DNA of 64,000 nt from an uncultured Cryomorphaceae bacterium (GTDB lineage Bacteria; Bacteroidota; Bacteroidia; Flavobacteriales; Schleiferiaceae): positions 1 through 64,000 of the forward strand of contig CAJWKU010000009.1 in the NCBI GenBank assembly GCA_913043005.1, written 5' to 3'. Of the stretch, positions 1-64,000 are shown one piece after another; positions within the stretch are counted from its first letter, which is position 1, and each line of letters begins with the position of its first letter. Both the position numbers and the translations under genes were made by a program. The notes beneath the pieces were generated by a model. The model ran no database searches, was not told the origin of the DNA, and saw only the letters and a list, made by a program, of their open reading frames with translations.

Positions 1-360
1 TTTTGTTACGTAAAGAAGGCCTTTTAAATTTGTATCTATCATTTGCTCCCAATCTTTTATTAATCCTTCATGAATAGGACTCTTACCAAGAGCTAAGCCT
101 GCATTATTAACTAGTAAATCGATCACTTTAAAGTTTTCGGGTATAAGTTGAATTGCCTCTGTAACTTGACTTGCTGACATTACGTCCACACATTGAATAA
201 AAATTCTTTTTTGGTCAGTTAACGGGAGATTATTTTTCCAGGCCTCCATTTTTTTAAATCGACGTCCCCAGGAGACAACATTCCATCCAGCCTTAACAAA
301 TTTTATAGCAGTTGACTTTCCTATTCCTGAACTTGAGCCTGTAACCAAAATCGTTTTCAT
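1..360 (-). CDS. SDR family oxidoreductase, N-terminal part (cut by window edge)
   Basis: The first ~120 residues of a short-chain dehydrogenase/reductase are visible; the rest lies beyond the left edge. The Rossmann nucleotide-binding motif TGSSSGIG is at residues 7-14 and the NNAG motif follows near residue 88, both classical SDR signatures. The catalytic Ser-Tyr-Lys region is not in the window, so activity cannot be judged. Start is the ATG ending at 360, which gives the usual very short lead into the first beta strand. The gene is divergent from the TonB-dependent receptor 29 bp away, so the promoters of the two genes must overlap or lie inside each other's 5' ends. The substrate is unknown. 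Confidence 0.88.
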   Translation of the reverse strand, partial: MKTILVTGSSSGIGKSTAIKFVKAGWNVVSWGRRFKKMEAWKNNLPLTDQKRIFIQCVDVMSASQVTEAIQLIPENFKVIDLLVNNAGLALGKSPIHEGLIKDWEQMIDTNLKGLLYVTK

Positions 361-389
361 AATTTACCATAAATTAAATTTCTGTTGCT

Positions 390-2450
390 ATGCTAACCAG
401 TATGCTTTTTTCATTAGTCACCATCTTAGGCCAACCTGATTCAACAATTAATCTAGAGACATTAGTAGTCTCGGCAAACAGGACAGAACAACGTATCGAA
501 AATACAACGGTATCAGTTGATGTGTTGCCACAAAGATTACTGACATCAAAAACTAATTCTAAAATTGAGCAGGTGATTCAAATGTCACCTGGAGTGACCA
601 TTCAAGATGGTCAAGCTAATATTCGCTCGGGAAGCGGATGGAGCTTGGGAGCCGGGTCTAGAGTTTTAGTTCTAATAGATGACTTACCCTTGTTAAGTCC
701 TGACGCTGGAGGAGCTATTTGGAATGCCATGCCTATGGAGGCTATTAATCAAATTGAAATTGTCAAAGGAGCTGCGTCTTCTCTTTATGGAAGCTCTGCT
801 CTAAATGGAGTTATTCACTTGAGAACATGGGAACCAACAGAAAAAATGAGACTGCGTGTAAGCACGATGACCGAAATATATGACCGAGCAAAAATAAAAA
901 GTTTGAATTGGACAGATCAAAGAAGAGCTCAAGGTGCCATTCGATTTGCCTATTCAGACAGTAAAGGGAAGAACAATGAACATGGATGGGTCCTTCATGG
1001 CCAAGCATTTAATGATCAAGGATTTCAATATCTAGTTGGAGATAAGTCCGTCAGAGTCCATGGGAAATATCGATACAAGCCCTCTAATAATTTAGAGATA
1101 GGTCTAAACGCTAATGTCTGGTCTTCGGACAGAAGTTCATCATTGATTTGGGAGGATTATCGAGATGGTTATATTCCTTTGGATTCATCAGCAACAATTA
1201 CCCAAAGTAACTTAGGTTCTATTAATGGTTATTTAAAAATTAGGAATGGTCGCCTATTACAGACCTTTAGGGCTCGATGGCTAGGATATGAAAATATTTC
1301 CGGATTAGATACTAATAATTATGATAATTCCTCAAATGCGGGTCATTTAGAATATTTGAATCAATTTTTTTTAAACGAGAACTGGACATACACAGCTGGG
1401 GCTTTGTTATCATTAAGCTCAATGCAAAGCCCTTTGTTTTCTGGAGATCATTCATCTAATAATCAAGCATTATTCGTCCAGATAAATGGTCACTTTGATA
1501 AGTTAGATTTTACATTAGGTTCAAGATGGGAAAGGTACCGGATTGACGATATAAAATCTAGTAAACCAGTTTTAAGACTCGGGGCTCATTATAAAATTTC
1601 TGAGGGCGCACATCTAAGAACTTCCTTTGCTCAAGGATACCGATTCCCAACAGTTGCAGAGATGTATTCTTCCTCAGCAGCAGGGGCATTGAAGGTGTTT
1701 CCAAATCACAACGTAAAACCAGAGAGTGGGTGGACGAGCGAAATAGGTTATAAACAATTATTTAACTTCAATTCCAAAATTAGAGGATATCTTGATGTAG
1801 CAATTTTTCAGACTAGGTTCAATAATATGATGGAATTCACTTTTGGTAAGTGGGATTCTGTCCCTGGAGAAACATTATCAAATTATGGATTCACATCATT
1901 AAATGTTGGCCCCACAAGAATTTCGGGTATTGAAACCATATTAGCTGGTGAGGTTAACATTGGGAAAATTAATATCCAAAGTATGTTGAGTCATACATAT
2001 TCAAACCCAATCTCACTAGATCCAGAAAATGTTTATGCATACGATTCTGATGGGGAGTCGATGTCGTTTAATTCAACATCAGATGACCCAAGTGGTAGAA
2101 TGTTGAAATACAGATATAGAAATACGGTAAAAGGAGATATCGAAGCAATTTGGAAAACGTTATCAATTGGTGTCAGTATTCGATATAATTCTTTTATGGA
2201 GAATATCGATGCGGTATTCACGGATCCACTGATATCAATTTTTGTTCCTGGTGTTCAAGATTCTCGACGTGACATGGCTATGACTGATGGAGATATGTTT
2301 GTTGATCTAAGATCTCAGTATCGTTTTAATGAAAATTGGAAGGCTCAAGTGGGAGTCTTAAATGTTTTTAATCAATTATCTAGCCCTCGCCCAGCACTTC
2401 TATCGAAGTCCAGAAGTTTTATGATTCAAATAAGTTACGAGCTAAATTAA
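390..2450 (+). CDS. TonB-dependent outer membrane receptor
   Basis: A 686-residue TonB-dependent receptor: a plug domain at about residues 30-145 (SANRTEQRIENTTVSV, then VLVLIDDLPLL, then IEIVKGAASSLYGSSALNG) followed by a 22-strand-type beta-barrel to the C-terminus. The plug pattern resembles the vitamin B12/siderophore (BtuB/FecA-like) group rather than the SusC group, because there is no carboxypeptidase-like N-terminal extension and no adjacent SusD gene. The N-terminus is a short hydrophobic stretch (LFSLVTILG) that can serve as an export signal but is shorter than usual, so the start is slightly uncertain; ATG codons at residues 1 and 5 are both possible. The imported substrate cannot be read from sequence. 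tRNA-Ala follows after 23 bp. Confidence 0.9.
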   Translation: MLTSMLFSLVTILGQPDSTINLETLVVSANRTEQRIENTTVSVDVLPQRLLTSKTNSKIEQVIQMSPGVTIQDGQANIRSGSGWSLGAGSRVLVLIDDLPLLSPDAGGAIWNAMPMEAINQIEIVKGAASSLYGSSALNGVIHLRTWEPTEKMRLRVSTMTEIYDRAKIKSLNWTDQRRAQGAIRFAYSDSKGKNNEHGWVLHGQAFNDQGFQYLVGDKSVRVHGKYRYKPSNNLEIGLNANVWSSDRSSSLIWEDYRDGYIPLDSSATITQSNLGSINGYLKIRNGRLLQTFRARWLGYENISGLDTNNYDNSSNAGHLEYLNQFFLNENWTYTAGALLSLSSMQSPLFSGDHSSNNQALFVQINGHFDKLDFTLGSRWERYRIDDIKSSKPVLRLGAHYKISEGAHLRTSFAQGYRFPTVAEMYSSSAAGALKVFPNHNVKPESGWTSEIGYKQLFNFNSKIRGYLDVAIFQTRFNNMMEFTFGKWDSVPGETLSNYGFTSLNVGPTRISGIETILAGEVNIGKINIQSMLSHTYSNPISLDPENVYAYDSDGESMSFNSTSDDPSGRMLKYRYRNTVKGDIEAIWKTLSIGVSIRYNSFMENIDAVFTDPLISIFVPGVQDSRRDMAMTDGDMFVDLRSQYRFNENWKAQVGVLNVFNQLSSPRPALLSKSRSFMIQISYELN

Positions 2451-2458
2451 AATTGCAC

Positions 2459-2471
2459 TTATATTTGCCGC
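2459..2471 (+). promoter_or_regulatory. tRNA-Ala promoter -7 region
   Basis: TTATATTTGCCGC contains a perfect Bacteroidota -7 box (TATATTTG, 2460-2467) ending 6 bp before the mature tRNA. The same 13 bases stand upstream of tRNA-Ser at 58851-58863. No convincing TTG at -33 was found. Confidence 0.7.
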
Positions 2472-2473
2472 AT

Positions 2474-2547
<74 letters not shown>

Positions 2548-2598
2548 CAAGAGCAGTATATTTCATGAAAATAGTTTTCCCGCTTTTTTATGCTTGAG

Positions 2599-4080
2599 TT
2601 AAGTCTTATCTAATTCTGCCAAATATGAATTGGCAAAATTAAAATGGTTTTGTTTTTTTTCAGGGGTCATTTTATCCAACATATTAACCATAAATTTCAT
2701 TCGGATATTTTTATTAAAGAGATCTCTATGTAGATCTATAAACCTCCAATATAAACCGTCCCAAATTTTTCTCCAATCGCCATCAGGGAAATCACTCATT
2801 TTTTTGAGATAGTTACTACTTGATATATATGGCTTTGAAGACATTAGTCCTCCGTCAGCGAATTGACTCATTCCATAAATATTGGGAACCATAACCCAAT
2901 CATAACCATCGATGTAATGCTCCATGAACCATTTATAAACCTCATCAGGATCAAATTCGCATAGCATCATAAAATTGCCAAGTACCATGAGTCTTTCAAT
3001 ATGATGGTTATATGCTGTTTTTTGAACTTTTTTTATTGTAATGTCGATGGGTAGAATTCCAGTGGTCGCGTCATAAAAAGATGGTGGAATTTTTCTATTG
3101 AATTTGAAAAAATTAGTGGTTCTCTCCTCACTTCCTTTAACTATATAAATCCCCCTTATGAACTCTCTCCAGCCACAAATTTGTCTTATAAATCCTTCGA
3201 TAGAGTTTAAAGGGTATTTATCTTGAAAGACTAAAATTTTCGATATGACTTGTTTCGGTGTAATTAATCCACAGTTCAGAAGTGGAGACAGAACACTGTG
3301 GTTTAAAAAAGATTCATTCTGAACCATGGCATCTTCATATGTCCCAAAATCATCTAATCGCTCAAAAACGAATAGCTCTAACCATTCCTCTGCTAATTTA
3401 TGATTATGCGGATAAATTGGCTTATCAGCGAACTCACCTGGATTTGATTTAAATTTTTCTTGAACATAGTTAGATGCTTCTTTAAAAAATTCATCTATTA
3501 TTAACTTACCAACTTTTGGAGGGGTTTTGCCTTTTGGATACTTTTTTCTATTCTCGGTATCAAAGCTCCATTTCCCCCCGATTGGCCCTTCTGAAGAGTC
3601 CAGGAGAATTCCTAATTTTTTTCTTTGCTGTATATAAAATGATGTTTGAAAAAATTTTTTCTTTTTTGAATCGAAAAAGACCTCAAGTTCCTCAGATGAA
3701 TTCAGAAACATTGGGCTTTCGATTCTATTCAGCTTTATTTTAGAACTCCTTCCTGCATTAAAAATACGCCTTTCCAAATAGTTGTCATTGGTATCGATGT
3801 AATTTATCTGTAAATAATCATTCTTTTTTAAATGAGGGATCAATTCCCGAACATCTGCAATGTTGCAATCGAAATTTAAATATTGAGCAATTTGATTTTT
3901 TTTTAAGAGAAAGTCAAAATAATATTTCATTGATGACCTATGAAGTATTAGCTTCTGGACATGAAATTCGAAGTAATTAAAATAAAGGGGCTCTTCAATT
4001 AAATAATAATCACCTTTCTCTTTAAATAATGGACTTTCTTTAAATAGCTGGTGAGGGAAAATAATATTTGCGGTTTTCAT
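2599..4080 (-). CDS. Cryptochrome/photolyase-family protein (CryPro/PhrB type) without Fe-S cysteines
   Basis: A 493-residue flavoprotein of the prokaryotic iron-sulfur photolyase family, whose characterised members repair (6-4) photoproducts with FAD and a ribolumazine antenna. Family marks are FPHQLF at residues 8-13, GGKWSFDTENRKKYPKG at 168-184, GWREFIRG at 303-310, the HH pair at 359-360 followed by IERLM, and GMSQFADGG at 403-411. The four cysteines that hold the [4Fe-4S] cluster in characterised members appear absent: the equivalent of the first is around D346, and the CxxC...C loop expected after KKMSD (426-430) is replaced by the short FPDGDWRKIWDG. The gene follows the symporter with no gap (symporter stop begins at the base next to this ATG), implying co-transcription. 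It may be a photolyase using another electron path or a photoreceptor; family membership is firm, function less so. Confidence 0.88.
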   Translation of the reverse strand: MKTANIIFPHQLFKESPLFKEKGDYYLIEEPLYFNYFEFHVQKLILHRSSMKYYFDFLLKKNQIAQYLNFDCNIADVRELIPHLKKNDYLQINYIDTNDNYLERRIFNAGRSSKIKLNRIESPMFLNSSEELEVFFDSKKKKFFQTSFYIQQRKKLGILLDSSEGPIGGKWSFDTENRKKYPKGKTPPKVGKLIIDEFFKEASNYVQEKFKSNPGEFADKPIYPHNHKLAEEWLELFVFERLDDFGTYEDAMVQNESFLNHSVLSPLLNCGLITPKQVISKILVFQDKYPLNSIEGFIRQICGWREFIRGIYIVKGSEERTTNFFKFNRKIPPSFYDATTGILPIDITIKKVQKTAYNHHIERLMVLGNFMMLCEFDPDEVYKWFMEHYIDGYDWVMVPNIYGMSQFADGGLMSSKPYISSSNYLKKMSDFPDGDWRKIWDGLYWRFIDLHRDLFNKNIRMKFMVNMLDKMTPEKKQNHFNFANSYLAELDKT

Positions 4081-5967
4081 TCAATTTCTGATAGGTTGAT
4101 TTCGGTAGCTTAGAATTAATAAAATGCCACTTATCCCAAAAGAGAAAAGGTAAATTATGCCTTCCTGCACACTGTGTAATAATAATCCACCAATTCCAAA
4201 TAGTAATGAGTAGGCAGATATAACGGCAAGGATCCATCTTAAGAAAAGAAGACCTATTGATATCATGCCTTTTTCAAAGACACGAGATTTAAAATATATC
4301 CATTGTTTGGATTCTTTGGTAGAAAATAATACTATGAGCCATGCTGCCGTTGTTAAACCAACGGTAAAAAAGAAAGAATTCGGAAATTTGAGATGGAAAA
4401 AGTAGCGAGCAATTGAATATCCTATAAATGGAGTAATTGTAGCGGTTATTTCTACCCAAGCATTTATTCTACCCCAAAACCATCTTAAGATTAGTACAAG
4501 CCCAAGTCCAGCTCCACATTCCATTATGAATTTCCAAACCCCTGAAATACTATGAATTTGAGTAGAAACTAGAAGACTTATACTTGCTAAAATCGCAATA
4601 AGCCACCTACTATTTTGGACAACTATTTCATCTTTGGGAGATTTACTTTTAACTCTAAGCCATACATCATTAATCAAGTAGGATGCTCCCCAATTGAGTT
4701 GTGTTGAGATTGTACTCATGTATGCACTGAGAAATGCCACTAGCATTAATCCCATCCACCCTTTTGGTAAATAATGTTTCATGGCATATATGTATCCAAA
4801 TCGTGGGTGAATCTCATAATTTATTGCTTCGGCAAGTTTTGGATTTTTCTTGGCCGCTTGCCTAAGACCCTCTCTAACGATTAAAACTTTGGTTGCATCT
4901 GAAACATTATTCGGGCTGCCCTCCCCGGAAAGCCAATTAGGAGAATAACCTGGCATCGCTTTAACCTCGGTTAATTCTTTTTTTAAGTTATCTGGAGTAT
5001 GATTTTCAATATTAAATAGTGTTAAAGATGCTAGACCAACTAATATCCAAGGCCAAGGCCTTAAAGCATAGTGCGCAAAATTGAAAAATAAGGTAGCCCC
5101 GACTGCATGAGATTCATTTTTTGAGCTCATTATGCGTTGGGCTATATAACCACCACCTCCTGGTTCTGCTCCTGGGTACCAAGTGCTCCACCACATCATT
5201 CCAAAGTAAGCAAAAAAGGCACCCATACCTATAGCAAAGCCATCTGTATTGTCTTTTGAGAAATCCGGAAAGAAATTCAACTGCTCAGAAGATAGTGAAG
5301 ATGTCAGTCCAGAAAGTCCTCCAATTTCTTCTGATTGAATAACAAATACAGCGAGAGCTATACTGCCAGTCATTGCTATTATAAATTGCATGGCATCCGT
5401 TACTACAACACCAAGCAGACCAGACAGAGCTGCATAAACTGCTACAAGTACAGTTATAATGGCTGTAAGCCCAAAAGCGTAATTATAAGGAATCCCAAAT
5501 AACCCTTCGAGAACAGAGATCATGGCAACATGGACCCATCCTAAAATTAGGAGATTTATAAAAAAACCTAGATAAATTGCTCTAAATACCCGTAGTATAA
5601 ATGCCGGTTTTCCGTGGTATCGAAGCTCTATTAATTCAGCTTCGGTAACAACACCAGCTCTTCGCCACAATGGAGCGAAAACAATCGAGGTCAACATGCC
5701 TCCTGCTAGTAAATTCCACCAAATCCAGTTTCCTGAAACCCCATCCATTCCAATTATTTCTGTAACAGCAAGAGGGGTGTCAGCAGCAAAAGTTGTTGCT
5801 ACCATTGATAGCCCGGCGAGTGCCCAGGGTATATTTCTACCCCCTAAAAAAAAACCCTCTAATGAGCGTTTAGAGGATTGACCTACCCAAATCCCAACAC
5901 CAATAATTATAATTAATATGGCAAAAATTATTATTAAATCTATACTTTCTAAATGGATAGAATTCAT
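4081..5967 (-). CDS. Sodium:solute symporter (SSS family)
   Basis: A 628-residue inner-membrane carrier with about 13-14 hydrophobic segments, starting with an N-out helix (LIIIFAILIIIIGVGIWVG) directly followed by the family pattern RSLEGFFLGGRNIPW at residues 34-48 and the sodium-site region LSMVATTFAADTP. The size and pattern match Bacteroidota SSS proteins of the proline/glucose-symporter clan, which couple Na+ entry to uptake of a small organic solute; the substrate cannot be assigned. It is the first gene of a two-gene unit with the downstream photolyase-like protein, an association I cannot explain functionally. A 15-bp inverted repeat lies 18 bp upstream of the ATG. Confidence 0.9.
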   Translation of the reverse strand: MNSIHLESIDLIIIFAILIIIIGVGIWVGQSSKRSLEGFFLGGRNIPWALAGLSMVATTFAADTPLAVTEIIGMDGVSGNWIWWNLLAGGMLTSIVFAPLWRRAGVVTEAELIELRYHGKPAFILRVFRAIYLGFFINLLILGWVHVAMISVLEGLFGIPYNYAFGLTAIITVLVAVYAALSGLLGVVVTDAMQFIIAMTGSIALAVFVIQSEEIGGLSGLTSSLSSEQLNFFPDFSKDNTDGFAIGMGAFFAYFGMMWWSTWYPGAEPGGGGYIAQRIMSSKNESHAVGATLFFNFAHYALRPWPWILVGLASLTLFNIENHTPDNLKKELTEVKAMPGYSPNWLSGEGSPNNVSDATKVLIVREGLRQAAKKNPKLAEAINYEIHPRFGYIYAMKHYLPKGWMGLMLVAFLSAYMSTISTQLNWGASYLINDVWLRVKSKSPKDEIVVQNSRWLIAILASISLLVSTQIHSISGVWKFIMECGAGLGLVLILRWFWGRINAWVEITATITPFIGYSIARYFFHLKFPNSFFFTVGLTTAAWLIVLFSTKESKQWIYFKSRVFEKGMISIGLLFLRWILAVISAYSLLFGIGGLLLHSVQEGIIYLFSFGISGILLILSYRNQPIRN

Positions 5968-5984
5968 GGCTAGAAGATACGTAG

Positions 5985-5999
5985 CATAAAGCTTTTATG
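5985..5999. promoter_or_regulatory. Inverted repeat upstream of the SSS gene
   Basis: CATAAA-GCT-TTTATG is a perfect 6-3-6 inverted repeat located 18-32 bp before the symporter ATG. It could be an operator, but with A/T-rich arms it may be chance. Confidence 0.25.
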
Positions 6000-6062
6000 A
6001 TTAACCTGATTTAAACTATCGGGATACCCATGTTAAATTCTCTATTAAGGGTTTTGCCGTTG

Positions 6063-6070
6063 TATTTTTG
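6063..6070 (+). promoter_or_regulatory. purD promoter -7 box
   Basis: TATTTTTG matches TAnnTTTG exactly and would start transcription about 15-18 bp before the purD ATG. No clear TTG at -33. Confidence 0.5.
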
Positions 6071-6090
6071 ATATAAATTTCTATGAACAT

Positions 6091-7377
6091 ATGAATGTAC
6101 TATTATTTGGTTCCGGTGGACGCGAAACTGCATTTGCATGGAAAATCGCACAGAGTCAATTACTCGACGAGTTGTATGTTGCTCCGGGAAATCCTGGAGT
6201 ATTGGAGTATGGAAAATCTGTTGATTTAAAGTGGAACAATTTTAATCAGGTCAAAGATTTCTGCATAAATAAATATATTGATATGGTAATTGTTGGCCCA
6301 GAAGATCCTTTGGTTCTTGGTCTGGCAGATTATTTCTCAAATACTCAGGTCCTTTCTCATATTTTTTTTATCGGACCTAAAAAAGTTGGGGCTCAACTAG
6401 AGGGGAGTAAAGATTTTTCGAAAAGATTTATGTCTCGGCATAAAATTCCAACGGCCTCATATAAAACTTTTCGAAAAGATCAAGTACAGGAGGCGGTTGA
6501 TTATTTAAAAACAGTTGATGCACCGTATGTTTTAAAAGCTGATGGTTTAGCTGGAGGGAAAGGTGTTGTAATTCATGAAGATCTGAACGATGCAATTGTT
6601 GAAATACAAGAAATGCTTAGTGATGAAAAGTTTGGAGAGGCATCTTCTCAGGTTGTTATTGAAGAGTTTTTAGAGGGAATGGAGTTTTCCATATTCGTTT
6701 TGACTGATGGAAATGGTTATTTGCTTCTTCCCGAGGCAAAAGATTACAAGCGAATAAATGAGGGAGATAAAGGGCTCAATACAGGAGGTATGGGTGCCGT
6801 ATCTCCCGTTCCATTTATGACAAAATCAATTTTTGAGGATGTGAAACAAAATATAATTGAGTCGACTATCAAAGGATTGTCTGCAGATAAAATTGAGTAT
6901 GTTGGCTTTATTTTCTTTGGACTTATTTTAACTAAAAAAGGTGTTCAAGTAATAGAATACAATTGTAGAATGGGGGACCCTGAAACGGAAGCCGTATTGC
7001 CTCGCATTCAGGAAGATATTCTTTTGGTTCTAAAAGAAGCGGCAACAAAAAAAATAATCTCAAGGACTTTAAAAGTTAAAAAACAAACTGCTCTGACGGT
7101 AATGAAAGTCAGTGGTGGTTATCCAAAGAAATATCCAAAAGGTTTAATTATTAATGGTATTGAAAGAAATAAAAATAATGACTGCATTGTATTTCAGGCC
7201 GGAACAAAGATGGAAGGCAATAAATTAATCACCAATGGGGGAAGAGTACTTTGTGTTACAGGGCTCGATATAAATCCCTTAAATGCTCGCAAAAAAGCAT
7301 ACGATTTACTACGAACAATAAAGTTTAAGGGAGAATATTATCGCCACGATATTGGTAACGATTTAGGGATTAACTAA
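6091..7377 (+). CDS. purD: Phosphoribosylamine-glycine ligase
   Basis: PurD (GAR synthetase) joins glycine to 5-phosphoribosylamine with ATP, the second step of de novo IMP synthesis in the cytosol. The 428-residue length is standard. An N-terminal domain opens with MNVLLFGSGGRE, the ATP-grasp core has LKADGLAGGKGVV near residue 150, EEFLEGMEFSIFVLTDG, NTGGMGAVSP and the metal-binding EYNCRMGDPETEAVLP near residue 295, and a C-terminal domain follows. It is a single gene here, ending in a strong hairpin terminator, and is not clustered with purQ, which lies 8 kb away on the same strand. Confidence 0.98.
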   Translation: MNVLLFGSGGRETAFAWKIAQSQLLDELYVAPGNPGVLEYGKSVDLKWNNFNQVKDFCINKYIDMVIVGPEDPLVLGLADYFSNTQVLSHIFFIGPKKVGAQLEGSKDFSKRFMSRHKIPTASYKTFRKDQVQEAVDYLKTVDAPYVLKADGLAGGKGVVIHEDLNDAIVEIQEMLSDEKFGEASSQVVIEEFLEGMEFSIFVLTDGNGYLLLPEAKDYKRINEGDKGLNTGGMGAVSPVPFMTKSIFEDVKQNIIESTIKGLSADKIEYVGFIFFGLILTKKGVQVIEYNCRMGDPETEAVLPRIQEDILLVLKEAATKKIISRTLKVKKQTALTVMKVSGGYPKKYPKGLIINGIERNKNNDCIVFQAGTKMEGNKLITNGGRVLCVTGLDINPLNARKKAYDLLRTIKFKGEYYRHDIGNDLGIN

Positions 7378-7410
7378 AAAAGCCTTGCTCAAATCGAACA
7401 AGGCTTTTAT
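7377..7410. terminator. Bidirectional intrinsic terminator between purD and the TPR lipoprotein
   Basis: AGCCTTG (7381-7387) pairs perfectly with CAAGGCT (7399-7405), flanked by A-run and T-run, so the hairpin can end the convergent transcripts from both sides. Confidence 0.85.
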
Positions 7411-7431
7411 ATAATTCATAGAATGAAGAAC

Positions 7432-8586
7432 TTATTCTTCTGAGCTCACTCTAGTCATTCTTTCTTCTATTCTCTCTGCTTTTTCTTTTGATGCAGTCCA
7501 AGAGTTGTCTGTATCATAAGCTTTAAGGAACATTTCTTTTGCTTTTTCATAATCTCCTGATTGAATGTAATAATCACCATAGGAATCATATGCGTTTGGA
7601 ACTTCTGAATTCGCTCTTGCAAAAATTTCAAAATGTTTTTTAGCTTTTTCCATATTCCCATCGGCCATGTATTTATATCCAAGCATATTGTTTACTCCAC
7701 CGTGCTCAGGTAATCTCCACCATGCATGTTTTAATATGTCAATTGCGAGTTTATTGTCCTCTAAATTCCAAGCATACCATACTCTAATCATTGGGTCATC
7801 AGGGGCATGCATCATTGCTAACTCAAGTTCTCTCTGACCAGTTTCTCTATCTTGAGTGTAGGACTGAATGAAGTGTTTTTCAGCCCGGCTTGCATTTTCA
7901 CATTTTGACAATGCTAATTCCATAACCTCTTGAAGTTTTGAATCATCTTTTTTCGCCCAATAATATTGCATTTGGCCTAAATGTGCAGTTGCCCAATTCG
8001 GGTCTTTTTCAACTAGGGTATCAGAAATTGTCTTTGCCAACTCAAATTCTAGATTCATCATCGCATTACGCATATCGTTATATGCAGTCAAGCCTCCTTC
8101 AAGTTCGGTGGAAGGCCAAAGGAATCCAGCAGCAAGTTCAGAATTATCTACCCCAAGCCATCGTTGCCACTTTAATTTTCCGTCTTCTTTTCCAATAATG
8201 CCAGAAAAGTTTCGGTAAGTTGTTACAACGTCATCAATATAGAATTTAATTGTTCCATATACGTTAGCATGGGTTCCCATAATATATATATCATGGATAG
8301 TTACTTTTAGTGAATCCTCATAGAAGCCACTTCCGTCTATTCCTTCAGTATCGTATTCCCATGGTTTGTTTTTCCAAACAGGATTTGACCAAACGAGGAG
8401 ACCATTTGAAAGTCCATTTACATAACTTTCGACTCCTTCATCGTAACCAACTTGGCTTTCAATATGTGTAATTGCAAAATCGCGGACATCTTCTTCAGAT
8501 AATTTTCCGCCGCCCGTATCGTTGCACGCTGAAAATGTAAAAACAGAGATAGCTAGTATAATTATAATTATGGGTGTCGTCTTCAT
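7432..8586 (-). CDS. Lipoprotein with SnoaL/NTF2-like and TPR regions
   Basis: A 384-residue predicted lipoprotein: hydrophobic signal PIIIIILAISVF and lipobox FSAC with the lipidated Cys at residue 21. Residues about 30-165 look like an NTF2/SnoaL-type fold (alternating strands ending GKLKWQRWLGVDN), and the C-terminal half has tetratricopeptide-like helices, clearest at AYDSYGDYYIQSGDYEKAKEM near residues 335-355. TPR proteins anchored to the envelope usually mediate protein-protein contacts; no enzyme motif is visible. It is transcribed alone, convergent with purD. Function unknown. Confidence 0.75.
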   Translation of the reverse strand: MKTTPIIIIILAISVFTFSACNDTGGGKLSEEDVRDFAITHIESQVGYDEGVESYVNGLSNGLLVWSNPVWKNKPWEYDTEGIDGSGFYEDSLKVTIHDIYIMGTHANVYGTIKFYIDDVVTTYRNFSGIIGKEDGKLKWQRWLGVDNSELAAGFLWPSTELEGGLTAYNDMRNAMMNLEFELAKTISDTLVEKDPNWATAHLGQMQYYWAKKDDSKLQEVMELALSKCENASRAEKHFIQSYTQDRETGQRELELAMMHAPDDPMIRVWYAWNLEDNKLAIDILKHAWWRLPEHGGVNNMLGYKYMADGNMEKAKKHFEIFARANSEVPNAYDSYGDYYIQSGDYEKAKEMFLKAYDTDNSWTASKEKAERIEERMTRVSSEE

Positions 8587-8682
8587 TTCTTTGGTTTCGG
8601 GTTTTAATAATTTAGATCTGGATATAAATATATTTAAATCCCTCCAGAAACAGGCTATGAGATTTAAAAAGAAAAAAGCAAT

Positions 8683-8853
8683 TTATTTTTCTCCAGCTTT
8701 TTCATGCTTAAGCATCTCGCGAAGCCAATAAATTCCCAGTCCAGCTATTATAGCCATGAACAGATAATTTAGATTATTTCCTAAAACTGGTAAAATTTGA
8801 AAAGTAAATTCAAAAATTTTACCTAAACTTTCAAAAAAGAAACGAAATGGCAT
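8683..8853 (-). CDS. Small membrane protein (resembles the Bacteroidota DUF6341 family)
   Basis: A 56-residue protein beginning MPFRFFFESL with one strong membrane helix (NYLFMAIIAGLGIYWL) and a basic/acidic C-terminal tail. The longer reading start at 8877 would add eight residues, but it lies upstream of the only good -7 box, so the ATG at 8853 is preferred. In other Bacteroidota, small proteins of this pattern sit beside a DUF6427-like membrane protein, as here. The function of the family is unknown to me; the assignment is by pattern memory only. Confidence 0.6.
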   Translation of the reverse strand: MPFRFFFESLGKIFEFTFQILPVLGNNLNYLFMAIIAGLGIYWLREMLKHEKAGEK

Positions 8854-8864
8854 GATTGTACTAT

Positions 8865-8872
8865 TAATTTTG
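8865..8872 (+). promoter_or_regulatory. -7 box for the DUF6427-like gene
   Basis: TAATTTTG matches TAnnTTTG exactly and would start transcription near 8876, about 16 bp before the GTG start at 8892. It faces the opposite-strand box at 8875-8882. Confidence 0.5.
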
Positions 8873-8874
8873 AA

Positions 8875-8882
8875 CAAATTTA
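8875..8882 (-). promoter_or_regulatory. -7 box for the small membrane protein gene
   Basis: On the minus strand this is TAAATTTG, an exact TAnnTTTG match, about 22 bp upstream of the ATG at 8853. It is only 2 bp from the plus-strand box, so one polymerase would block the other. Confidence 0.5.
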
Positions 8883-8891
8883 CTGAAAATC

Positions 8892-9800
8892 GTGCTATCT
8901 AAGTCTCATATTTTTAGAAACCCCCATCCTGGTATTGCCGTATTATTAGTTTTGATAACTTTTATCGGGACTGGGATTCTAAATTTTTTCAGAAGTTCAG
9001 TGATTCCTGAATTCAATTTTGATTTTTGGCTAGGACCAATATGTATAGGTTTAGCGTCTTGGTTAATAAATGTGATTTTAGTTTACAGGAGTAGATATCT
9101 TTTGTCTAATTATCTTTTAGGCTGGTCTTGGTGGTGTTTACTCATAGCTCTTACAAACGAACCTTTAACATGGAAACAGTCACTTCTAAGTATCGGAGTA
9201 GCTATTTGGTTAGCCATTACTTTTGAACTTAGTGATGAAAGAAAAACATCCCTGAGAACAAGAAGTAATTTAGGTTTTGTCTCAGCTTTGTTGGGGTTTA
9301 TTCACCCGTCATTGTTTTCACTTTTGGCTCCGTCAGTTCTTTCTCTTTCAATAGGTTTGAAAACCGAAATTAAAGCTGTAATACAAGTTTCTCTTGCTTG
9401 GCTTTTGCCAATAGTCCTTTATGTGTTTTTTCTAATATCCTCATCTGAGGAACTACCAATGTTAAATAATAATTTTAATATAGATATTTCGTCTCGAATG
9501 CCTTTGATTGGCGAATATATTATTCTTATGTGGGGTGTTTTTGCTATTGGTCAAACATTAAAGGCTTTAGTAAATGCAAAAAAACCAAAAAGACGTGGAT
9601 TATTACTGAGTTGGGTGGGAATAGGATATGCAATTGTATTAGCATTTTTATTCCCCGGAGGAGATGAATATGTGGCTTTATTAGCCGTCTTTTTCGGCCC
9701 GCATCTTGTCAATTTGAAAGACTATATTCATCCCAAAAAACTACGCTATTGGCTTACGCCAAGCCTAATTTTTGCTGCAATAATTCAAATAATGATTTAG
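8892..9800 (+). CDS. Multi-pass membrane protein (DUF6427-like)
   Basis: A 302-residue hydrophobic protein with roughly eight to nine membrane helices and no enzymatic motif. The reading frame begins with GTG; no in-frame ATG occurs before the first helix, so GTG is accepted. The arrangement beside a tiny one-helix protein is the one seen for DUF6427/DUF6341 pairs in Bacteroidota, although here the two genes are divergent rather than in series. A role in envelope or polysaccharide biology is only a guess. It converges on the thioesterase gene with an 8-bp gap. Confidence 0.65.
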   Translation: MLSKSHIFRNPHPGIAVLLVLITFIGTGILNFFRSSVIPEFNFDFWLGPICIGLASWLINVILVYRSRYLLSNYLLGWSWWCLLIALTNEPLTWKQSLLSIGVAIWLAITFELSDERKTSLRTRSNLGFVSALLGFIHPSLFSLLAPSVLSLSIGLKTEIKAVIQVSLAWLLPIVLYVFFLISSSEELPMLNNNFNIDISSRMPLIGEYIILMWGVFAIGQTLKALVNAKKPKRRGLLLSWVGIGYAIVLAFLFPGGDEYVALLAVFFGPHLVNLKDYIHPKKLRYWLTPSLIFAAIIQIMI

Positions 9801-9808
9801 ACTAAATG

Positions 9809-10330
9809 TTATTCAGCACCAAAGAATAGAGCTTTTAGCTCTGTTGCTTCGCCAGGCGTCATTTTACCTGATAAAATTAAAGCAAGCTGTCTGCGTCGAA
9901 GAGCTCCATCAAACCGTTGTTTTTCTATTACACTTTCTGCTAGAAGCTCTGGAACCTCAATTGGATTGCCATTATTATCTACGGCTACAAATGTATAGAT
10001 GGCTTCATTGCATTTGGTTTTTTCTCCATCCCCCCGTTGATCTTCTGTAAATACATCAATAAAAATCTCCATTGAAGTTTTAAATGCTCTTGAAACTTTA
10101 GCTTCGAGTGTTACTATTGAGCCCTGGGGGATTGCTTCTTTAAATGAGACATGGTTAACTGTGGCAGTTACGACAGTTTCTCTGCAGTGTCGATGAGCGG
10201 ATATCGCTGCACAACGGTCCATCCAGCTAAGCAATTGCCCACCGAAAAGGTTATTAAGATTATTTGTGTCATTAGGTAAAACAATTTCTGTCATTACAGA
10301 AAGTGATACTGATGCTGGTTTTTTATTCAT
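9809..10330 (-). CDS. Acyl-CoA thioesterase, hotdog fold
   Basis: A 173-residue hotdog-fold thioesterase of the YciA/BACH type, which hydrolyses acyl-CoA to free acid and CoA in the cytosol. The family signature NLNNLFGGQLLSWMDRCAAISAHRHC (residues about 22-47, shown in parts: NLFGGQLLSWMD with the catalytic Asp) and the following TATVNHVSFKEAIPQG strand are clear. Its ATG overlaps the stop of the upstream HU/SPOR gene as ATGA, indicating translational coupling. Chain-length preference cannot be inferred. Confidence 0.9.
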   Translation of the reverse strand: MNKKPASVSLSVMTEIVLPNDTNNLNNLFGGQLLSWMDRCAAISAHRHCRETVVTATVNHVSFKEAIPQGSIVTLEAKVSRAFKTSMEIFIDVFTEDQRGDGEKTKCNEAIYTFVAVDNNGNPIEVPELLAESVIEKQRFDGALRRRQLALILSGKMTPGEATELKALFFGAE

Positions 10331-11331
10331 TGTGTATAAATCCAGACACCAGGAAATTGAAGACGCATATTTTCTTTTTCTAATTGAGCTGATTCTCTAT
10401 TATCAAAGCTCTCGATAGCAACTTTTGTTAGCTCTCCTTTTCGTTTTATTAATGCTGCAGGATATCCTTTGGATTGCAAATTTTCAACGAGTCTTTCTGC
10501 ATTATTTATTTCGGAAAATGCACCTACAATAAGTGAGAAATAGTCATTGGCTTTTAATTCTTTAGAATTTTTTTTGATGTCTTTTGCAGGCATCTTGACA
10601 AAATCTTCTTTATTAGTTATATCTAATGGCTGATTAATAGTAATCTCTTTTGCGATATCTATTTTTTCAGAATTACTCCATGCTTTTAATTTGTCCTCTA
10701 ATAATTTCCAATTGGGTTTTAGGGACGCATTTTGAATCATTTCTCGGTAGTCATCTTTTGTCGTCCCTAATGCTAGCAGACTTAAAACACCAATCATTAC
10801 CGCTGCGGTACGCACTGGTGATCGCCATTTCCTTGTTCTATTTTTGTTTTCTAAATCTTTTAGGGGGTCAATAGTTTTAAATTCTTTTGGGATGACCTCT
10901 TTTTGACTTAAAGGAGTAATTCGGAATATTGGTAAACCAAATGCTTCAGGCAAAAAATTAGCCTCTACTGAAGGCTGAAAAACCCATTGAAGGCCTGTTT
11001 TAGAGAATGAGCCAATTCCTTCAAGCCGAAGTCGTTTGCCTTGGCTTAATTCTTGTCTCCAATTTCTAGTTATTGATTCTATAGTCCCTCGAGCAGAATC
11101 AAATGAAAGCCCTTCATATCGTGCCAGGTGATTTATTAAAACTTCACTTTTTTTAGCAATTGGCGAGAAGCTAATTCTTCTTGCAGCAGGTATACAAAGA
11201 CCAGATTGTTCTTGAATTTCGGCATCAAATTTTTGAACTTCAATTCGTCCAAACCCTGGAACATCAACGATGTCTTCTTGAAAAAGAAGATGAAAAAGAT
11301 GACGCTCGAGACTATAATTTAACTTTGACAT
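10327..11331 (-). CDS. HU-CCDC81 and SPOR domain protein
   Basis: A 334-residue protein with three parts. Residues about 1-130 form two tandem HU-like folds of the CCDC81 prokaryotic type (LFHLLFQEDIVDVPGFGRIEV, then a second helix-strand unit with LRLEGIGSFSKT). One membrane helix (AAVMIGVLSLLALGT) follows near residues 172-187. A SPOR domain of about 75 residues ends the protein (YFSLIVGAFSEINNAERL...GVWIYTQ); SPOR domains bind denuded peptidoglycan. The topology suggests a cytoplasmic HU part and a periplasmic wall-binding part. Family analyses have proposed that these proteins tie chromosome or cytoplasmic assemblies to the envelope, but I know of no proof. Coupled by ATGA to the thioesterase gene. 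Confidence 0.85.
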   Translation of the reverse strand: MSKLNYSLERHLFHLLFQEDIVDVPGFGRIEVQKFDAEIQEQSGLCIPAARRISFSPIAKKSEVLINHLARYEGLSFDSARGTIESITRNWRQELSQGKRLRLEGIGSFSKTGLQWVFQPSVEANFLPEAFGLPIFRITPLSQKEVIPKEFKTIDPLKDLENKNRTRKWRSPVRTAAVMIGVLSLLALGTTKDDYREMIQNASLKPNWKLLEDKLKAWSNSEKIDIAKEITINQPLDITNKEDFVKMPAKDIKKNSKELKANDYFSLIVGAFSEINNAERLVENLQSKGYPAALIKRKGELTKVAIESFDNRESAQLEKENMRLQFPGVWIYTQ

Positions 11332-11426
11332 TTACAGAGCAAATTACATATTCAAACAATATTTATATATCAGTGTGTGAAAGAGTTTTCAACACATGAA
11401 TGTTTCCAAATTAGACGAATTGAACC

Positions 11427-12008
11427 TTAGAATAAGGCGCGATACCTATGACAGTATGGAGATCCTCCTTTATTGTCATAATAATCTTGGTGGTAGGATT
11501 CTGCAGAGTAAAATGTCTCTGCAGCCTTTAATTCAGTAGCGATACTTAATCCTTTAGCAGACAGAATATTGATAAGCTTTTGTGCTATAATCTTTTGAGA
11601 TTCATCAATATAAAATATCGCACTTTTATATTGCGGCCCTATATCGGGTCCCTGACCATTCACTTGAGTGGGGTCATGAGTTTCGAAGAAAACTCTAACG
11701 ATCTCTTCATAGTTTGTTTTTTGAGGATCGAAAACAACTTCTGTAGCTTCATAATGCCCGGTACGCTTCGAACAAACCTGCTCATAGGTTGGATTGTCTA
11801 CAAATCCTCCTGTATAGCCAACAGTAGTTGAGATAACACCATCAATACGCTTTAAGAAATATTCTGTTCCCCAAAAGCAGCCACTAGCTAATACCGCTGT
11901 TTCCATATGATTTTTAGATTTTATATTGTTATTAGAATTACTTTCCTGAGCTGAGCAGGAAGTAGAAAATAAAATAATTATTAAAAATTGAAAGAGTTTT
12001 TTCATCAT
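11427..12008 (-). CDS. msrA: Lipoprotein-type peptide-methionine (S)-S-oxide reductase
   Basis: MsrA reduces methionine-S-sulfoxide in proteins. The catalytic motif GCFWGTEYF has its Cys at residue 44, and GHYEATEVVFDP, FFETHDPTQVNGQGPDIGPQYKSAIF and a C-terminal PYCHRYRALF are all family features. The N-terminus is a signal peptide with lipobox STSC (Cys18), so the enzyme should sit on an envelope lipid anchor in the periplasm, not in the cytosol. The gene begins MM at the base shared with the stop of the upstream outer-membrane receptor gene; the second Met is three bases in. No msrB is present nearby. Third gene of the asd/receptor/msrA run. Confidence 0.93.
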   Translation of the reverse strand: MMKKLFQFLIIILFSTSCSAQESNSNNNIKSKNHMETAVLASGCFWGTEYFLKRIDGVISTTVGYTGGFVDNPTYEQVCSKRTGHYEATEVVFDPQKTNYEEIVRVFFETHDPTQVNGQGPDIGPQYKSAIFYIDESQKIIAQKLINILSAKGLSIATELKAAETFYSAESYHQDYYDNKGGSPYCHRYRALF

Positions 12009-14479
12009 TACATACCTATCATACTATTTCCTGAACCACCTGGCCCCCCAGAGCGATAACTACTTCTACTTCGTGGATCCATTTTACCAAAATTGTACTG
12101 TAGGGTCAGCCAAGCAATACGGCTCTCTCGGTATCTCATAAAATCAATATCTAAGCTATCTGTGTACTGAAGGTATCTAAACTTTCTAGTATTGAAAATA
12201 TCAGATATTCTTGCTGATATTGAAACTCTTTTATTCAGAAGATTCATTTTGTAGGCAGCATTAAAGAAATGGATTCCTTTACGGATGCCTTGGCCTGTAG
12301 GGCCAGCTCCCCATTGGGAGTAACTCACCTGTAATTGCTGATTTTTTGATGTTTGAATCATGACATTACTTCGCCCTTGCCATCCAAATCCACTTCTAGT
12401 AAGGTTAGACAACACATTTCGACCGTTAATTTGAGAATAGAATGCATCTCCAGAAACTTGCATTCTAATACTTTTGTTTAGTCTAATATTCGCATTGGCA
12501 CTTACCCCATAGTTTTCTCGTGAATTAAAATTTTCCCATGACATCATTATCACCCCATCGGGAAGTGTTTCAATGAAGCGAGACATCATATTGACCGTGT
12601 GCTTTGCATAAAAAGATCCTGAAATGGATCCCCAACGCCCATATTGAACAGCACTTAAATCCATAGAATGAGTAAATTCAGGATCCAATTCTGGATTCCC
12701 TTTGCTCAGGCTCGAAGGGTTTGAGTAATCAATATTCGGATTTAGATTTCCGCCCCAACGTCCGTCAGGTCGATTTACTCTTAAAGAGTAGCTAAACTGG
12801 AAGTCAGTCCCTTTTTTTGGACTGTAAGTTAAATAAGCACTTGGGAATAACCCAGGAATTACTCTATTTATATTGGTCGTGTCACTTGTCTTTATGGAGA
12901 TTATTGCATGTTCATATCTTAACCCTAGTTGCCCTTTCCATTTTTTGGAAAATGCATGACCTAAGGTTATATATCCGGCATGAACTTGATTTTTCATATC
13001 AGTTATGAAACTTCTAAGTGAATCATTTTTAAAATTACTTGAAATTGTCATTAATTGCTCGGCTTCTTGATCCTCAAAAGTATTTCTCCAATTACTTCTT
13101 AATCCAAAATCTATTTTTGTTTTCTCGGTTATGGGCCATTCCATATCTGTTTGAAAATTTGCTCGGAGTCCTTCTCCATTGATAAGAAAATTTTCTTGGT
13201 ATGCTCCATCGTAAGTAAAAGCTACAGGGTAATTTAAATCTCGAATAATTATTGATTCATCTAAATTATTATCATTATTATTTGAAAGTCTAAAATCTGC
13301 AGTCCATTTCTTTGTTTCTTCTTCAAACTTTCGTTCAAAACGAATAGAAAGATTTTGATCTAAATCTTGGGAATCATTTAATGTAGTTTGTATCGCCGAA
13401 GAAGTTTCAGAGTTGTCTTCTGATTTATTATCAAAGAATGCAGAATCCCATGAATTTCGATAACGTTGACTTGTTCCAAAGGAAAGTCCAAAAATATATT
13501 TCTTTTTCAGTTCCCAGTCTAGACCAAATTGTGCATTATAACTTAAATCTTCTCTATTTGAATTACTTATTTCTTGAGTTGAGTAGCTTGTGTCGGGTAG
13601 TCTATAGTCACGATATGTGGCACCACCACCTAACATATTACGGTCATTAACTCCAATATTTGTATTTATTCTAACTTGCCCAATGGGAATAGAAATATTT
13701 CCTCCAAAATTATATTTATCTCTTGTTCCAACTCCAACCTGTAAGGATCCATTAAACGGTAACTCTCGTCCTTTTTTCGTAACTAAATTTATTATCCCAC
13801 CAGTTCCCTGTGCATCAAATTTCGCGCCTGGATTCACAATGACTTCAACTCTTTCCACTGTCCCAGATGGGAGTCGATCAAAAGCATTTTGTCCTCTGTA
13901 GCCCATCATGGCTGCAGGCCGTCCATCAATCAGAATTGTCACATTTTCATCTCCTCTAAGTGCAACATTCCCATCGATATCTAAGGAGACATTTGGAACT
14001 TGTCTTAAAATATCTGTACCGGTTCCGCTGGATACTTGTAAATCATCTGAAACACTGTATACTTTGCGATCAAGACCATTGAGCATTGCCCCTCTTGAGA
14101 TTACTTGAGCTTCTTCGAGTTCAATATCACCTCTGGAGATTCTGTAAACCCCTGGTTTCTCTTCTGTTGAATTATCAGCTAATTTTTCCTTGGTTTCAAT
14201 AATTTCTGTGAATGGAGAAAATCCAAAGGCACTAATTTTTAGACGATACTTGCCGGGATATGGTATGGAAATATCAAACATCCCTTTGTCAGAAGTTATC
14301 GTTTTCAAAAGAGAATTGCCTCTTCTGCTATCATCAACAGGCATCAATAAAATTGCTGCTTCTCTTATAGGTTTTTCATTTGAATTGTCTACTACTAAAC
14401 CTTTGAAAGATATCTGAGAGTAGGCATTTAGGGTTGAAACAAAAGCCAAAAGGCAGAGATAAAAATTAATACTTTTCAT
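12008..14479 (-). CDS. TonB-dependent receptor-like outer membrane protein (OMP_b-brl_3 type)
   Basis: An 823-residue outer-membrane protein. After the signal peptide (MKSINFYLCLLAFVSTLNAYSQ in two pieces: MKSINFYLCLL and AFVSTLNAYSQ) comes a carboxypeptidase-regulatory-like beta-sandwich (ISFKGLVVDNSNEKPIREA), then a plug domain (VLIDGRPAAMM... IVNPGAKFDAQGTGGIINL) and a large barrel of the OMP_b-brl_3 family. The C-terminus is a Gly/Ser-rich tail after NFGKMDPRSR, as often seen in this family. A TTG at 14494 would add five residues and overlap asd, but the ATG at 14479 begins right at the signal peptide and is chosen. It sits between asd and msrA in one run; ligand unknown. Confidence 0.9.
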   Translation of the reverse strand: MKSINFYLCLLAFVSTLNAYSQISFKGLVVDNSNEKPIREAAILLMPVDDSRRGNSLLKTITSDKGMFDISIPYPGKYRLKISAFGFSPFTEIIETKEKLADNSTEEKPGVYRISRGDIELEEAQVISRGAMLNGLDRKVYSVSDDLQVSSGTGTDILRQVPNVSLDIDGNVALRGDENVTILIDGRPAAMMGYRGQNAFDRLPSGTVERVEVIVNPGAKFDAQGTGGIINLVTKKGRELPFNGSLQVGVGTRDKYNFGGNISIPIGQVRINTNIGVNDRNMLGGGATYRDYRLPDTSYSTQEISNSNREDLSYNAQFGLDWELKKKYIFGLSFGTSQRYRNSWDSAFFDNKSEDNSETSSAIQTTLNDSQDLDQNLSIRFERKFEEETKKWTADFRLSNNNDNNLDESIIIRDLNYPVAFTYDGAYQENFLINGEGLRANFQTDMEWPITEKTKIDFGLRSNWRNTFEDQEAEQLMTISSNFKNDSLRSFITDMKNQVHAGYITLGHAFSKKWKGQLGLRYEHAIISIKTSDTTNINRVIPGLFPSAYLTYSPKKGTDFQFSYSLRVNRPDGRWGGNLNPNIDYSNPSSLSKGNPELDPEFTHSMDLSAVQYGRWGSISGSFYAKHTVNMMSRFIETLPDGVIMMSWENFNSRENYGVSANANIRLNKSIRMQVSGDAFYSQINGRNVLSNLTRSGFGWQGRSNVMIQTSKNQQLQVSYSQWGAGPTGQGIRKGIHFFNAAYKMNLLNKRVSISARISDIFNTRKFRYLQYTDSLDIDFMRYRESRIAWLTLQYNFGKMDPRSRSSYRSGGPGGSGNSMIGM

Positions 14480-14490
14480 AAATCCTGAAT

Positions 14491-15504
14491 TCAATTTTCT
14501 ACTTTCTTAAATAGTAATTTTTTCTCAACAAGCTTTTCAGCTATTTGTATTGCGTTTAGAGCAGCTCCTTTTCTTAGATTATCAGTAACAATCCATAAAT
14601 TAATGGCTTTTGGATGAGAGTAATCATTTCTTATTCGGCCAATGAAAACATCATTTTTCCCATGTGCATAAATAGGCATGGGATAAGTGTTCCCCTCAAT
14701 AAAGTCTTGAACTTTTACACCTTGGAAAGCATCTAATGCCCTCTTAATACTTTCAATTGAAGGCCGATTACTTTGAAATTCAACATTGACGCTTTCTGAA
14801 TGACCTCCTTCAACCGGAACCCTAACAGCTGTTGCAGTAATTAGAATATTAGGATCACCCATTATTTTTTTTGTTTCATTGGTGAGCTTTATTTCTTCTT
14901 TGGTATAGTCATTATCTAAAAAGACATCACAATGAGGAATGCAATTCATGTCAATTTGATATGGGTAAGCAGTCTCTCCCTCAAATACGCCAGCTCTTTC
15001 TCTATTTAGCTGCTTCTGACCAATTTTCCCAGAACCAGTGACACTCTGATATGTACTGACAATAACTCTTCGGATAGGATGGATATCGTGTAAAGGCTTT
15101 AAAGCCATTACTAATTGAATTGTTGAACAATTTGGATTTGAGATGATAAGATTGCTCTTATTTAAAACATCTGAGTTTATCTCTGGGACGATTAGGGGAA
15201 TATCCTTCCCCATACGCCAGAAAGAGGAATTGTCAATTACAACGCAACCTTGTTCAGCAAATTTAGGAGCGTATGTTTTTGAGATTTCACTCCCCGCAGA
15301 AAAGATTGCTAAATCAGGCTTTCTGGACAATGCCTCTGCTGGAGAAAGGAGTTCATATTGAGTACCATTCCATTTAATTTTTTGTCCTTCAGATTTTGAT
15401 GAGGCACTGAGAATAAGCTCAGATACGGGGAACTGCCGTTCTAACAATATTTCTCTTATTACTTCACCTACCATTCCAGTAGCTCCAATAAGTGCTAAAC
15501 GCAT
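14491..15504 (-). CDS. asd: Aspartate-semialdehyde dehydrogenase
   Basis: Asd reduces aspartyl phosphate to aspartate semialdehyde with NADPH, feeding lysine/diaminopimelate, threonine and methionine synthesis. The 337-residue protein has the nucleotide-binding GATGMVG (residues 7-13), the catalytic SNPNCST with Cys126, the TYQSVTGSGKIG segment and the EGGHSESVNVEF region with the active-site His. First gene of a minus-strand run with an outer-membrane receptor and msrA; its stop is 11 bp from the receptor ATG. A -7 promoter box stands about 75 bp upstream. Confidence 0.97.
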   Translation of the reverse strand: MRLALIGATGMVGEVIREILLERQFPVSELILSASSKSEGQKIKWNGTQYELLSPAEALSRKPDLAIFSAGSEISKTYAPKFAEQGCVVIDNSSFWRMGKDIPLIVPEINSDVLNKSNLIISNPNCSTIQLVMALKPLHDIHPIRRVIVSTYQSVTGSGKIGQKQLNRERAGVFEGETAYPYQIDMNCIPHCDVFLDNDYTKEEIKLTNETKKIMGDPNILITATAVRVPVEGGHSESVNVEFQSNRPSIESIKRALDAFQGVKVQDFIEGNTYPMPIYAHGKNDVFIGRIRNDYSHPKAINLWIVTDNLRKGAALNAIQIAEKLVEKKLLFKKVEN

Positions 15505-15579
15505 AAACCACTATTTTTTGTAAAAGTACCTATGGAGATACCTAAAAAAATTATGTCTCTATCTAAACATATTTCATGC

Positions 15580-15587
15580 CAAATATA
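15580..15587 (-). promoter_or_regulatory. asd promoter -7 box
   Basis: Minus-strand TATATTTG is an exact TAnnTTTG match, giving a leader of roughly 70 nt before asd. It overlaps the long-form reading of purQ on the other strand. Confidence 0.5.
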
Positions 15588-15626
15588 TCTGTGAGTAATA
15601 ACAATTCCCATACTTACCTTTGGCAA

Positions 15627-16322
15627 ATGAAGTTTGGAGTAGTCACTTTCCCCGGGTCGAATTGTGACCAAGACATGATTGATACCTTGCGCGACGGTTT
15701 AGGTTGTGAAACAATACCGTTATGGCATAAAGATCATGATATAAAAGGAGTTGATATGGTTGTATTGCCAGGAGGATTTTCTTACGGAGATTATCTTAGA
15801 TCTGGAGCAATTGCCAGCTTCTCTCCAATTATGGAGGAGGTAAAAAATCATGCAGCAAGAGGAGGGTATGTCCTAGGGATATGTAATGGCTTTCAGATTC
15901 TTACTGAGACTCAACTTCTGAATGGTGGACTTCTGCATAATATATCGCATAAGTTCATATGCAAAAATGTACTTCTTTCGCCATCAAATGTTGTAACACC
16001 TATTACGGCTGAACTTGATAAAGAAAAAACATATAAAATTCCAATTGCTCACGGTGAGGGAAGATTCTATGCCGATGAGGAAATTGTCAGGTCTCTGAAT
16101 GACAATAACCAAATAATGTTTCGGTATGTAGATTATTTGGGTAATCCTACAAAAGAATCAAATCCAAATGGTTCCATTGAAAACATCGCAGGTATATCCA
16201 ATAAAAATGGAAATGTTATGGGCATGATGCCACATCCAGAAAGAGCAGCAGATGAAAATTTATTAAACACTGATGGTCTTGCGTTATTCAAAAGTGTTTT
16301 AAATTCAGCTATTAAAACATAG
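15627..16322 (+). CDS. purQ: Phosphoribosylformylglycinamidine synthase, glutaminase subunit
   Basis: PurQ is the class I glutamine amidotransferase subunit that supplies ammonia to PurL in the fourth step of purine synthesis. The ATG at 15627 gives a 231-residue protein starting MKFGVVTFPGSNCDQD, exactly the family N-terminus; the 17 extra residues of the longer frame are not family-like. The nucleophile is Cys86 in GYVLGICNGFQ, and the His/Glu of the triad are in MMPHPERAADEN near the C-terminus. A free PurQ implies a PurS-PurQ-PurL complex rather than a single large PurL. It converges on the T9SS protein gene with a 1-bp gap. Confidence 0.96.
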   Translation: MKFGVVTFPGSNCDQDMIDTLRDGLGCETIPLWHKDHDIKGVDMVVLPGGFSYGDYLRSGAIASFSPIMEEVKNHAARGGYVLGICNGFQILTETQLLNGGLLHNISHKFICKNVLLSPSNVVTPITAELDKEKTYKIPIAHGEGRFYADEEIVRSLNDNNQIMFRYVDYLGNPTKESNPNGSIENIAGISNKNGNVMGMMPHPERAADENLLNTDGLALFKSVLNSAIKT

Positions 16323-16323
16323 G

Positions 16324-19300
16324 CTAAAATTTTACCACACGGTCACTTTCTATTTTCTTAGAATCGATTCTTTCAATTATGTATACTCCTGGGGGAAATG
16401 GAGTCATATTTATTTTTTCGACATCTAAATTCCCGCTAGCTTTTTTAATTTTTTCGTAAAAAACCTGACCAGATAGATTGGTTAATCTTAAGCGATACGG
16501 TGTATATATGGCTCCCGAAGAGAATATTTGGATACTACCAGAACTAGGATTTGGAGTAACCTTCATTTTAGAGATATTATACTCCTCAGTAGAAACCACA
16601 TTCGTTCCTGAAGAAGTCGGAAAACAAGAGGTCCCTAATTTCAATCGTGCGAAATAAATACCTGTTGTTGGTGCAATGAACCATGCCTTTGTCTCTCCGA
16701 GAATTGCATTTTTATTTGCATTAAGCCACTGTATCTCCCATCCTAAAATAGCTTCTGGACAGAAAAGAGAATCACCATCAAAAACTTGAACAGTTGGAAT
16801 GGGGGGTGCGGTTTTTATTTCAAATGAATCAGATCTTGATGCTGTACATCCATTAAAGTTTGAATAGGTGTATTTTAATTCATGTAAACCCGTACCAAGG
16901 TTGTTGGCATTTATTTGAGTCGATAAAATACCATTCACATAATAAACTCCTCCTGATGGATATCCACCTGTAATATTTAGTGGTGGATCATTTTCACACA
17001 GCAAATTTGCTGGTAAGGTTAAGAAAACATTTGGTGAGCCTAAGACTGTAATAATAGATTCTGCTGAATTGACACAGCCGTTATTGTTAGTGTAGGTGTA
17101 GGTGATAGTATACTGCCCTTGCCCAACTGTTGTTGGAAGAAATGATCCATTTACAACTCCTGTACCTGAAAACACACCTCCCGCAGGTATTCCTTGAAGG
17201 CTCACAGCATTTCCGCCAACACAAACAGTGGAATATGATCCTGCTTGAACAGTTGGCAATGGTAGTACCGAAACTATAATTGGATTTGAAATTGCTTTAG
17301 ATGGTGAAGCACAAACTTCTGAGGATTGAATTTCACATCGTACAGTGTCCCCATTGTTTAAATTAAATAAAGAAATACTAGAATTATTTCCTCCAAATGC
17401 TTGACTATTTATTGTCCAAAGATATTTTGCCGTACTGCCAATGTTTACTCCGGTGGCATTAAACAAAATGGTATCTCCTATGCAAATCGCATTCAAATTG
17501 GAATTAATGGTTACAAATGGTTGTGATGTATTTAAAACATCAACATAATTGTATAAAGAAATAGTATCACTTCCCTGGGTATTTGTGACAGACAAATTAA
17601 TTGACTTACTCCCTGGGCTTGAATATGTTACTATGGGATTTTTGAGCGAACTAATGGCAGGGATGCCTCCGGGGAAATTCCAGAGGTAAGTGGCATTATT
17701 GCCTTTTCCTGAAGAATAAAATTTAATTGGTTTATTGATGCAAGTGATAGTATCACTAAATACTTCCGCAGTAGGAACTGATCCTGATCCAGGAATAAAT
17801 CTTATTCGATCTAAAAATAAGTTATTGCCATTTGAGTTTATCACTTCAAATTTGAACCTTAAATCTCCACTATATGTCGTGAGAGCAATAGTGTCACTTC
17901 TCCAATCAGACAGGGTTGATGGGGTAAAAGCACCAGCTTGATTTGGGCCTGTTGCAAAAGATCCATTTGCATCATTATAAAATTTTTGGAGAAGGTTCCA
18001 AGATATGCCACAGTTATCACTAATGAAAACATTCAATGTATCAGAATTTGAACCAGTTTTTTGACGATAAGAGATATCATAAACCAGAAGACTATTACTA
18101 TCAAGAGAATAATTTGGGGAAATTAAATCATCTATTTCTCCGGAATTAAAATAGTTGTAGCCATGAAATACCGCGCAAGTACTATCTGTGGTGCTCCCAA
18201 TGGGTGCGATGCCCCAGCTTTTATCAAAATCCGGATTGGAAATTGTCCATCGATTAGGAATCGCCTCAAAAAATTCTTCAGTTGCCGGGGTCTCTATTCC
18301 TCCAGCAGAAATGACATTAATTTTTACCGTCGTATCACTTCCGTATGAATTCCCAGAAATGAGTTGAATAGTATACTCACCTTTTTGCTGCAATGTGATA
18401 TCAATTTCTGATGAATTTGGTCCTGTCCCATTTAAATATTGAAATGTTGAAGGAGAGATATTCCAATTTCTATAAGAGGGTAAATTTGTGGAATAGTCAA
18501 TGATTTTTATAGTATCACCAGTAGAGCAAACGTTTTCAGGAAATGCAGCGAAATTAGCTTCTGGCTTAACTAAGAAATTACTTACCAAAGGACTTTCCCA
18601 TACTCCTCTTCCATATGTTCCAACTCTAATAATTCCTTCATTATTGAGTATTTCAATATCATTTACGATAGTGTTAGGAATTCCATTATTGAAAGGCAGC
18701 CAATCGGGCATACTCGCATCACGAAAATATATTCCAAGGTCAGTTCCTACATAAATAATTCCATTGCTATTATTTTGGTATGCTATGCAGTTTGTAGGGA
18801 TGTTTGGAAGTGAACCGCTACGATTATACCATGAAGCTCCTGAGTTAAATGATTCATATACTTTGGCGTTAGATATATAACTTGATTTAGATATGTATAT
18901 ATGACTTGAGTTTAAAGGATCAACAGCTATTCCGGTAATTACGTTGCCACTGCCTATGTTACTTGAAATCCATGTCCATGTGGTTCCTCCATTTGAAGAG
19001 TGATACAATCTGTTATTTATACCTGCATAGATAGTATTGGGGTCTCCAGGTGCTTCAGCTAAAACATCAATATTATTGGAACCAAAAATCCCATTGGATG
19101 TTGTTGCATTAAAACTAGCGCCTCCATTCGTACTTTTCCATAGTCGATCAAACCCTGCATAAAGAGTGTTAGTAGAAATGCGACTAGAAATAAAAGGAGT
19201 AACCCAGTTACCAGAACCTGCAGGCGGCAAATTGAATGTGGCATTGAAATTATTGCCCCCATTTGTTGATTTGTCAAAATCTCCGTAATAGATTGATCTG

Positions 19301-20844
19301 TACATTACATTTGGGTTTCCAATGGAAATAGAACAATCCATTCCATCTCCTCCGCCAACGCGATCCCAACCGTTATCGTTAAGATGCGTTCCATTGTCTT
19401 GAGCTCCTGCAATAGTTAATGATGGATCAGCTTCTGTCGTACCAATTTTATAGTATTGAGTTATGGCTAAGCCTGCATTTCTACTAACCCAACTATTATT
19501 AATTCCCCCATTATTTGATTTATAAACGCCTCCATCACAACCGGCGTAAAGTTCGTTACTTCCCGGTCTAAACATCATCCAATGATGATCAGCATGTACG
19601 AACGAAACACCACCACCACCGTACCAATGACCACTTAAAGAAAAACTAGATCCACCGTTATTAGATCGCCAAACGTTTACACCACCAGTTAAGACTACGT
19701 TTTTATTTAATGGAGAAACTGCGATAGAAAGATCGTACCAAGCTTGACCACCGGAGCCACTTCCATTTGTGCTCCAGTCTAATAAATTTGGAGTTGATCC
19801 ATGTCTTTGGGACCAGCTTAACCCGCCGTCAACACTCCTGTAAACCCCATATAGTCCGTTATTAGCAGCTCCATATATTGCATATACATAGTTAGTATCA
19901 TTTGCTGTTACCGCAAGCTCAACTCTTCTGCCAGCAGTAGGAAGGCCATTGGTTATTTTCGTCCAAGTAGCACCAAAATCAGAGGATGTCCAAATTTGAC
20001 CATTTGATGATGTTCCAGCAAATAGTTTATTGGATCCAGGTACTTTCACAATGCATTGAAAAGACCCTCCTTGCTTTATCGACCAATTTATTCCTCCATC
20101 TAAACTCTTGTAGATTCCTGTTCTTGAGGCTGCTACAATATGATTTGTACTGTCATGATGCATGACCAGGCCGGTAATTCTGTATGATTGCGTAACATTA
20201 AAACTCAAACCAGTTGGATCCCATGTATGACCTGCATCTGTAGATTTCAAAACCCCTATGGAATAGGTATCCCCACCATCTCTATCTCCAGTTCCGATAA
20301 ACATAATATTTGTATTTAAAGGGTCAATTAAAATAGCACTTACTCCGAGATTTGGCAATAAATCCGTATTCGTAGACCAACTAAGACCATCATCAGTAGA
20401 TTTCCACAATCCGCCCGCCGGAGATCCTGCAAATAGCGTGTTTACTTGTGTTGGATGTAGAGCGATCACATTAATTCTTCCTATTCCATTTAAAGAGTTC
20501 CCATTGGTTGGCCCCACGAGAGTCCAATTGCCCAATCCAGATGAGATAGATGGTGATGAGGTTGTTTCAGAACTGTTGTAGGAATTGAATAAGGAATTTG
20601 ATTTATTACGGATACCAGACGGAAATAATCGCGGTTCCATAAATGCTTCCCATCTTTTAAACTGTTTCCAACCTCGGCCTTTTTGAATAGTTTTACCATC
20701 CCATTCTGTTTCAAAAGCATCTACGACATCATAAAAGTTAACTTCAGGATCATTCATTAAGTCCAACCAGTTGTCTTCTTTCGAAATCTGTCCTTTTGCT
20801 GAAAAGGCAAAAACGAAAAACATCAAGATGAAGGATTTTTTCAT
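16324..20844 (-). CDS. Large secreted protein: sortilin-like Asp-box repeats, PKD/Ig-like domains, T9SS sorting signal
   Basis: A 1506-residue exported protein. Signal peptide KSFILMFFVFAFSAKGQ is followed by a long beta-propeller-like region (about residues 95-760) with around ten Asp-box motifs, for example STDDGLSWS, STDAGHTWD, SLDGGINWS, SSDFGATWT, SVDGGLSWS, STNGGASFN and SSNGGTTWT, as in sortilin/VPS10 and BNR proteins. Then come a PKD-like domain (NFAAFPENVCSTGDT), a jelly-roll-like segment (FFEAIPNRWTISN...), another PKD domain (YLWNFPGGIPA), Ig-like repeats rich in Gly/Thr/Cys, and a C-terminal type A T9SS domain (KVTPNPSSGSIQIFSSG to VVKF). It should cross the outer membrane by T9SS and be surface-anchored or released. 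Substrate unknown; adhesion or glycan binding is possible. Confidence 0.88.
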   Translation of the reverse strand: MKKSFILMFFVFAFSAKGQISKEDNWLDLMNDPEVNFYDVVDAFETEWDGKTIQKGRGWKQFKRWEAFMEPRLFPSGIRNKSNSLFNSYNSSETTSSPSISSGLGNWTLVGPTNGNSLNGIGRINVIALHPTQVNTLFAGSPAGGLWKSTDDGLSWSTNTDLLPNLGVSAILIDPLNTNIMFIGTGDRDGGDTYSIGVLKSTDAGHTWDPTGLSFNVTQSYRITGLVMHHDSTNHIVAASRTGIYKSLDGGINWSIKQGGSFQCIVKVPGSNKLFAGTSSNGQIWTSSDFGATWTKITNGLPTAGRRVELAVTANDTNYVYAIYGAANNGLYGVYRSVDGGLSWSQRHGSTPNLLDWSTNGSGSGGQAWYDLSIAVSPLNKNVVLTGGVNVWRSNNGGSSFSLSGHWYGGGGVSFVHADHHWMMFRPGSNELYAGCDGGVYKSNNGGINNSWVSRNAGLAITQYYKIGTTEADPSLTIAGAQDNGTHLNDNGWDRVGGGDGMDCSISIGNPNVMYRSIYYGDFDKSTNGGNNFNATFNLPPAGSGNWVTPFISSRISTNTLYAGFDRLWKSTNGGASFNATTSNGIFGSNNIDVLAEAPGDPNTIYAGINNRLYHSSNGGTTWTWISSNIGSGNVITGIAVDPLNSSHIYISKSSYISNAKVYESFNSGASWYNRSGSLPNIPTNCIAYQNNSNGIIYVGTDLGIYFRDASMPDWLPFNNGIPNTIVNDIEILNNEGIIRVGTYGRGVWESPLVSNFLVKPEANFAAFPENVCSTGDTIKIIDYSTNLPSYRNWNISPSTFQYLNGTGPNSSEIDITLQQKGEYTIQLISGNSYGSDTTVKINVISAGGIETPATEEFFEAIPNRWTISNPDFDKSWGIAPIGSTTDSTCAVFHGYNYFNSGEIDDLISPNYSLDSNSLLVYDISYRQKTGSNSDTLNVFISDNCGISWNLLQKFYNDANGSFATGPNQAGAFTPSTLSDWRSDTIALTTYSGDLRFKFEVINSNGNNLFLDRIRFIPGSGSVPTAEVFSDTITCINKPIKFYSSGKGNNATYLWNFPGGIPAISSLKNPIVTYSSPGSKSINLSVTNTQGSDTISLYNYVDVLNTSQPFVTINSNLNAICIGDTILFNATGVNIGSTAKYLWTINSQAFGGNNSSISLFNLNNGDTVRCEIQSSEVCASPSKAISNPIIVSVLPLPTVQAGSYSTVCVGGNAVSLQGIPAGGVFSGTGVVNGSFLPTTVGQGQYTITYTYTNNNGCVNSAESIITVLGSPNVFLTLPANLLCENDPPLNITGGYPSGGVYYVNGILSTQINANNLGTGLHELKYTYSNFNGCTASRSDSFEIKTAPPIPTVQVFDGDSLFCPEAILGWEIQWLNANKNAILGETKAWFIAPTTGIYFARLKLGTSCFPTSSGTNVVSTEEYNISKMKVTPNPSSGSIQIFSSGAIYTPYRLRLTNLSGQVFYEKIKKASGNLDVEKINMTPFPPGVYIIERIDSKKIESDRVVKF

Positions 20845-20944
20845 GGTAAATATTTGTTGGAGTATTGTTTTAGAACAGAGTTAGATAGCATTTTGTTCTA
20901 GCCTTTTGTAGGTTATTTACGCTTAATGAGTGAGAAGATATTAA

Positions 20945-22696
20945 TTAATCTTCAGGTATTACGTTAATGGACAGGGTTTCTAACTGGTCAGTGGAAATTT
21001 CTGAAGGGGCTTCAATCATAACATCTCTTGCTGAATTATTTTTTGGAAAAGCAATGTAATCTCGGATGACTTCATCTCCACCCATTATTGCGACCAAGCG
21101 ATCGAAACCAAATGCAATTCCGCCATGCGGAGGCGCACCATATTCAAAAGCATTCATTAAAAATCCAAATTGCTCATTTGCCTCGCTTTCTGTAAATCCT
21201 AAAAGATCAAACATTTTTGACTGAAGCTTCTTCTCGTGAATACGGATAGAACCTCCTCCAATCTCATTGCCGTTTAAAACTAAGTCATAAGCATTTGCCC
21301 GTACCGCTCCGGGATCAGAGTCGATTATTTTTAAATCTTCTGTTTTCGGACTAGTAAATGGATGATGCATTGCCACCCATCGATTGTTATCTTCATCTCT
21401 CTCTAAAAGGGGAAAATCAACAACCCATAATGGAGCAAATTCCATAGGGTTTCTTAATCCTAAACTTTCTGCTAAATACATTCTTAATTCGCTTAACGCC
21501 TTTTGAGTCTTAGCTTTTTCTCCTGCTAAAACTAGGACTAAGTCTCCTTTTTCCGCGTTGAATATTGTCATCCATTTTTTGAGTTCTTCTTCATTAAAAA
21601 ACTTATTGACACTTGAGTTTGGGATCCCAGTTTCATCCACCTTCATCCAAACAAGACCTGACATTCCAAGCTGCGGTTGTTTTACAAAACTTGTTAATAC
21701 ATCGAGCTCTTTACGAGAATAATTAGAGCATCCTTTTGCATTTATTCCAACAACTAATTCAGCATTTTTGAAGACGGGAAAATCAGAATCTTTTACTTCC
21801 TCATTAAGCTCTACAAAGGTCATATTAAAACGAATATCAGGTTTGTCATTCCCATATTTTTTCATTGCTGTTTTATACGTCATCTTAGGAATTGAGCCAA
21901 TCTCTTTGGAGTGCACTTCTCTAATTACATGCCTCAACAGCCCTTCAAATACATTTAAAATATCCTCTTGGTCTATGAATGACATTTCACAATCAATTTG
22001 AGTGAATTCTGGTTGTCGATCTGCTCTTAAGTCTTCATCTCTAAAGCATCTAACAATTTGATAATATTTATCCAAGCCACCAATCATCAAAAGTTGCTTA
22101 AATGTCTGTGGAGATTGTGGGAGCGCATAAAATTGACCACGATTTACTCTTGATGGAACAACAAAATCTCTGGCCCCTTCCGGTGTTGATTTGATCAGAT
22201 AAGGGGTCTCAATATCAGCAAACCCATTTGAATTTAGGTAAGTCCTTACTGACATACTGATTTTATTTCTAAGTAATAATTTTTCTCGAACAGATTTTCG
22301 TCTCAAATCAAGATAACGATATTTCATTCTTAAATCATCTCCTCCATCAGTGTTTTCTTCGATAGTGAAAGGAGGAGTTTTTGCTGAGCTAAGAGTTTTA
22401 ATTGAGGTTACCCTGATTTCTATCTCTCCTGTTTCTAAGACTTTATTTTTCTTTTCTCTTTCTACAACGACCCCTTCTATTTGAATTACAGATTCTCTAT
22501 TTATGAGCCTTGCTTCTGTCAATACTTGGGCATCTACTCCCTCATTGAAAGCTAGTTGAGTTATTCCATATCGATCTCTAAGATCAATAAATGAAAGACT
22601 ACCAAAGTCTCTGCGCCTTTGGATCCAGCCGCTTAACGTTATAGTTTGACCAACTTCTGAAAGTCCTAATTCTCCACAGGTATGAGTACGATACAT
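20945..22696 (-). CDS. aspS: Aspartate-tRNA ligase
   Basis: A 583-residue bacterial-type class II AspRS that charges tRNA-Asp. The order is the N-terminal OB-fold anticodon-binding domain ([19 protein letters not shown]...), class II motif 1, motif 2 ([18 protein letters not shown] near residue 220), the bacterial GAD insertion, and motif 3 ([15 protein letters not shown] near residue 535). Length and domain order are typical. A -7 promoter box (TACCTTTG) lies 18 bp upstream of the ATG and inside the region shared with the divergent tadA. Confidence 0.98.
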
Positions 22697-22713
22697 GATA
22701 ATAGTTTATTACA

Positions 22714-22721
22714 CAAAGGTA
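22714..22721 (-). promoter_or_regulatory. aspS promoter -7 box
   Basis: Minus-strand TACCTTTG matches TAnnTTTG and predicts a leader of about 12-15 nt. The same octamer occurs before gdhA (twice) and the RND transporter gene. Confidence 0.55.
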
Positions 22722-22754
22722 GAAAAGCAAGAGGGGCTGCGTAGCTTTATCCTT

Positions 22755-23195
22755 ATGGAATTTGATGATGTGTATTTTATGCGCGAGGCAATAAGAGAAG
22801 CAGTTAAAGCTTTTGAAGAGGATGAGGTCCCCGTGGGGGCTGTTGTTGTCGCTAATAATAAAATAATTGCAAGAGGTTACAATCTAACAGAAAGATTGAC
22901 AGATGTGACTGCACATGCTGAAATGCAAGCTATAACCTCAGCTTCAAATTATCTTGGAGTTAAATATCTAAAAGATTGCACATTATATGTAACATTGGAG
23001 CCCTGTGCTATGTGCGCTGGGGCTCTTTTTTGGTCTCAAATTGACCGTGTAGTTTTTGGCGCAAATGATGAAAAAAGAGGGTTCAATGCACTTGGAATTA
23101 AAGTTCATCCTAAGACAATTGTTACCGGAGGTATTGAAGAGGAGGTTTGTACTGATTTATTAAAAGATTTTTTTCGATCAAAACGAAATAAGTAA
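22755..23195 (+). CDS. tadA: tRNA adenosine(34) deaminase
   Basis: TadA converts A34 to inosine in tRNA-Arg(ACG), a zinc-dependent deaminase of the cytidine deaminase fold. The ATG at 22755 gives 146 residues starting MEFDDVYFMREAIREA; the 20-residue upstream extension is not conserved in the family and overlaps the aspS promoter, so it is rejected. The zinc site is HAE at residues 54-56 and PCAMC at 83-87, with the catalytic Glu56. Divergent from aspS with a 58-bp spacer. Followed by a 70-nt region that may hold a small RNA before a strong terminator. Confidence 0.93.
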   Translation: MEFDDVYFMREAIREAVKAFEEDEVPVGAVVVANNKIIARGYNLTERLTDVTAHAEMQAITSASNYLGVKYLKDCTLYVTLEPCAMCAGALFWSQIDRVVFGANDEKRGFNALGIKVHPKTIVTGGIEEEVCTDLLKDFFRSKRNK

Positions 23196-23200
23196 TAACA

Positions 23201-23216
23201 TGGCATAAATTTTGAA
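23201..23216 (+). promoter_or_regulatory. Possible sigma-54-like promoter (imperfect)
   Basis: TGGCATAAATTTTGAA has the -24 GG and the right 10-bp spacing, but GA in place of the -12 GC. It shares TGGCATAAAT with the perfect site at 28473. A transcript would start near 23227, just before two hairpins. Confidence 0.3.
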
Positions 23217-23226
23217 AGCGTCACAA

Positions 23227-23299
23227 GATCTAAATGTGCCTTAGTCGCATTTAAGTGTTTAGGTTGAAAGGGCAGTCGGGGGACTGTCCTTTCTTTTTT
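23227..23299 (+). ncRNA. Candidate small RNA (or structured 3' UTR of tadA)
   Basis: Two hairpins stand in this 164-bp gap. The first is TAAATGTG (23231-23238) pairing with CGCATTTA (23246-23253) around a 7-nt loop. The second is the 12-bp terminator stem described separately. An imperfect -24/-12 element lies 11-26 bp upstream. Together this could be a ~72-nt RNA, but a tadA 3' UTR explains the same structures, so confidence is low. Confidence 0.3.
23266..23299 (+). terminator. Strong intrinsic terminator
   Basis: GAAAGGGCAGTC (23266-23277) pairs with GACTGTCCTTTC (23282-23293) over 12 bp with one G-T pair and a GGGG loop, followed by six T. It ends tadA or the candidate small RNA before the MBL gene. 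Confidence 0.88.
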
Positions 23300-23347
23300 A
23301 AAGTTGAAATTAGAGAATAGAAATTATGTGGTGAAATCTATCCCCAC

Positions 23348-23355
23348 TAAATTTG
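23348..23355 (+). promoter_or_regulatory. -7 box next to the MBL hydrolase start
   Basis: TAAATTTG is an exact TAnnTTTG match ending only 4 bp before the ATG at 23360, so the mRNA would be leaderless or nearly so. Confidence 0.5.
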
Positions 23356-23359
23356 TGCT

Positions 23360-24205
23360 ATGAAGCTACATGCTATAAATACTGGGTTTTTCAAATTAGA
23401 TGGGGGAGCAATGTTTGGAGTAGTCCCAAAGTCTCTATGGCAAAGAACAAATCCAGCTGATCACAATAACCTTTGCACATGGGCCATGCGGTCTATGCTC
23501 ATAGAAGATAATGATCGATTGATTCTAATTGATACTGGAATAGGGTCAAAGCAAGATGAAAAGTTTTTTAGTCATTATCATCTTCATGGGGATGAAAGCT
23601 TAAAAGGGAATCTTAAAAAAATTGGACTTGAACCTAAAGACATTACTGATGTTTTTTTGACGCATTTGCACTTTGACCATGTAGGTGGAGCTGTGGAAAG
23701 AAGTGGTGGAATCCTCAAACCTACTTTTAGCAACGCAAATTATTGGACAAATAGACGTCATTTATCTTGGGCAAATTCTCCGAATAAAAGGGAGAAAGCA
23801 TCTTTTCTTGAAGAAAACATAAGACCACTAGAGGAAAGTGGACAACTCAATTTTATTGATGCGCCAGAAGGAGAGAGGCGCATATCAACCGGAATGGGTT
23901 TTGATGCTTTTGTTGTCAATGGACACACTGATGCTCAAATGTGCCCAATAATCTCATACCGAGGAGAGACAATAGTATTCATGGCGGATTTACTCCCATC
24001 AGTTGGTCACATCCCCTTGCCCTATGTAATGGGTTATGACACTCGTCCTTTAATTACTTTAGAAGAAAAGAGTCTGATTCTTAATGAGGTTGCTAAAAAT
24101 GGCTATCGTTTATTTTTAGAACATGATCCACAAAATGAAACTTGTACTCTTGAAAAAACGGATCGTGGCCCTCGATTAGCTCACACTAGAATTTTAAATG
24201 ATTAG
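23360..24205 (+). CDS. MBL-fold metallo-hydrolase
   Basis: A 281-residue metallo-beta-lactamase-fold hydrolase. The dinuclear metal site is visible: THLHFDHVGG (HxHxDH), NGHTDAQM (third His), MADLLPS (bridging Asp) and the late EHD. The N-terminal LIDTGIG loop is also typical. Family members include lactonases and thioesterases; the substrate here is not determinable. The gene lies 4 bp upstream of the M1 peptidase gene, so the two are co-transcribed. No signal peptide, so cytosolic. Confidence 0.9.
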   Translation: MKLHAINTGFFKLDGGAMFGVVPKSLWQRTNPADHNNLCTWAMRSMLIEDNDRLILIDTGIGSKQDEKFFSHYHLHGDESLKGNLKKIGLEPKDITDVFLTHLHFDHVGGAVERSGGILKPTFSNANYWTNRRHLSWANSPNKREKASFLEENIRPLEESGQLNFIDAPEGERRISTGMGFDAFVVNGHTDAQMCPIISYRGETIVFMADLLPSVGHIPLPYVMGYDTRPLITLEEKSLILNEVAKNGYRLFLEHDPQNETCTLEKTDRGPRLAHTRILND

Positions 24206-24209
24206 ATAA

Positions 24210-26036
24210 ATGAAAAAAATAATTTTAGCTGCAGTTATTCTCTTTTGGAATGTATCAATTCTTCAAGGCCAGGGATATTGGCAACAAGAAATTGAATATA
24301 ACATAAATGTTGATTTAGATGATAAGGAGAATTTGTTAAATGGTGATTTAGAACTGAGTTACACCAACAACAGCTCCGAATCTTTAATTGATGTCTTTTT
24401 TAATTTATATTGGAATGCATTCCAGCCAGGGAGTATGCTCTCAAATATGGCCAATATACCATCTAGATTTAAGGATAATGCAATTGGTAATAATATTGAG
24501 GAATATAAGAATGATGAATGGGGATCTCAGGCTATATCGGAGATGACTATGAATGGTAAACTCGTCTCTTTTTACATTGATCAAACTATTTTACATGGCG
24601 TCTTACCGCAAGAAATAAAGCCTGGAGAGACTGTTGTTTTTAGATTAAAGTATATCACTAATATTCCAAAGTTAGTGGAGAGGGCAGGAAGAAAAGGTCC
24701 TGAAGGTGTTGCTTATACTTTTACCCAGTGGTATCCAAAAATTTGCGTTTTTGATCAAGATGGTTGGCATCCTGATATATATGTCGCCAGAGAATTCTAC
24801 GGAGACTATGGTACATTTAATGTCAATATCACAGCTGATTCAGATTATTTATTAGGGGGAACAGGGATACTAATGAATGCCGATAATATTGGTCACGGGT
24901 ATTCTTATAAAAAGTTAAATCATAAAAAAGGGACTCGATTAACTTGGAATTTCCGGGCAGAAAAAGTTCATGATTTCGCATGGGTAGCAGACAAAAATTT
25001 TATTCATGAAAAGAGAAAATCGTTAACCGGAATTGATTTACATTTTATTTATAAAAAAGATAAAAAATCATCAAAGCACCTTAGTAAGGAGAAATTCAAG
25101 GAAGATGTAAAGAATTATTTTCAATTCATGGAACAAAAATTTGGAAGTTATGAGTGGCCTCAATTCACTATAATCCAAGGGGGTGAAGGAGCAATGGAGT
25201 ATCCAATGGCAACTGTAATGCAAGTACAAGGAGACTCATATGATGATCTTTTATCTACTGTCATTCATGAAGCTTCTCACATGTGGTTTTATGGAATGCT
25301 TGGAACTGATGAGCAACAATACTCTTGGATGGATGAAGGGTTTACAAGTTTTGCTGAAGATGAAGCAATGAATGTATTACTTGCTAAAAATGTTTTAAAT
25401 CCACATGGCACCTATCTATCAAGATTCTCAAAATTAGCTAAGGAGTCATGGATTGAACCGACACGAACACTTGCTAACTATTTTGATGGAAAATTCCCTT
25501 ATCAATTAGCAGCATATATGAAGGGTTCTTTGTTTTTAGTTCAACTTCGAGGAATTATAGGCGAAGGTCCATTTTGGTCTGCTATGTCTCGATATAAAAA
25601 TGAATGGGCATTTAAGCATCCCACCCCAAAAGATTTTTTACGGATTGCTGAAAAAGAGTCGGGTATGATTTTAGACTGGTATTTAAATCTTTGGATTTCA
25701 ACTAATAAATACCCAGATATTGCCATTGAATCTGTTTATGGTATTGATAACAAAATGACTCGTATATCTTTGAAGAGAATAGGCACAATGGCAATTCCGG
25801 TGGATATGAGAATTATTTTAAAATCAGGATCTATTTTAGACTATACAATACCACTTAGTTCAATGTTTGGCCATAAAAAAGGGTTTAATGTTTTGGGCCC
25901 ATGGAATTACACTCAGCTTGAGCGGATATTCACATTAGATGTAACTTTTGAGAATATTGAAAGAATACTTATTGACCCAGAAAATTGGACTGCAGATGTC
26001 AATAGAAAGGATAATGTTTGGGAGCCAAGAGATTAA
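24210..26036 (+). CDS. M1-family metallopeptidase, exported
   Basis: A 608-residue zinc aminopeptidase-like protein with a signal peptide (KKIILAAVILFWNVSILQGQ). The zinc site is HEASH at residues 353-357 plus Glu376 in WMDEGF, an exact HExxH-x18-E spacing, and the substrate-binding GAMEYP (GxMEN type, with Y for N) precedes it. M1 enzymes trim N-terminal residues from peptides; the periplasmic location suggests peptide scavenging. It is the second gene after the MBL hydrolase. Its TAA overlaps the stop codon of the convergent rnr by 4 bp. Confidence 0.92.
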   Translation: MKKIILAAVILFWNVSILQGQGYWQQEIEYNINVDLDDKENLLNGDLELSYTNNSSESLIDVFFNLYWNAFQPGSMLSNMANIPSRFKDNAIGNNIEEYKNDEWGSQAISEMTMNGKLVSFYIDQTILHGVLPQEIKPGETVVFRLKYITNIPKLVERAGRKGPEGVAYTFTQWYPKICVFDQDGWHPDIYVAREFYGDYGTFNVNITADSDYLLGGTGILMNADNIGHGYSYKKLNHKKGTRLTWNFRAEKVHDFAWVADKNFIHEKRKSLTGIDLHFIYKKDKKSSKHLSKEKFKEDVKNYFQFMEQKFGSYEWPQFTIIQGGEGAMEYPMATVMQVQGDSYDDLLSTVIHEASHMWFYGMLGTDEQQYSWMDEGFTSFAEDEAMNVLLAKNVLNPHGTYLSRFSKLAKESWIEPTRTLANYFDGKFPYQLAAYMKGSLFLVQLRGIIGEGPFWSAMSRYKNEWAFKHPTPKDFLRIAEKESGMILDWYLNLWISTNKYPDIAIESVYGIDNKMTRISLKRIGTMAIPVDMRIILKSGSILDYTIPLSSMFGHKKGFNVLGPWNYTQLERIFTLDVTFENIERILIDPENWTADVNRKDNVWEPRD

Positions 26037-28387
26037 CGGCGTTTCTTTTTAGCCTTAGTTGTTTTAGGCCCTTTTGCTTTAAAGGTTGAATTGCCCCGAT
26101 TTGAAAATTTTCTTGAATCTGAATCCCTAGGAATGAAATAGTCGTTTTTTGCTTTTAACTCTTGCGGCTTGGACTCGTGGAAGCGACCTTTAAATTTGCT
26201 GGAATATTGCTTGCCACTGGTTGCTTCTTTTCGGGGTATCCCAAAATCAATTGTCTTTTTTACCAAGTCTACGTCTTTGACAAAAATTCGTAAAGGATCT
26301 CCAAGATTATAGCTATTCCCGTTTCTTTCTCCAACTATTCGATAATTGTTTTTGTCTATTAAATAATAGTCATCATTGAATTCACTTAAACGAACAAGAC
26401 CTTCGCATCCCATTTTTTGTATTTCCACAAAGACTCCCCAATCAGTTACTCCAGATATAATACCATCAAATTCTTCTCCTAGGTATTTATCCATGTATTT
26501 CGCTTGCATAAATTTTATTGAAGTTCGCTCCGCATCGCTTGCATTTTGTTCGCGATTTGAACAATAGTCACACATGTCATTATACTCTTCAATGTTGTGG
26601 GTATGTTTCCCCTCTAAAAAATCTTGAAGGAGACGGTGAACCATCATGTCTGGATACCTTCTAATAGGCGATGTGAAGTGGGTATAATCATCAAATGCTA
26701 AACCATAATGACCTATATTTTGAGTTGAATAAATGGCCTTAGCCATGGTTCTTATCGTTAAGGTCTCAAGCATATTAGCCTCTGGAGTTCCCTTGACAGT
26801 TGAGAGAATGGTGTTTATTGATTTGCGCACCGCTTGTAACCCTTGAGTTGCCAAATTATATCCCAATGGTTTAACGAATTTGGAAAGGGTTTCAAGCTTC
26901 GCCGGATCTGGATGATCATGTACCCGATATACCATTGTTTTGGTATTACGTTTTCCATTGGCTTGCCGGCCAATAATATTAGCAACATGTTTGTTAGCTA
27001 AGAGCATAAACTCTTCGATAAGTTTATTGGAATCTTGAGCAACTTTCAAGGAGGCCCCAATGGGTTCGTTCTCTGAATCTAATTTAAACTTCACCTCTGC
27101 GCGATCAAAAGCAATTGCTCCATCAGTCATTCTTTTTTTTCGAAGATCTTGAGCTATTGAATTCATGATTCGAATTTCCTTTCCAAGGAGATCGTCGGCT
27201 TCACCTTGAATGATTAATTCAGCTTCTTCATAAGTGAGCCTCTTGTCGGAGTGAATAACAGTTCTACCAAACCAGCGGTTTCGGATATTGCCATTTGAGT
27301 TGATTTCAAATACTGCGGAAAATGTGAACTTATCTTCATTGGGACGCAATGAGCACACCTTATTTGATAAAACTTCTGGCAGCATAGGAACAACCCTATC
27401 CACTAAATAGACTGATGTTGCTCTTTTTTGAGCTTCCTCTTCAAGTTTGCTGCCAGGGGTTACATAGTGGGTGACATCGGCAATATGAACTCCAATTTCC
27501 CAGTATTGATCATCAATTTTCTGAATACTTAAGGCATCATCAAAATCTTTTGCATCATAGGGATCAATAGTGAATGTTTTGACACTTCGCATGTCTTTCC
27601 TATTCAATATTTCTTTTGAATTAATTTCTAATGGGATATTATTCGCTTCTGCTTCTACTTCTTTAGGGAATGAATAGGGTAGTGCATATTCATTTAATAT
27701 CGCATGAATTTCAGTATCATGATTACCACGTTCACCCAGCACTTCTTCAATTTCCCCCTGTGGGTTTTGTTCTGGATTATCCCACGAAATCAGCGAGGCA
27801 ACAACAATTTGCCCATTTTTTCCACCACTTAATTTATTCTGCGGGATATAGAAGTCTGGGCCTATTTTTCGTTTATCTGTGACTAAAAAAGCATGATTTT
27901 CGGAAACTTGTAGCTCACCAACAAATCTATTTCTTGCTCTTTTTATCACCTCTGTTATTTGGCCTTCTTTTTTCCTCCTTCCCTTTTGAGGATGAAGTAA
28001 AACTTTCACTTCATCGCCTCCAAAAGCTAGACCTAAATTATTTTCCCTTATAAAAATATCATCCTCTTCTCCTCCCGGTATTACATAGCCAGTGCCTGAA
28101 GAAGTTAGTTGTAAAACACCTTGCACATGAGTTTCATCTATTTTGTATTGATATTTCTCTGGACTTATTTCTCTGATTTGACCGGTTCCCTTTAAAATAT
28201 CTATTGCAGCTTTAGCTAATATTTTTCCGGAGCGTTCAAACATATTCATTTCTATGGCTATATCCTCAAGAGGGAATATGCTGAATGGTTTTTTTTGAAG
28301 AAGTCGAAGAATTCTTGAGGCTAATGAAGCAGCATCCATCGAACGATGTGCTTTATTCTTTTTCGGGCCTTTTTTTGGCATATTCAA
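26033..28387 (-). CDS. rnr: Ribonuclease R
   Basis: A 784-residue 3'-5' exoribonuclease of the RNase II/R family that degrades structured RNA. Order: an N-terminal helix-turn-helix-like region, cold-shock domains (residues about 85-230), the RNB catalytic domain with TIDPYDAKDFDDALSI carrying the metal-binding Asp cluster, an S1 domain (EFDGIISGVTDWGVFVEI), and a Lys/Arg-rich tail (KAKGPKTTKAKKKRR). The S1 domain plus basic tail distinguish RNase R from RNase II. It is a single-gene unit convergent with the M1 peptidase. Confidence 0.96.
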   Translation of the reverse strand: MNMPKKGPKKNKAHRSMDAASLASRILRLLQKKPFSIFPLEDIAIEMNMFERSGKILAKAAIDILKGTGQIREISPEKYQYKIDETHVQGVLQLTSSGTGYVIPGGEEDDIFIRENNLGLAFGGDEVKVLLHPQKGRRKKEGQITEVIKRARNRFVGELQVSENHAFLVTDKRKIGPDFYIPQNKLSGGKNGQIVVASLISWDNPEQNPQGEIEEVLGERGNHDTEIHAILNEYALPYSFPKEVEAEANNIPLEINSKEILNRKDMRSVKTFTIDPYDAKDFDDALSIQKIDDQYWEIGVHIADVTHYVTPGSKLEEEAQKRATSVYLVDRVVPMLPEVLSNKVCSLRPNEDKFTFSAVFEINSNGNIRNRWFGRTVIHSDKRLTYEEAELIIQGEADDLLGKEIRIMNSIAQDLRKKRMTDGAIAFDRAEVKFKLDSENEPIGASLKVAQDSNKLIEEFMLLANKHVANIIGRQANGKRNTKTMVYRVHDHPDPAKLETLSKFVKPLGYNLATQGLQAVRKSINTILSTVKGTPEANMLETLTIRTMAKAIYSTQNIGHYGLAFDDYTHFTSPIRRYPDMMVHRLLQDFLEGKHTHNIEEYNDMCDYCSNREQNASDAERTSIKFMQAKYMDKYLGEEFDGIISGVTDWGVFVEIQKMGCEGLVRLSEFNDDYYLIDKNNYRIVGERNGNSYNLGDPLRIFVKDVDLVKKTIDFGIPRKEATSGKQYSSKFKGRFHESKPQELKAKNDYFIPRDSDSRKFSNRGNSTFKAKGPKTTKAKKKRR

Positions 28388-28472
28388 AGGTCGGGTAAAT
28401 TTTTCTGAAAAAACCTATCTAATCTTTTGTTATCGTATACACTGGAATTCATATGTCTTTAAATTGTCGATC

Positions 28473-28488
28473 TGGCATAAATGTTGCT
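28473..28488 (+). promoter_or_regulatory. Sigma-54 (RpoN) promoter
   Basis: TGGCATAAATGTTGCT matches the consensus TGGCAY-N-TTGCW, with GG at 28474-28475 and GC at 28486-28487 separated by exactly 10 bp. The start site would be near 28499, 22 bp before the ATG at 28521. An enhancer-binding activator would be needed. Confidence 0.65.
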
Positions 28489-28520
28489 ATTTTTGCTATC
28501 TATCATCCTATTTGACACTT

Positions 28521-29483
28521 ATGAAATATTTAGTTTACACGCTCTCAATGATTTTTCTTTTAACCCTTAATTTGAAAGGGCAAGATGCTTTAGGTGAAGT
28601 AAATTCTGTGGAATTGACAAAAAAGGAAAAAAGAGATTTAAAGAAAGAAACTAAGAAGAAAGAAAAAGAGTTAAAAAAAGAACAAAAAAAGAGTAAAAAG
28701 AATAAAGCCATTAAAATCGGTGAGCTTCCTCCCGAAGAACAAGACGAAGAGACTAATTCCATAAAAATTGATGTCAATTTATCCGGTTTACAAAGTAAAA
28801 AGAGTGCCGAGAAAGTCAAAATACATCGTGGAATGTCATTTGCATATGGGATTATTGAACTAGCAGATATCTCGGGTGGAGGTTTGAGCTTTGCTGATTT
28901 TGAGTGGGCTCAAAATAGATCGGGCCGTTTTCTCAATTCCTCCTCTCAATCATGGGATGTCTTTTTTAATCAATATCGATTATCAAAATCACCTTTTTGG
29001 TTTCGAACGGGAGTGTCAGTATTCTGGAGTGTACTTGATTTTGGTGATTTATCTTATGTGACTACAGATTTATCTCCTTCTACAGAGAGAGGGATTGATG
29101 TCACCTTAGATCCGGACAGCGCGAATATTAGAACTAAGTCAAGTTTAACAACATCATACTTGGAAGTTCCATTAGAATTAGTATTCAATAGTAGTAATGA
29201 TGGTAATAGGGGAATGACTATTGGAATTGGCGGGTATATTGGTATGCGATTGCAAACAACACGGAAACAAAATTATACAGATTTATCAGGCTCTGTCCGG
29301 GATAGAAGAGTAAACCAATTTTATAATAACCCTTTGTCTTATGGAGTAAGCGCTCGTTTAGGTTATGGCTCAATATATTTAAAAGGCCGGTTTGCATTAT
29401 CTAAATATTTTCAGCAAGGGGCCGATATTACATCCCGCCCTTATCAACTCACCGCAATAACGTTAGGGATAGATTTTTTATAA
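28521..29483 (+). CDS. Outer membrane beta-barrel protein with Lys-rich linker
   Basis: A 320-residue exported protein. The ATG at 28521 begins a clean signal peptide (KYLVYTLSMIFLLTLNLKGQ); the longer frame from 28464 would run through the predicted promoter and is rejected. Residues 34-62 are extremely Lys/Glu-rich (for example KKETKKKEKELKKEQKK), followed by an acidic segment (PPEEQDEE) and then about 220 residues with alternating hydrophobic strands and a terminal ITLGIDFL, as in small OmpA/PorT-like barrels. The charged segment should lie in the periplasm. No ligand is evident. It is monocistronic and carries a sigma-54-type promoter. Confidence 0.75.
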   Translation: MKYLVYTLSMIFLLTLNLKGQDALGEVNSVELTKKEKRDLKKETKKKEKELKKEQKKSKKNKAIKIGELPPEEQDEETNSIKIDVNLSGLQSKKSAEKVKIHRGMSFAYGIIELADISGGGLSFADFEWAQNRSGRFLNSSSQSWDVFFNQYRLSKSPFWFRTGVSVFWSVLDFGDLSYVTTDLSPSTERGIDVTLDPDSANIRTKSSLTTSYLEVPLELVFNSSNDGNRGMTIGIGGYIGMRLQTTRKQNYTDLSGSVRDRRVNQFYNNPLSYGVSARLGYGSIYLKGRFALSKYFQQGADITSRPYQLTAITLGIDFL

Positions 29484-29592
29484 AAAGATCTTCACAAAAC
29501 TGACCTCCTTCTTAAATAATTATTTTAAGGGGATTCTTTCTGTTACTGTACTCTAATTAAATCAAAACATGGAGTCCCATGAATTATTTTGG

Positions 29593-30948
29593 TTACATTA
29601 TTCCTTGATCTAACATGGCATCTGCAACTTTTACAAAACCAGCGAGGTTAGCTCCCTTCACGTAATCCACAAAACCATTTTCTTGTGTTCCATATTCTAC
29701 GCATGAGGCATGAATGTTAATCATAATATCATGAAGCTTTTGGTCAACTTCTTTACTGCTCCAACTCATTCTTAGGCTGTTCTGTGACATTTCTAATCCA
29801 GATGTGGCTACTCCACCTGCATTAGCTGCTTTTCCCGGGCTAAATAAAAGTTGAGCTGAGTGAAAAACTTCAATAGCTTCAGGGGTAGAGGGCATATTTG
29901 CTCCTTCAGCTATACATATCACCCCATTTTTTATTAAGGTTAACGCATCATTTTTATCAAGTTCATTTTGAGTGGCGCAAGGGAGCGCTACATGACATGG
30001 AATATCCCAGGGGGTCTTACCAGCGAAAAATTTTGCTTTTGAATACTCTTCCAAATAATCCGATATTCTACCACGCTTTACATTTTTTAAATTCATTATG
30101 AATTTTAGTTTTTCAGAATCAATACCTTCATCATCAAGAATATATCCTGAGGAATCAGACATAGTAAGGACTTTGGCTCCTAAATGAATTGCTTTTTGAG
30201 CAGCATATTGAGCAACATTACCTGATCCTGAAATAACTACTTTTTTACTTTTGAAGGTTTCTTTTTTTGTTTTTAGCATTTCTTCGGCGAAATAGACGGT
30301 GCCGTAACCAGTAGCTTCAGGACGAACAAGGGAGCCACCCCAATTTCTGCCTTTACCGGTTAATACCCCTGTGAATTCATTTCGAATACGTTTGTATTGC
30401 CCGAACATGTATCCGATTTCTCTACCTCCAACTCCTATATCGCCAGCAGGAACATCCGTATTAGGCCCTATGTGTCGAGCAAGTTCTGTCATAAATGCTT
30501 GACAAAACCTCATGACTTCAGCATCTGATTTACCTTTAGGATCAAAGTCCGACCCGCCTTTACCTCCTCCAAGAGGTAGAGTAGTCAAACTGTTTTTAAA
30601 TATCTGTTCAAACCCTAGAAATTTAAGAACACTAAGGTTTACGGATCGATGAAATCTTAATCCGCCCTTATAGGGCCCGAGAGCACTATTGAATTCGACA
30701 CGATAGCCTCTATTTAATTCAACACTTCCATCATCTTTTGTCCATGAAACACGAAACATTATGGTACGTTCGGCTTCGGCGATTCGTTCTAGTATCTTCG
30801 CAGCTTTATACTTAGGGTTTTGCTCAATAAATGGGATAACAGATTCTGCGACTTCCTGAACAGCTTGTATGAATTCAGGCTCATTAGGATTTCGCGATTG
30901 AATGCCAACCATAAACGCATCGATTTGCGTATTGAAATTCTGGGTCAT
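29593..30948 (-). CDS. gdhA: NADP-specific glutamate dehydrogenase
   Basis: GdhA makes glutamate from 2-oxoglutarate and ammonium, linking the TCA cycle to nitrogen assimilation. The 451-residue length is the small hexameric bacterial form. Substrate-site residues lie in YKGGLRFHRSV and LPLGGGKGGSDFDP, and the Rossmann motif is VVISGSGNVAQYAA near residue 235. The promoter region carries a 14-bp tandem duplication with two copies of the -7 box. It is divergent from thiL. Confidence 0.97.
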   Translation of the reverse strand: MTQNFNTQIDAFMVGIQSRNPNEPEFIQAVQEVAESVIPFIEQNPKYKAAKILERIAEAERTIMFRVSWTKDDGSVELNRGYRVEFNSALGPYKGGLRFHRSVNLSVLKFLGFEQIFKNSLTTLPLGGGKGGSDFDPKGKSDAEVMRFCQAFMTELARHIGPNTDVPAGDIGVGGREIGYMFGQYKRIRNEFTGVLTGKGRNWGGSLVRPEATGYGTVYFAEEMLKTKKETFKSKKVVISGSGNVAQYAAQKAIHLGAKVLTMSDSSGYILDDEGIDSEKLKFIMNLKNVKRGRISDYLEEYSKAKFFAGKTPWDIPCHVALPCATQNELDKNDALTLIKNGVICIAEGANMPSTPEAIEVFHSAQLLFSPGKAANAGGVATSGLEMSQNSLRMSWSSKEVDQKLHDIMINIHASCVEYGTQENGFVDYVKGANLAGFVKVADAMLDQGIM

Positions 30949-30957
30949 AGGAATGTA

Positions 30958-30986
30958 ATTTTAACAAAGGTATTTTAACAAAGGTA
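30958..30986 (-). promoter_or_regulatory. Tandem-duplicated gdhA promoter
   Basis: ATTTTAACAAAGGT occurs twice without a gap (30958-30971, 30972-30985). On the minus strand each copy, with the flanking A, contains TACCTTTG, a perfect -7 box (30972-30965 and 30986-30979). Starts about 14 bp apart are predicted. Confidence 0.55.
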
Positions 30987-31002
30987 TACCGAAATTTGCA
31001 TC

Positions 31003-32043
31003 ATGCTTGATACACCGAACCAACAAAAAACACAATTGTCAGAATTGGGCGAGTTTGCTTTAATAGATCGTCTGACATCTTCAATCAAATTAACGAATAA
31101 ATCTTCTTTAAAAGGGGCAGGAGATGATGCCGCTATAATTGATCATGGTGATCATGAAACACTAATTTCCAAGGATTTACTTGTTGAAGGAGTTCATTTC
31201 GATTTGGCTTATGTTCCCCTGAAGCATTTAGGCTATAAGTCCGTGGTAGTCAATATATCTGATATTTATGCGATGAATGGCATTCCTACACAGATTTTAG
31301 TGGGATTAGCGGTTTCAAGCCGATTTCCTGTTGAAGCTTTGGATGAGATTTATGAAGGAATGCTTTTAGCTTGTAAAACATATGGTATCGACTTAATTGG
31401 AGGAGATACAACCTCGAGTAAATCAGGTTTAATGTTGAGTATTACGGCTATTGGTCATGTTAAAAAAGGTAAAGCAGTAAAAAGATCGGGAGCAAGACCT
31501 ACAGACTTACTGGTGGTCTCAGGTGACTTGGGATCAGCTTACATGGGGCTTCAAATTCTTGAGCGTGAAAAAGCAGCATTTAAATCTAATCCAAATCTTC
31601 AACCGGAACTTCAGGGACATGAATATGTTCTAGAGCGGCAATTAAAGCCGGAGGCAAGAAAAGATGTTGCAGATTTATTGAAAAAACTAAAAGTGACTCC
31701 ATCTAGTATGATAGATATATCAGATGGATTGAGTTCGGAAATAATGCATATTTGTAAATCATCCGACTTGGGATGTACCATCTATGAGGATAAAATACCC
31801 ATGGATCCACAAATGATCCGCTTGGCGGAAGAGTTCGGAATAAACCCTATCACTGCAGTTCTTAATGGAGGAGAGGACTATGAATTGCTTTTTACTGTTT
31901 CAATCGATGATTATGATAAGATCAAACACAATCCAAGTTTAACTACGATTGGACATATCACTCAGAGCAGAGAAATTCAGCTAATAACGAATGGAGGTCA
32001 AGCAGTTGAGTTAGAAGCCCAAGGATGGATATCGTTTAAATGA
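31003..32043 (+). CDS. thiL: Thiamine-monophosphate kinase
   Basis: ThiL phosphorylates thiamine monophosphate to the active cofactor thiamine diphosphate, used by SucA in this window. The 346-residue protein has the PurM-like fold features GAGDDAAIID (residues about 40-49), the metal site DLLVEGVHF, GGDTTSSKSGLML, and the C-terminal LNGGEDYELLFTV. The start ATG at 31003 leaves a normal N-terminal extension. Single gene, divergent from gdhA, convergent with a lipoprotein gene. Confidence 0.95.
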   Translation: MLDTPNQQKTQLSELGEFALIDRLTSSIKLTNKSSLKGAGDDAAIIDHGDHETLISKDLLVEGVHFDLAYVPLKHLGYKSVVVNISDIYAMNGIPTQILVGLAVSSRFPVEALDEIYEGMLLACKTYGIDLIGGDTTSSKSGLMLSITAIGHVKKGKAVKRSGARPTDLLVVSGDLGSAYMGLQILEREKAAFKSNPNLQPELQGHEYVLERQLKPEARKDVADLLKKLKVTPSSMIDISDGLSSEIMHICKSSDLGCTIYEDKIPMDPQMIRLAEEFGINPITAVLNGGEDYELLFTVSIDDYDKIKHNPSLTTIGHITQSREIQLITNGGQAVELEAQGWISFK

Positions 32044-32062
32044 AAATCTAATCTGGATTACA

Positions 32063-32554
32063 TTATATTTTTGCAAAACCAAATTCGGTCAACATATTAA
32101 CGTTAGACCCCATAAACTCAACTGATAAATTTGTTCGAAGCGTTACAGATGTCTCAAGAAGACCTAAAACCTCGTATTTAACTGTTGTTCCATCAGTATT
32201 ATTTAAGAATACAGAATCTGGAGCTGTACCATTGCCGGGCTTTGTGGTCCATGTCCCCGAACCAGACTCTTTGAATGGAAGATCTATCGTTGTTCCTAAA
32301 TTAGCGCTTATCACAGCATCTACTGAATAAGTCACAGAATTAGGGTCTTGAGTTAATGAAAATTGTGAACTGTCAGGATTAATGTATGAGTCTTCTGCAA
32401 CCACTGGAACAGTTGAGCCAAGAATATCGACGGTTCCAGTTGCAGTTACTTTATTAACTAGCCAAACCCCTTCTAATTTGTCACCAAGAGTGGGTTCTTT
32501 GGTACAGGAGGCTAAAATCAATAAGGTTAAAGAAATTATATATATTTTTTTCAT
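32063..32554 (-). CDS. Small lipoprotein, lipocalin-like
   Basis: A 163-residue predicted lipoprotein with signal sequence KKIYIISLTLLI and lipobox LASC (Cys17). The remainder reads LGDKLEGVWLVNKVTATG followed by alternating short strands and Thr/Ser/Asn-rich turns, as in the lipocalin-like lipoproteins common in Bacteroidota. No catalytic residues are seen. It lies 36 bp downstream of sdhB on the same strand and may be co-transcribed or use its own weak promoter (minus-strand TACCTTTT). Function unknown. Confidence 0.7.
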   Translation of the reverse strand: MKKIYIISLTLLILASCTKEPTLGDKLEGVWLVNKVTATGTVDILGSTVPVVAEDSYINPDSSQFSLTQDPNSVTYSVDAVISANLGTTIDLPFKESGSGTWTTKPGNGTAPDSVFLNNTDGTTVKYEVLGLLETSVTLRTNLSVEFMGSNVNMLTEFGFAKI

Positions 32555-32590
32555 GATGTGGTTTTTCTTTAGAGATTTAAAAGGTACTGA

Positions 32591-33340
32591 TTATTTCGAG
32601 GTAATGGATGCGCTCAAATATTCTCTGTTCATTCTAGCTATATTTTCAATACTAATTCCTTTTGGACATTCTACCTCACATGCACCTGTATTAGTGCAAT
32701 TACCGAAACCTTCAAGGTCCATTTGTTTCACCATATTCATCACCCGCTCACTGGCTTCAATTTTACCCTGGGGAAGAAGAGATAGTTGACTAACTTTTGC
32801 TGAAGTGAATAACATTGCAGAGGCATTTTTACATGTAGCTACGCACGCTCCGCAGCCAATGCAAGTTGCTGAATCAAAAGCAGCATCAGCATCTTGTTTT
32901 TCAATTGGTGTAGCATTCGCATCTGGAAGATTTCCAGACGTATTTACCGATACATAGCCCCCGGCTTGAATGATTCTATCAAATGAGCCTCGATCGACCA
33001 TTAGGTCTTTAATCACAGGAAAAGCTTTTGCTCTAAATGGTTCAATAGTTATAGTATCTCCATCTTTGAATTCTCTCATATGAAGTTGACATGTTGTGAC
33101 TCCTCGTCCAGGGCCGTGAGCTTCTCCATTGATGAACATAGAACACATACCGCAAATTCCCTCTCTACAATCATGATCAAAAACTACTGGATCTATATCT
33201 TGAATAATCAATTGTTCGTTCAAAACATCAATCATTTCTAAAAAAGACATATCATCGGAAATATTACTCACTTTATAAGTTGCAATTCCACCTTTTTCTT
33301 TTGGCCCATTTTGACGCCAAACGTTTATTGTAAAATTCAT
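32591..33340 (-). CDS. sdhB: Succinate dehydrogenase/fumarate reductase iron-sulfur subunit
   Basis: The 249-residue electron-transfer subunit of complex II. The [2Fe-2S] site is in [14 protein letters not shown] with a later TTC, the [4Fe-4S] site is [11 protein letters not shown], and the [3Fe-4S]/linking site is [15 protein letters not shown]. Its ATG overlaps the sdhA stop as ATGA. Third gene of sdhCAB; there is no sdhD, as expected for the single-anchor Bacteroidota type. Confidence 0.97.
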
Positions 33341-35343
33341 TTGTAAGAACGTGTATTAAGTTCGACATTTTCAAAAGAGAGCTCTTCTTTATGAAGCTTT
33401 GATTTTCCAGGATCACTTTCTGCAAACTCCCAGGCTGCAACGAAGGCGAATTCATCGTCTTTTCTTACAGCCTCTCCCTCTTTGGACTGAAATTCTTCAC
33501 GAAAATGACCGCCACATGATTCTTCTCTGGCTAATGCATCCATACACATTAACTCTCCTAGTTCAAGGAAATCTGCAACCCGACCTGCTTTATCAAGCTC
33601 TGGGTTCATCTCTCCAATTTTCCCAAGAACTTTAACATCCGAGTAGAATTTGTCTCGAAGTATTCGGATATCGGCAATTGCCTTTTTTAGGCCCTCTTCA
33701 TTTCTTGCCATTCCGCATTGTGACCACATGATTTTTCCCAAATCGCGGTGAAACGCTTCAACAGGAGTATTCCCTTTACTATTTAAAAAACCTTCCATTC
33801 GATTTCTCGCAGTTGCTTCAGCTTCATCAAATTCGGTTGATTCAGTAGATATTTGCCCTGTTGTGATATCCTGGGAAAGATATGTGCCTACAGTGTAAGG
33901 TGCTACAAAATAACCATCAGCTAAACCTTGCATCAGGGCGGAGGCACCTAATCGGTTTGCCCCGTGATCAGAAAAATTAGCTTCCCCTAAGGCAAAAAGA
34001 CCAGGAACCGTTGTCATAAGATTATAATCGACCCAGATTCCTCCCATTGTATAATGAACAGCTGGATAAATCATCATAGGAGTCTGGTAAGGATTTTGAG
34101 CGGTAATTTTTTCATACATCTGAAAAAGGTTACCATATTTTGATTCAACTATTCTTTCCCCTAGCTTTTTGATTTGATCTTCACTAGGATTTTTAATTCC
34201 TTTCACATGGGCGGCTTCGCTACCAAACCTTTCTATTGCAGATGAGAAATCTAGATAGACCGCTTCACCTGTTTTATTGACGCCATAACCAGCATCACAG
34301 CGTTCTTTTGCAGCACGCGAGGCTACATCTCTTGGAACAAGATTTCCAAAAGCAGGATATCGTCTTTCCAGGTAGTAATCTCTATTTTCTTCAGAAAGGT
34401 CTGTGGGCTTTAGCTTTCCTTCTCTTATTGCCAATGCGTCTTCTGCTTTTTTAGGAACCCATATCCGGCCGTCATTTCGCAGAGATTCAGACATTAAGGT
34501 TAGTTTAGACTGCGAGTCTCCACTGACCGGGATACAGGTCGGATGAATTTGAGTGAAACATGGGTTTGCCATATACGCCCCTTTCCTATGCGCTTTCCAT
34601 GCCGCAGTTACATTTGATCCCATTGCATTGGTGCTTAAATAAAATACATTACCATAACCTCCGGTACACAGGAGCACAGCATGAGCAGAGTGCCTCTCTA
34701 GCTCACCAGTTACTAAATTTCTAGCAATAATTCCTCGAGCTTTTCCATCAACAACAACGAGCTCAACCATCTCATGACGAGAAAGTAATTCCACTCTCCC
34801 CTTTGCCACTTGTCTCGAAAGTGCAGAATAGGCACCCAATAAAAGTTGTTGTCCTGTTTGACCTTTAGCATAAAAGGTTCTACTCACTTGCACTCCCCCA
34901 AAAGACCGATTATCTAGAAGCCCACCATACTCACGGGCAAAGGGCACTCCTTGCGCGACGCATTGATCGATAATGCTGGCACTTACCTCTGCTAAACGGT
35001 GAACATTGGCTTCCCTACTTCTGTAGTCCCCACCTTTAATTGTATCGTAGAAAAGACGAAAGGTGGAGTCACCATCATTTTGATAGTTTTTTGCTGCATT
35101 TATTCCTCCTTGCGCAGCGATGGAGTGAGCTCTTCTTGGGGAGTCCTGAAAACAAAAAGCCTTAACATTGTATCCGAGCTCCGCGAGTGATGCTGCCGCA
35201 GAACTACCCGCTAATCCTGTCCCGACAACAATAACATCAATTTGTCTTTTATTTGCTGGACTGACCAATGGAATTTTTGATTTGTGGTTGGTCCATTTTT
35301 CAGCTAAAGAACCCTCTGGAATATTGGCGTTTAATTTTGACAT
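33337..35343 (-). CDS. sdhA: Succinate dehydrogenase/fumarate reductase flavoprotein subunit
   Basis: The 668-residue catalytic subunit that oxidises succinate to fumarate with covalently bound FAD. FAD-binding [15 protein letters not shown] is at about residues 35-49, the FAD-attaching His is in [11 protein letters not shown], and the active site contains the HPTCIP and [10 protein letters not shown]-type segments (seen as [14 protein letters not shown]). The long form and order C-A-B fit the menaquinone-linked class found in Bacteroidota, Bacillota and epsilon-proteobacteria. Confidence 0.97.
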
Positions 35344-35361
35344 TTATTTAATGAGGTTGAT

Positions 35362-36039
35362 TCAGGACAATAAAAGATAAATAGGGATACTTGCAAAAGC
35401 TAAAGAAATGATCACCGAAAATGCCTTGCCAACTATTTCAATTATTGGTGTGTATTTCGCATGATTGATACCTAAAGTTTGAAATGAGCTAGAGAAACCA
35501 TGCCAAAGGTGAAAACCAAGTCCCATCATTGAGATAACATAAAAAACAGCATACCAGGGTTGTTGAAAAGCTGCAACAGTAATCGAATATAAATCTTTTA
35601 ATTCATCACCGTCACTAGTTATGTAAGTAGGGATATTGCCGAAGTGCATTTCATACCAAAAACTCTTCATGTGAATAATGAGAAATACAAGTGTTAGGGT
35701 ACCTAAAACAGCCATATTTCTTGATGACCATGACGCATTTGCCTTTCCATTATATTTCACATATCTCGTTTCCCTAGCAGCTTTATTACTGCGTGCTAAT
35801 AATAAGCCATCAACGGAATGTAGAAGTATACTTATATAAAGTAAGTAACTGACGATCTTTATTAATGGAAAGGTGGTCATAAAATGAGCATAGCTATTAA
35901 ACATTTCTTTGCTACCAGTCAATAATGGAAGATTCCCAAGTAAATGCACCACTAAAAATGAGCACAAAAAGAGACCAGTTAGGGCCATCCAATATTTTCG
36001 AGCCAATGATGATCTGATGAGTCCTCCGGATAGATCCAT
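35362..36039 (-). CDS. sdhC: Succinate dehydrogenase cytochrome b subunit
   Basis: The membrane anchor of complex II, five helices binding two b hemes. The preferred ATG at 36039 gives 225 residues starting MDLSGGLIRSSLARKYWMALTG; the 14-residue upstream extension overlaps the promoter region and is not family-like. His residues suitable as heme ligands occur in VVHLLGNL, SYAHFM, LLHSVDGL, IIHMKSFW and FHLWHGFSS. A -7 promoter box lies 28 bp upstream. First gene of sdhCAB. Confidence 0.94.
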   Translation of the reverse strand: MDLSGGLIRSSLARKYWMALTGLFLCSFLVVHLLGNLPLLTGSKEMFNSYAHFMTTFPLIKIVSYLLYISILLHSVDGLLLARSNKAARETRYVKYNGKANASWSSRNMAVLGTLTLVFLIIHMKSFWYEMHFGNIPTYITSDGDELKDLYSITVAAFQQPWYAVFYVISMMGLGFHLWHGFSSSFQTLGINHAKYTPIIEIVGKAFSVIISLAFASIPIYLLLS

Positions 36040-36066
36040 AATAAATTGAGATAGAAGTATTTTATA

Positions 36067-36074
36067 CAAAAGTA
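36067..36074 (-). promoter_or_regulatory. sdhCAB promoter -7 box
   Basis: Minus-strand TACTTTTG is an exact TAnnTTTG match giving a leader of about 23 nt before sdhC. Confidence 0.5.
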
Positions 36075-36150
36075 AGTCCAAAAGGCAAAAGAAAGTTCAA
36101 GACATATACCTTTTAAAGGAAGACACTAAAAGGTGTTATCTTCGTTAACT

Positions 36151-37446
36151 ATGAAATATCACCCCTTAAATCCTGAGATTTTTAATAAAAATCGGCAACG
36201 TTTTTCAAACTTGATGGAGTCTGATTCATTGGCTGTTTTTCATTCGAATGATATTTACCCTACAAGCGCAGATGGGACAATGCCGTTCAAACAAGCCACA
36301 GATATTTTATGGCTTTCAGGAATTGATCAAGAAGACTCTGTTTTAATTGTTTTTCCAGACGCAAAAAGAAAAGAACATAAAGAGATACTTTTTTTAACTG
36401 AAACAAATGAACTTATCGCTGTTTGGGAAGGGGCTAAACTTTCTAAAGAAGAGGCTTACAAAGTCAGTGGTATCAAAACAGTTTATTGGTTGAGTGAATT
36501 TGACCGAGTCACCAAAGAGTTGATGAGTCAGGCCAAAAACGTATATCTACTAACTCAGGAACACCTGAGGCGAAGTACCCCTGTTGAAACTCGAGAAATG
36601 AGGATGAACAAGAGCTTTAGATCCTCTCATCCAGTTCACAATTATTTAAGATCTGCACCGCTATTAAATTCTTTAAGAGCCGTAAAAAGTGATTTAGAAA
36701 TTGATGTAATGCAAATAGCCGCGAATATAACTGCTGCTGGATTTAATCGAGTTTTGAATTTTTTAAAGCCTGGATGCTGGGAGCATGAAATAGAAGCCGA
36801 GTTCATACATGAATTTGTAAAAAGTCGCTCAAGAGGTTTTGCATATTCTCCCATAATTGGTAGTGGTTCAAATGCATGTGTTTTGCATTATTTAGAGAAC
36901 AATAAGGAGTGCAAGAAAGGGGATTTAGTATTGATTGATGTCGGCGCGGAGTATGCAAATTATGCATGCGATGTTACGCGATGCTTTCCTGTTAGTGGTA
37001 AATTTAGCGACCGTCAAAAAGAAGTTTATGAGGCTGTCTTACGAGTGGAAAAAGCTTCAATAGAACTACTAAGGCCCGGTGTTATTTTATCTGAATATCA
37101 TATTCAAGTTGGAGAATTGATGACAAAAGAACTCTTAGGATTAGGTCTAATTTCAAAAAATGACATAGAAAATCAAAATCCTCTATGGCCAGCATATAAG
37201 AAATACTTTATGCATGGAACTTCACATTATTTGGGTTTAGATGTGCATGATTATGGTTTATGGGATGGCACACCAATAAAGGAAGGAATGGTTTTCACAT
37301 GCGAACCAGGCATTTATATTCCTGAGGAGGGTATTGGTATTCGAATTGAAGATGATATAGTTATTACATCTGAAGGTCATATTAACCTCACAAAACATAT
37401 CCCAAAAGAAATATTGGATATTGAGGCTTCGATGGCTAAAATGTGA
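36151..37446 (+). CDS. Aminopeptidase P family (Xaa-Pro) metallopeptidase
   Basis: A 431-residue M24B peptidase that removes an N-terminal residue before proline. The ATG at 36151 (MKYHPLNPEIF) is chosen over the one six codons upstream because family members begin near this sequence. An N-terminal creatinase-like domain is followed by the pita-bread catalytic domain with metal ligands in LIDVGAEYANYACDVTR (two Asp), HGTSHYLGLDVHD (His), CEPGIYIPEEG (Glu) and IRIEDDIVIT (Glu). It heads a plus-strand run; its TGA is embedded in TGATG, coupling it to the methyltransferase. Confidence 0.93.
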   Translation: MKYHPLNPEIFNKNRQRFSNLMESDSLAVFHSNDIYPTSADGTMPFKQATDILWLSGIDQEDSVLIVFPDAKRKEHKEILFLTETNELIAVWEGAKLSKEEAYKVSGIKTVYWLSEFDRVTKELMSQAKNVYLLTQEHLRRSTPVETREMRMNKSFRSSHPVHNYLRSAPLLNSLRAVKSDLEIDVMQIAANITAAGFNRVLNFLKPGCWEHEIEAEFIHEFVKSRSRGFAYSPIIGSGSNACVLHYLENNKECKKGDLVLIDVGAEYANYACDVTRCFPVSGKFSDRQKEVYEAVLRVEKASIELLRPGVILSEYHIQVGELMTKELLGLGLISKNDIENQNPLWPAYKKYFMHGTSHYLGLDVHDYGLWDGTPIKEGMVFTCEPGIYIPEEGIGIRIEDDIVITSEGHINLTKHIPKEILDIEASMAKM

Positions 37447-38282
37447 TGAAAAAGCATCTCCGTTCTTTTTTTTATGCATTAAGCCCCCAGGGCAGAAGAT
37501 TATTCCGGCGTTTTGTTTATTTCCCCCTTGATACATATCTCAAATTAAGAGGTAAAAATTATTATAATGGAATAGAATTGCCATTACCTGGAGAAATATT
37601 TACTGGTGGAGGGGACTTTTTGAAAAACGGATTGATATTCAAAAAATATTTTATTAAACTGGGAAAGTTATCAAAGAATAACGATGTTTTAGATGTGGGT
37701 TCAGGGCTAGGAAGAATGGCAATCCCATTAACAGATTTCATAAATGAAAATAATAGATATGAAGGTTTTGATGTTGTTAAAACTGCTGTAATCGATTGTC
37801 AACATAGAATTAGTTCAAAATTTCCGAATTTCTCATTCCACCATGCTTCTCTAGAAAATGATCTATATACAAGTAGCGGGAAATCAGCACAAGGATATTC
37901 TTTCCCATTTGAGAAAAATACTTTTGATTTTGCTTGGGCGACCAGTGTTTTTACTCATATGGATCCAGATGGAGTAATGAACTATTTAAATGAGGCAAGA
38001 AGAGTAATTCGCCCCGGGGGAAGGTTTTTAGCAACTTTTTTTCTTATGGATCATGAATCAAAAAAGTGTTCATTAAATTCTAAATACCCCTTTAGGTATA
38101 AAATCAATGATACTTGGTATATGAGTAAAAAAACAAAAGGCGCTAATGTTGCATTTGATAGTCAAATAATACTTAACTGGGCCAAGGATGCTGGTTGGAA
38201 GAATACAAGTATCTATTTTGGGAGATGGTCAGGCAGGCCAGAAGAGACGACTGATTTTCAAGATATAATTGTATTTCATTAA
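37446..38282 (+). CDS. Class I SAM-dependent methyltransferase
   Basis: A 278-residue protein with the AdoMet-binding motif DVLDVGSGLGRMA near residue 85, an acidic end of strand 2 (YEGFDVV), and FDFAWATSVFTHM as motif for strand 4, all of the class I Rossmann fold. The ATG at 37446 overlaps the peptidase stop as TGATG; a GTG one codon upstream is possible. The N-terminal 60 residues are basic and aromatic. The substrate is unknown, and the link to its neighbours is not obvious. Confidence 0.85.
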   Translation: MKKHLRSFFYALSPQGRRLFRRFVYFPLDTYLKLRGKNYYNGIELPLPGEIFTGGGDFLKNGLIFKKYFIKLGKLSKNNDVLDVGSGLGRMAIPLTDFINENNRYEGFDVVKTAVIDCQHRISSKFPNFSFHHASLENDLYTSSGKSAQGYSFPFEKNTFDFAWATSVFTHMDPDGVMNYLNEARRVIRPGGRFLATFFLMDHESKKCSLNSKYPFRYKINDTWYMSKKTKGANVAFDSQIILNWAKDAGWKNTSIYFGRWSGRPEETTDFQDIIVFH

Positions 38283-38311
38283 TAAAATAAACCCTTTATT
38301 ACCTTCACAAA

Positions 38312-39100
38312 ATGGAAAGTACACTAATTGGAAAGATAGCCCTTGTTGGAGGAAGTACTCAAGGCATTGGAAAAGCAACTGCGAAATTGCTGGCAGATAA
38401 AGGAGCTTCTATTATTCTTTTAGCAAGAAACATAGGGAAATTAAAGAAAACGATACTTGAATTAAATACAGAAATGGGCCAAAGCCATTCTTTTTTAGTT
38501 GCTGATTTTGATGACCCTGATAAGGTTAATGACGTTGTCAAAGAATATATCGAAAAAGAAAATGACATTAATATTCTTGTTAATAATACAGGAGGACCGC
38601 CAGCTGGATCTATAATAAATTCCTCTTCTGACAATTTCAACGATGCGTTTTCAAATCATCTAATAAACAATCATAATTTAGCGAAGTTATTAATTCCTGG
38701 AATGAAAAAATCAGGATATGGGAGAATAATAAACATCATTAGTACTTCTGTTAAGGCTCCTTTAAATGGCTTGGGTGTAAGTAATACTGTTCGTGCTGCA
38801 GTAGCAAATTGGTCAAAAACATTATCAAATGAACTAGCGCCAGATGAAATAACAGTAAATAATGTTCTCCCTGGAGCAACTTTGACAGAAAGGTTGACAA
38901 ACATTATTGCTAATAGAGCTTTAAAAGATAGATTGGATGAATCTATTATTGAAGAAAAGATGTTAGATGAAATTCCGATGAATAGATTTGCGCAACCAAA
39001 AGAAATAGCAGCAGCTATTGCATTTCTGGCTTCACATGAAGCTGCTTATGTTACGGGAATTAATCTACCTGTAGATGGCGGGAGAACTCCAAATTTATAG
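38312..39100 (+). CDS. Atypical SDR-family protein lacking the YxxxK pair
   Basis: A 262-residue SDR-fold protein. The dinucleotide site is GGSTQGIG (residues 13-20), followed by NNTGGPPAG (91-99). At the place of the catalytic YxxxK it has SNTVR (Ser157...Arg161) after STSVKAPLNGLGV, so the usual catalytic Tyr and Lys appear to be missing. This GGPP/SNxxR group is a recognisable subfamily of SDRs, often next to aldehyde dehydrogenases. It ends 3 bp before the aldehyde dehydrogenase start, so the two act together. A link to 2-aminomuconate or hydroxymuconate metabolism is an inference. Confidence 0.8.
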   Translation: MESTLIGKIALVGGSTQGIGKATAKLLADKGASIILLARNIGKLKKTILELNTEMGQSHSFLVADFDDPDKVNDVVKEYIEKENDINILVNNTGGPPAGSIINSSSDNFNDAFSNHLINNHNLAKLLIPGMKKSGYGRIINIISTSVKAPLNGLGVSNTVRAAVANWSKTLSNELAPDEITVNNVLPGATLTERLTNIIANRALKDRLDESIIEEKMLDEIPMNRFAQPKEIAAAIAFLASHEAAYVTGINLPVDGGRTPNL

Positions 39101-39103
39101 TCT

Positions 39104-40546
39104 ATGAAAATCGAGAATTATATTAATGGAATATTTGTTAAGCCATTCAGTGGAGAATATTTAGATAACATCGATCCTTCTATTGGAAAAAAATACGGTC
39201 AAATACCAAAAAGCAGTGATAAGGATGTTACTGATGCAATTAGATCAGCAAAAAAGGCCTTTCCTGTATGGTCTAAATTAAGTTCTTCAGATAGATCTAA
39301 TCATCTCATGCGAGTTGCTGACAGAATAGAACATAGATTAGAGGAATTGGCTTTAGCAGAATCAAAAGACAATGGTAAACCATTAAAAGTAGCCAGAACA
39401 GTTGATATTCCCAGAGCAGTAGATAATTTTCGGTTTTTCGCTTCTGCAATTCTGCATGAGAGTAGCGAAATACATGATTTAGGAGATAATGGATTTAATT
39501 ATACACTTCGTCGTCCTGTTGGTGTAGTTGCTTGTATTTCACCTTGGAATCTACCATTGTACTTGTTTACATGGAAAATAGCTCCCGCTCTGGCAGCTGG
39601 AAATACGGTTGTTGCAAAGCCATCAGAAATAACCCCTGCAACTGCTTTTCTATTGAGTAAAATCCTAGATGAAGTCAATTTCCCAAAAGGTGTATTGAAT
39701 ATCATCCATGGGACAGGGTTAGAGGTAGGGGAACCTTTGGTTAGTCACCCTGATATTCCCATAATCTCTTTTACTGGCGGAACTGTAACAGGTGAGAGAA
39801 TTAATAAAATTGCCGCTTCATCATTCAAAAAAATTAGTCTCGAGTTGGGAGGTAAAAACCCGAATGTTATTTTTTCAGACTGTGATTTTGAGCATATGTT
39901 AAAAACGACTCTTAAATCTTCATTCTCTAATCAAGGTCAGATCTGTCTCTGTGGAAGTAGAATTATCGTGGAGAGGTCAATTTATGATCGTTTTTTAACG
40001 TCTTTTATTGAAAAAACGAAAAAATTAATAATTGGACCTCCATCCAATTCAAGCACTCAAATTGGAGCAATTGTATCTGCCGATCATAAAGAAAAAATAT
40101 TATCGTATATCAAATTAGCAAAGAGCGAAGGAGGAAAAGTAGAATGTGGTGGAGAATCTGTTATTCTCGACGGTGAGAATTCAGGTGGGTATTATATATC
40201 TCCAACTATAATAACTGGACTTGACATGAATTGCAAGACTAATCAGGAAGAAATTTTTGGACCGGTGGTTACCGTAATGCCATTTGATTCTGAAAATGAA
40301 GCCTTGGAGCTTGCTAATAATTCTAAATATGGTTTGGCATCAACAGTGTGGACTAATGATTTGAAAAAGGCTCACCGAGTTTCAAATAACATTTATACTG
40401 GAATTGTATGGGTAAATAGCTGGCTCGTTCGTGATCTTCGCACTCCATTTGGAGGCGTAAAAAATAGCGGAGTTGGTCGGGAAGGTGGAGTTGAATCCTT
40501 GCGATTTTTCACAGAGCCAAAAAATATATATATCGATTTAAAATAA
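39104..40546 (+). CDS. Aldehyde dehydrogenase, 2-aminomuconic/2-hydroxymuconic semialdehyde type
   Basis: A 480-residue NAD(P)-dependent aldehyde dehydrogenase. The oxyanion Asn is in PWNLPLYLF, the general-base Glu247 in ELGGKNP, and the catalytic Cys281 in GQICLCGSR. The CLC arrangement after GQI is characteristic of ALDH8A1 and bacterial 2-aminomuconate and 2-hydroxymuconate semialdehyde dehydrogenases, which act in tryptophan (kynurenine) or catechol breakdown. The other pathway enzymes are not in the window, although a cyclase-family protein that could be a kynurenine formamidase lies 5 kb away. The gene ends at a strong terminator. ALDH is certain; the substrate is moderate. Confidence 0.9.
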   Translation: MKIENYINGIFVKPFSGEYLDNIDPSIGKKYGQIPKSSDKDVTDAIRSAKKAFPVWSKLSSSDRSNHLMRVADRIEHRLEELALAESKDNGKPLKVARTVDIPRAVDNFRFFASAILHESSEIHDLGDNGFNYTLRRPVGVVACISPWNLPLYLFTWKIAPALAAGNTVVAKPSEITPATAFLLSKILDEVNFPKGVLNIIHGTGLEVGEPLVSHPDIPIISFTGGTVTGERINKIAASSFKKISLELGGKNPNVIFSDCDFEHMLKTTLKSSFSNQGQICLCGSRIIVERSIYDRFLTSFIEKTKKLIIGPPSNSSTQIGAIVSADHKEKILSYIKLAKSEGGKVECGGESVILDGENSGGYYISPTIITGLDMNCKTNQEEIFGPVVTVMPFDSENEALELANNSKYGLASTVWTNDLKKAHRVSNNIYTGIVWVNSWLVRDLRTPFGGVKNSGVGREGGVESLRFFTEPKNIYIDLK

Positions 40547-40571
40547 AAAACCCCAGCAAAGTGGGGTTTTT
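40546..40571 (+). terminator. Intrinsic terminator after the aldehyde dehydrogenase gene
   Basis: AAAAACCCCA (40546-40555) pairs perfectly with TGGGGTTTTT (40562-40571) around GCAAAG. It can work in both directions. Confidence 0.88.
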
Positions 40572-40676
40572 CGAGAGAGATTTGATCAACAAAATTCTGT
40601 TAACTCTTAATCACCTAAACACACAATCTCTCATACTATTCTGTGTTTCAAATTGTATGCCAAAGTTTATAAAATA

Positions 40677-41279
40677 TCAAAATTTATACCCTAGAGTCAA
40701 TAAAAATTGTGAATTTGCATTGCTTAAAGGAATGCCATTAAATATTCCAAGAGTTGGGTCAAATGATGCGTTATATGCTAAATCAGCAGTTAGCTTGAAT
40801 ATATCTAACCCTAAACCTAATCGATATCCTAATTTAAAACTGTTGAAGCTTTCTTGAAATGTGTTATTTAACTGAAAAACACCATTTAATCCGGCTTGAC
40901 CTCTTAAAAGTTTGAAAATTCTAAATCCGGGAGATATAGCTAATTGTATTGTTTGAGAAGATAATGTCTGAAACGTTGGAAGGCTCAATGAATCGCTAGG
41001 TCCAATTATTAATTCAGTTTTGTTGAATGCATAAATTGATTCAAAGGACAAATATTGTGTTGAGTTTCTATATTCACGAATTGTGATGCCCGCATGCCAG
41101 CCATTAAATGAATTTATATCTTCAATTATTTGGCCTGCATTTGATAGGGCGCTGTCAACGCCAATAGTCCCGGTATTATAATTAACTCCGCCTTGTAGAT
41201 AAAATTTTAATCCCTCAGACTGTGCTTTGCATGTTATGCCAAGCGTCATTAGTAAGGTGGTCCAAATTAAATATGGCAT
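40677..41279 (-). CDS. Small outer membrane beta-barrel protein
   Basis: A 200-residue exported protein. The signal peptide is PYLIWTTLLMTLGITCKAQ, and the rest is alternating strands (GLKFYLQGGVNYN, LAISPGFRIF, LGYRLGLGLDIF) ending in FLLTLGYKF, a typical outer-membrane C-terminal strand with terminal Phe. This is the PorT-like/opacity-type 8-10-strand group. No specific ligand or partner is evident. It follows the T9SS-signal protein gene on the same strand 59 bp downstream but may have its own promoter. Function unknown. Confidence 0.72.
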   Translation of the reverse strand: MPYLIWTTLLMTLGITCKAQSEGLKFYLQGGVNYNTGTIGVDSALSNAGQIIEDINSFNGWHAGITIREYRNSTQYLSFESIYAFNKTELIIGPSDSLSLPTFQTLSSQTIQLAISPGFRIFKLLRGQAGLNGVFQLNNTFQESFNSFKLGYRLGLGLDIFKLTADLAYNASFDPTLGIFNGIPLSNANSQFLLTLGYKF

Positions 41280-41338
41280 TGCTGCATTTAAGTGTTAAAA
41301 CGATGAATAAAACACCAAATCCATGCCAAAAGCCCTGT

Positions 41339-42151
41339 TTAGTGCGAAATATTGATCTTTTCCTGGAATTTCTGTCCGTTTTCTAGGACTAAATGAATAT
41401 GGTACCAACCGTTAGGTAACTCTGATACATTTAATAATTTACCAACTTGATCAATAGGGCTCCATACCGATTCTAAAATATTTTGACCTGAAAGGTTTCG
41501 AAGGATAATTGTTCCTTTTTGATTTGCCTTTGGATTTACAATTTTTATATAATTATTAGCTGGATTGGGATAAATATTTAAAGGGTTTATTGACTGCTCG
41601 CCAACATTTAAAGTGTTCTTTTTTAACGTTTTAGTGTTGAGAAGTAAAATGTCACCGCTGGGAGCATTATTTCCATTTGCAAAAATTCCGGCAGCATACA
41701 ATATGACACTGTCTGGAGATGACCCTGAATTCCAAATGAAACTCCAAGATTTTTCTCCTGCGTTTGGAGAGTTACTTCCACTCGTATGAGTTATAAAATT
41801 AGTTGATTTAACTTGACTAACTCCGCTAACACCTGAGATAATTCCTTGATGTTGACCTAAGCTTTCAATGGATGATTCAAAACCCATTATAGGAATGCTA
41901 GATCCATTAGATTTAGAAGTTACGGTAATAGAGTAATCCGTATTTGCGATAAATCCGTCTGACGGAATATTTGAGCTTATCGAAATAGTTTCTGAAGAAG
42001 CTGAAGGACCATTATGACAATAAGAAGTAAAGCAAGTGTTATTATTACTTTTAGGTGAACCTGTTTTGCCAGCAGGAGCACCATTCTTATATGTTAAAGC
42101 AGGAAATGAAAATACTAGAATTGAAATAATAATAAGAACTCTAGTTTTCAT
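41339..42151 (-). CDS. Secreted protein with choice-of-anchor V-like domain and T9SS sorting signal
   Basis: A 270-residue protein with signal peptide (KTRVLIIISILVFSFPALT) followed by GAPAGKTGSP and NTCFTSYCHNGP. This opening matches the choice-of-anchor V (reelin-like) domain, whose members carry a Cys-x(n)-CysHis pair; here it is C-x4-CH, which could bind a c-type heme but may not. A beta-sandwich domain follows to about residue 180 and the last ~80 residues form a type A T9SS domain (NIYPNPANNYIKIVN...). The ATG at 42151 is preferred to the one two codons upstream because it opens the signal peptide. Substrate and role unknown; surface or extracellular location is expected. Confidence 0.82.
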   Translation of the reverse strand: MKTRVLIIISILVFSFPALTYKNGAPAGKTGSPKSNNNTCFTSYCHNGPSASSETISISSNIPSDGFIANTDYSITVTSKSNGSSIPIMGFESSIESLGQHQGIISGVSGVSQVKSTNFITHTSGSNSPNAGEKSWSFIWNSGSSPDSVILYAAGIFANGNNAPSGDILLLNTKTLKKNTLNVGEQSINPLNIYPNPANNYIKIVNPKANQKGTIILRNLSGQNILESVWSPIDQVGKLLNVSELPNGWYHIHLVLENGQKFQEKINISH

Positions 42152-42181
42152 AAACAATTTTTTTTAGTTGTCGTGTTAATT

Positions 42182-42189
42182 CAAAAGTA
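42182..42189 (-). promoter_or_regulatory. -7 box of the choice-of-anchor V gene
   Basis: Minus-strand TACTTTTG matches TAnnTTTG and lies 30 bp upstream of the chosen ATG. Confidence 0.45.
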
Positions 42190-42262
42190 CATTATAATTA
42201 TAGTTAAGTATGGTGATAGAATTTTAATTAATGATTATAACGAGAATTTATTTTAACTAATG

Positions 42263-42289
42263 GGTAATATTACTGTCGGCAGAATTACC
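42263..42289 (-). terminator. Weak stem-loop after the metallophosphoesterase gene
   Basis: GGTAAT (42263-42268) pairs with ATTACC (42284-42289), with a nested CTG-TCGG-CAG inside. It starts 7 bp past the stop on the minus strand, but there is no T-run directly after it, so termination is uncertain. Confidence 0.3.
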
Positions 42290-42295
42290 AAATAA

Positions 42296-43498
42296 TTATG
42301 ATTTTCTCAAGTTATGAATGGTTATCTCTGGCCATATTCCAACTCTTCCGGGGAATGCTAGATATCCAAACCCTCTATTCACATAAAGACTTTTTTTTGT
42401 TTCTTCGTCTATATAGCTGCCAGCCCATTTTGGATATTTAAATTTAACCGGACTCCATTTTATCCATCCGGGGATTTCAATGCCAAACTGCATTCCATGG
42501 GTATGACCACTTAATGTCAAAGGAATATTTGATTCATGATTAATTACTTCAGCATCAAAATGAGAAGGGTCATGGCTCAACAATATTTTAGGTGTTTTTA
42601 GATCTAAACCTTTTAAGGCCATGTCTAAGTTTCCATATTTAGGGAAAGGCGGATTACCCCAATTTTCAACACCGACAATATCAATACTTCTTCCATTTTT
42701 TGAAATTTTGAAATTTTCATTTCTTAAAAGTTTCCACCCCAATTTTTTATGCGTTTCAAATAGGTTTTCCATATTTTTATTTTTATCCTCTGCACTATCC
42801 CATTTGACATAGTCGCCGTAATCATGGTTCCCCAAAATGCTAAAAACACCATACGGAGCATTAATTTTTTTAAATAAATCTATCCAAGGAGTCATTTCAG
42901 AATAAACATTGTTAACAAGATCTCCTGTAAAGACTATTGCATCGACATCTTGATCTAAAATCATATTAATCCCAATTTCAACTTCTTTAAAGTTTACAAA
43001 GCTTCCAGAGTGGATATCGCTGATTTGAAGAATTTTAAATCCATTAAATTCATCTGGAAGATTTTTTATTGCCACAGAATTATTTAATACCCGATATTGG
43101 GACCTCCCAAGAAATATTCCATGAAGAATTCCAATAAATGGAACTGCCGCCGCCCCCCATCCAATTAAGGCAATAAATCGACGTCTACTTGACCATTCTC
43201 CAGAAATAAACCTATTGCCAATTCTAAATAAATCTTCAGCTGTCCCCAGTAAAATGGGTATAAGTTTTGGCACACCAAGCAGTATGGTGTAGCCAATGAT
43301 AAAAGGCAATATTTTAGTTTTATGACCTTGCGGGTCATAAAACATTACTGAGTATATAATTAACAGGTATCCGATAATATTAAATATCCAGTATACATTT
43401 TCAAAAGCTTTAGACAACTTGAGGGCCTTAAAAATTTGAAAGGCATAAAGGTCAAAAGCAAAAAAAATTAATAGGATAATTAGAAAAATAAATTTCAT
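42296..43498 (-). CDS. Membrane-anchored metallophosphoesterase
   Basis: A 400-residue protein with four to five N-terminal membrane helices (residues about 1-150) and a calcineurin-like phosphoesterase domain (about 150-400). Metal ligands occur in LQISDIHSG (DxH), FTGDLVNN (GD), LGNHDYG (GNHD), LLSHDPSHF and LSGHTHGMQFG (GHTH). This is the YkuE/YaeI-like family acting at the membrane on phosphomonoesters or lipid phosphates; the exact substrate is unknown. The ATG at 43498 opens the first helix; the 14-residue extension in the longer frame is not hydrophobic and is rejected. Divergent from the histidine kinase. Confidence 0.9.
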   Translation of the reverse strand: MKFIFLIILLIFFAFDLYAFQIFKALKLSKAFENVYWIFNIIGYLLIIYSVMFYDPQGHKTKILPFIIGYTILLGVPKLIPILLGTAEDLFRIGNRFISGEWSSRRRFIALIGWGAAAVPFIGILHGIFLGRSQYRVLNNSVAIKNLPDEFNGFKILQISDIHSGSFVNFKEVEIGINMILDQDVDAIVFTGDLVNNVYSEMTPWIDLFKKINAPYGVFSILGNHDYGDYVKWDSAEDKNKNMENLFETHKKLGWKLLRNENFKISKNGRSIDIVGVENWGNPPFPKYGNLDMALKGLDLKTPKILLSHDPSHFDAEVINHESNIPLTLSGHTHGMQFGIEIPGWIKWSPVKFKYPKWAGSYIDEETKKSLYVNRGFGYLAFPGRVGIWPEITIHNLRKS

Positions 43499-43540
43499 TT
43501 TTTTTTCTGAACATTTTAAATGATCTGCAAAAATGATCAT

Positions 43541-43577
43541 ATTATCGATAATGCAGACATATTATTATCAATAATAT
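43541..43577. promoter_or_regulatory. Two palindromes between divergent genes
   Basis: ATTATCGATAAT (43541-43552) is a perfect 12-bp palindrome, and ATATTATT-ATC-AATAATAT (43559-43577) has perfect 8-bp arms. Both lie 43-136 bp from the two starts and could bind a dimeric regulator, but A/T-rich DNA yields such repeats by chance. Confidence 0.35.
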
Positions 43578-43634
43578 TTTAATTTTTTTTCGGAAAAAAT
43601 TATTGGATAAAAAAGACCGACTAACTTAGCATAT

Positions 43635-44789
43635 ATGAGTAGCTGGAATTCATATTTCTGGAAATCGTTATGGAAGGGTGGGTTGTTATCAATTGCTATA
43701 GGAATTGGAATTTTGACTCTTATTTATACTGAGCAGTTCACAAATCAATTAAGGATTCAAGAGAATAAAAGAATTGAACTATGGGGTGAAGCTATTTCTG
43801 TAATCGTTAATTCAGATGAAACTTCAGATTTAACTATGGCTACTAGAATCATAGAATTTAATACAAGTATTCCACTTATTCTGACTGATAATAATAATAA
43901 AATTTTAACCTATCGAAATCTATCAGTAAAAGACACCTCATATTCTTCAATTGAAAGGGAATTAAAAAAGATGATTGCTTATTCTGAGCCAATCATTGTT
44001 AATCTTTCACCTGGTGTTAATCAATTCATTTATAGAAATGAATCCATTAGTTTAAAAAGATTAAGATTTTTCCCTCGTTTTTTATTAGGCATTATTGGTC
44101 TTTATATTTTTTTAGCCTACTTGGCATTTAGTCGAGCTAGAAAATCAGAGCAAGATTTAGTTTGGAACGGAATGGCAAAGGAAACTGCGCATCAACTTGG
44201 AACTCCGCTATCTGCCCTATTTGGATGGGTAACGATTCTTGAAGAAGAAGGGGTCAATTCTTTAGCATTACAAGAAATTAAAAAAGATTTGGAGAGACTG
44301 CAGACCGTAGCTTTCCGGTTTTCTAAAATTGGATCAGACTTAGAGCCTAAGTCGATTGATATATTAGCATTACTTAATGAGACGATAGAATATCTGCAAA
44401 GAAGAAGTCCAAAATCATTGAAAATAAAAATTGAAGCCCCAAATCGAGCGCCTAAAATTAATATCGAACCAGTTTTGATTGGATGGGTAATTGAAAACTT
44501 GGTTCGAAATGCAATAGACGCAATGGAAGGGAAAGGCGTCGTAGGTATTTCCTTGGGGGTTGTGGAATCTACCGTTTACATTGATATTTCAGATTCAGGA
44601 AAAGGTATCAGTTCTAAAGATCGAAGAGCTATATTTAAACCAGGATATACTACGAAAAGTAGAGGCTGGGGACTAGGGTTATCCTTAGCAAAAAGAATAA
44701 TTGAAACAAGCCACAGGGGGAAACTTTATTTACTTAATTCACAATTAAAAAAAGGAAGTATTTTCAGGATAGAATTAAACTCAATATAA
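43635..44789 (+). CDS. Sensor histidine kinase
   Basis: A 384-residue membrane kinase. Two helices (about residues 16-31 and 147-165) frame a ~115-residue periplasmic sensor. The phospho-acceptor is His186 in MAKETAHQLGTPLS, and the ATP-binding domain shows ENLVRNAIDAMEGKG (N box), DISDSGKGIS (G1) and WGLGLSLAKRI (G2). No response regulator is adjacent, so the partner is elsewhere. Its TAA is directly followed by the TTG start of hemW with no spacing, so translation is coupled. The TAACTTAG upstream is one mismatch from the -7 box. Confidence 0.92.
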   Translation: MSSWNSYFWKSLWKGGLLSIAIGIGILTLIYTEQFTNQLRIQENKRIELWGEAISVIVNSDETSDLTMATRIIEFNTSIPLILTDNNNKILTYRNLSVKDTSYSSIERELKKMIAYSEPIIVNLSPGVNQFIYRNESISLKRLRFFPRFLLGIIGLYIFLAYLAFSRARKSEQDLVWNGMAKETAHQLGTPLSALFGWVTILEEEGVNSLALQEIKKDLERLQTVAFRFSKIGSDLEPKSIDILALLNETIEYLQRRSPKSLKIKIEAPNRAPKINIEPVLIGWVIENLVRNAIDAMEGKGVVGISLGVVESTVYIDISDSGKGISSKDRRAIFKPGYTTKSRGWGLGLSLAKRIIETSHRGKLYLLNSQLKKGSIFRIELNSI

Positions 44790-45902
44790 TTGGGATTATA
44801 TATTCATATTCCCTTTTGTCGTAAAGCATGTAACTATTGCGACTTTCATTTTTCAACCCAACTTTTGGGAATAAAAGATGTGATGTCATCAATGAAAAAA
44901 GAATTGAAACTTAGATTTAAAGAAGGTCCTTTAGAACAAGAAACCTATTATTGGGGTGGGGGTACTCCTTCGATATTGCCCAATATTGAAATGTCCTCAT
45001 TAGCCCAAGTAGCATTTGAAAATGCCCCTTTAAAAGAGGGTGGTGAATTTACACTTGAGGTTAATCCTGATGATGTGACTCCGCAATCTTTGAAATTCTG
45101 GAGGAATATTGGAGTTAATCGTTTAAGTATTGGTGTTCAATCTTTTATGAATGATAAACTTCAATGGATGAATCGGACTCATGATTCTGATCAAGCTCAT
45201 GCTGCTATAAAGCGCACTCAAGACGCGGGCTTTGAAAATATAAGTGTTGATTTAATTTATGGGATTCCAGATTCATCACTAGGGGAATGGCAGAATAACG
45301 TTGGTATTGCAATAGAGACAGGGGTAGTTCATCTCTCTACTTATGCTCTTACCGTTGAAGAAAAAACAAAACTTTTTTATCAAATAAAGAAGGGAGAATC
45401 ACGCTTACCAAAAGGAGAGAGAGCAGAGGAGGATTTTCGATGGTATCGAAATCAACTAAATGGATTAGGATGGGATCTATATGAGATAAGTAATTCATGT
45501 GTGCCGGGATATAGATCAGTTCATAATTCCATGTATTGGTCTGGAGAACCGTATTTTGGTATCGGTCCAGGAGCTCATTCATATGATGGAGAACAGGCTC
45601 GGCGTTGGAATGTCAGTAATAATGGGAAATATAGGAGAGCAATAGGGGTTGATAATTCATGGTTTGAGGAAGAACTACTTGGCCCTAAGGATATCATTAA
45701 TGAAAAAATTATGACCAGTTTAAGAACTAAGGAGGGTTTAGATTTTAGGGATCTGGGTAAATGGGCAAATGGAGTTGAGAAATCATGGGAGCCACATGTT
45801 AATTCCAAAAGAATATTAAAAAATGAATTAGGAATATGGAAACTATTGGACTCGGGACTTTTTTGGGCTGATCGTATTGCATCAGATGGATTTATAACTT
45901 AA
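44790..45902 (+). CDS. hemW: Radical SAM heme chaperone
   Basis: HemW (formerly HemN-like) is a radical SAM protein that delivers heme to membrane targets. The 370-residue protein begins GLYIHIPFCRKACNYCDFHF, with the [4Fe-4S] cysteines 10, 14 and 17 (CxxxCxxC). The start is TTG at 44790: the next ATG lies downstream of the cluster and would destroy the protein. It lacks the extra coproporphyrinogen oxidase residues expected of true HemN as far as I can judge. The conserved order kinase-hemW-cyclase family occurs in other Bacteroidota as I recall it. Confidence 0.93.
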   Translation: MGLYIHIPFCRKACNYCDFHFSTQLLGIKDVMSSMKKELKLRFKEGPLEQETYYWGGGTPSILPNIEMSSLAQVAFENAPLKEGGEFTLEVNPDDVTPQSLKFWRNIGVNRLSIGVQSFMNDKLQWMNRTHDSDQAHAAIKRTQDAGFENISVDLIYGIPDSSLGEWQNNVGIAIETGVVHLSTYALTVEEKTKLFYQIKKGESRLPKGERAEEDFRWYRNQLNGLGWDLYEISNSCVPGYRSVHNSMYWSGEPYFGIGPGAHSYDGEQARRWNVSNNGKYRRAIGVDNSWFEEELLGPKDIINEKIMTSLRTKEGLDFRDLGKWANGVEKSWEPHVNSKRILKNELGIWKLLDSGLFWADRIASDGFIT

Positions 45903-45912
45903 GTTAATTTAG

Positions 45913-46647
45913 ATGGAGAACCCAGATTTAGTATATGATATAAGTACAGTAATTGAAGAGGGCCGCTCGCGTGCTTGGTATATACCAGGAATGAAAAGAG
46001 ACCCAGTTGAATTAGATGGATGGATTGGGTCTGTAGATTTAGGTGGTGATGTTAATTTTTTCAACTTAAATATAAATCCGCATGCCCATGGAAGTCACAC
46101 AGAAACCCTTGGGCATGTTTGTAAAGGCTGGCACCCAATAAGTGAGATTGAAATACCATTTATTCAGTCCGCCCTTTTAATTACTGTTAGTTATAAGGAT
46201 CTCGGAAAAGATGGGAAGATCATAAATTTAGATGAGGTAAAAAATGCGTGGAAAAAATGGAAACCATCGGCTGGCTTAACAGCCTTAGTCGTGAGAACAT
46301 ACCCTAATCCCAAGGAAAAAAAATACATGAACTTTTCATCAAAAGACGCACCTTTTTTTTCTGAAGAAGTGGGTGGGTTTTTAAGAGAAAACGGAATTAC
46401 GCATTGGCTTGTTGACTTACCAAGTGTTGATAGAGAAGAAGACGGTGGTGCGCTGCTAACTCATAGAAATTTTTGGGGTCTTGATCCATTTGAAAAAAAA
46501 GTTAGTGATAAAACTCGTTCCAATGCGACGATATCAGAGCTTCTTTTTATTGATGATTGCATAGAAGACGGTTATTGGTCTTTAGCAATGCAAGTTGCAT
46601 CAATTGCAAATGATGCCGCTCCTTCTCGACCGCTTTTGATGAGATAA
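45913..46647 (+). CDS. Cyclase-family protein (kynurenine formamidase-like)
   Basis: A 244-residue member of the cyclase/KynB family, zinc hydrolases that open N-formyl or lactam-type bonds. The metal motif expected as HxGTHxD is present as HAHGSHTE (His57, His59, His62, Glu64), with Ser for Thr and Glu for Asp. WLVDLPSVDREEDGG and THRNFWGLDPF are further family features. KynB function would fit with the muconate-semialdehyde-type dehydrogenase at 39104, but this variant motif does not prove it. It follows hemW by 10 bp, so it is co-transcribed. Confidence 0.8.
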   Translation: MENPDLVYDISTVIEEGRSRAWYIPGMKRDPVELDGWIGSVDLGGDVNFFNLNINPHAHGSHTETLGHVCKGWHPISEIEIPFIQSALLITVSYKDLGKDGKIINLDEVKNAWKKWKPSAGLTALVVRTYPNPKEKKYMNFSSKDAPFFSEEVGGFLRENGITHWLVDLPSVDREEDGGALLTHRNFWGLDPFEKKVSDKTRSNATISELLFIDDCIEDGYWSLAMQVASIANDAAPSRPLLMR

Positions 46648-46698
46648 AAATATTTTCAATGGAATTTATTATCTTAAATCTTTCCATTTGTCTGACCT

Positions 46699-46706
46699 TA
46701 CCTTTG
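46699..46706 (+). promoter_or_regulatory. -7 box next to the RND transporter start
   Basis: TACCTTTG matches TAnnTTTG exactly and ends 7 bp before the ATG at 46714, so the mRNA would have only about 3-5 leader bases. Confidence 0.5.
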
Positions 46707-46713
46707 TAAGTCT

Positions 46714-49065
46714 ATGTGGGAGAATTTAGGTCATTTCATACTAAATAATCGTAAAGGAGTTCTACTCTTCTGGATTTTCTATGTTCTATTCATGGGATTT
46801 GCAGGAAGGAATGTAGATATCAGCTATCATTTTGCAAAAATGTTGCCCTCAGATGATTCTGTCTTTACTACTTACATAAAATTCCAAGAAGATTTTACTG
46901 GATCTGGTAATTCAATAGTCTTAGGAGCTAAAGACAACGCTTTTTTCACCCCATCTGTTTTAAATGCATGGCAGAATATGGCTGAAAGATTGGAGAAAGA
47001 AGATGAGGTTACCGGAGTATTCTCTCTTCATAATGCAGTGGATATTGTTTTAGGTGATGAGGAAGGAGAAAAAATGCAATCTCTTGCAATTATGCAAGGG
47101 AAAGTTGATAGCCCTCAGAAAGCATTTAATATAAGGGATCATTATGACGCTCTTCCTATTTATCATGGGCTATTAAGTAGCCGGGATAATGAAACACACT
47201 TGATGGCAATTTCAATAACTGAAAAGGCAAATTATAGCGAAATAATTTATGATTTATTTGACCGAATTCATGTAGAAACAAAGAGATTTGAAAGAAGAAC
47301 AGGAATTCCGATTGAGGTTTCGGGGCTTCCTTATTTGCGGCTAAATAATGCCAGATCAATAAAAAGTGAGATAAATCTTTTTATGATACTTACAGCTCTG
47401 GTAACAGTATTAATAATGCTTATTCTTTTGAGAAGTATGCGTGCAGCAATTATTGCTTTAGTGGTGGTTGCCGTCGGGGTTGTTGGTTCTTTCGGAATAA
47501 TGGGCTTACTGGGATTCAAGATTACATTATTTTCGGCCCTGTTACCTCCATTGTTGATTGTCATTGTTGTTCCAAACTGTATATTTTTCATAAATAAATA
47601 TCATCAAGAATATTCAAAGGATAAAAAAGTAAAAGCTGCATTGCTTCATACTGTAAAAAAAATTGGAGGTGTAGCTTTTTTGACAAATACCACAACAGCA
47701 CTTGGTTTTGCCACTTTTGCTTTGACGTCAAGTGATGCTCTAGTACATTTTGGAGTGGCGGCAACTTTAAATATTCTTGTGGTTTATGTTCTTTCATTGA
47801 CTATGATTCCCGTTTTATACAGTTGGCTTTCAGAGCCTAAGGAAAGGCACTACAGTCATTTGAACCAAAAGTGGATTACAAAATGGATTGAATGGTTGGT
47901 GCGTATCTCAGAATATCATCGAAAGAAAGTATACCTAGGTGCTCTGCTAGTTGCTTTTTTTGGGATTTTTGGAATGACATTAATGGAGACCACAGGAAAT
48001 CTTACTACTGATATAAACCCCAATGATCCCTTGGTTACTCAAATGAGATTTTTTGAGAAAGAGATGGGTGGAGTAATTCCTCTTGATATTGTAATTGATT
48101 CCCGCTCAGAAAATGGTATTGAAAAATCAAAAATATTAAGAAGGGTAGACGCTTTTCAAACTAGACTTGATACTTTCCCTCACCTTTCAAGGTCTTTATC
48201 ATTAGTTGATATGTTGAAATTTGGTCGTCAAGCTTATTATGGTGGCGATCCATTATTCTTTGCTTTACCAAATAGTCAAGAGAGAACACTTATTGCATCT
48301 TCATTACCGAATTTAAATAGTAAAAATTTGGACTTCCTTACCAACGGGTTTACTGATGAAAAAAATCAAAAGATGAGAGTTTCGGTTCAAGCTAAAGATT
48401 TGCCTAGGCCTGAAATGATAGAATTGATAAAAAAGGTTCAGAAATTAGCGGATAGGATATTTAGTAAAGAGGATTATGATATTCAATATACCGGCGCCAG
48501 TGTGATATTTCTCAGAAGTACAAAGTTTCTAATAAATAATCTAGTTCTTAGTTTGTTATTAGCAATTGGCTTGATATCATTGATTATGGCATTTCTATTT
48601 AAAACACCAAGAATGGTAATTGTTGCTATTATTCCAAATCTTTTGCCATTATTAATGACAGCTGGATTAATGGGTTGGTTTGGGATCCCTGTAAAGCCAT
48701 CAACAGTTCTAATATTTTCTATTTCTTTCGGTATTTCCATAGATGATACTTTACATTATTTAGCTAGATATAGACAAGAATTAATAGGCAACGGCCACAA
48801 TATATCTCGTGCGGCTATTACAGCTATCAGAGAGACAGGAATCAGCATGTTCTATACTAGTATAGTTTTATTTTCAGGTTTTTTTATTTTCTTAGCCTCT
48901 GATTTTGGAGGGACTCAAGCTCTTGGACTTTTAGTTTCCATTACTTTAGTCTTTGCGATGTTTTCGAATTTAATTTTATTGCCGAGTCTTTTGATATCGC
49001 TTGATAAAGTAATGACTGGATCCGAGATGGAGAATATATTAATTGATTTAGCAGAGGACGAATGA
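46714..49065 (+). CDS. RND-superfamily (MMPL-type) exporter
   Basis: A 783-residue inner-membrane transporter made of two similar halves, each with one helix, a large periplasmic domain and five more helices (first helix [16 protein letters not shown]; helix blocks about residues 220-370 and 615-770). The pattern [18 protein letters not shown] is the RND helix-4 region. Members of this group move lipids or hopanoids (HpnN-like) and other hydrophobic molecules by proton force; the cargo here is unknown. Its last bases overlap rmlA as ATGA, so exporter, sugar nucleotide and isoprenoid genes are one operon. Confidence 0.88.
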
Positions 49066-49922
49066 GAGGAATAATACTTGCCGGTGGTTCAGGGACTAGA
49101 CTGCACCCGCTAACTAAGGTCATAAGTAAACAACTGATGCCTGTGTATGATAAGCCTATGATTTATTATCCTTTGGCAACATTAATGGAAGCTGGAATTC
49201 AAGAAGTACTAATAATAAGCACTCCAGAAGATTTGCCTTTATTTGAAAAGCTCCTCGGTGATGGGAAAAGTTTAGGTTGTTCTTTTTCTTATGCGGTTCA
49301 AGAAAAGCCTAATGGACTTGCTCAGGCTTTTGTAATCGGAAAAAAATTCATTGGAGATGATTCAGTTGCTCTTATTTTAGGCGATAATATTTTTTATGGG
49401 GGAGGCCTAAAGAAAGTATTAAGTTCAGCAAAGAATCATAAAGGGGCAAAGGTTTTTGCATATCAAGTAAGTGATCCTGAGAGATATGGGGTTGTTGATT
49501 TTGACCAAAATGGTAAAGCTATTTCGCTTGAAGAAAAACCAAAAAACCCTGCTAGTAATTTTGCTGTTCCTGGTCTATATTTTTACGATAATAGCGTTGT
49601 GGATATTGCAGCAAAACTGAAGCCAAGCCTCAGGGGCGAGTATGAGATAACAGATGTGAATTTAGAATACTTAAGCAAAGGCAATCTGCATGTAACTATT
49701 CTAGAGAGGGGCACTGCATGGCTTGACACAGGTACATTTGATAGTTTAATGGAAGCTGGGCAATTTGTGCAAATCATGGAAAGTCGTCGTGGAATTAAAG
49801 TTGCATGTATCGAAGAGGTCGCCTATCGAATGGGATACATAGACGCTTATCAGCTTTCCAAGTTATCAAAACCATTGATGAAAAGTGGCTATGGTAAATA
49901 TCTCGAAGGGATTTTGTCATGA
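49062..49922 (+). CDS. rmlA: Glucose-1-phosphate thymidylyltransferase
   Basis: RmlA (RfbA) forms dTDP-glucose from dTTP and glucose-1-phosphate, the first step to dTDP-sugars. The 286-residue protein has the nucleotide loop [11 protein letters not shown] at residues 8-18, then [34 protein letters not shown] and the sugar-site GEYEITDVN. The usual neighbours rmlB, rmlC and rmlD are absent from the window. It overlaps the exporter gene upstream and the prenyl synthase gene downstream, each as ATGA, which suggests a shared lipid or glycan task. Confidence 0.95.
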
Positions 49923-50884
49923 ATTCTATAGATCGATTAAGGAAAATATTTTTAAGGTCTTTAGAATCTGACTTTAGCGAGCCAGAATGGAATAGGCAGC
50001 CGGATTCTCTTTATGCTCCTCAGAGATATATTTTAGGAATAGGTGGAAAGAGGTTGCGGCCAATTTTAGCTTTAATGGCTGCTGAATCTATGGGTAGAAA
50101 TGCCCTGGAAGCTTTGCCTGTGGCTCATGCAGTAGAAAGATTCCATAACTTCTCGCTTATTCATGATGATATTATGGATGAAGCCCCTATCCGGAGAGGT
50201 AAATCTACGGTTCATGAAAATTGGGGTCTAAACACAGGGATACTATCTGGAGATGCATTAATGGTAATGGCATATAAGTCATTACTTAAGGCCCCTAAAA
50301 GTATGATTCATGATCTTTTTGAAACATTTAATCAAACAGCGCTTGAGGTTTGTGAGGGTCAACAAATGGATATGGATTTTGAGTCTCTTGACCGAATTGA
50401 AGAAGGCCAGTACTTAAATATGATAAGAAATAAAACAGCTGTTTTAATTGGCTGTTCTTTGCAAATGGGCTCATTAATTGCTGGCGCATCGAAAGAAGTT
50501 TCAAAATCATTATTCAACTTTGGAATTGAATTAGGGATTAGCTTTCAAATTCATGATGACTTGTTAGATGCATTTGGAACATTAGAGACTTTTGGAAAGC
50601 AAATTGGTGGCGATATTCGTTCTCAAAAGAAAACACTGCTTTGGATACATTTTTCAAATCATCAACCAGAAACACTAAAATCAATTATTAATTCTGGATC
50701 TAAGAATAAGGTTAAGGAGATTCTTTATGCAATGGAGTCCACTGGAAGTCGCGCTTATGTTGAAGCTCAGAGAAAAAAACATTTTGACTCAGCGATTACA
50801 TCATTACATAATGTAAAAAGGAACAATTGCGATACAAAAGATTTAGAGAGTTTGGCAAATTGGATTTTCGATAGAGAGGTTTAG
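49919..50884 (+). CDS. Polyprenyl (trans-isoprenyl) diphosphate synthase
   Basis: A 321-residue trans-prenyltransferase joining IPP units to an allylic diphosphate. The first Asp-rich motif is IHDDIMD (with DDxxD) and the second IHDDLLD, with a FARM-adjacent sequence EAPIRRGK. The product could be geranylgeranyl diphosphate for carotenoids or a longer chain for quinones; the chain-length residues were not analysed. It converges with the lycopene cyclase-Blh fusion (stops overlap by 4 bp), so clustering with carotenoid genes is physical but not an operon. Confidence 0.92.
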
Positions 50885-52884
50885 TTTTTTTTATAGAAAA
50901 CATGCATGCACAACACATGTGGGAAACTAATAGCTGATAGGAAAATGAAGAAGTAAGCCAAACATTCTTCAACACTCAGTTTAAAAACATAAATGGATAT
51001 TATATACAAAAAAATTGCTCCTAAATTAAAAGGGAGTGCCTCTATAAACATCTCAGAATTCGAATTCTTTAATTTGGACTTAAGGTGTGTCCAGCCAATT
51101 CTACTATGTTGAAAAATAAAATAAAGTCCAAAGGTTAAGAGAAGACTTTCGTAATTTGATAAAAAAAGAAAGAGTAAAATCATTAACCATTCTACATGTC
51201 TTTTTGATATTGCATAAACTGAAGGGAGGATCAATAGTAAATTACCAATGAGAGGATAGTCAATCAAAGAGTTCTCATTTAAATTGATCCCAAGTATTGA
51301 TATAATCTCTTTAAATTCATCAAAATGGATCAAGAATAGAGAGCTGAATAAAGTTAGCCCCCAAGCAGAAGCAATAAAATTAGAATTAATATTCCAATTT
51401 TTAGTTTCAGCTTGCCCAAAATGCCATGCGGAGTAAAGTATAAACAATAATAGACCGAGGGCAGGTGAATAAATCCAAATCAATAAAATTATTAGCATTA
51501 AAAATAAATAAGAGAGAACAAATTTCAATGTGATCTTCTTTTCTCCAGGGAATACACCGATTAAGTGATCCAAGGCACCATGAGGAATTCCTACAATTAG
51601 TAGACCCACTGAAATAATAATGAGATTGCTTTGGGATAAATTCAGTAATTCACTTGAGGGAGGTGTTTTGTCTATGAGAAAGTAAACTATCATTAAAATT
51701 GGAACTATTATTTTCTTTAATTCCCAGTAAGACCAGAATATCACTGACTTAATGAATATCCATATTTGTAGTTTAGAAAACATCGATAGATCCTCTGTTA
51801 GAGTTGTTTTCTCGTCAAGAAATTTTAGGATAAAATTGGAGGATTTTATCTTAAATAATCTCTCAAATATCGGCTTTCCTTGTAAAGGCCAAATTGTTAA
51901 TATGATCAATAATAATTGATCATAAAAAAGAAACCTCTTATTTAGCTTGACTTTTTTTGGTCTTAACTGTCCATCATTACATATCAACTTAGAGTGATTA
52001 TACATGTTTTTGAAAGCATAACCGGTGCTAGGTTTTACATTGCCTGCTCGAGTACCAATATTTACAAGTTTTTTATGAGATTTTTGATATGGTAGTCTTG
52101 AGCTCATAGGAATTACTCCTTTTTCCGAGTCGATAATTTTGTATGATCCAAAATATTTTTTTATAAAATGATGAAGAGTTTTTTTTGCTTCGTCTTCAAG
52201 AATTATTTTTTTTCCGAATCGAGTTAATTCTATTAGAGCAGTTTTAGATGAGTAGGGTAAAATGTAAACAAACTGAGTTGATTTATCTTGAGGCACACGG
52301 AAATCCATCATATGATAGACATCAGTTTCTAATTGAATTTGTTCTAACTCAACTTTTAAACCAAAAAATGATTGTGAAATATTAAATCTGTCATCTTCAA
52401 AGTTTTTCCAATCCGGAGGTCTACTGTCAAAGGCCCATTCTGCAGAGTATTTGTTTTTTGATGTTTTGATCAAAATCGAATTATCATTTTCAATATTTAA
52501 AACTTTTTCTCTTCGATGTTCAATCTTGTATTCGGAGAAGAGTTTTCGCGACCAATCATATAGGTCACTACTGACTATATGAAAGTACTCTATCGGTTTT
52601 ATTGAGGAACTTGTCTGATTATTAATTTTGATTTTATTCCAACGATGGGATACGATGGATTCGTAATCACGGTAAATCTGATCTTTTGGATTTGCCCAAA
52701 AACAGAATGTTTTGTCATTCTCAAGTTTCTCACTTGGTTCTAGAATTAGGACTTTTTTGTTATCAAGTAAAAATTGTTTAGACATTTCAATCAGAAGGAT
52801 ACATGTGCTGGCTCCCCAGCCAACAAAAATTATATCATAAAGAGTTTTTTTTTCTGACAAAATATTCTGTTCTAATAGTGGCAA
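50881..52884 (-). CDS. Lycopene beta-cyclase / Brp-Blh beta-carotene 15,15'-dioxygenase fusion
   Basis: A 667-residue two-domain protein. Residues about 14-385 are a CrtY-type lycopene beta-cyclase: dinucleotide loop FVGWGAST (20-27), FDSRPP (152-157) and GTRAGNVKPSTGYAF (277-291). Residues about 390-667 are a membrane-bound Brp/Blh enzyme with conserved His sets GIPHGALDH (432-440), SAWHFGQAE (485-493), RH (562-563), FQHSRIGWTH (591-600) and FPHVLCMH (654-661). Such a protein could convert lycopene to beta-carotene and cleave it to two retinal molecules. The start is TTG at 52884, because later ATG codons would delete the FAD loop. No rhodopsin gene is in the window. No frameshift separates the halves: one open frame covers both. 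Confidence 0.92.
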   Translation of the reverse strand: MPLLEQNILSEKKTLYDIIFVGWGASTCILLIEMSKQFLLDNKKVLILEPSEKLENDKTFCFWANPKDQIYRDYESIVSHRWNKIKINNQTSSSIKPIEYFHIVSSDLYDWSRKLFSEYKIEHRREKVLNIENDNSILIKTSKNKYSAEWAFDSRPPDWKNFEDDRFNISQSFFGLKVELEQIQLETDVYHMMDFRVPQDKSTQFVYILPYSSKTALIELTRFGKKIILEDEAKKTLHHFIKKYFGSYKIIDSEKGVIPMSSRLPYQKSHKKLVNIGTRAGNVKPSTGYAFKNMYNHSKLICNDGQLRPKKVKLNKRFLFYDQLLLIILTIWPLQGKPIFERLFKIKSSNFILKFLDEKTTLTEDLSMFSKLQIWIFIKSVIFWSYWELKKIIVPILMIVYFLIDKTPPSSELLNLSQSNLIIISVGLLIVGIPHGALDHLIGVFPGEKKITLKFVLSYLFLMLIILLIWIYSPALGLLLFILYSAWHFGQAETKNWNINSNFIASAWGLTLFSSLFLIHFDEFKEIISILGINLNENSLIDYPLIGNLLLILPSVYAISKRHVEWLMILLFLFLSNYESLLLTFGLYFIFQHSRIGWTHLKSKLKNSNSEMFIEALPFNLGAIFLYIISIYVFKLSVEECLAYFFIFLSAISFPHVLCMHVFYKKN

Positions 52885-52971
52885 TATAGTACAATTAAAA
52901 TTTAATGTTTTTCTTTTTAGTATCGTATAAATTCAATTCCATATGCTTCCTTAGAAAGGATTAAATTGATG

Positions 52972-52979
52972 TAATTTTG
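52972..52979 (+). promoter_or_regulatory. sucAB promoter -7 box
   Basis: TAATTTTG matches TAnnTTTG exactly, 24 bp before the sucA ATG. No clear TTG at -33. Confidence 0.5.
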
Positions 52980-53002
52980 ATACTCTGAATAAAAACAACT
53001 TT

Positions 53003-55729
53003 ATGGATCGTTTTTCCTTCTTAGGAACTTCACATATTGGCTTTATCGAAGACTTGTATAAGCAATACTTGTCTAGTCCGGATCTTGTCGAGCCCTCATG
53101 GCGAGCCTTTTTCCAAGGGTATGATTTCTCTAAATCTGACTTTGGAGATATTTTAAATGATGAAAATGTTGCTCTTCCTGATGAGGTTCGAAAAGAGTTT
53201 TCGGTATTAAATCTTGTTCAGGGATACAGAACACGCGGACACCTTTTTACTCAAACTAATCCAGTGCGCAGTAGAAGAAAATATAGCCCAGATCTTGCTC
53301 TGAAGAATTTTGGATTATCTGAATCTGACTTGGAGTTAAAATTTCAAGCCGCTTCCCAGCTTGGTATGGAATCTCCAGCTAAACTGAGTGATATTGTTAC
53401 TCATCTAGAAAATACATACTGCCGATCAATTGGTGTTGAATACATGTATGTTAGAGAACCTGATGTGATAAGCTGGATCCAGCATTTTATTCATCCTAAT
53501 GGAAATGCACCCATTTTAAATGCTGATGATAAATTGTACATTTTGCACAAATTAAATGAAGCCGTAGCATTTGAAAGTTTTCTAAACACAAAATTTGTGG
53601 GGCAGAAGAGATTCTCGATTGAAGGAGCTGAAAATTTAATTCCTGGACTTGATTTCATGCTTCAAAAAGGAGCTGATTTAGGTGTTAAAGAGGTGGTATT
53701 AGGAATGGCTCATCGAGGGCGATTAAATGTATTAACAAATATCTTTGGTAAGCCAGCTTCTCAAATTTTTTCTGAATTCGAGGGAAAAGAATTTGAGGAA
53801 GCAGACTTTGATGGTGATGTTAAATACCATTTGGGCTATACCGCAGAAAGGTTATTGGACAATGGCAAAAAAATCAAATTAAATATCGCTCCAAACCCCT
53901 CACATTTGGAAGCTGTAGACCCAATTGTTGCAGGCATTTCTAGAGCTAAAGGACGCTCTAATTTTCCTGAAGATCCAAGTAAGGTTTTGCCGATAATGAT
54001 TCATGGAGATGCAGCAATAGCAGGCCAAGGTGTGGTTTATGAAGTGATACAAATGGAACGATTGTCTGGATATGGCACAGAGGGGACCATTCATTTGGTC
54101 ATAAATAATCAAGTTGGGTTCACTACTAATTTCATTGATGGTCGATCATCTACATATTGCACTGATGTTGCCAAAGTAGTGCTTGCTCCAGTTTTGCATG
54201 TCAATGGTGATGATGCGGAGGCTGTTATTCATGCGATGCGCTTTGCAATTGAATATAGGCAAAAGTGGAAACGAGACGTTTTTATTGATCTGTTATGTTA
54301 CAGAAAATATGGCCATAATGAAGGAGATGAACCGAGATTCACTCAACCATTATTATATCAAGTGATTTCAAAACACCCTAATCCAAGAAAAATCTATTTT
54401 GATAAACTCGTCGCAAATGGTGAGGTGAACTCAAACCTAGTTGTCGAAATGGAGAGGGAATTTAAGGAAATGTTGGAGGGATTGTTTGATGATTCAAAAA
54501 AAATAGAAAAGAATAAAATTGTTCCATTTATGCTTGATGAATGGAATGGTTATCCTCGAGCAAGTAATGGCGATGTTTACAATATTCCTGACACCAGTGT
54601 TTCAAGACCCCGCCTGGATGAGGTTGCGAGAACCTTAACGACATTACCAAAAGATAAAAAGTTCTTTAAAAAGATTGTAAGGTTAATAGGAGACAGGGCT
54701 CAGATGGCTTTTGAGAAGAATGCTCTTGACTGGGGAATGTCTGAAATGATGGCTTACGGAACTTTGCTTCAAGAAGGTTTTAGTGTAAGAATATCGGGCG
54801 AGGATGTGGAGAGAGGAACTTTTTCACACCGACACGCAATCATAAAATTAGAGGATTCTGAAGAAGAGTTGTCGTTATTAGATAACTTACCTAATTCAAA
54901 GGGTCGGTTTGCAATTTACAATTCCCACCTTTCAGAGTATGCGGTTTTAGGTTATGATTATGGTTATGCCATGGCAAGTCCTACAACTTTAGTAATTTGG
55001 GAAGCTCAATTTGGGGATTTTTCTAATGGAGCCCAGATTATAATTGATCAATTTATAGCTGCTGCAGAGGACAAATGGAAAGTTCAAAATGGAATGGTTT
55101 TGTTACTTCCCCACGGGTATGAGGGTCAGGGTGCTGAACATTCTTCTGCTCGTTTAGAAAGGTTTCTACAATTATGTGCTCAAGAAAATATGTTCGTTTG
55201 TAATCCATCAACGCCAGCGAATCATTTTCACTTACTTCGCCGTCAAATGCATCAGAAATTCAGAAAACCATTAGTTATTATGAGTCCTAAAAGCTTATTG
55301 CGTCATCCAATGGCAACATCAAAAATGGAAGACTTAAGTAAAGGTGATTTTATGCCACTGATAGGCGACGATCTGGATAAAAGGAAAATAAGAAAACTGG
55401 TGTTTTGTTCTGGGAAATTATTTTATGAACTATTAGAGGAGCGCAATAAAAGAGGGGATAATAAAACAGCCCTTATTCGTTTAGAGCAACTCTACCCTTT
55501 GCCGGAGAAGGAAATAAATAAGGAGTTAGCAATGTATGCAGAGAATATAAAGTTGATTTGGGTTCAAGAAGAGCCTGCCAATATGGGAGCGTGGAGCTAC
55601 CTTAGAGTAAATACAGAATATCCATTTAAATGCATTTCTCCAAAAATATCAGCTTCCACGGCTCCAGGTTCAAAGCAGTCAGCTAACCAAATTCAAAGTA
55701 CTTTAATAACTCAAACATTTGATAGTTAA
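53003..55729 (+). CDS. sucA: 2-oxoglutarate dehydrogenase E1 component
   Basis: The 908-residue thiamine diphosphate-dependent decarboxylase of the 2-oxoglutarate dehydrogenase complex, which makes succinyl-CoA in the TCA cycle. The N-terminal targeting segment (FLGTSHIGFIEDLYKQYL), the dehydrogenase region with MAHRGRLNVL, HGDAAIAGQGVVYE and the ThDP motif GDDAEAV...FIDLLCYRKYGHNEGDEP, the transketolase-like domain (GEDVERGTFSHRHA, LPHGYEGQGAEHSSARLER) and C-terminal domain are all seen. It is followed by sucB after 11 bp; E3 is not here. Confidence 0.98.
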   Translation: MDRFSFLGTSHIGFIEDLYKQYLSSPDLVEPSWRAFFQGYDFSKSDFGDILNDENVALPDEVRKEFSVLNLVQGYRTRGHLFTQTNPVRSRRKYSPDLALKNFGLSESDLELKFQAASQLGMESPAKLSDIVTHLENTYCRSIGVEYMYVREPDVISWIQHFIHPNGNAPILNADDKLYILHKLNEAVAFESFLNTKFVGQKRFSIEGAENLIPGLDFMLQKGADLGVKEVVLGMAHRGRLNVLTNIFGKPASQIFSEFEGKEFEEADFDGDVKYHLGYTAERLLDNGKKIKLNIAPNPSHLEAVDPIVAGISRAKGRSNFPEDPSKVLPIMIHGDAAIAGQGVVYEVIQMERLSGYGTEGTIHLVINNQVGFTTNFIDGRSSTYCTDVAKVVLAPVLHVNGDDAEAVIHAMRFAIEYRQKWKRDVFIDLLCYRKYGHNEGDEPRFTQPLLYQVISKHPNPRKIYFDKLVANGEVNSNLVVEMEREFKEMLEGLFDDSKKIEKNKIVPFMLDEWNGYPRASNGDVYNIPDTSVSRPRLDEVARTLTTLPKDKKFFKKIVRLIGDRAQMAFEKNALDWGMSEMMAYGTLLQEGFSVRISGEDVERGTFSHRHAIIKLEDSEEELSLLDNLPNSKGRFAIYNSHLSEYAVLGYDYGYAMASPTTLVIWEAQFGDFSNGAQIIIDQFIAAAEDKWKVQNGMVLLLPHGYEGQGAEHSSARLERFLQLCAQENMFVCNPSTPANHFHLLRRQMHQKFRKPLVIMSPKSLLRHPMATSKMEDLSKGDFMPLIGDDLDKRKIRKLVFCSGKLFYELLEERNKRGDNKTALIRLEQLYPLPEKEINKELAMYAENIKLIWVQEEPANMGAWSYLRVNTEYPFKCISPKISASTAPGSKQSANQIQSTLITQTFDS

Positions 55730-55740
55730 TATTCAATTCT

Positions 55741-56943
55741 ATGATTCTTGATATGAAAGTGCCCTCTCCGGGTGAATCCATAAGTGAAGTTGAAATCGCA
55801 AATTGGCTGGTTAATACAGGCGACTATGTGGAAAAAGATGAGGCTATAGCTGAAGTTGATTCCGATAAAGCTACTTTGGAGTTGCCTGCAGAAATGAGCG
55901 GTGTAATTGAAATACTTTTTGAACCGGGAAGCATTGTCGGAGTTGGAGAAGTTGTTTGCAAAATTGACACAGCCGCAAAAGCTCCCAATAAATCTAATAA
56001 ATCAATAAGACCTAGTGAGGCAATTTTATCTCAAGAGGTTAATAATTCTTCTGAAAATACGTATGCTACAGGGACTCCAAGTCCTGCTGCGAAGAAAATA
56101 TTAGATGAGAAGGGTATATCTATATCGTCAATAAATGGAAGCGGGAAAGATGGTCGAATTACAAAAGAAGATGCGATCAACGCCAAAGCTTCAATGGGAA
56201 CAACAGAATCAGGAAAAGAGCGTGGATCTAATCGTCAAAGGATGAGCTCATTGCGCCGAAAACTTGCAAAAAGACTGGTTTCAGTGAAAAATGAAACGGC
56301 TATGCTCACAACTTTCAATGAAGTTGACATGAAACCTATCATGGATTTGCGTAAAAAATATAAAGAAGATTTTGCAAAAAAACACGAAGTTGGCCTCGGT
56401 TTCATGAGTTTTTTTACGCTTGCCGTCGTTAGAGCGCTTAAAGAATATCCGACAGTTGCAAGTATGATTGACGGGGATGATATGGTCAGCTTTGACTCCA
56501 TAGATATCTCTGTCGCTGTAAGTGGGCCAAAAGGTTTGATGGTTCCCGTTGTTAGGAATGCGGACAAATTAGGTTTTGCCGGGGTTGAGTCTGAGATAAA
56601 AAGTTTGGCAATAAAAGTTCGCGATGGTAAAATAACTGTGGACGAAATGACAGGGGGATGCTTTACTATTACAAATGGTGGTGTTTTTGGGTCTATGCTA
56701 AGTACTCCTATCATAAACCCACCGCAGTCGGCTATTCTTGGAATGCACAATATTATAGAAAGACCTGTTGTTGTTGATGGTAAAATTGTCGTCCGTCCTA
56801 TTATGTATGTTGCTATGAGCTATGATCATAGGATTATTGATGGTAAAGAATCAGTTGGCACATTGGTAGCAATCAAAGAAGCTTTAGAAAATCCTGTTGA
56901 TATTTTAATGCAAGGAGATGTAAAAAAGACTCTGGGTTTGTAA
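55741..56943 (+). CDS. sucB: Dihydrolipoyllysine succinyltransferase, E2 of 2-oxoglutarate dehydrogenase
   Basis: A 400-residue E2. The lipoyl domain has EVDSDKATLELPAEMSG with the lipoylated Lys near residue 43. A peripheral-subunit-binding domain (PSPAAKKILDEKGI... GKDGRITKEDA) precedes the catalytic domain, which ends SYDHRIIDGKESV with the active-site His and Asp. It is transcribed with sucA, and transfers the succinyl group to CoA. Confidence 0.97.
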   Translation: MILDMKVPSPGESISEVEIANWLVNTGDYVEKDEAIAEVDSDKATLELPAEMSGVIEILFEPGSIVGVGEVVCKIDTAAKAPNKSNKSIRPSEAILSQEVNNSSENTYATGTPSPAAKKILDEKGISISSINGSGKDGRITKEDAINAKASMGTTESGKERGSNRQRMSSLRRKLAKRLVSVKNETAMLTTFNEVDMKPIMDLRKKYKEDFAKKHEVGLGFMSFFTLAVVRALKEYPTVASMIDGDDMVSFDSIDISVAVSGPKGLMVPVVRNADKLGFAGVESEIKSLAIKVRDGKITVDEMTGGCFTITNGGVFGSMLSTPIINPPQSAILGMHNIIERPVVVDGKIVVRPIMYVAMSYDHRIIDGKESVGTLVAIKEALENPVDILMQGDVKKTLGL

Positions 56944-56956
56944 TGATTGGAAAATT

Positions 56957-57724
56957 TTGATAGATACACATGCGCATTTAGATAGTTCAAAGTTTTCAGA
57001 AGACATAGATGAAGTAATGAAAAGAGCTTTATCTGCAGGGGTAACAAGTATGTATTTACCCAATGTTGATGATGAAAGTCTTGTTCGTATGAATTGTCTT
57101 CAAGAAAGATATCCAAATCATATTGAGCTTATGCTAGGGTTACATCCATGCGATATTAAGGGTGAGTGGGAAAAAATTCTTGACCGATACGATAAATTAT
57201 GGGAAGTGAACCCATCAGCCTTTATTGCAGTAGGGGAAATTGGGCTGGATCTATACTGGGATAAATCAAATATAGGTGAGCAGATACAAGCTTTGAATCG
57301 TCAATTAGATTGGTGCCTAAAATATGACAAACCCTTTAGCATGCATGTTCGAGATGCCTGGGAGCCCACATTAAAGGTCCTAAGAGAGAGAAAGTGTCCT
57401 GAGCTTAACGGGGTTTTACATTGTTTTACTGGGTCCCTGGAAATTGCAAGTGAACTAATAGACATGGGTCATTATCTTGGTATCGGTGGTGTTGCAACAT
57501 TTAAGAATTCTAATGTTGTAAATGTGCTCTCTGAAATAGGTCTTGATCGAATCGTATTGGAGACTGACAGTCCGTATTTAGCTCCTGTCCCTTATCGAGG
57601 CAAGAGAAATGAAAGTTCATATCTGCAAAATATAGCGATTTTTCTTTCTGATAAATTGGATTACTCCTTTGAATATGTAGACCAGGTCACATCTGATAAT
57701 GCAAATCGTATATTTCAACGGTGA
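56957..57724 (+). CDS. tatD: TatD-family metal-dependent DNase
   Basis: A 255-residue TIM-barrel hydrolase of the TatD family. The first metal motif is DTHAHLDSSKF at residues 3-13, then GEIGLDLYWD, SMHVRDAW, HCFTGS and LETDSPYLAPVPYRGKRNE. The start is TTG at 56957, giving MIDTHAHLD, because the only nearby ATG (56943) is in another frame and stops at once. Its stop overlaps the GTG start of ansA (GTGA). TatD proteins have 3'-exonuclease activity linked to DNA repair and cell-death DNA decay. Confidence 0.93.
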   Translation: MIDTHAHLDSSKFSEDIDEVMKRALSAGVTSMYLPNVDDESLVRMNCLQERYPNHIELMLGLHPCDIKGEWEKILDRYDKLWEVNPSAFIAVGEIGLDLYWDKSNIGEQIQALNRQLDWCLKYDKPFSMHVRDAWEPTLKVLRERKCPELNGVLHCFTGSLEIASELIDMGHYLGIGGVATFKNSNVVNVLSEIGLDRIVLETDSPYLAPVPYRGKRNESSYLQNIAIFLSDKLDYSFEYVDQVTSDNANRIFQR

Positions 57725-58734
57725 AACTTCTACTTATATACACAGGAGGAACAATAGGAATGATCCAAAGTCCTGAGGGAGACTTGTCCCCATTTAATTT
57801 TGATGAAGTATTAAGACAAGTCCCAGAGTTAAATCAGCTTGATTGCGATATCGAAACAATTCAAGCTTGGGAGCCTCTGGACTCTAGCGACATAAATCAT
57901 AATCACTGGATCAAATTGGCTGATATTCTCAATGAGAACCGCGATCAATATGATGGTTTCGTTATTCTTCATGGAACAGACACAATGGCCTTTACAGCTT
58001 CAGCTTTGAGTTTCATATTAAAGGATTTTTCTAAACCTATTATTTTAACTGGAAGTCAATTGCCAATTGGAGTTTTGAGAAGTGATGGGCGTGAAAACTT
58101 AATAACCTCTATTGAATTAGTTCTATGCCGATTGGATAATGAGGCTCCTGCAATTAGGGAAGTATGCGTTTATTTTGAGAACAAGTTATTTAGAGGGAAT
58201 AGAGTTTTCAAGAGAAGTTCTCAGGCATTTGAGGCATTTTCAAGTCCTAATTATCCTATTTTAGTCGATGTGGGTGTGCATCTTGATATTCATCATGAAT
58301 ATACTTTGAAACCAAGAGACCATTACTTTTTTGACCCTAAAATGAATTCTCAGATTGCCGTTTTGAAATTCTTTCCAGGAATTGATGAGTCTTTTTTAAG
58401 AAATGTGATCCTGAATTCAGGTAGAAACGCAATTATTCTTCAAACTTATGGTAGCGGTAATGTCCCTAAATTGGAATTCTTATCTGATATTTTAGATGAT
58501 GCGCGTGATAAAGGTGTATTAATAATTAATGCCTCTCAATGCCCAGGTGGCGGAGTTTCTCAGCCAGCATATGCATCTTCAAGGATGCTGCGGCATGCAG
58601 GAGTGCTATCAGCAGGCGATATGACACTTGAAGCTACGATAACAAAAACCATGTGGCTTTTGGGTCAAGGAAAGCAAGGAAAGGTATTTGAGAATCTTTT
58701 CATGGAAAACATAGTTGGGGAAAGAACCATTTAA
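57721..58734 (+). CDS. ansA: L-asparaginase, type I
   Basis: A 337-residue asparaginase splitting asparagine to aspartate and ammonia. The first catalytic Thr is in IYTGGTIGMI, and the second in LHGTDTMAFTASAL, with the later Asp/Lys region LPIGVLRSDGREN. There is no signal peptide, so it is the cytosolic type I. The start is GTG at 57721, overlapping tatD as GTGA; MKLLLIYTGGTIG is the proper N-terminus. Confidence 0.95.
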   Translation: MKLLLIYTGGTIGMIQSPEGDLSPFNFDEVLRQVPELNQLDCDIETIQAWEPLDSSDINHNHWIKLADILNENRDQYDGFVILHGTDTMAFTASALSFILKDFSKPIILTGSQLPIGVLRSDGRENLITSIELVLCRLDNEAPAIREVCVYFENKLFRGNRVFKRSSQAFEAFSSPNYPILVDVGVHLDIHHEYTLKPRDHYFFDPKMNSQIAVLKFFPGIDESFLRNVILNSGRNAIILQTYGSGNVPKLEFLSDILDDARDKGVLIINASQCPGGGVSQPAYASSRMLRHAGVLSAGDMTLEATITKTMWLLGQGKQGKVFENLFMENIVGERTI

Positions 58735-58850
58735 CCTTTACAACAATCAAGATGAAAGAGGTTTTATCCAATGCCAATGAGAATAAAAATAGAGAATTTT
58801 TAGGCAATGAAAATCAGGGTTGTAAAGATATTTCAGCCTTTACTTTTTGT

Positions 58851-58863
58851 TTATATTTGCCGC
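58851..58863 (+). promoter_or_regulatory. tRNA-Ser promoter -7 region
   Basis: TTATATTTGCCGC is identical over 13 bases to the element at tRNA-Ala (2459-2471). The -7 box is TATATTTG at 58852-58859, 17 bp before the tRNA. Confidence 0.7.
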
Positions 58864-58875
58864 CTCAAAGCCATT

Positions 58876-58962
58876 GGAGAGGTGTCCGAGTGGCTTAAGG
58901 AGCACGCTTGGAAAGCGTGTGTGCGGGAAACTGTACCGAGGGTTCGAATCCCTCTCTCTCCG
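58876..58962 (+). tRNA. tRNA-Ser (anticodon GGA)
   Basis: An 87-nt class II tRNA with the long variable arm. The acceptor arm GGAGAGG pairs with TCTCTCC (one G-T). The anticodon stem CACGC/GCGTG holds loop TTGGAAA with anticodon GGA, and GGGTTCGAATCCC is the T arm. Discriminator G. CCA is not encoded. A perfect terminator-like hairpin follows 37 bp later. Confidence 0.95.
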
Positions 58963-58998
58963 CTCTCGACTATCTGACATACAGAAAGTTTTTTTAAG

Positions 58999-59030
58999 AC
59001 GTCGACATATAAAAATATGTCGGCGTTTTA
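58999..59030 (+). terminator. Terminator downstream of tRNA-Ser
   Basis: ACGTCGACATAT (58999-59010) pairs with ATATGTCGGCGT (59015-59026) over 12 bp with one G-T pair, then TTTTA. It ends tRNA-Ser transcription; the nuclease-like gene converges from the other side. Confidence 0.8.
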
Positions 59031-59069
59031 ATATAAAAATGATATCACATTATAGAAGCGACTGTTGAT

Positions 59070-59987
59070 TTAATTTATTTTCAGGACCACACTAATTGGG
59101 CAATGATCGCTGAGCATATCGTCTTGAACCATCTGCTCACCAGATTTTGGAAAGTAGTGAACTAATTCACTTCCTTCCTTTTGAAGCTTTGCAGCAAAAG
59201 GCCCCATGAGAATATGATCTATTGGTACTGGATATTTGGGATGACAACCTTTCAAGTATTGCATACTGTTTTTAAGGAGAATAGGCTCTCCATTCATCTC
59301 GTTAAGAACTGACCAGAGTTTGTTGTTTTTTGTTGTCAGCCTATGGTTAAAATCGCCAAGAATAACAAATTTCCTTTTTTCTTTAATATGACTCTCTATC
59401 CATTTATCCAGAATTGGGACTTGTTTTTCTAGTACCTCACAAGCACTTCTATCGGACGTAGTGTAATCGTTTACAAAGCAGCCGCTTTTCATATGTATTG
59501 CCATAACATCCATGGTGTCCTCTGTGCCAAGAAGACGGATCATAACCCCGTAACGTAGGCCGCTCCTATCTATGGCGAGTTCTTTGTAGCTTCCAAGGTC
59601 TTGAAACACTATTCCCTTACGTATAGCAATGGCCACGCGCTGCTGTGTGCTTTCTTGATTATTTCCACGACAGCTATAGGTTCGGCTGGTTGGACGCTGA
59701 GAAAGTATAATTGTCCAATCTGATTCTGGAAATACCCTAGAAACTGCCGCCAGATTTTCTACTTCCTGAAGTGATACAATATCTGCTTGGAGTGATTCTG
59801 TGAAATCTTTGAGCTTAGTGTAATCCGAATCATTACGCGGTACGCATCCTTTACCATTTTGTTCAGCTAAGTGTTCCATGTTCCAAGCTACAAATCGAAG
59901 TTCTTTAGATTGAGCTAAGACATTGCTTACGGAAAGAATAGAGAAGCTGAAGAATGTTGCGATAGAAAGAATGAAGCTCTTTTTCAT
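59070..59987 (-). CDS. Exported endonuclease/exonuclease/phosphatase-family protein
   Basis: A 305-residue EEP-fold hydrolase with signal peptide (KKSFILSIATFFSFSILS then VSNVLAQ). Catalytic-fold motifs are FVAWNMEHL, DIVSLQEVE (metal Glu), MAIHMKSGC, LGDFNHRL (GDFN) and SDHCPISV (SDH). This fold includes DNase I-like nucleases, phosphatases and lipid phosphodiesterases; the periplasmic location suggests extracellular DNA or nucleotide/phosphate scavenging, which would suit the phosphate porin nearby, but this is inference. It is divergent from the MFS gene. Confidence 0.85.
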   Translation of the reverse strand: MKKSFILSIATFFSFSILSVSNVLAQSKELRFVAWNMEHLAEQNGKGCVPRNDSDYTKLKDFTESLQADIVSLQEVENLAAVSRVFPESDWTIILSQRPTSRTYSCRGNNQESTQQRVAIAIRKGIVFQDLGSYKELAIDRSGLRYGVMIRLLGTEDTMDVMAIHMKSGCFVNDYTTSDRSACEVLEKQVPILDKWIESHIKEKRKFVILGDFNHRLTTKNNKLWSVLNEMNGEPILLKNSMQYLKGCHPKYPVPIDHILMGPFAAKLQKEGSELVHYFPKSGEQMVQDDMLSDHCPISVVLKIN

Positions 59988-60069
59988 AAGAGTGTATTTA
60001 GTTTTATTAAAATTAGCCTAGAATAATTGAATTTTCTTTTAGTTTTAAGCTTTTATATTTTTATTCTGA

Positions 60070-60083
60070 ATCAATTCATTGAT
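60070..60083. promoter_or_regulatory. Palindrome upstream of the MFS-ars run
   Basis: ATCAAT-TC-ATTGAT is a perfect 14-bp palindrome 45-58 bp before the MFS ATG. A one-mismatch -7 box (TAATTTAG, 60112-60119) stands between it and the gene. It could be an operator, for example for an ArsR-like regulator located elsewhere. Confidence 0.35.
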
Positions 60084-60127
60084 AATATTTTTCATTGTGA
60101 AATGGGGGTATTAATTTAGGTTCAGAT

Positions 60128-61339
60128 ATGAGCTTCAAAAGACATTACTTGTTGCACCCTGTTGTTTGGCTCGCAGCACTCGGATACTTTGTGGATATTT
60201 ATGACTTGCTTCTTTTTAGCATCATTCGTATTCCGTCTTTAAATGATATCGGAGTAGATAATGTTACTGGGACAGGGTTGCTCATTCTGAATACTCAAAT
60301 GTTTGGACTGCTTCTTGGAGGTATTCTTTGGGGAGTTCTCGGGGATAAGTGGGGTCGTACAAGAGTTCTATTTTATTCCATTGCTCTATATTCTATTGGA
60401 AACCTGCTTAATGGTTTTGTTCAAACCGGGACACAGTACGCGATCATTCGCTTTATTGCTGGGATCGGTCTTGCTGGAGAGTTAGGCGCTGGAATCACCT
60501 TAGTTTCGGAACTGCTTCCAAAAAATAAACGTGGATTGGGGACTGCATTGGTTGCGGGGTTTGGATTGACAGGTGCTGTTTTTGCTTTTTTCATATCTCA
60601 GTGGTTTTCTTGGCGTACTTGTTATTTCATAGGAGGTGGTATGGGGTTATTGCTTTTAACTCTTCGCATGAGTGTTTTTGAAAGTGGTTTGTACAAACAA
60701 TTAGCTGAAAAAACTCACTTAGCCAAGGGGAATTTCCTGATGCTTTTTAATAAAAGAGAGAGGTTCATTCGGTATCTTAGGAGTATCCTAATCGGACTGC
60801 CTACTTGGTTTGTTGTTGGCATCTTGATTTCTTTTTCTCCGGAGTTTGCTCACCACTTAGGGATAAAGCAACCTATTGATCCTGGTAAAGGGATAATGAT
60901 AAGTTATTCAGCTATTGCTTTTGGGGATATAGTCATAGGTCTTTTGTCTCAGCAATTAAAATCACGCAAGAAAGCTCTGCATATATTTTATCTTATAACC
61001 ATCTCAGGTATGGCCGTTTTCTTCACTGCCTCAAGCCCGTGGCAGCTATACCTTTCCATGGGAATTATGGGATTCGGAACAGGTTTTTGGGCTGTATTCG
61101 TAACTATCGGAGCTGAAAATTTTGGAACTAACTTAAGAGCAACTGCTGCCACAACTATTCCAAATATGGTGCGTGGATCATTAAATCTGATTTCTGCATT
61201 ATTCTTATTTTTGACAAGTCAAATTTCATATGTCAATAGTGGAATTCTCACAGGTGTTATTGTCATGCTAATAACCTATTGGGCGATTTCCGGTCTTCAG
61301 GAAACCTTTGGGCGAGATCTTGATTTTATCGAGGAATAA
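60128..61339 (+). CDS. MFS transporter
   Basis: A 403-residue major facilitator with about 12 helices. After helix 1 (VVWLAALGYFVDIYDLLLF), the loop 2-3 motif is GVLGDKWGRTRVL (the MFS A motif). LAGELGAGITLVSELLPKNKRG is the loop-4 region, typical of the sugar/organic-acid:proton symporter groups. The substrate is unknown; phosphate, phosphonate or organic acid are all possible. It is 22 bp upstream of the arsenate-reductase-like gene on the same strand, so it may be part of an arsenic or phosphate unit. Confidence 0.88.
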   Translation: MSFKRHYLLHPVVWLAALGYFVDIYDLLLFSIIRIPSLNDIGVDNVTGTGLLILNTQMFGLLLGGILWGVLGDKWGRTRVLFYSIALYSIGNLLNGFVQTGTQYAIIRFIAGIGLAGELGAGITLVSELLPKNKRGLGTALVAGFGLTGAVFAFFISQWFSWRTCYFIGGGMGLLLLTLRMSVFESGLYKQLAEKTHLAKGNFLMLFNKRERFIRYLRSILIGLPTWFVVGILISFSPEFAHHLGIKQPIDPGKGIMISYSAIAFGDIVIGLLSQQLKSRKKALHIFYLITISGMAVFFTASSPWQLYLSMGIMGFGTGFWAVFVTIGAENFGTNLRATAATTIPNMVRGSLNLISALFLFLTSQISYVNSGILTGVIVMLITYWAISGLQETFGRDLDFIEE

Positions 61340-61361
61340 AAAGTTTGATTAAAACTATAAA

Positions 61362-61994
61362 ATGACAAAAGAAAATATCACGGCTTTTTTCCCAACTCTT
61401 CAAATGACAGTTAAGGTTGTTCACAATATGTCTATTCCCGAAAATCGCCGGGAAATATTAAAATATTTGATCATATATATTCAGGAAAGACTTGATTTGG
61501 GACTAGAAGTCAACTTGACTTTTGTGTGCACCCACAATTCAAGAAGAAGTCAATTTTCTCAGGTTTGGGCCCAAGCAGCAGCTAATTTTTATGGTGTTAA
61601 GGTTAATTCTTTTTCGGGAGGAGTCGAAGTCACTACTTTTAATAATTCAGCTATAACTACTCTTAAAAATAATGGATTTGATATTAATTTATCTGGAATA
61701 GATAACCCTAAATGTGAAGTGTTAATGTCTCATGATCTTGAGCCGCTTATTATGTTCTCAAAATTTTTTAATGATCCTATTAATCCGGTAAATAATTTTG
61801 CTTCGGTAATGACTTGCTCTGATGCTGATGAAAACTGTCCAGTAATTCCAGGATCCCAAAAACGATTCTCAATTCCCTATCAGGATCCAAAAATGTTCGA
61901 TGGTTTGAGAATTGCGCCAACTAAATATCATGAATGCTCGATTCAGGTCGCTAGTGAAATGTTTTACATATTCTCTAAACTCAAAAATAAGTAA
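61362..61994 (+). CDS. Arsenate reductase-like low-molecular-weight protein-tyrosine phosphatase family
   Basis: A 210-residue protein with the LMW-PTP/ArsC catalytic loop CTHNSRR at residues 56-62 (Cx5R) directly followed by SQFSQVW. The C-terminal half carries [16 protein letters not shown], with Cys pairs like those used for disulfide relay in ArsC-type reductases. A ~50-residue N-terminal extension precedes the loop. It overlaps the ACR3 gene by one base, which supports the role arsenate to arsenite. It is not proven against protein tyrosine phosphatase. Confidence 0.88.
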
Positions 61995-63052
61995 TGAAAA
62001 GAAAGACAAGGAAACTCTCATTTCTCGATCAATATCTAACTCTTTGGATATTTTTTGCGATGGCATTAGGTGTTAGTATTGGATATTTTATTCCCTCTAC
62101 TCCTATTTTTATCGATTCATTTAGCTCAGGGAGCACAAATATCCCAATTGCCATTGGACTGATCTTGATGATGTATCCCCCATTGGCAAAAGTGAACTAT
62201 AAATTATTGCCTCGGGTATTTAGAAATGTTAAAGTCTTATCTCTATCATTGGTTTTAAATTGGATCGTTGGCCCCATATTGATGTTTTTTCTTGCTTTGC
62301 TATTCCTTCAGGACTATCCAGAGTACATGGTTGGCCTCATACTCATAGGTCTCGCTCGTTGCATAGCGATGGTTTTGGTTTGGAATGACTTGGCTGAGGG
62401 GAGCACTGAATACGGTGCAGGCTTGGTTGCTTTAAATAGTATTTTTCAAGTGTTTGCTTACTCTTTTTATGCTTGGCTATTTATAACTGTTTTGCCTCCC
62501 TATTTTGGTTTTGACGGCGCTATCGTTGACATATCTATCTCTACTATTGCAGAGAGTGTTGCAATCTACCTGGGGATACCTTTTTTTGCAGGGTTTCTGA
62601 CCAGAGTCATTTTGACTAAAGCCAAAGGTGAAGACTGGTATAAAACTCAATTTATTCCTTTAATCTCACCATTGACTTTAATAGCTCTATTATTTACAAT
62701 AATGGTTATGTTTTCTCTAAAAGGGGAATTGATTGTTCAAATACCAATGGACGTGTTTAGAATAGCTATTCCTTTATTGATTTATTTCGCATTGATGTTC
62801 CTTATTGGTTTCTTTTTAAGCAAGGCAATGGGTGCGGAGTATGACAAAAATGCTGCTATCTCTTTCACAGCTGCTGGAAATAATTTTGAATTAGCTATTG
62901 CTGTCGCTATAGGCGTATTTGGGATTAATTCCGATCAGGCATTTGCAGGAGTTGTGGGGCCATTAGTAGAGGTTCCTGCTTTGATTCTGCTGGTAAGAGT
63001 TGCTTTTTGGTTTAAAAAGAAATATTATTCTAATGAGAAATTAAAAATCTAG
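61994..63052 (+). CDS. ACR3-family arsenite efflux transporter
   Basis: A 352-residue, ten-helix exporter of the BASS-like ACR3 family that expels As(III) with the proton gradient. The essential Cys123 is in [11 protein letters not shown], and the conserved Glu is in [28 protein letters not shown] is also typical. It follows the reductase-like gene directly (1-bp overlap) and precedes the phosphate porin by 97 bp. No arsR is seen. Confidence 0.95.
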
Positions 63053-63070
63053 AATATGAATTTCTAAAAC

Positions 63071-63098
63071 TTAACATTAAGTTAACAATTAGAAAACA
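63071..63098 (+). promoter_or_regulatory. PhoP/PhoB-like box
   Basis: TTAACA at 63071-63076 and 63082-63087 and AAAACA at 63093-63098 are in phase at 11-bp spacing. This is the architecture of the PhoP (TTAACA-N5-TTAACA) and PhoB (7+4 repeat) boxes. It lies 21-48 bp upstream of the -7 box, where an activator would sit. Confidence 0.55.
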
Positions 63099-63118
63099 CT
63101 TGGGTTAAAGTGCAATTA

Positions 63119-63126
63119 TATTTTTG
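63119..63126 (+). promoter_or_regulatory. Porin gene -7 box
   Basis: TATTTTTG matches TAnnTTTG, with TTG at 63100-63102 (16-bp spacing) as a -33 element. Expected leader: about 20 nt. Confidence 0.55.
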
Positions 63127-63149
63127 CTGAAATTAATAGATAAATTTTA

Positions 63150-64000
63150 ATGTTTTCAACAAAAATAAAGATCACAATAGTTACAATTTGCACTTCTCTA
63201 GTGACTTTTGGTCAGCAAGGTGTAAATCAAATCAGTTTTGGTAAAGGGTTGTTAAATTATGTTGCTGCAGATAGTAGTTTCAGTGTAAAATTTGCTCCAC
63301 GTATTCAAGTGCGTTATTATGGAAATACGGATTTCACTGATGACGGTTTAAGTCCATTAGAACATGAGTTTTTGGTGAGACGATCACGATTTAAGTTTGA
63401 TGGATGGGTCTTGAACCCGAGTATAGGCTATAAAATGGAATTTGGACTTTCAAATAATGACATGTCAGGTGCAAGTGCTTTTACAAAAAACTCGCCGAGA
63501 TATATTTTAGATGCAATTATTAAATGGAGATTTGCGCCCAACTTTGAATTGTGGGCAGGCCAAACAAAACTGCCTGGCAATGTTGAACGTGTAGTGTCAT
63601 CAGCAAATCTGCAATTAGTAGACCGTTCTTTACTAAATAGTAGGTTTAATATTGATCGTGATTTAGGTATTCAAATTCGTCATACCTCCAGAATTGGTCG
63701 CCATTTTGTGAGCAAAGAGAAATTTGCAATTTCTCAGGGTGAAGGACGAAACATCGCTACTGGTAATGAAGGTGGGCTTCAATATACGGGGAGAGTGGAA
63801 TTATTCCCAATGGGAAGCTTTATGAAAAAAGGAGAGTATAAGGGAAGCTCAACACTTAGAGAGTCCAAGCCAAAGTTGATGCTAGCATATACTTATGATT
63901 TTAATAATGATGCTTCTAAGACTAGATCCAATATGGGCGATTATATGTATCTCGCTGACGGGAGTCTTTACCAGACAAATATTACAACTCAGTTTATAGA
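63150..64000 (+). CDS. Phosphate-selective porin O/P family, N-terminal part (cut by window edge)
   Basis: The ATG at 63150 opens a signal peptide (FSTKIKITIVTICTSLVTFGQ), and the reading frame continues to the end of the window, so only the first ~283 residues are visible. The order and motifs (FKFDGWVLNPSIGYKMEFGLS, WRFAPNFELWAGQTKLPGNVERVVSS, RDLGIQIRH) match the OprO/OprP family, 16-stranded porins for phosphate or polyphosphate. A Pho-like box in the promoter supports phosphate regulation. It lies 97 bp downstream of acr3 and on the same strand but has its own promoter. Confidence 0.9.
   Translation, partial: MFSTKIKITIVTICTSLVTFGQQGVNQISFGKGLLNYVAADSSFSVKFAPRIQVRYYGNTDFTDDGLSPLEHEFLVRRSRFKFDGWVLNPSIGYKMEFGLSNNDMSGASAFTKNSPRYILDAIIKWRFAPNFELWAGQTKLPGNVERVVSSANLQLVDRSLLNSRFNIDRDLGIQIRHTSRIGRHFVSKEKFAISQGEGRNIATGNEGGLQYTGRVELFPMGSFMKKGEYKGSSTLRESKPKLMLAYTYDFNNDASKTRSNMGDYMYLADGSLYQTNITTQFI

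Follow-up and report, generated by a model that had tools for sequence, protein, structure and literature searches.

A recurrent CrtY–Blh fusion as a putative lycopene-to-retinal protein in uncultured Bacteroidota

Rhodopsins are a main light-capture route of marine and lake bacteria, and their function hinges on the supply of retinal. In the window, namely the whole stretch of 64,000 nucleotides analyzed here from an uncultured marine Cryomorphaceae bacterium, one open frame appears to unite a lycopene cyclase of the CrtY type with the retinal-forming enzyme Blh. The locus therefore raises the question of whether one protein could carry both steps from lycopene to retinal, how such a protein arose, and what it would supply. 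The answer that we hold with good confidence is that the locus encodes a single membrane protein with two serial enzymes, which is the sole retinal source found in the genome and would supply a proton pump, and that this protein has a single origin and probably represents a branch dedicated to retinal.

The gene and its two domains

An open-frame check of both strands placed a frame of 667 codons at 50881–52884 on the minus strand, with the plus strand across this interval riddled with stops. The sequence-only reading had reported this frame without its strand; the frame is real, but its start is probably the conserved TTG at 52860 instead of 52884, giving 659 aa. The TTG at 52860 is preferred because it is retained in the close relatives L013 and L028, in which an in-frame stop precedes it. 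The TTG at 52884 is part of a conserved upstream element, TATATTG, which was found in the window and in 11 of 11 other upstream regions compared (in 10 of them 18–21 nt ahead of the start codon, and in L026 at the region edge) and appears promoter-like. The start codons of relatives were chosen by a script, and for 5 of the 61 rows no start could be used. The features of the locus are as follows:

50881–52860, minus strand: crtY–blh fusion gene, 659 aa, TTG start at 52860, stop at 50881–50883; open frame and start kept in relatives
51772–52836, minus strand: lycopene cyclase domain of the CrtY type with an FAD flavoprotein fold (residues 9–363 of 659 aa), including the invariant Glu211; PF05834
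51673–51765, minus strand: joining helix, residues 366–396, which leads from the end of CrtY into the first of the predicted membrane helices (AlphaFold2)
50896–51609, minus strand: Brp/Blh (BCD) domain; PF15461 and TIGR03753 above cut-off, invariant residues
52882–52888, minus strand: TATATTG element, 21 nt ahead of the start codon; putatively promoter-like
49919–50884, plus strand: polyprenyl diphosphate synthase (crtE-like), PF00348, 235 bits; convergent with the fusion gene, overlapping it by 4 nt

As no NCBIfam synthase model exceeded its cut-off for the crtE-like gene, its chain length is left at the polyprenyl level.

The domain search recovered both halves at full length in one protein, and all CrtY and Blh motifs quoted in the sequence-only reading were found in the translated frame. 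Pfam Lycopene_cycl (PF05834) matched residues 17–371 of the 667-aa frame (141.4 bits, E 5.2e-41, cut-off 23.4) over model positions 1–369 of 380, that is, a full-length domain of the CrtY/CrtL flavoprotein family, and Pfam BCD (PF15461) matched residues 426–663 (113.9 bits, E 1.3e-32, cut-off 28). The Brp/Blh model TIGR03753 was also passed (124.3 bits vs. a cut-off of 95.25), and both Pfam families were matched by all 62 aligned fused proteins. The CrtY half stayed below the NCBIfam lycopene cyclase cut-offs (TIGR01789, 56.2 vs. 215.2 bits; TIGR01790, 83.3 vs. 209.5 bits), as did five separate Bacteroidota CrtYs used as a control (31–60 and 70–91 bits, respectively); neither of these family names is claimed for the protein. 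The CrtYcd-type cyclase model TIGR03462 had no match within the fused protein at E 1.

The conserved residues of each family are nearly all kept. Across 37 separate Blhs, 17 columns reach 97% invariance or more, of which the window retains 15, including H427, D431, H480, H585 and H648, each of which occurs in 62/62 fused rows; the four histidines, which we take to be metal-binding, are also present in 37/37 separate Blh rows. At residue 500, Arg in 36/37 separate Blhs contrasts with Trp in 53/62 fused forms. For CrtY, 41 columns show no variation across 16 separate CrtYs; the window keeps 37 of them, and the four altered positions (20, 41, 177 and 232) leave the invariant glutamates and the GxG nucleotide motif unaffected. 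Glu211, which lies in the segment ALIELTRF and is presumably essential as in Pantoea CrtY, is present in 62/62 fused rows and 16/16 separate CrtYs; G14 was found in 61/62 fused rows (one gap) and G16 in 62/62, and both occur in 16/16 separate CrtYs. These counts omit the CrtY rows S_L246, S_L247, S_L248, S_L099, S_L167 and S_L169 and the Blh rows S_L099, S_L184, S_L159 and S_L160. As judged from sequence comparison, both halves are under purifying selection: dN/dS (NG86) between the window and G012 was approximately 0.07 in the CrtY half (312 codons) and 0.17 in the Blh half. The join region is under weaker constraint, with dN/dS reaching approximately 0.8 in one pair (45 codons).

The AlphaFold2 model of the fused protein (pLDDT 90.8, pTM 0.83) places the CrtY domain in a known fold, since residues 4–374 align with the geranylgeranyl reductase-like structure 3oz2 (Z 24.0, rmsd 3.9, 344 aligned). 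The Blh half, residues 385–659, is predicted to form twelve helices (pLDDT 95.2), and hydrophobic windows are also present there. Solved structures yielded no counterpart of this half, either by sequence at E 1 or by Foldseek at a threshold of E 0.001, which does not establish a new fold. The two domains meet without a long linker or an extra linker domain, and the separate CrtYs of gene pairs terminate near the same point. The mean Lys/Arg counts, 4.6 in residues 355–388 vs. 0.3 in residues 397–409, favor a cytoplasmic position of the CrtY domain.

Recurrence and origin of the fusion

The fusion is no one-off. Both domains lie in a single unbroken frame in 61 of 78 related loci, so that the survey of related genomes proposed in the sequence-only reading reveals an architecture recurring in uncultured Bacteroidota and neighboring groups, and the hidden stop or frameshift near 51,720–51,750, named there as a refutation, is contradicted. 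Identity to the window among the fused forms falls as low as 32%. Of the other 17 loci, nine reach contig ends (L026, L027, L035, L049, L075, L079, L080, L082 and L088), five are separate CrtYs (L083–L087), L072 has broken frames, L081 has two overlapping frames, and L089 is a remnant. A second type of Blh fusion, suspected in a 958-aa frame of G318, was rejected as a high-GC read-through ahead of an ordinary Blh. The GC comparison used 47 of 48 frames, and A2 used 55 of 62 rows.

Viral contigs were scanned with two peptide patterns, and none of the 20 stretches obtained codes for a relative; a plasmid DNA search with one Blh stretch gave no match. The closest viral fold observed was the 402-aa lycopene cyclase of ChoanoV1.

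In two separate trees, the fused CrtY halves form one clade and so do the fused Blh halves; among the sequences included in each tree, a non-exhaustive sample, no separate form branches within the fused clade. The nearest separate CrtYs are members of near-overlapping crtY–blh gene pairs with the same gene order; the CrtYs of these pairs form the sister group of the fused CrtYs (support for this join, SH-aLRT 90), and in 7/9 pairs a candidate blh start is found no more than 16 nt from the crtY stop. Of the nine pair Blhs, L183 alone branches next to the fused clade in the tree of Blh and the other eight group with other separate Blhs, a placement that we count against an origin from the gene pair. 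On balance, the fusion has a single origin, probably the joining of a crtY–blh gene pair.

Retinal supply and the second lycopene cyclase

A rhodopsin elsewhere in the genome had been predicted, and one was found (G000:C10:21071-21742). The wider counts of Blh, rhodopsin and CrtYcd cover 50 of the 61 full-length loci, omitting L013 and L028 (on contigs that correspond to G014 and G016), L038, L044, L045, L047, L048, L056, L060, L065 and L068. In all 50 of these genomes the fused Blh is the only one found, and a rhodopsin was found in 45 and not seen in 5. The rhodopsin gene is adjacent, within 250 nt, in 24 of the 61 fusion loci, 20 of which have the order rhodopsin then fusion on the same strand. 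Within the genus, the rhodopsin locus has no separate blh in 5/5 genomes of the window's sublineage and has one in 6/6 other congeners with the interval covered; in the window's genome, a proteorhodopsin-type pump gene occupies the locus at which congeners retain a separate blh. Two genomes have a rhodopsin without any Blh seen: G009 (rated 96% complete) and G010 of the window's sublineage (rated 89% complete), where no fusion was seen either. Glycine at the carotenoid-antenna position, found in 46/46 rhodopsin frames taken from fusion genomes, was dismissed as a mark of such genomes, since it also occurs in all other readable frames compared (one X); for positions 97, 101, 105 and 108 we assume the proteorhodopsin numbering.

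The window's genome also encodes a CrtYcd-type lycopene cyclase of an unrelated family (G000:C4:74023-74664), which keeps residues conserved over 25 rows, e.g., P74, E77, F80 and F81, and adjoins a CrtZ-like gene. The latter had no Pfam or NCBIfam match above chance; its label comes partly from histidine motifs that we presume to be those of CrtZ and partly from its neighborhood, as such genes lie beside crtB, crtY or crtYcd in other loci. As beta-carotene could form through this CrtYcd without the fusion, carotenoid supply is not set by one gene alone, contrary to the suggestion that the supply of carotenoids and of retinal could be set by a single gene, and the CrtY half looks dispensable for beta-carotene in this genome. 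Fusion and second cyclase occur together in 32/50 genomes. No CrtYcd was seen in the fusion genomes G070, G084 and G089 (rated 99–100% complete; same coordinates as G405, G291 and G307), so that no cyclase other than the fused CrtY has been found there so far. A search of the window's own assembly gave no phytoene synthase, an enzyme that is present in G012, G014 and G016.

Based on these data, we propose that the N-terminal CrtY flavoprotein domain, at the cytoplasmic face, would turn lycopene into beta-carotene by closing its ends, and that the C-terminal multi-helix Blh domain would cleave beta-carotene with O2 into two retinals. This retinal, from the only source found in the genome, would serve the proteorhodopsin-type proton pump. 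In parallel, CrtYcd and the CrtZ-like hydroxylase may yield a hydroxylated carotenoid such as zeaxanthin; this pairing in the same genome suggests that the fusion probably serves as a dedicated retinal branch. Channeling from lycopene to retinal in the fusion is possible. The fuller scheme, in which two unrelated cyclases divide one lycopene pool between the carotenoid and the retinal of a single light-harvesting pump, CrtYcd and CrtZ making a hydroxylated antenna carotenoid and the fusion making channeled retinal beyond the reach of the hydroxylase, is one that we consider rather unlikely; if true, the fusion would be a natural answer to competition for beta-carotene.

Plain co-expression, a serious contender that falls just short of an even chance, differs from our proposal only on dedication and channeling: the fusion would be an operon pair with a lost stop codon, both halves would be active, and the join would only set a 1:1 dose and a common membrane site, with neither channeling nor separation from the CrtYcd branch. 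The closely spaced, same-order gene pairs and the join lacking an extra linker domain fit this explanation well, but the retention of the fused form across deep divergence, with no separate form within its clade in the trees, and the frequent presence of a second cyclase alongside it do not. It is improbable that the CrtY half has lost its activity on lycopene in this lineage and persists as a membrane anchor, an FAD scaffold or a part that binds carotenoids, with CrtYcd making the beta-carotene for Blh; the conserved CrtYcd would indeed cover cyclization, but Glu211 and 36 of the 40 other invariant CrtY columns are kept, the dN/dS of this half is low, and in three near-complete fusion genomes no CrtYcd was seen. 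Slightly less probable still is another ring pattern, e.g., one-ringed gamma-carotene, from which Blh would release retinal and an acyclic aldehyde: the four altered CrtY positions would allow it, and the CrtI of the congener G016 passes the NCBIfam phytoene desaturase/3,4-desaturase model (701.5 vs. 640 bits), making non-lycopene substrates possible, yet the invariant glutamates and GxG motif are unchanged and no positive evidence was found. An assembly or frame artefact joining two adjacent genes, for which the overlapping frames of L081 and the broken frames of L072 are weak arguments, can practically be dismissed given the unbroken frame in 61/78 loci.

Comparison with known systems

No earlier report of a CrtY–Blh fusion was found in the full-text literature searched (without subscription papers and preprints), in agreement with the initial remark that no characterized fusion of this kind was known. 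As far as these searches show, the fusion is a recurrent and undescribed route to retinal in uncultured Bacteroidota. Surveys considering separate blh or crtY only, or annotations assigning one function to the fused protein, could miscount retinal makers. The coexistence of fusion and CrtYcd offers a test case for how a native pathway partitions its substrate. For engineered microbes, the fused protein would be a candidate module leading from lycopene to retinal.

Among known systems, the Bacteroidota crtY–blh pairs (e.g., L164, L165, L168 and L170) have the same two enzymes in the same order, with the blh start at or a few nt from the crtY stop; they differ in making two polypeptides, each with its own stop and start, and in most pairs the Blh is not one of those closest to the fused form. 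Thirteen congeners of the window's genome have a separate Blh for the same final step, with CrtYcd as the only cyclase found in them, but their nine tree rows lie on a branch very distant from the fused Blh. Flavobacteria such as Dokdonia are described with a separate blh beside proteorhodopsin (PMC3587595), that is, with the same last step and the same kind of pump but, in the portion cited, with Blh alone. Natural fusions of other carotenoid enzymes, CrtBY, CrtIBY and CrtIB, have been reported, including a verrucomicrobial CrtIB within a rhodopsin cluster; as described in the cited portions, none of them unites a CrtY-type cyclase with Blh, and the Verrucomicrobiota clusters have crtY and blh as separate genes (PMC10284914, PMC10016063). 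The nearest reported case is a four-domain protist protein (PMC10016063), a natural fusion whose single chain includes both a lycopene cyclase and Blh and for which the authors suggest possible direct retinal synthesis; according to the cited portion, it differs from the present fusion in being eukaryotic, in using a cyclase of the unrelated CrtYc/d family, and in also containing CrtI and CrtB.

Architecture and spread of the fusion gene

This study indicates that the window encodes a genuine, conserved and probably bifunctional lycopene-to-retinal enzyme, in which CrtY and Blh are joined in one protein. The frame at 50881-52884, taken in the sequence-only reading for a single polypeptide, is real and lies on the minus strand. 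The domain search proposed there recovered both enzymes far over cut-off, with Pfam placing a lycopene cyclase domain at residues 17-371 and a beta-carotene 15,15'-dioxygenase (BCD, Brp/Blh) domain at residues 426-663 of the 667-codon frame, and TIGR03753 supports the Brp/Blh identity of the second half. The gene most likely starts at the TTG at 52860, eight codons downstream of the TTG at 52884, because in two genus-mates 76-77% identical to the window (L013, L028) a stop codon in frame separates the two TTGs and the second is kept; this second TTG is also present in other near relatives (L014-L020, L025). Apart from the Pfam ranges, residues are numbered on the resulting 659-aa protein. The neighbouring genes encode a polyprenyl synthase, convergent with a 4-nt overlap, and the 2-oxoglutarate dehydrogenase E1.

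Window 52882-52888: TATATTG element, upstream of the fusion gene, containing the first TTG.

The upstream regions of the window's gene and of the 11 near relatives compared (L013-L020, L025, L026, L028) all contain this element. Ten of these relatives have it 18-21 nt ahead of the TTG start, and in L026 it sits at the edge of the region compared. It looks like a candidate promoter element near the start codon.

The survey of related genomes that had been suggested earlier found the same architecture widely: among 78 loci from a scan of genome contigs, 61 carry a single unbroken frame through both domains, which rules out an assembly artefact joining two genes. These 61 loci are 32 to 77% identical to the window and are labelled Flavobacteriales, Cryomorphaceae, Crocinitomicaceae, Chitinophagaceae, Cytophagaceae, Kapaibacterium, Chlorobiota, Ignavibacteria and others. 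An even draw across the phylum gave a Blh domain in 58 of 394 genomes, five of them within a frame of fusion size (650-684 aa); three of these share the coordinates of verified loci (L054, L073, L090), one is the window, and the fifth (G128) was judged by length only.

Constraint on the two halves and their origin

Both halves of the fusion look functional from their conservation. Glu211 in the cyclase half is invariant across 62 fused proteins, as are H427, D431, H480, H512, E515, H585 and H648, among others, in the Blh half. The invariant columns of separate Blhs do not include H512 and E515. The window keeps 37 of the 41 CrtY-invariant columns of separate enzymes and 15 of the 17 Blh columns at least 97% invariant in them, the exceptions being E485 (Asp in 36/37 separate Blhs) and W500, at a residue that is Arg in 36/37 separate Blhs and Trp in 53/62 fused proteins. 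For the pairs in which it was computable, dN/dS (NG86) of the two halves was about 0.06 to 0.39, and it reached about 0.8 in one pair for the 45-codon join.

AlphaFold2 modelled the whole protein with a pLDDT of 90.8 and a pTM of 0.83. The first half aligns with the geranylgeranyl reductase-like structure 3oz2 (Z 24.0, rmsd 3.9, 344 residues), and the second, with a pLDDT of 95.2 when modelled alone, is a predicted all-helical domain with hydrophobic windows. Residues 366-396 are modelled as one helix that leads from the CrtY end into the first span predicted to cross the membrane. Lys/Arg counts average 4.6 over residues 355-388 and 0.3 over 397-409, a distribution in favour of the CrtY half being cytoplasmic.

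In the tree of each half, built by quick searches without bootstrap and with long-branch warnings, a single branch sets the fused proteins apart from the separate ones (SH-aLRT 100 in the CrtY tree and 98 in the Blh tree). Nine genomes with crtY directly before blh supply the nearest separate CrtYs, and a blh start candidate lies at most 16 nt from the crtY stop in seven of these pairs (L183 is ambiguous; the other is L167). The Blh tree matches such a pair origin only in part: closest to the fused Blhs are the long-branched L010 and a single pair member, L183, and the remaining eight Blhs from pairs cluster with other separate ones. A single fusion of a crtY-blh pair remains the simplest account. 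Aside from its genus-mates L013 and L028, the window's gene clusters with marine Flavobacteriales that carry other labels, and its GC content of 30.9% is the lowest of 47 window frames (mean 36.6%), a pattern compatible with horizontal gain but no proof of it.

Rhodopsin and the separate blh

A rhodopsin elsewhere in the genome had been predicted from the fusion, and one was found in the window's genome, not adjacent to the fusion gene. In an alignment with solved proteorhodopsins, with sites given by proteorhodopsin numbering, it shows the proton-pump residues D-T-E, a Met at the colour site, a Gly at the carotenoid-antenna site and the retinal lysine. The meaning of Gly at the antenna site follows PMC13093654. 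Among 50 fusion genomes tested, rhodopsin was found in 45, and the fused Blh was the only Blh found in all 50. Of 61 loci, 24 have a rhodopsin gene no more than 250 nt from the fusion: it is upstream in 20 and downstream in one, in each case on the fusion's strand, and divergent in three. In two further loci it is within 3 kb, and in 35 the flank examined showed none. In a Fluviicola sp. record (L089:5001-5520), a CrtY piece (residues 17-82) precedes the C-terminal third of a rhodopsin (residues 159-249) by 50 nt, an arrangement that looks like what a deletion left of a former fusion-rhodopsin pair.

Within the window's genus, four of 22 genomes carry the fusion (the window's own, G014, G016, and G012, where contig ends cut it), 13 have a separate Blh, and none was found in five. 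The tree includes nine separate Blhs of the genus, which lie very far from the fused ones. Rhodopsin loci can be compared between genomes of the genus: a metC-like gene, trkA and a lipoprotein gene precede rhodopsin, and trpS comes next in 5/5 genomes of the window's sublineage and 3/6 others. Between the lipoprotein and rhodopsin genes, blh is present in 6/6 other congeners having the interval and absent in 5/5 window-sublineage genomes, whose rhodopsins are at least 93% identical. We read this as natural replacement of the separate blh by the fusion inside one genus; in one of the five, G010, rated 89% complete, no fusion was found either. The shared neighbourhood, with separate blh present or absent by sublineage, can be seen in L117 compared with L121-L123, L233, L234 and L105. 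Across the genus, neither rhodopsin nor Blh was found in G007, G015 and G018, G021 has Blh with rhodopsin not found, and G009 and G010 have rhodopsin with Blh not found, a patchiness reflecting either loss or missing assembly.

A second cyclase and comparison with described enzymes

What is most interesting about the fusion is that the window's genome (G000) also has a second cyclase, of a family unrelated to CrtY:

G000:C4:74023-74664 (L152 9015-9698): CrtYcd-type lycopene cyclase, directly after a CrtZ-like gene.

The adjoining small gene has CrtZ-like histidine motifs, and no Pfam or NCBIfam model matched it above chance. The idea that one gene sets both carotenoid and retinal supply was not borne out, since CrtYcd could provide beta-carotene for other carotenoids independently of the fusion. 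A search of this genome for a separate CrtY found none. In the simplest reading there would be two branches, CrtYcd and the CrtZ-like enzyme leading to zeaxanthin or a similar pigment and the fusion leading to retinal. The pathway of the genus may end in a carotenoid other than plain zeaxanthin, because the CrtI of G016 (L118:7611-9074, next to crtB) passes NF058655, the NCBIfam model for a bifunctional phytoene desaturase/3,4-desaturase (701.5 vs 640 bits).

CrtYcd matches occur in 22/22 genus genomes (21 over cut-off) and 32/50 fusion genomes, and the CrtZ-like gene adjoins CrtYcd in 9 of 11 further neighbourhoods (L230, L235-L244; exceptions L237 and L242), a set in which L235 belongs to G010, without a demonstrated fusion. 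CrtYcd was not found in 4/4 tested genomes labelled Kapaibacterium, Chlorobiota or Ignavibacteria (G068, G070, G084, G089), three of which are rated 99-100% complete and share coordinates with the phylum draw. The fused CrtY, as the only cyclase found there in the search for CrtYcd, argues by its presence that this half works.

The CrtY-Blh architecture is apparently undescribed, both component families being known. No such fusion was found in literature searched for it or for the carotenoid antenna, including the parts consulted of PMC5877348, PMC8163842, PMC3587595, PMC6692529, PMC12710018, PMC10219262, PMC8305374, PMC10991881, PMC12422013, PMC11854313, PMC11946383 and PMC13093654. PMC10284914 names CrtBY and CrtIBY as natural fusions and terms its own CrtIB the first natural one reported; crtY and blh are separate genes there, unlike in the window, where one gene carries both.
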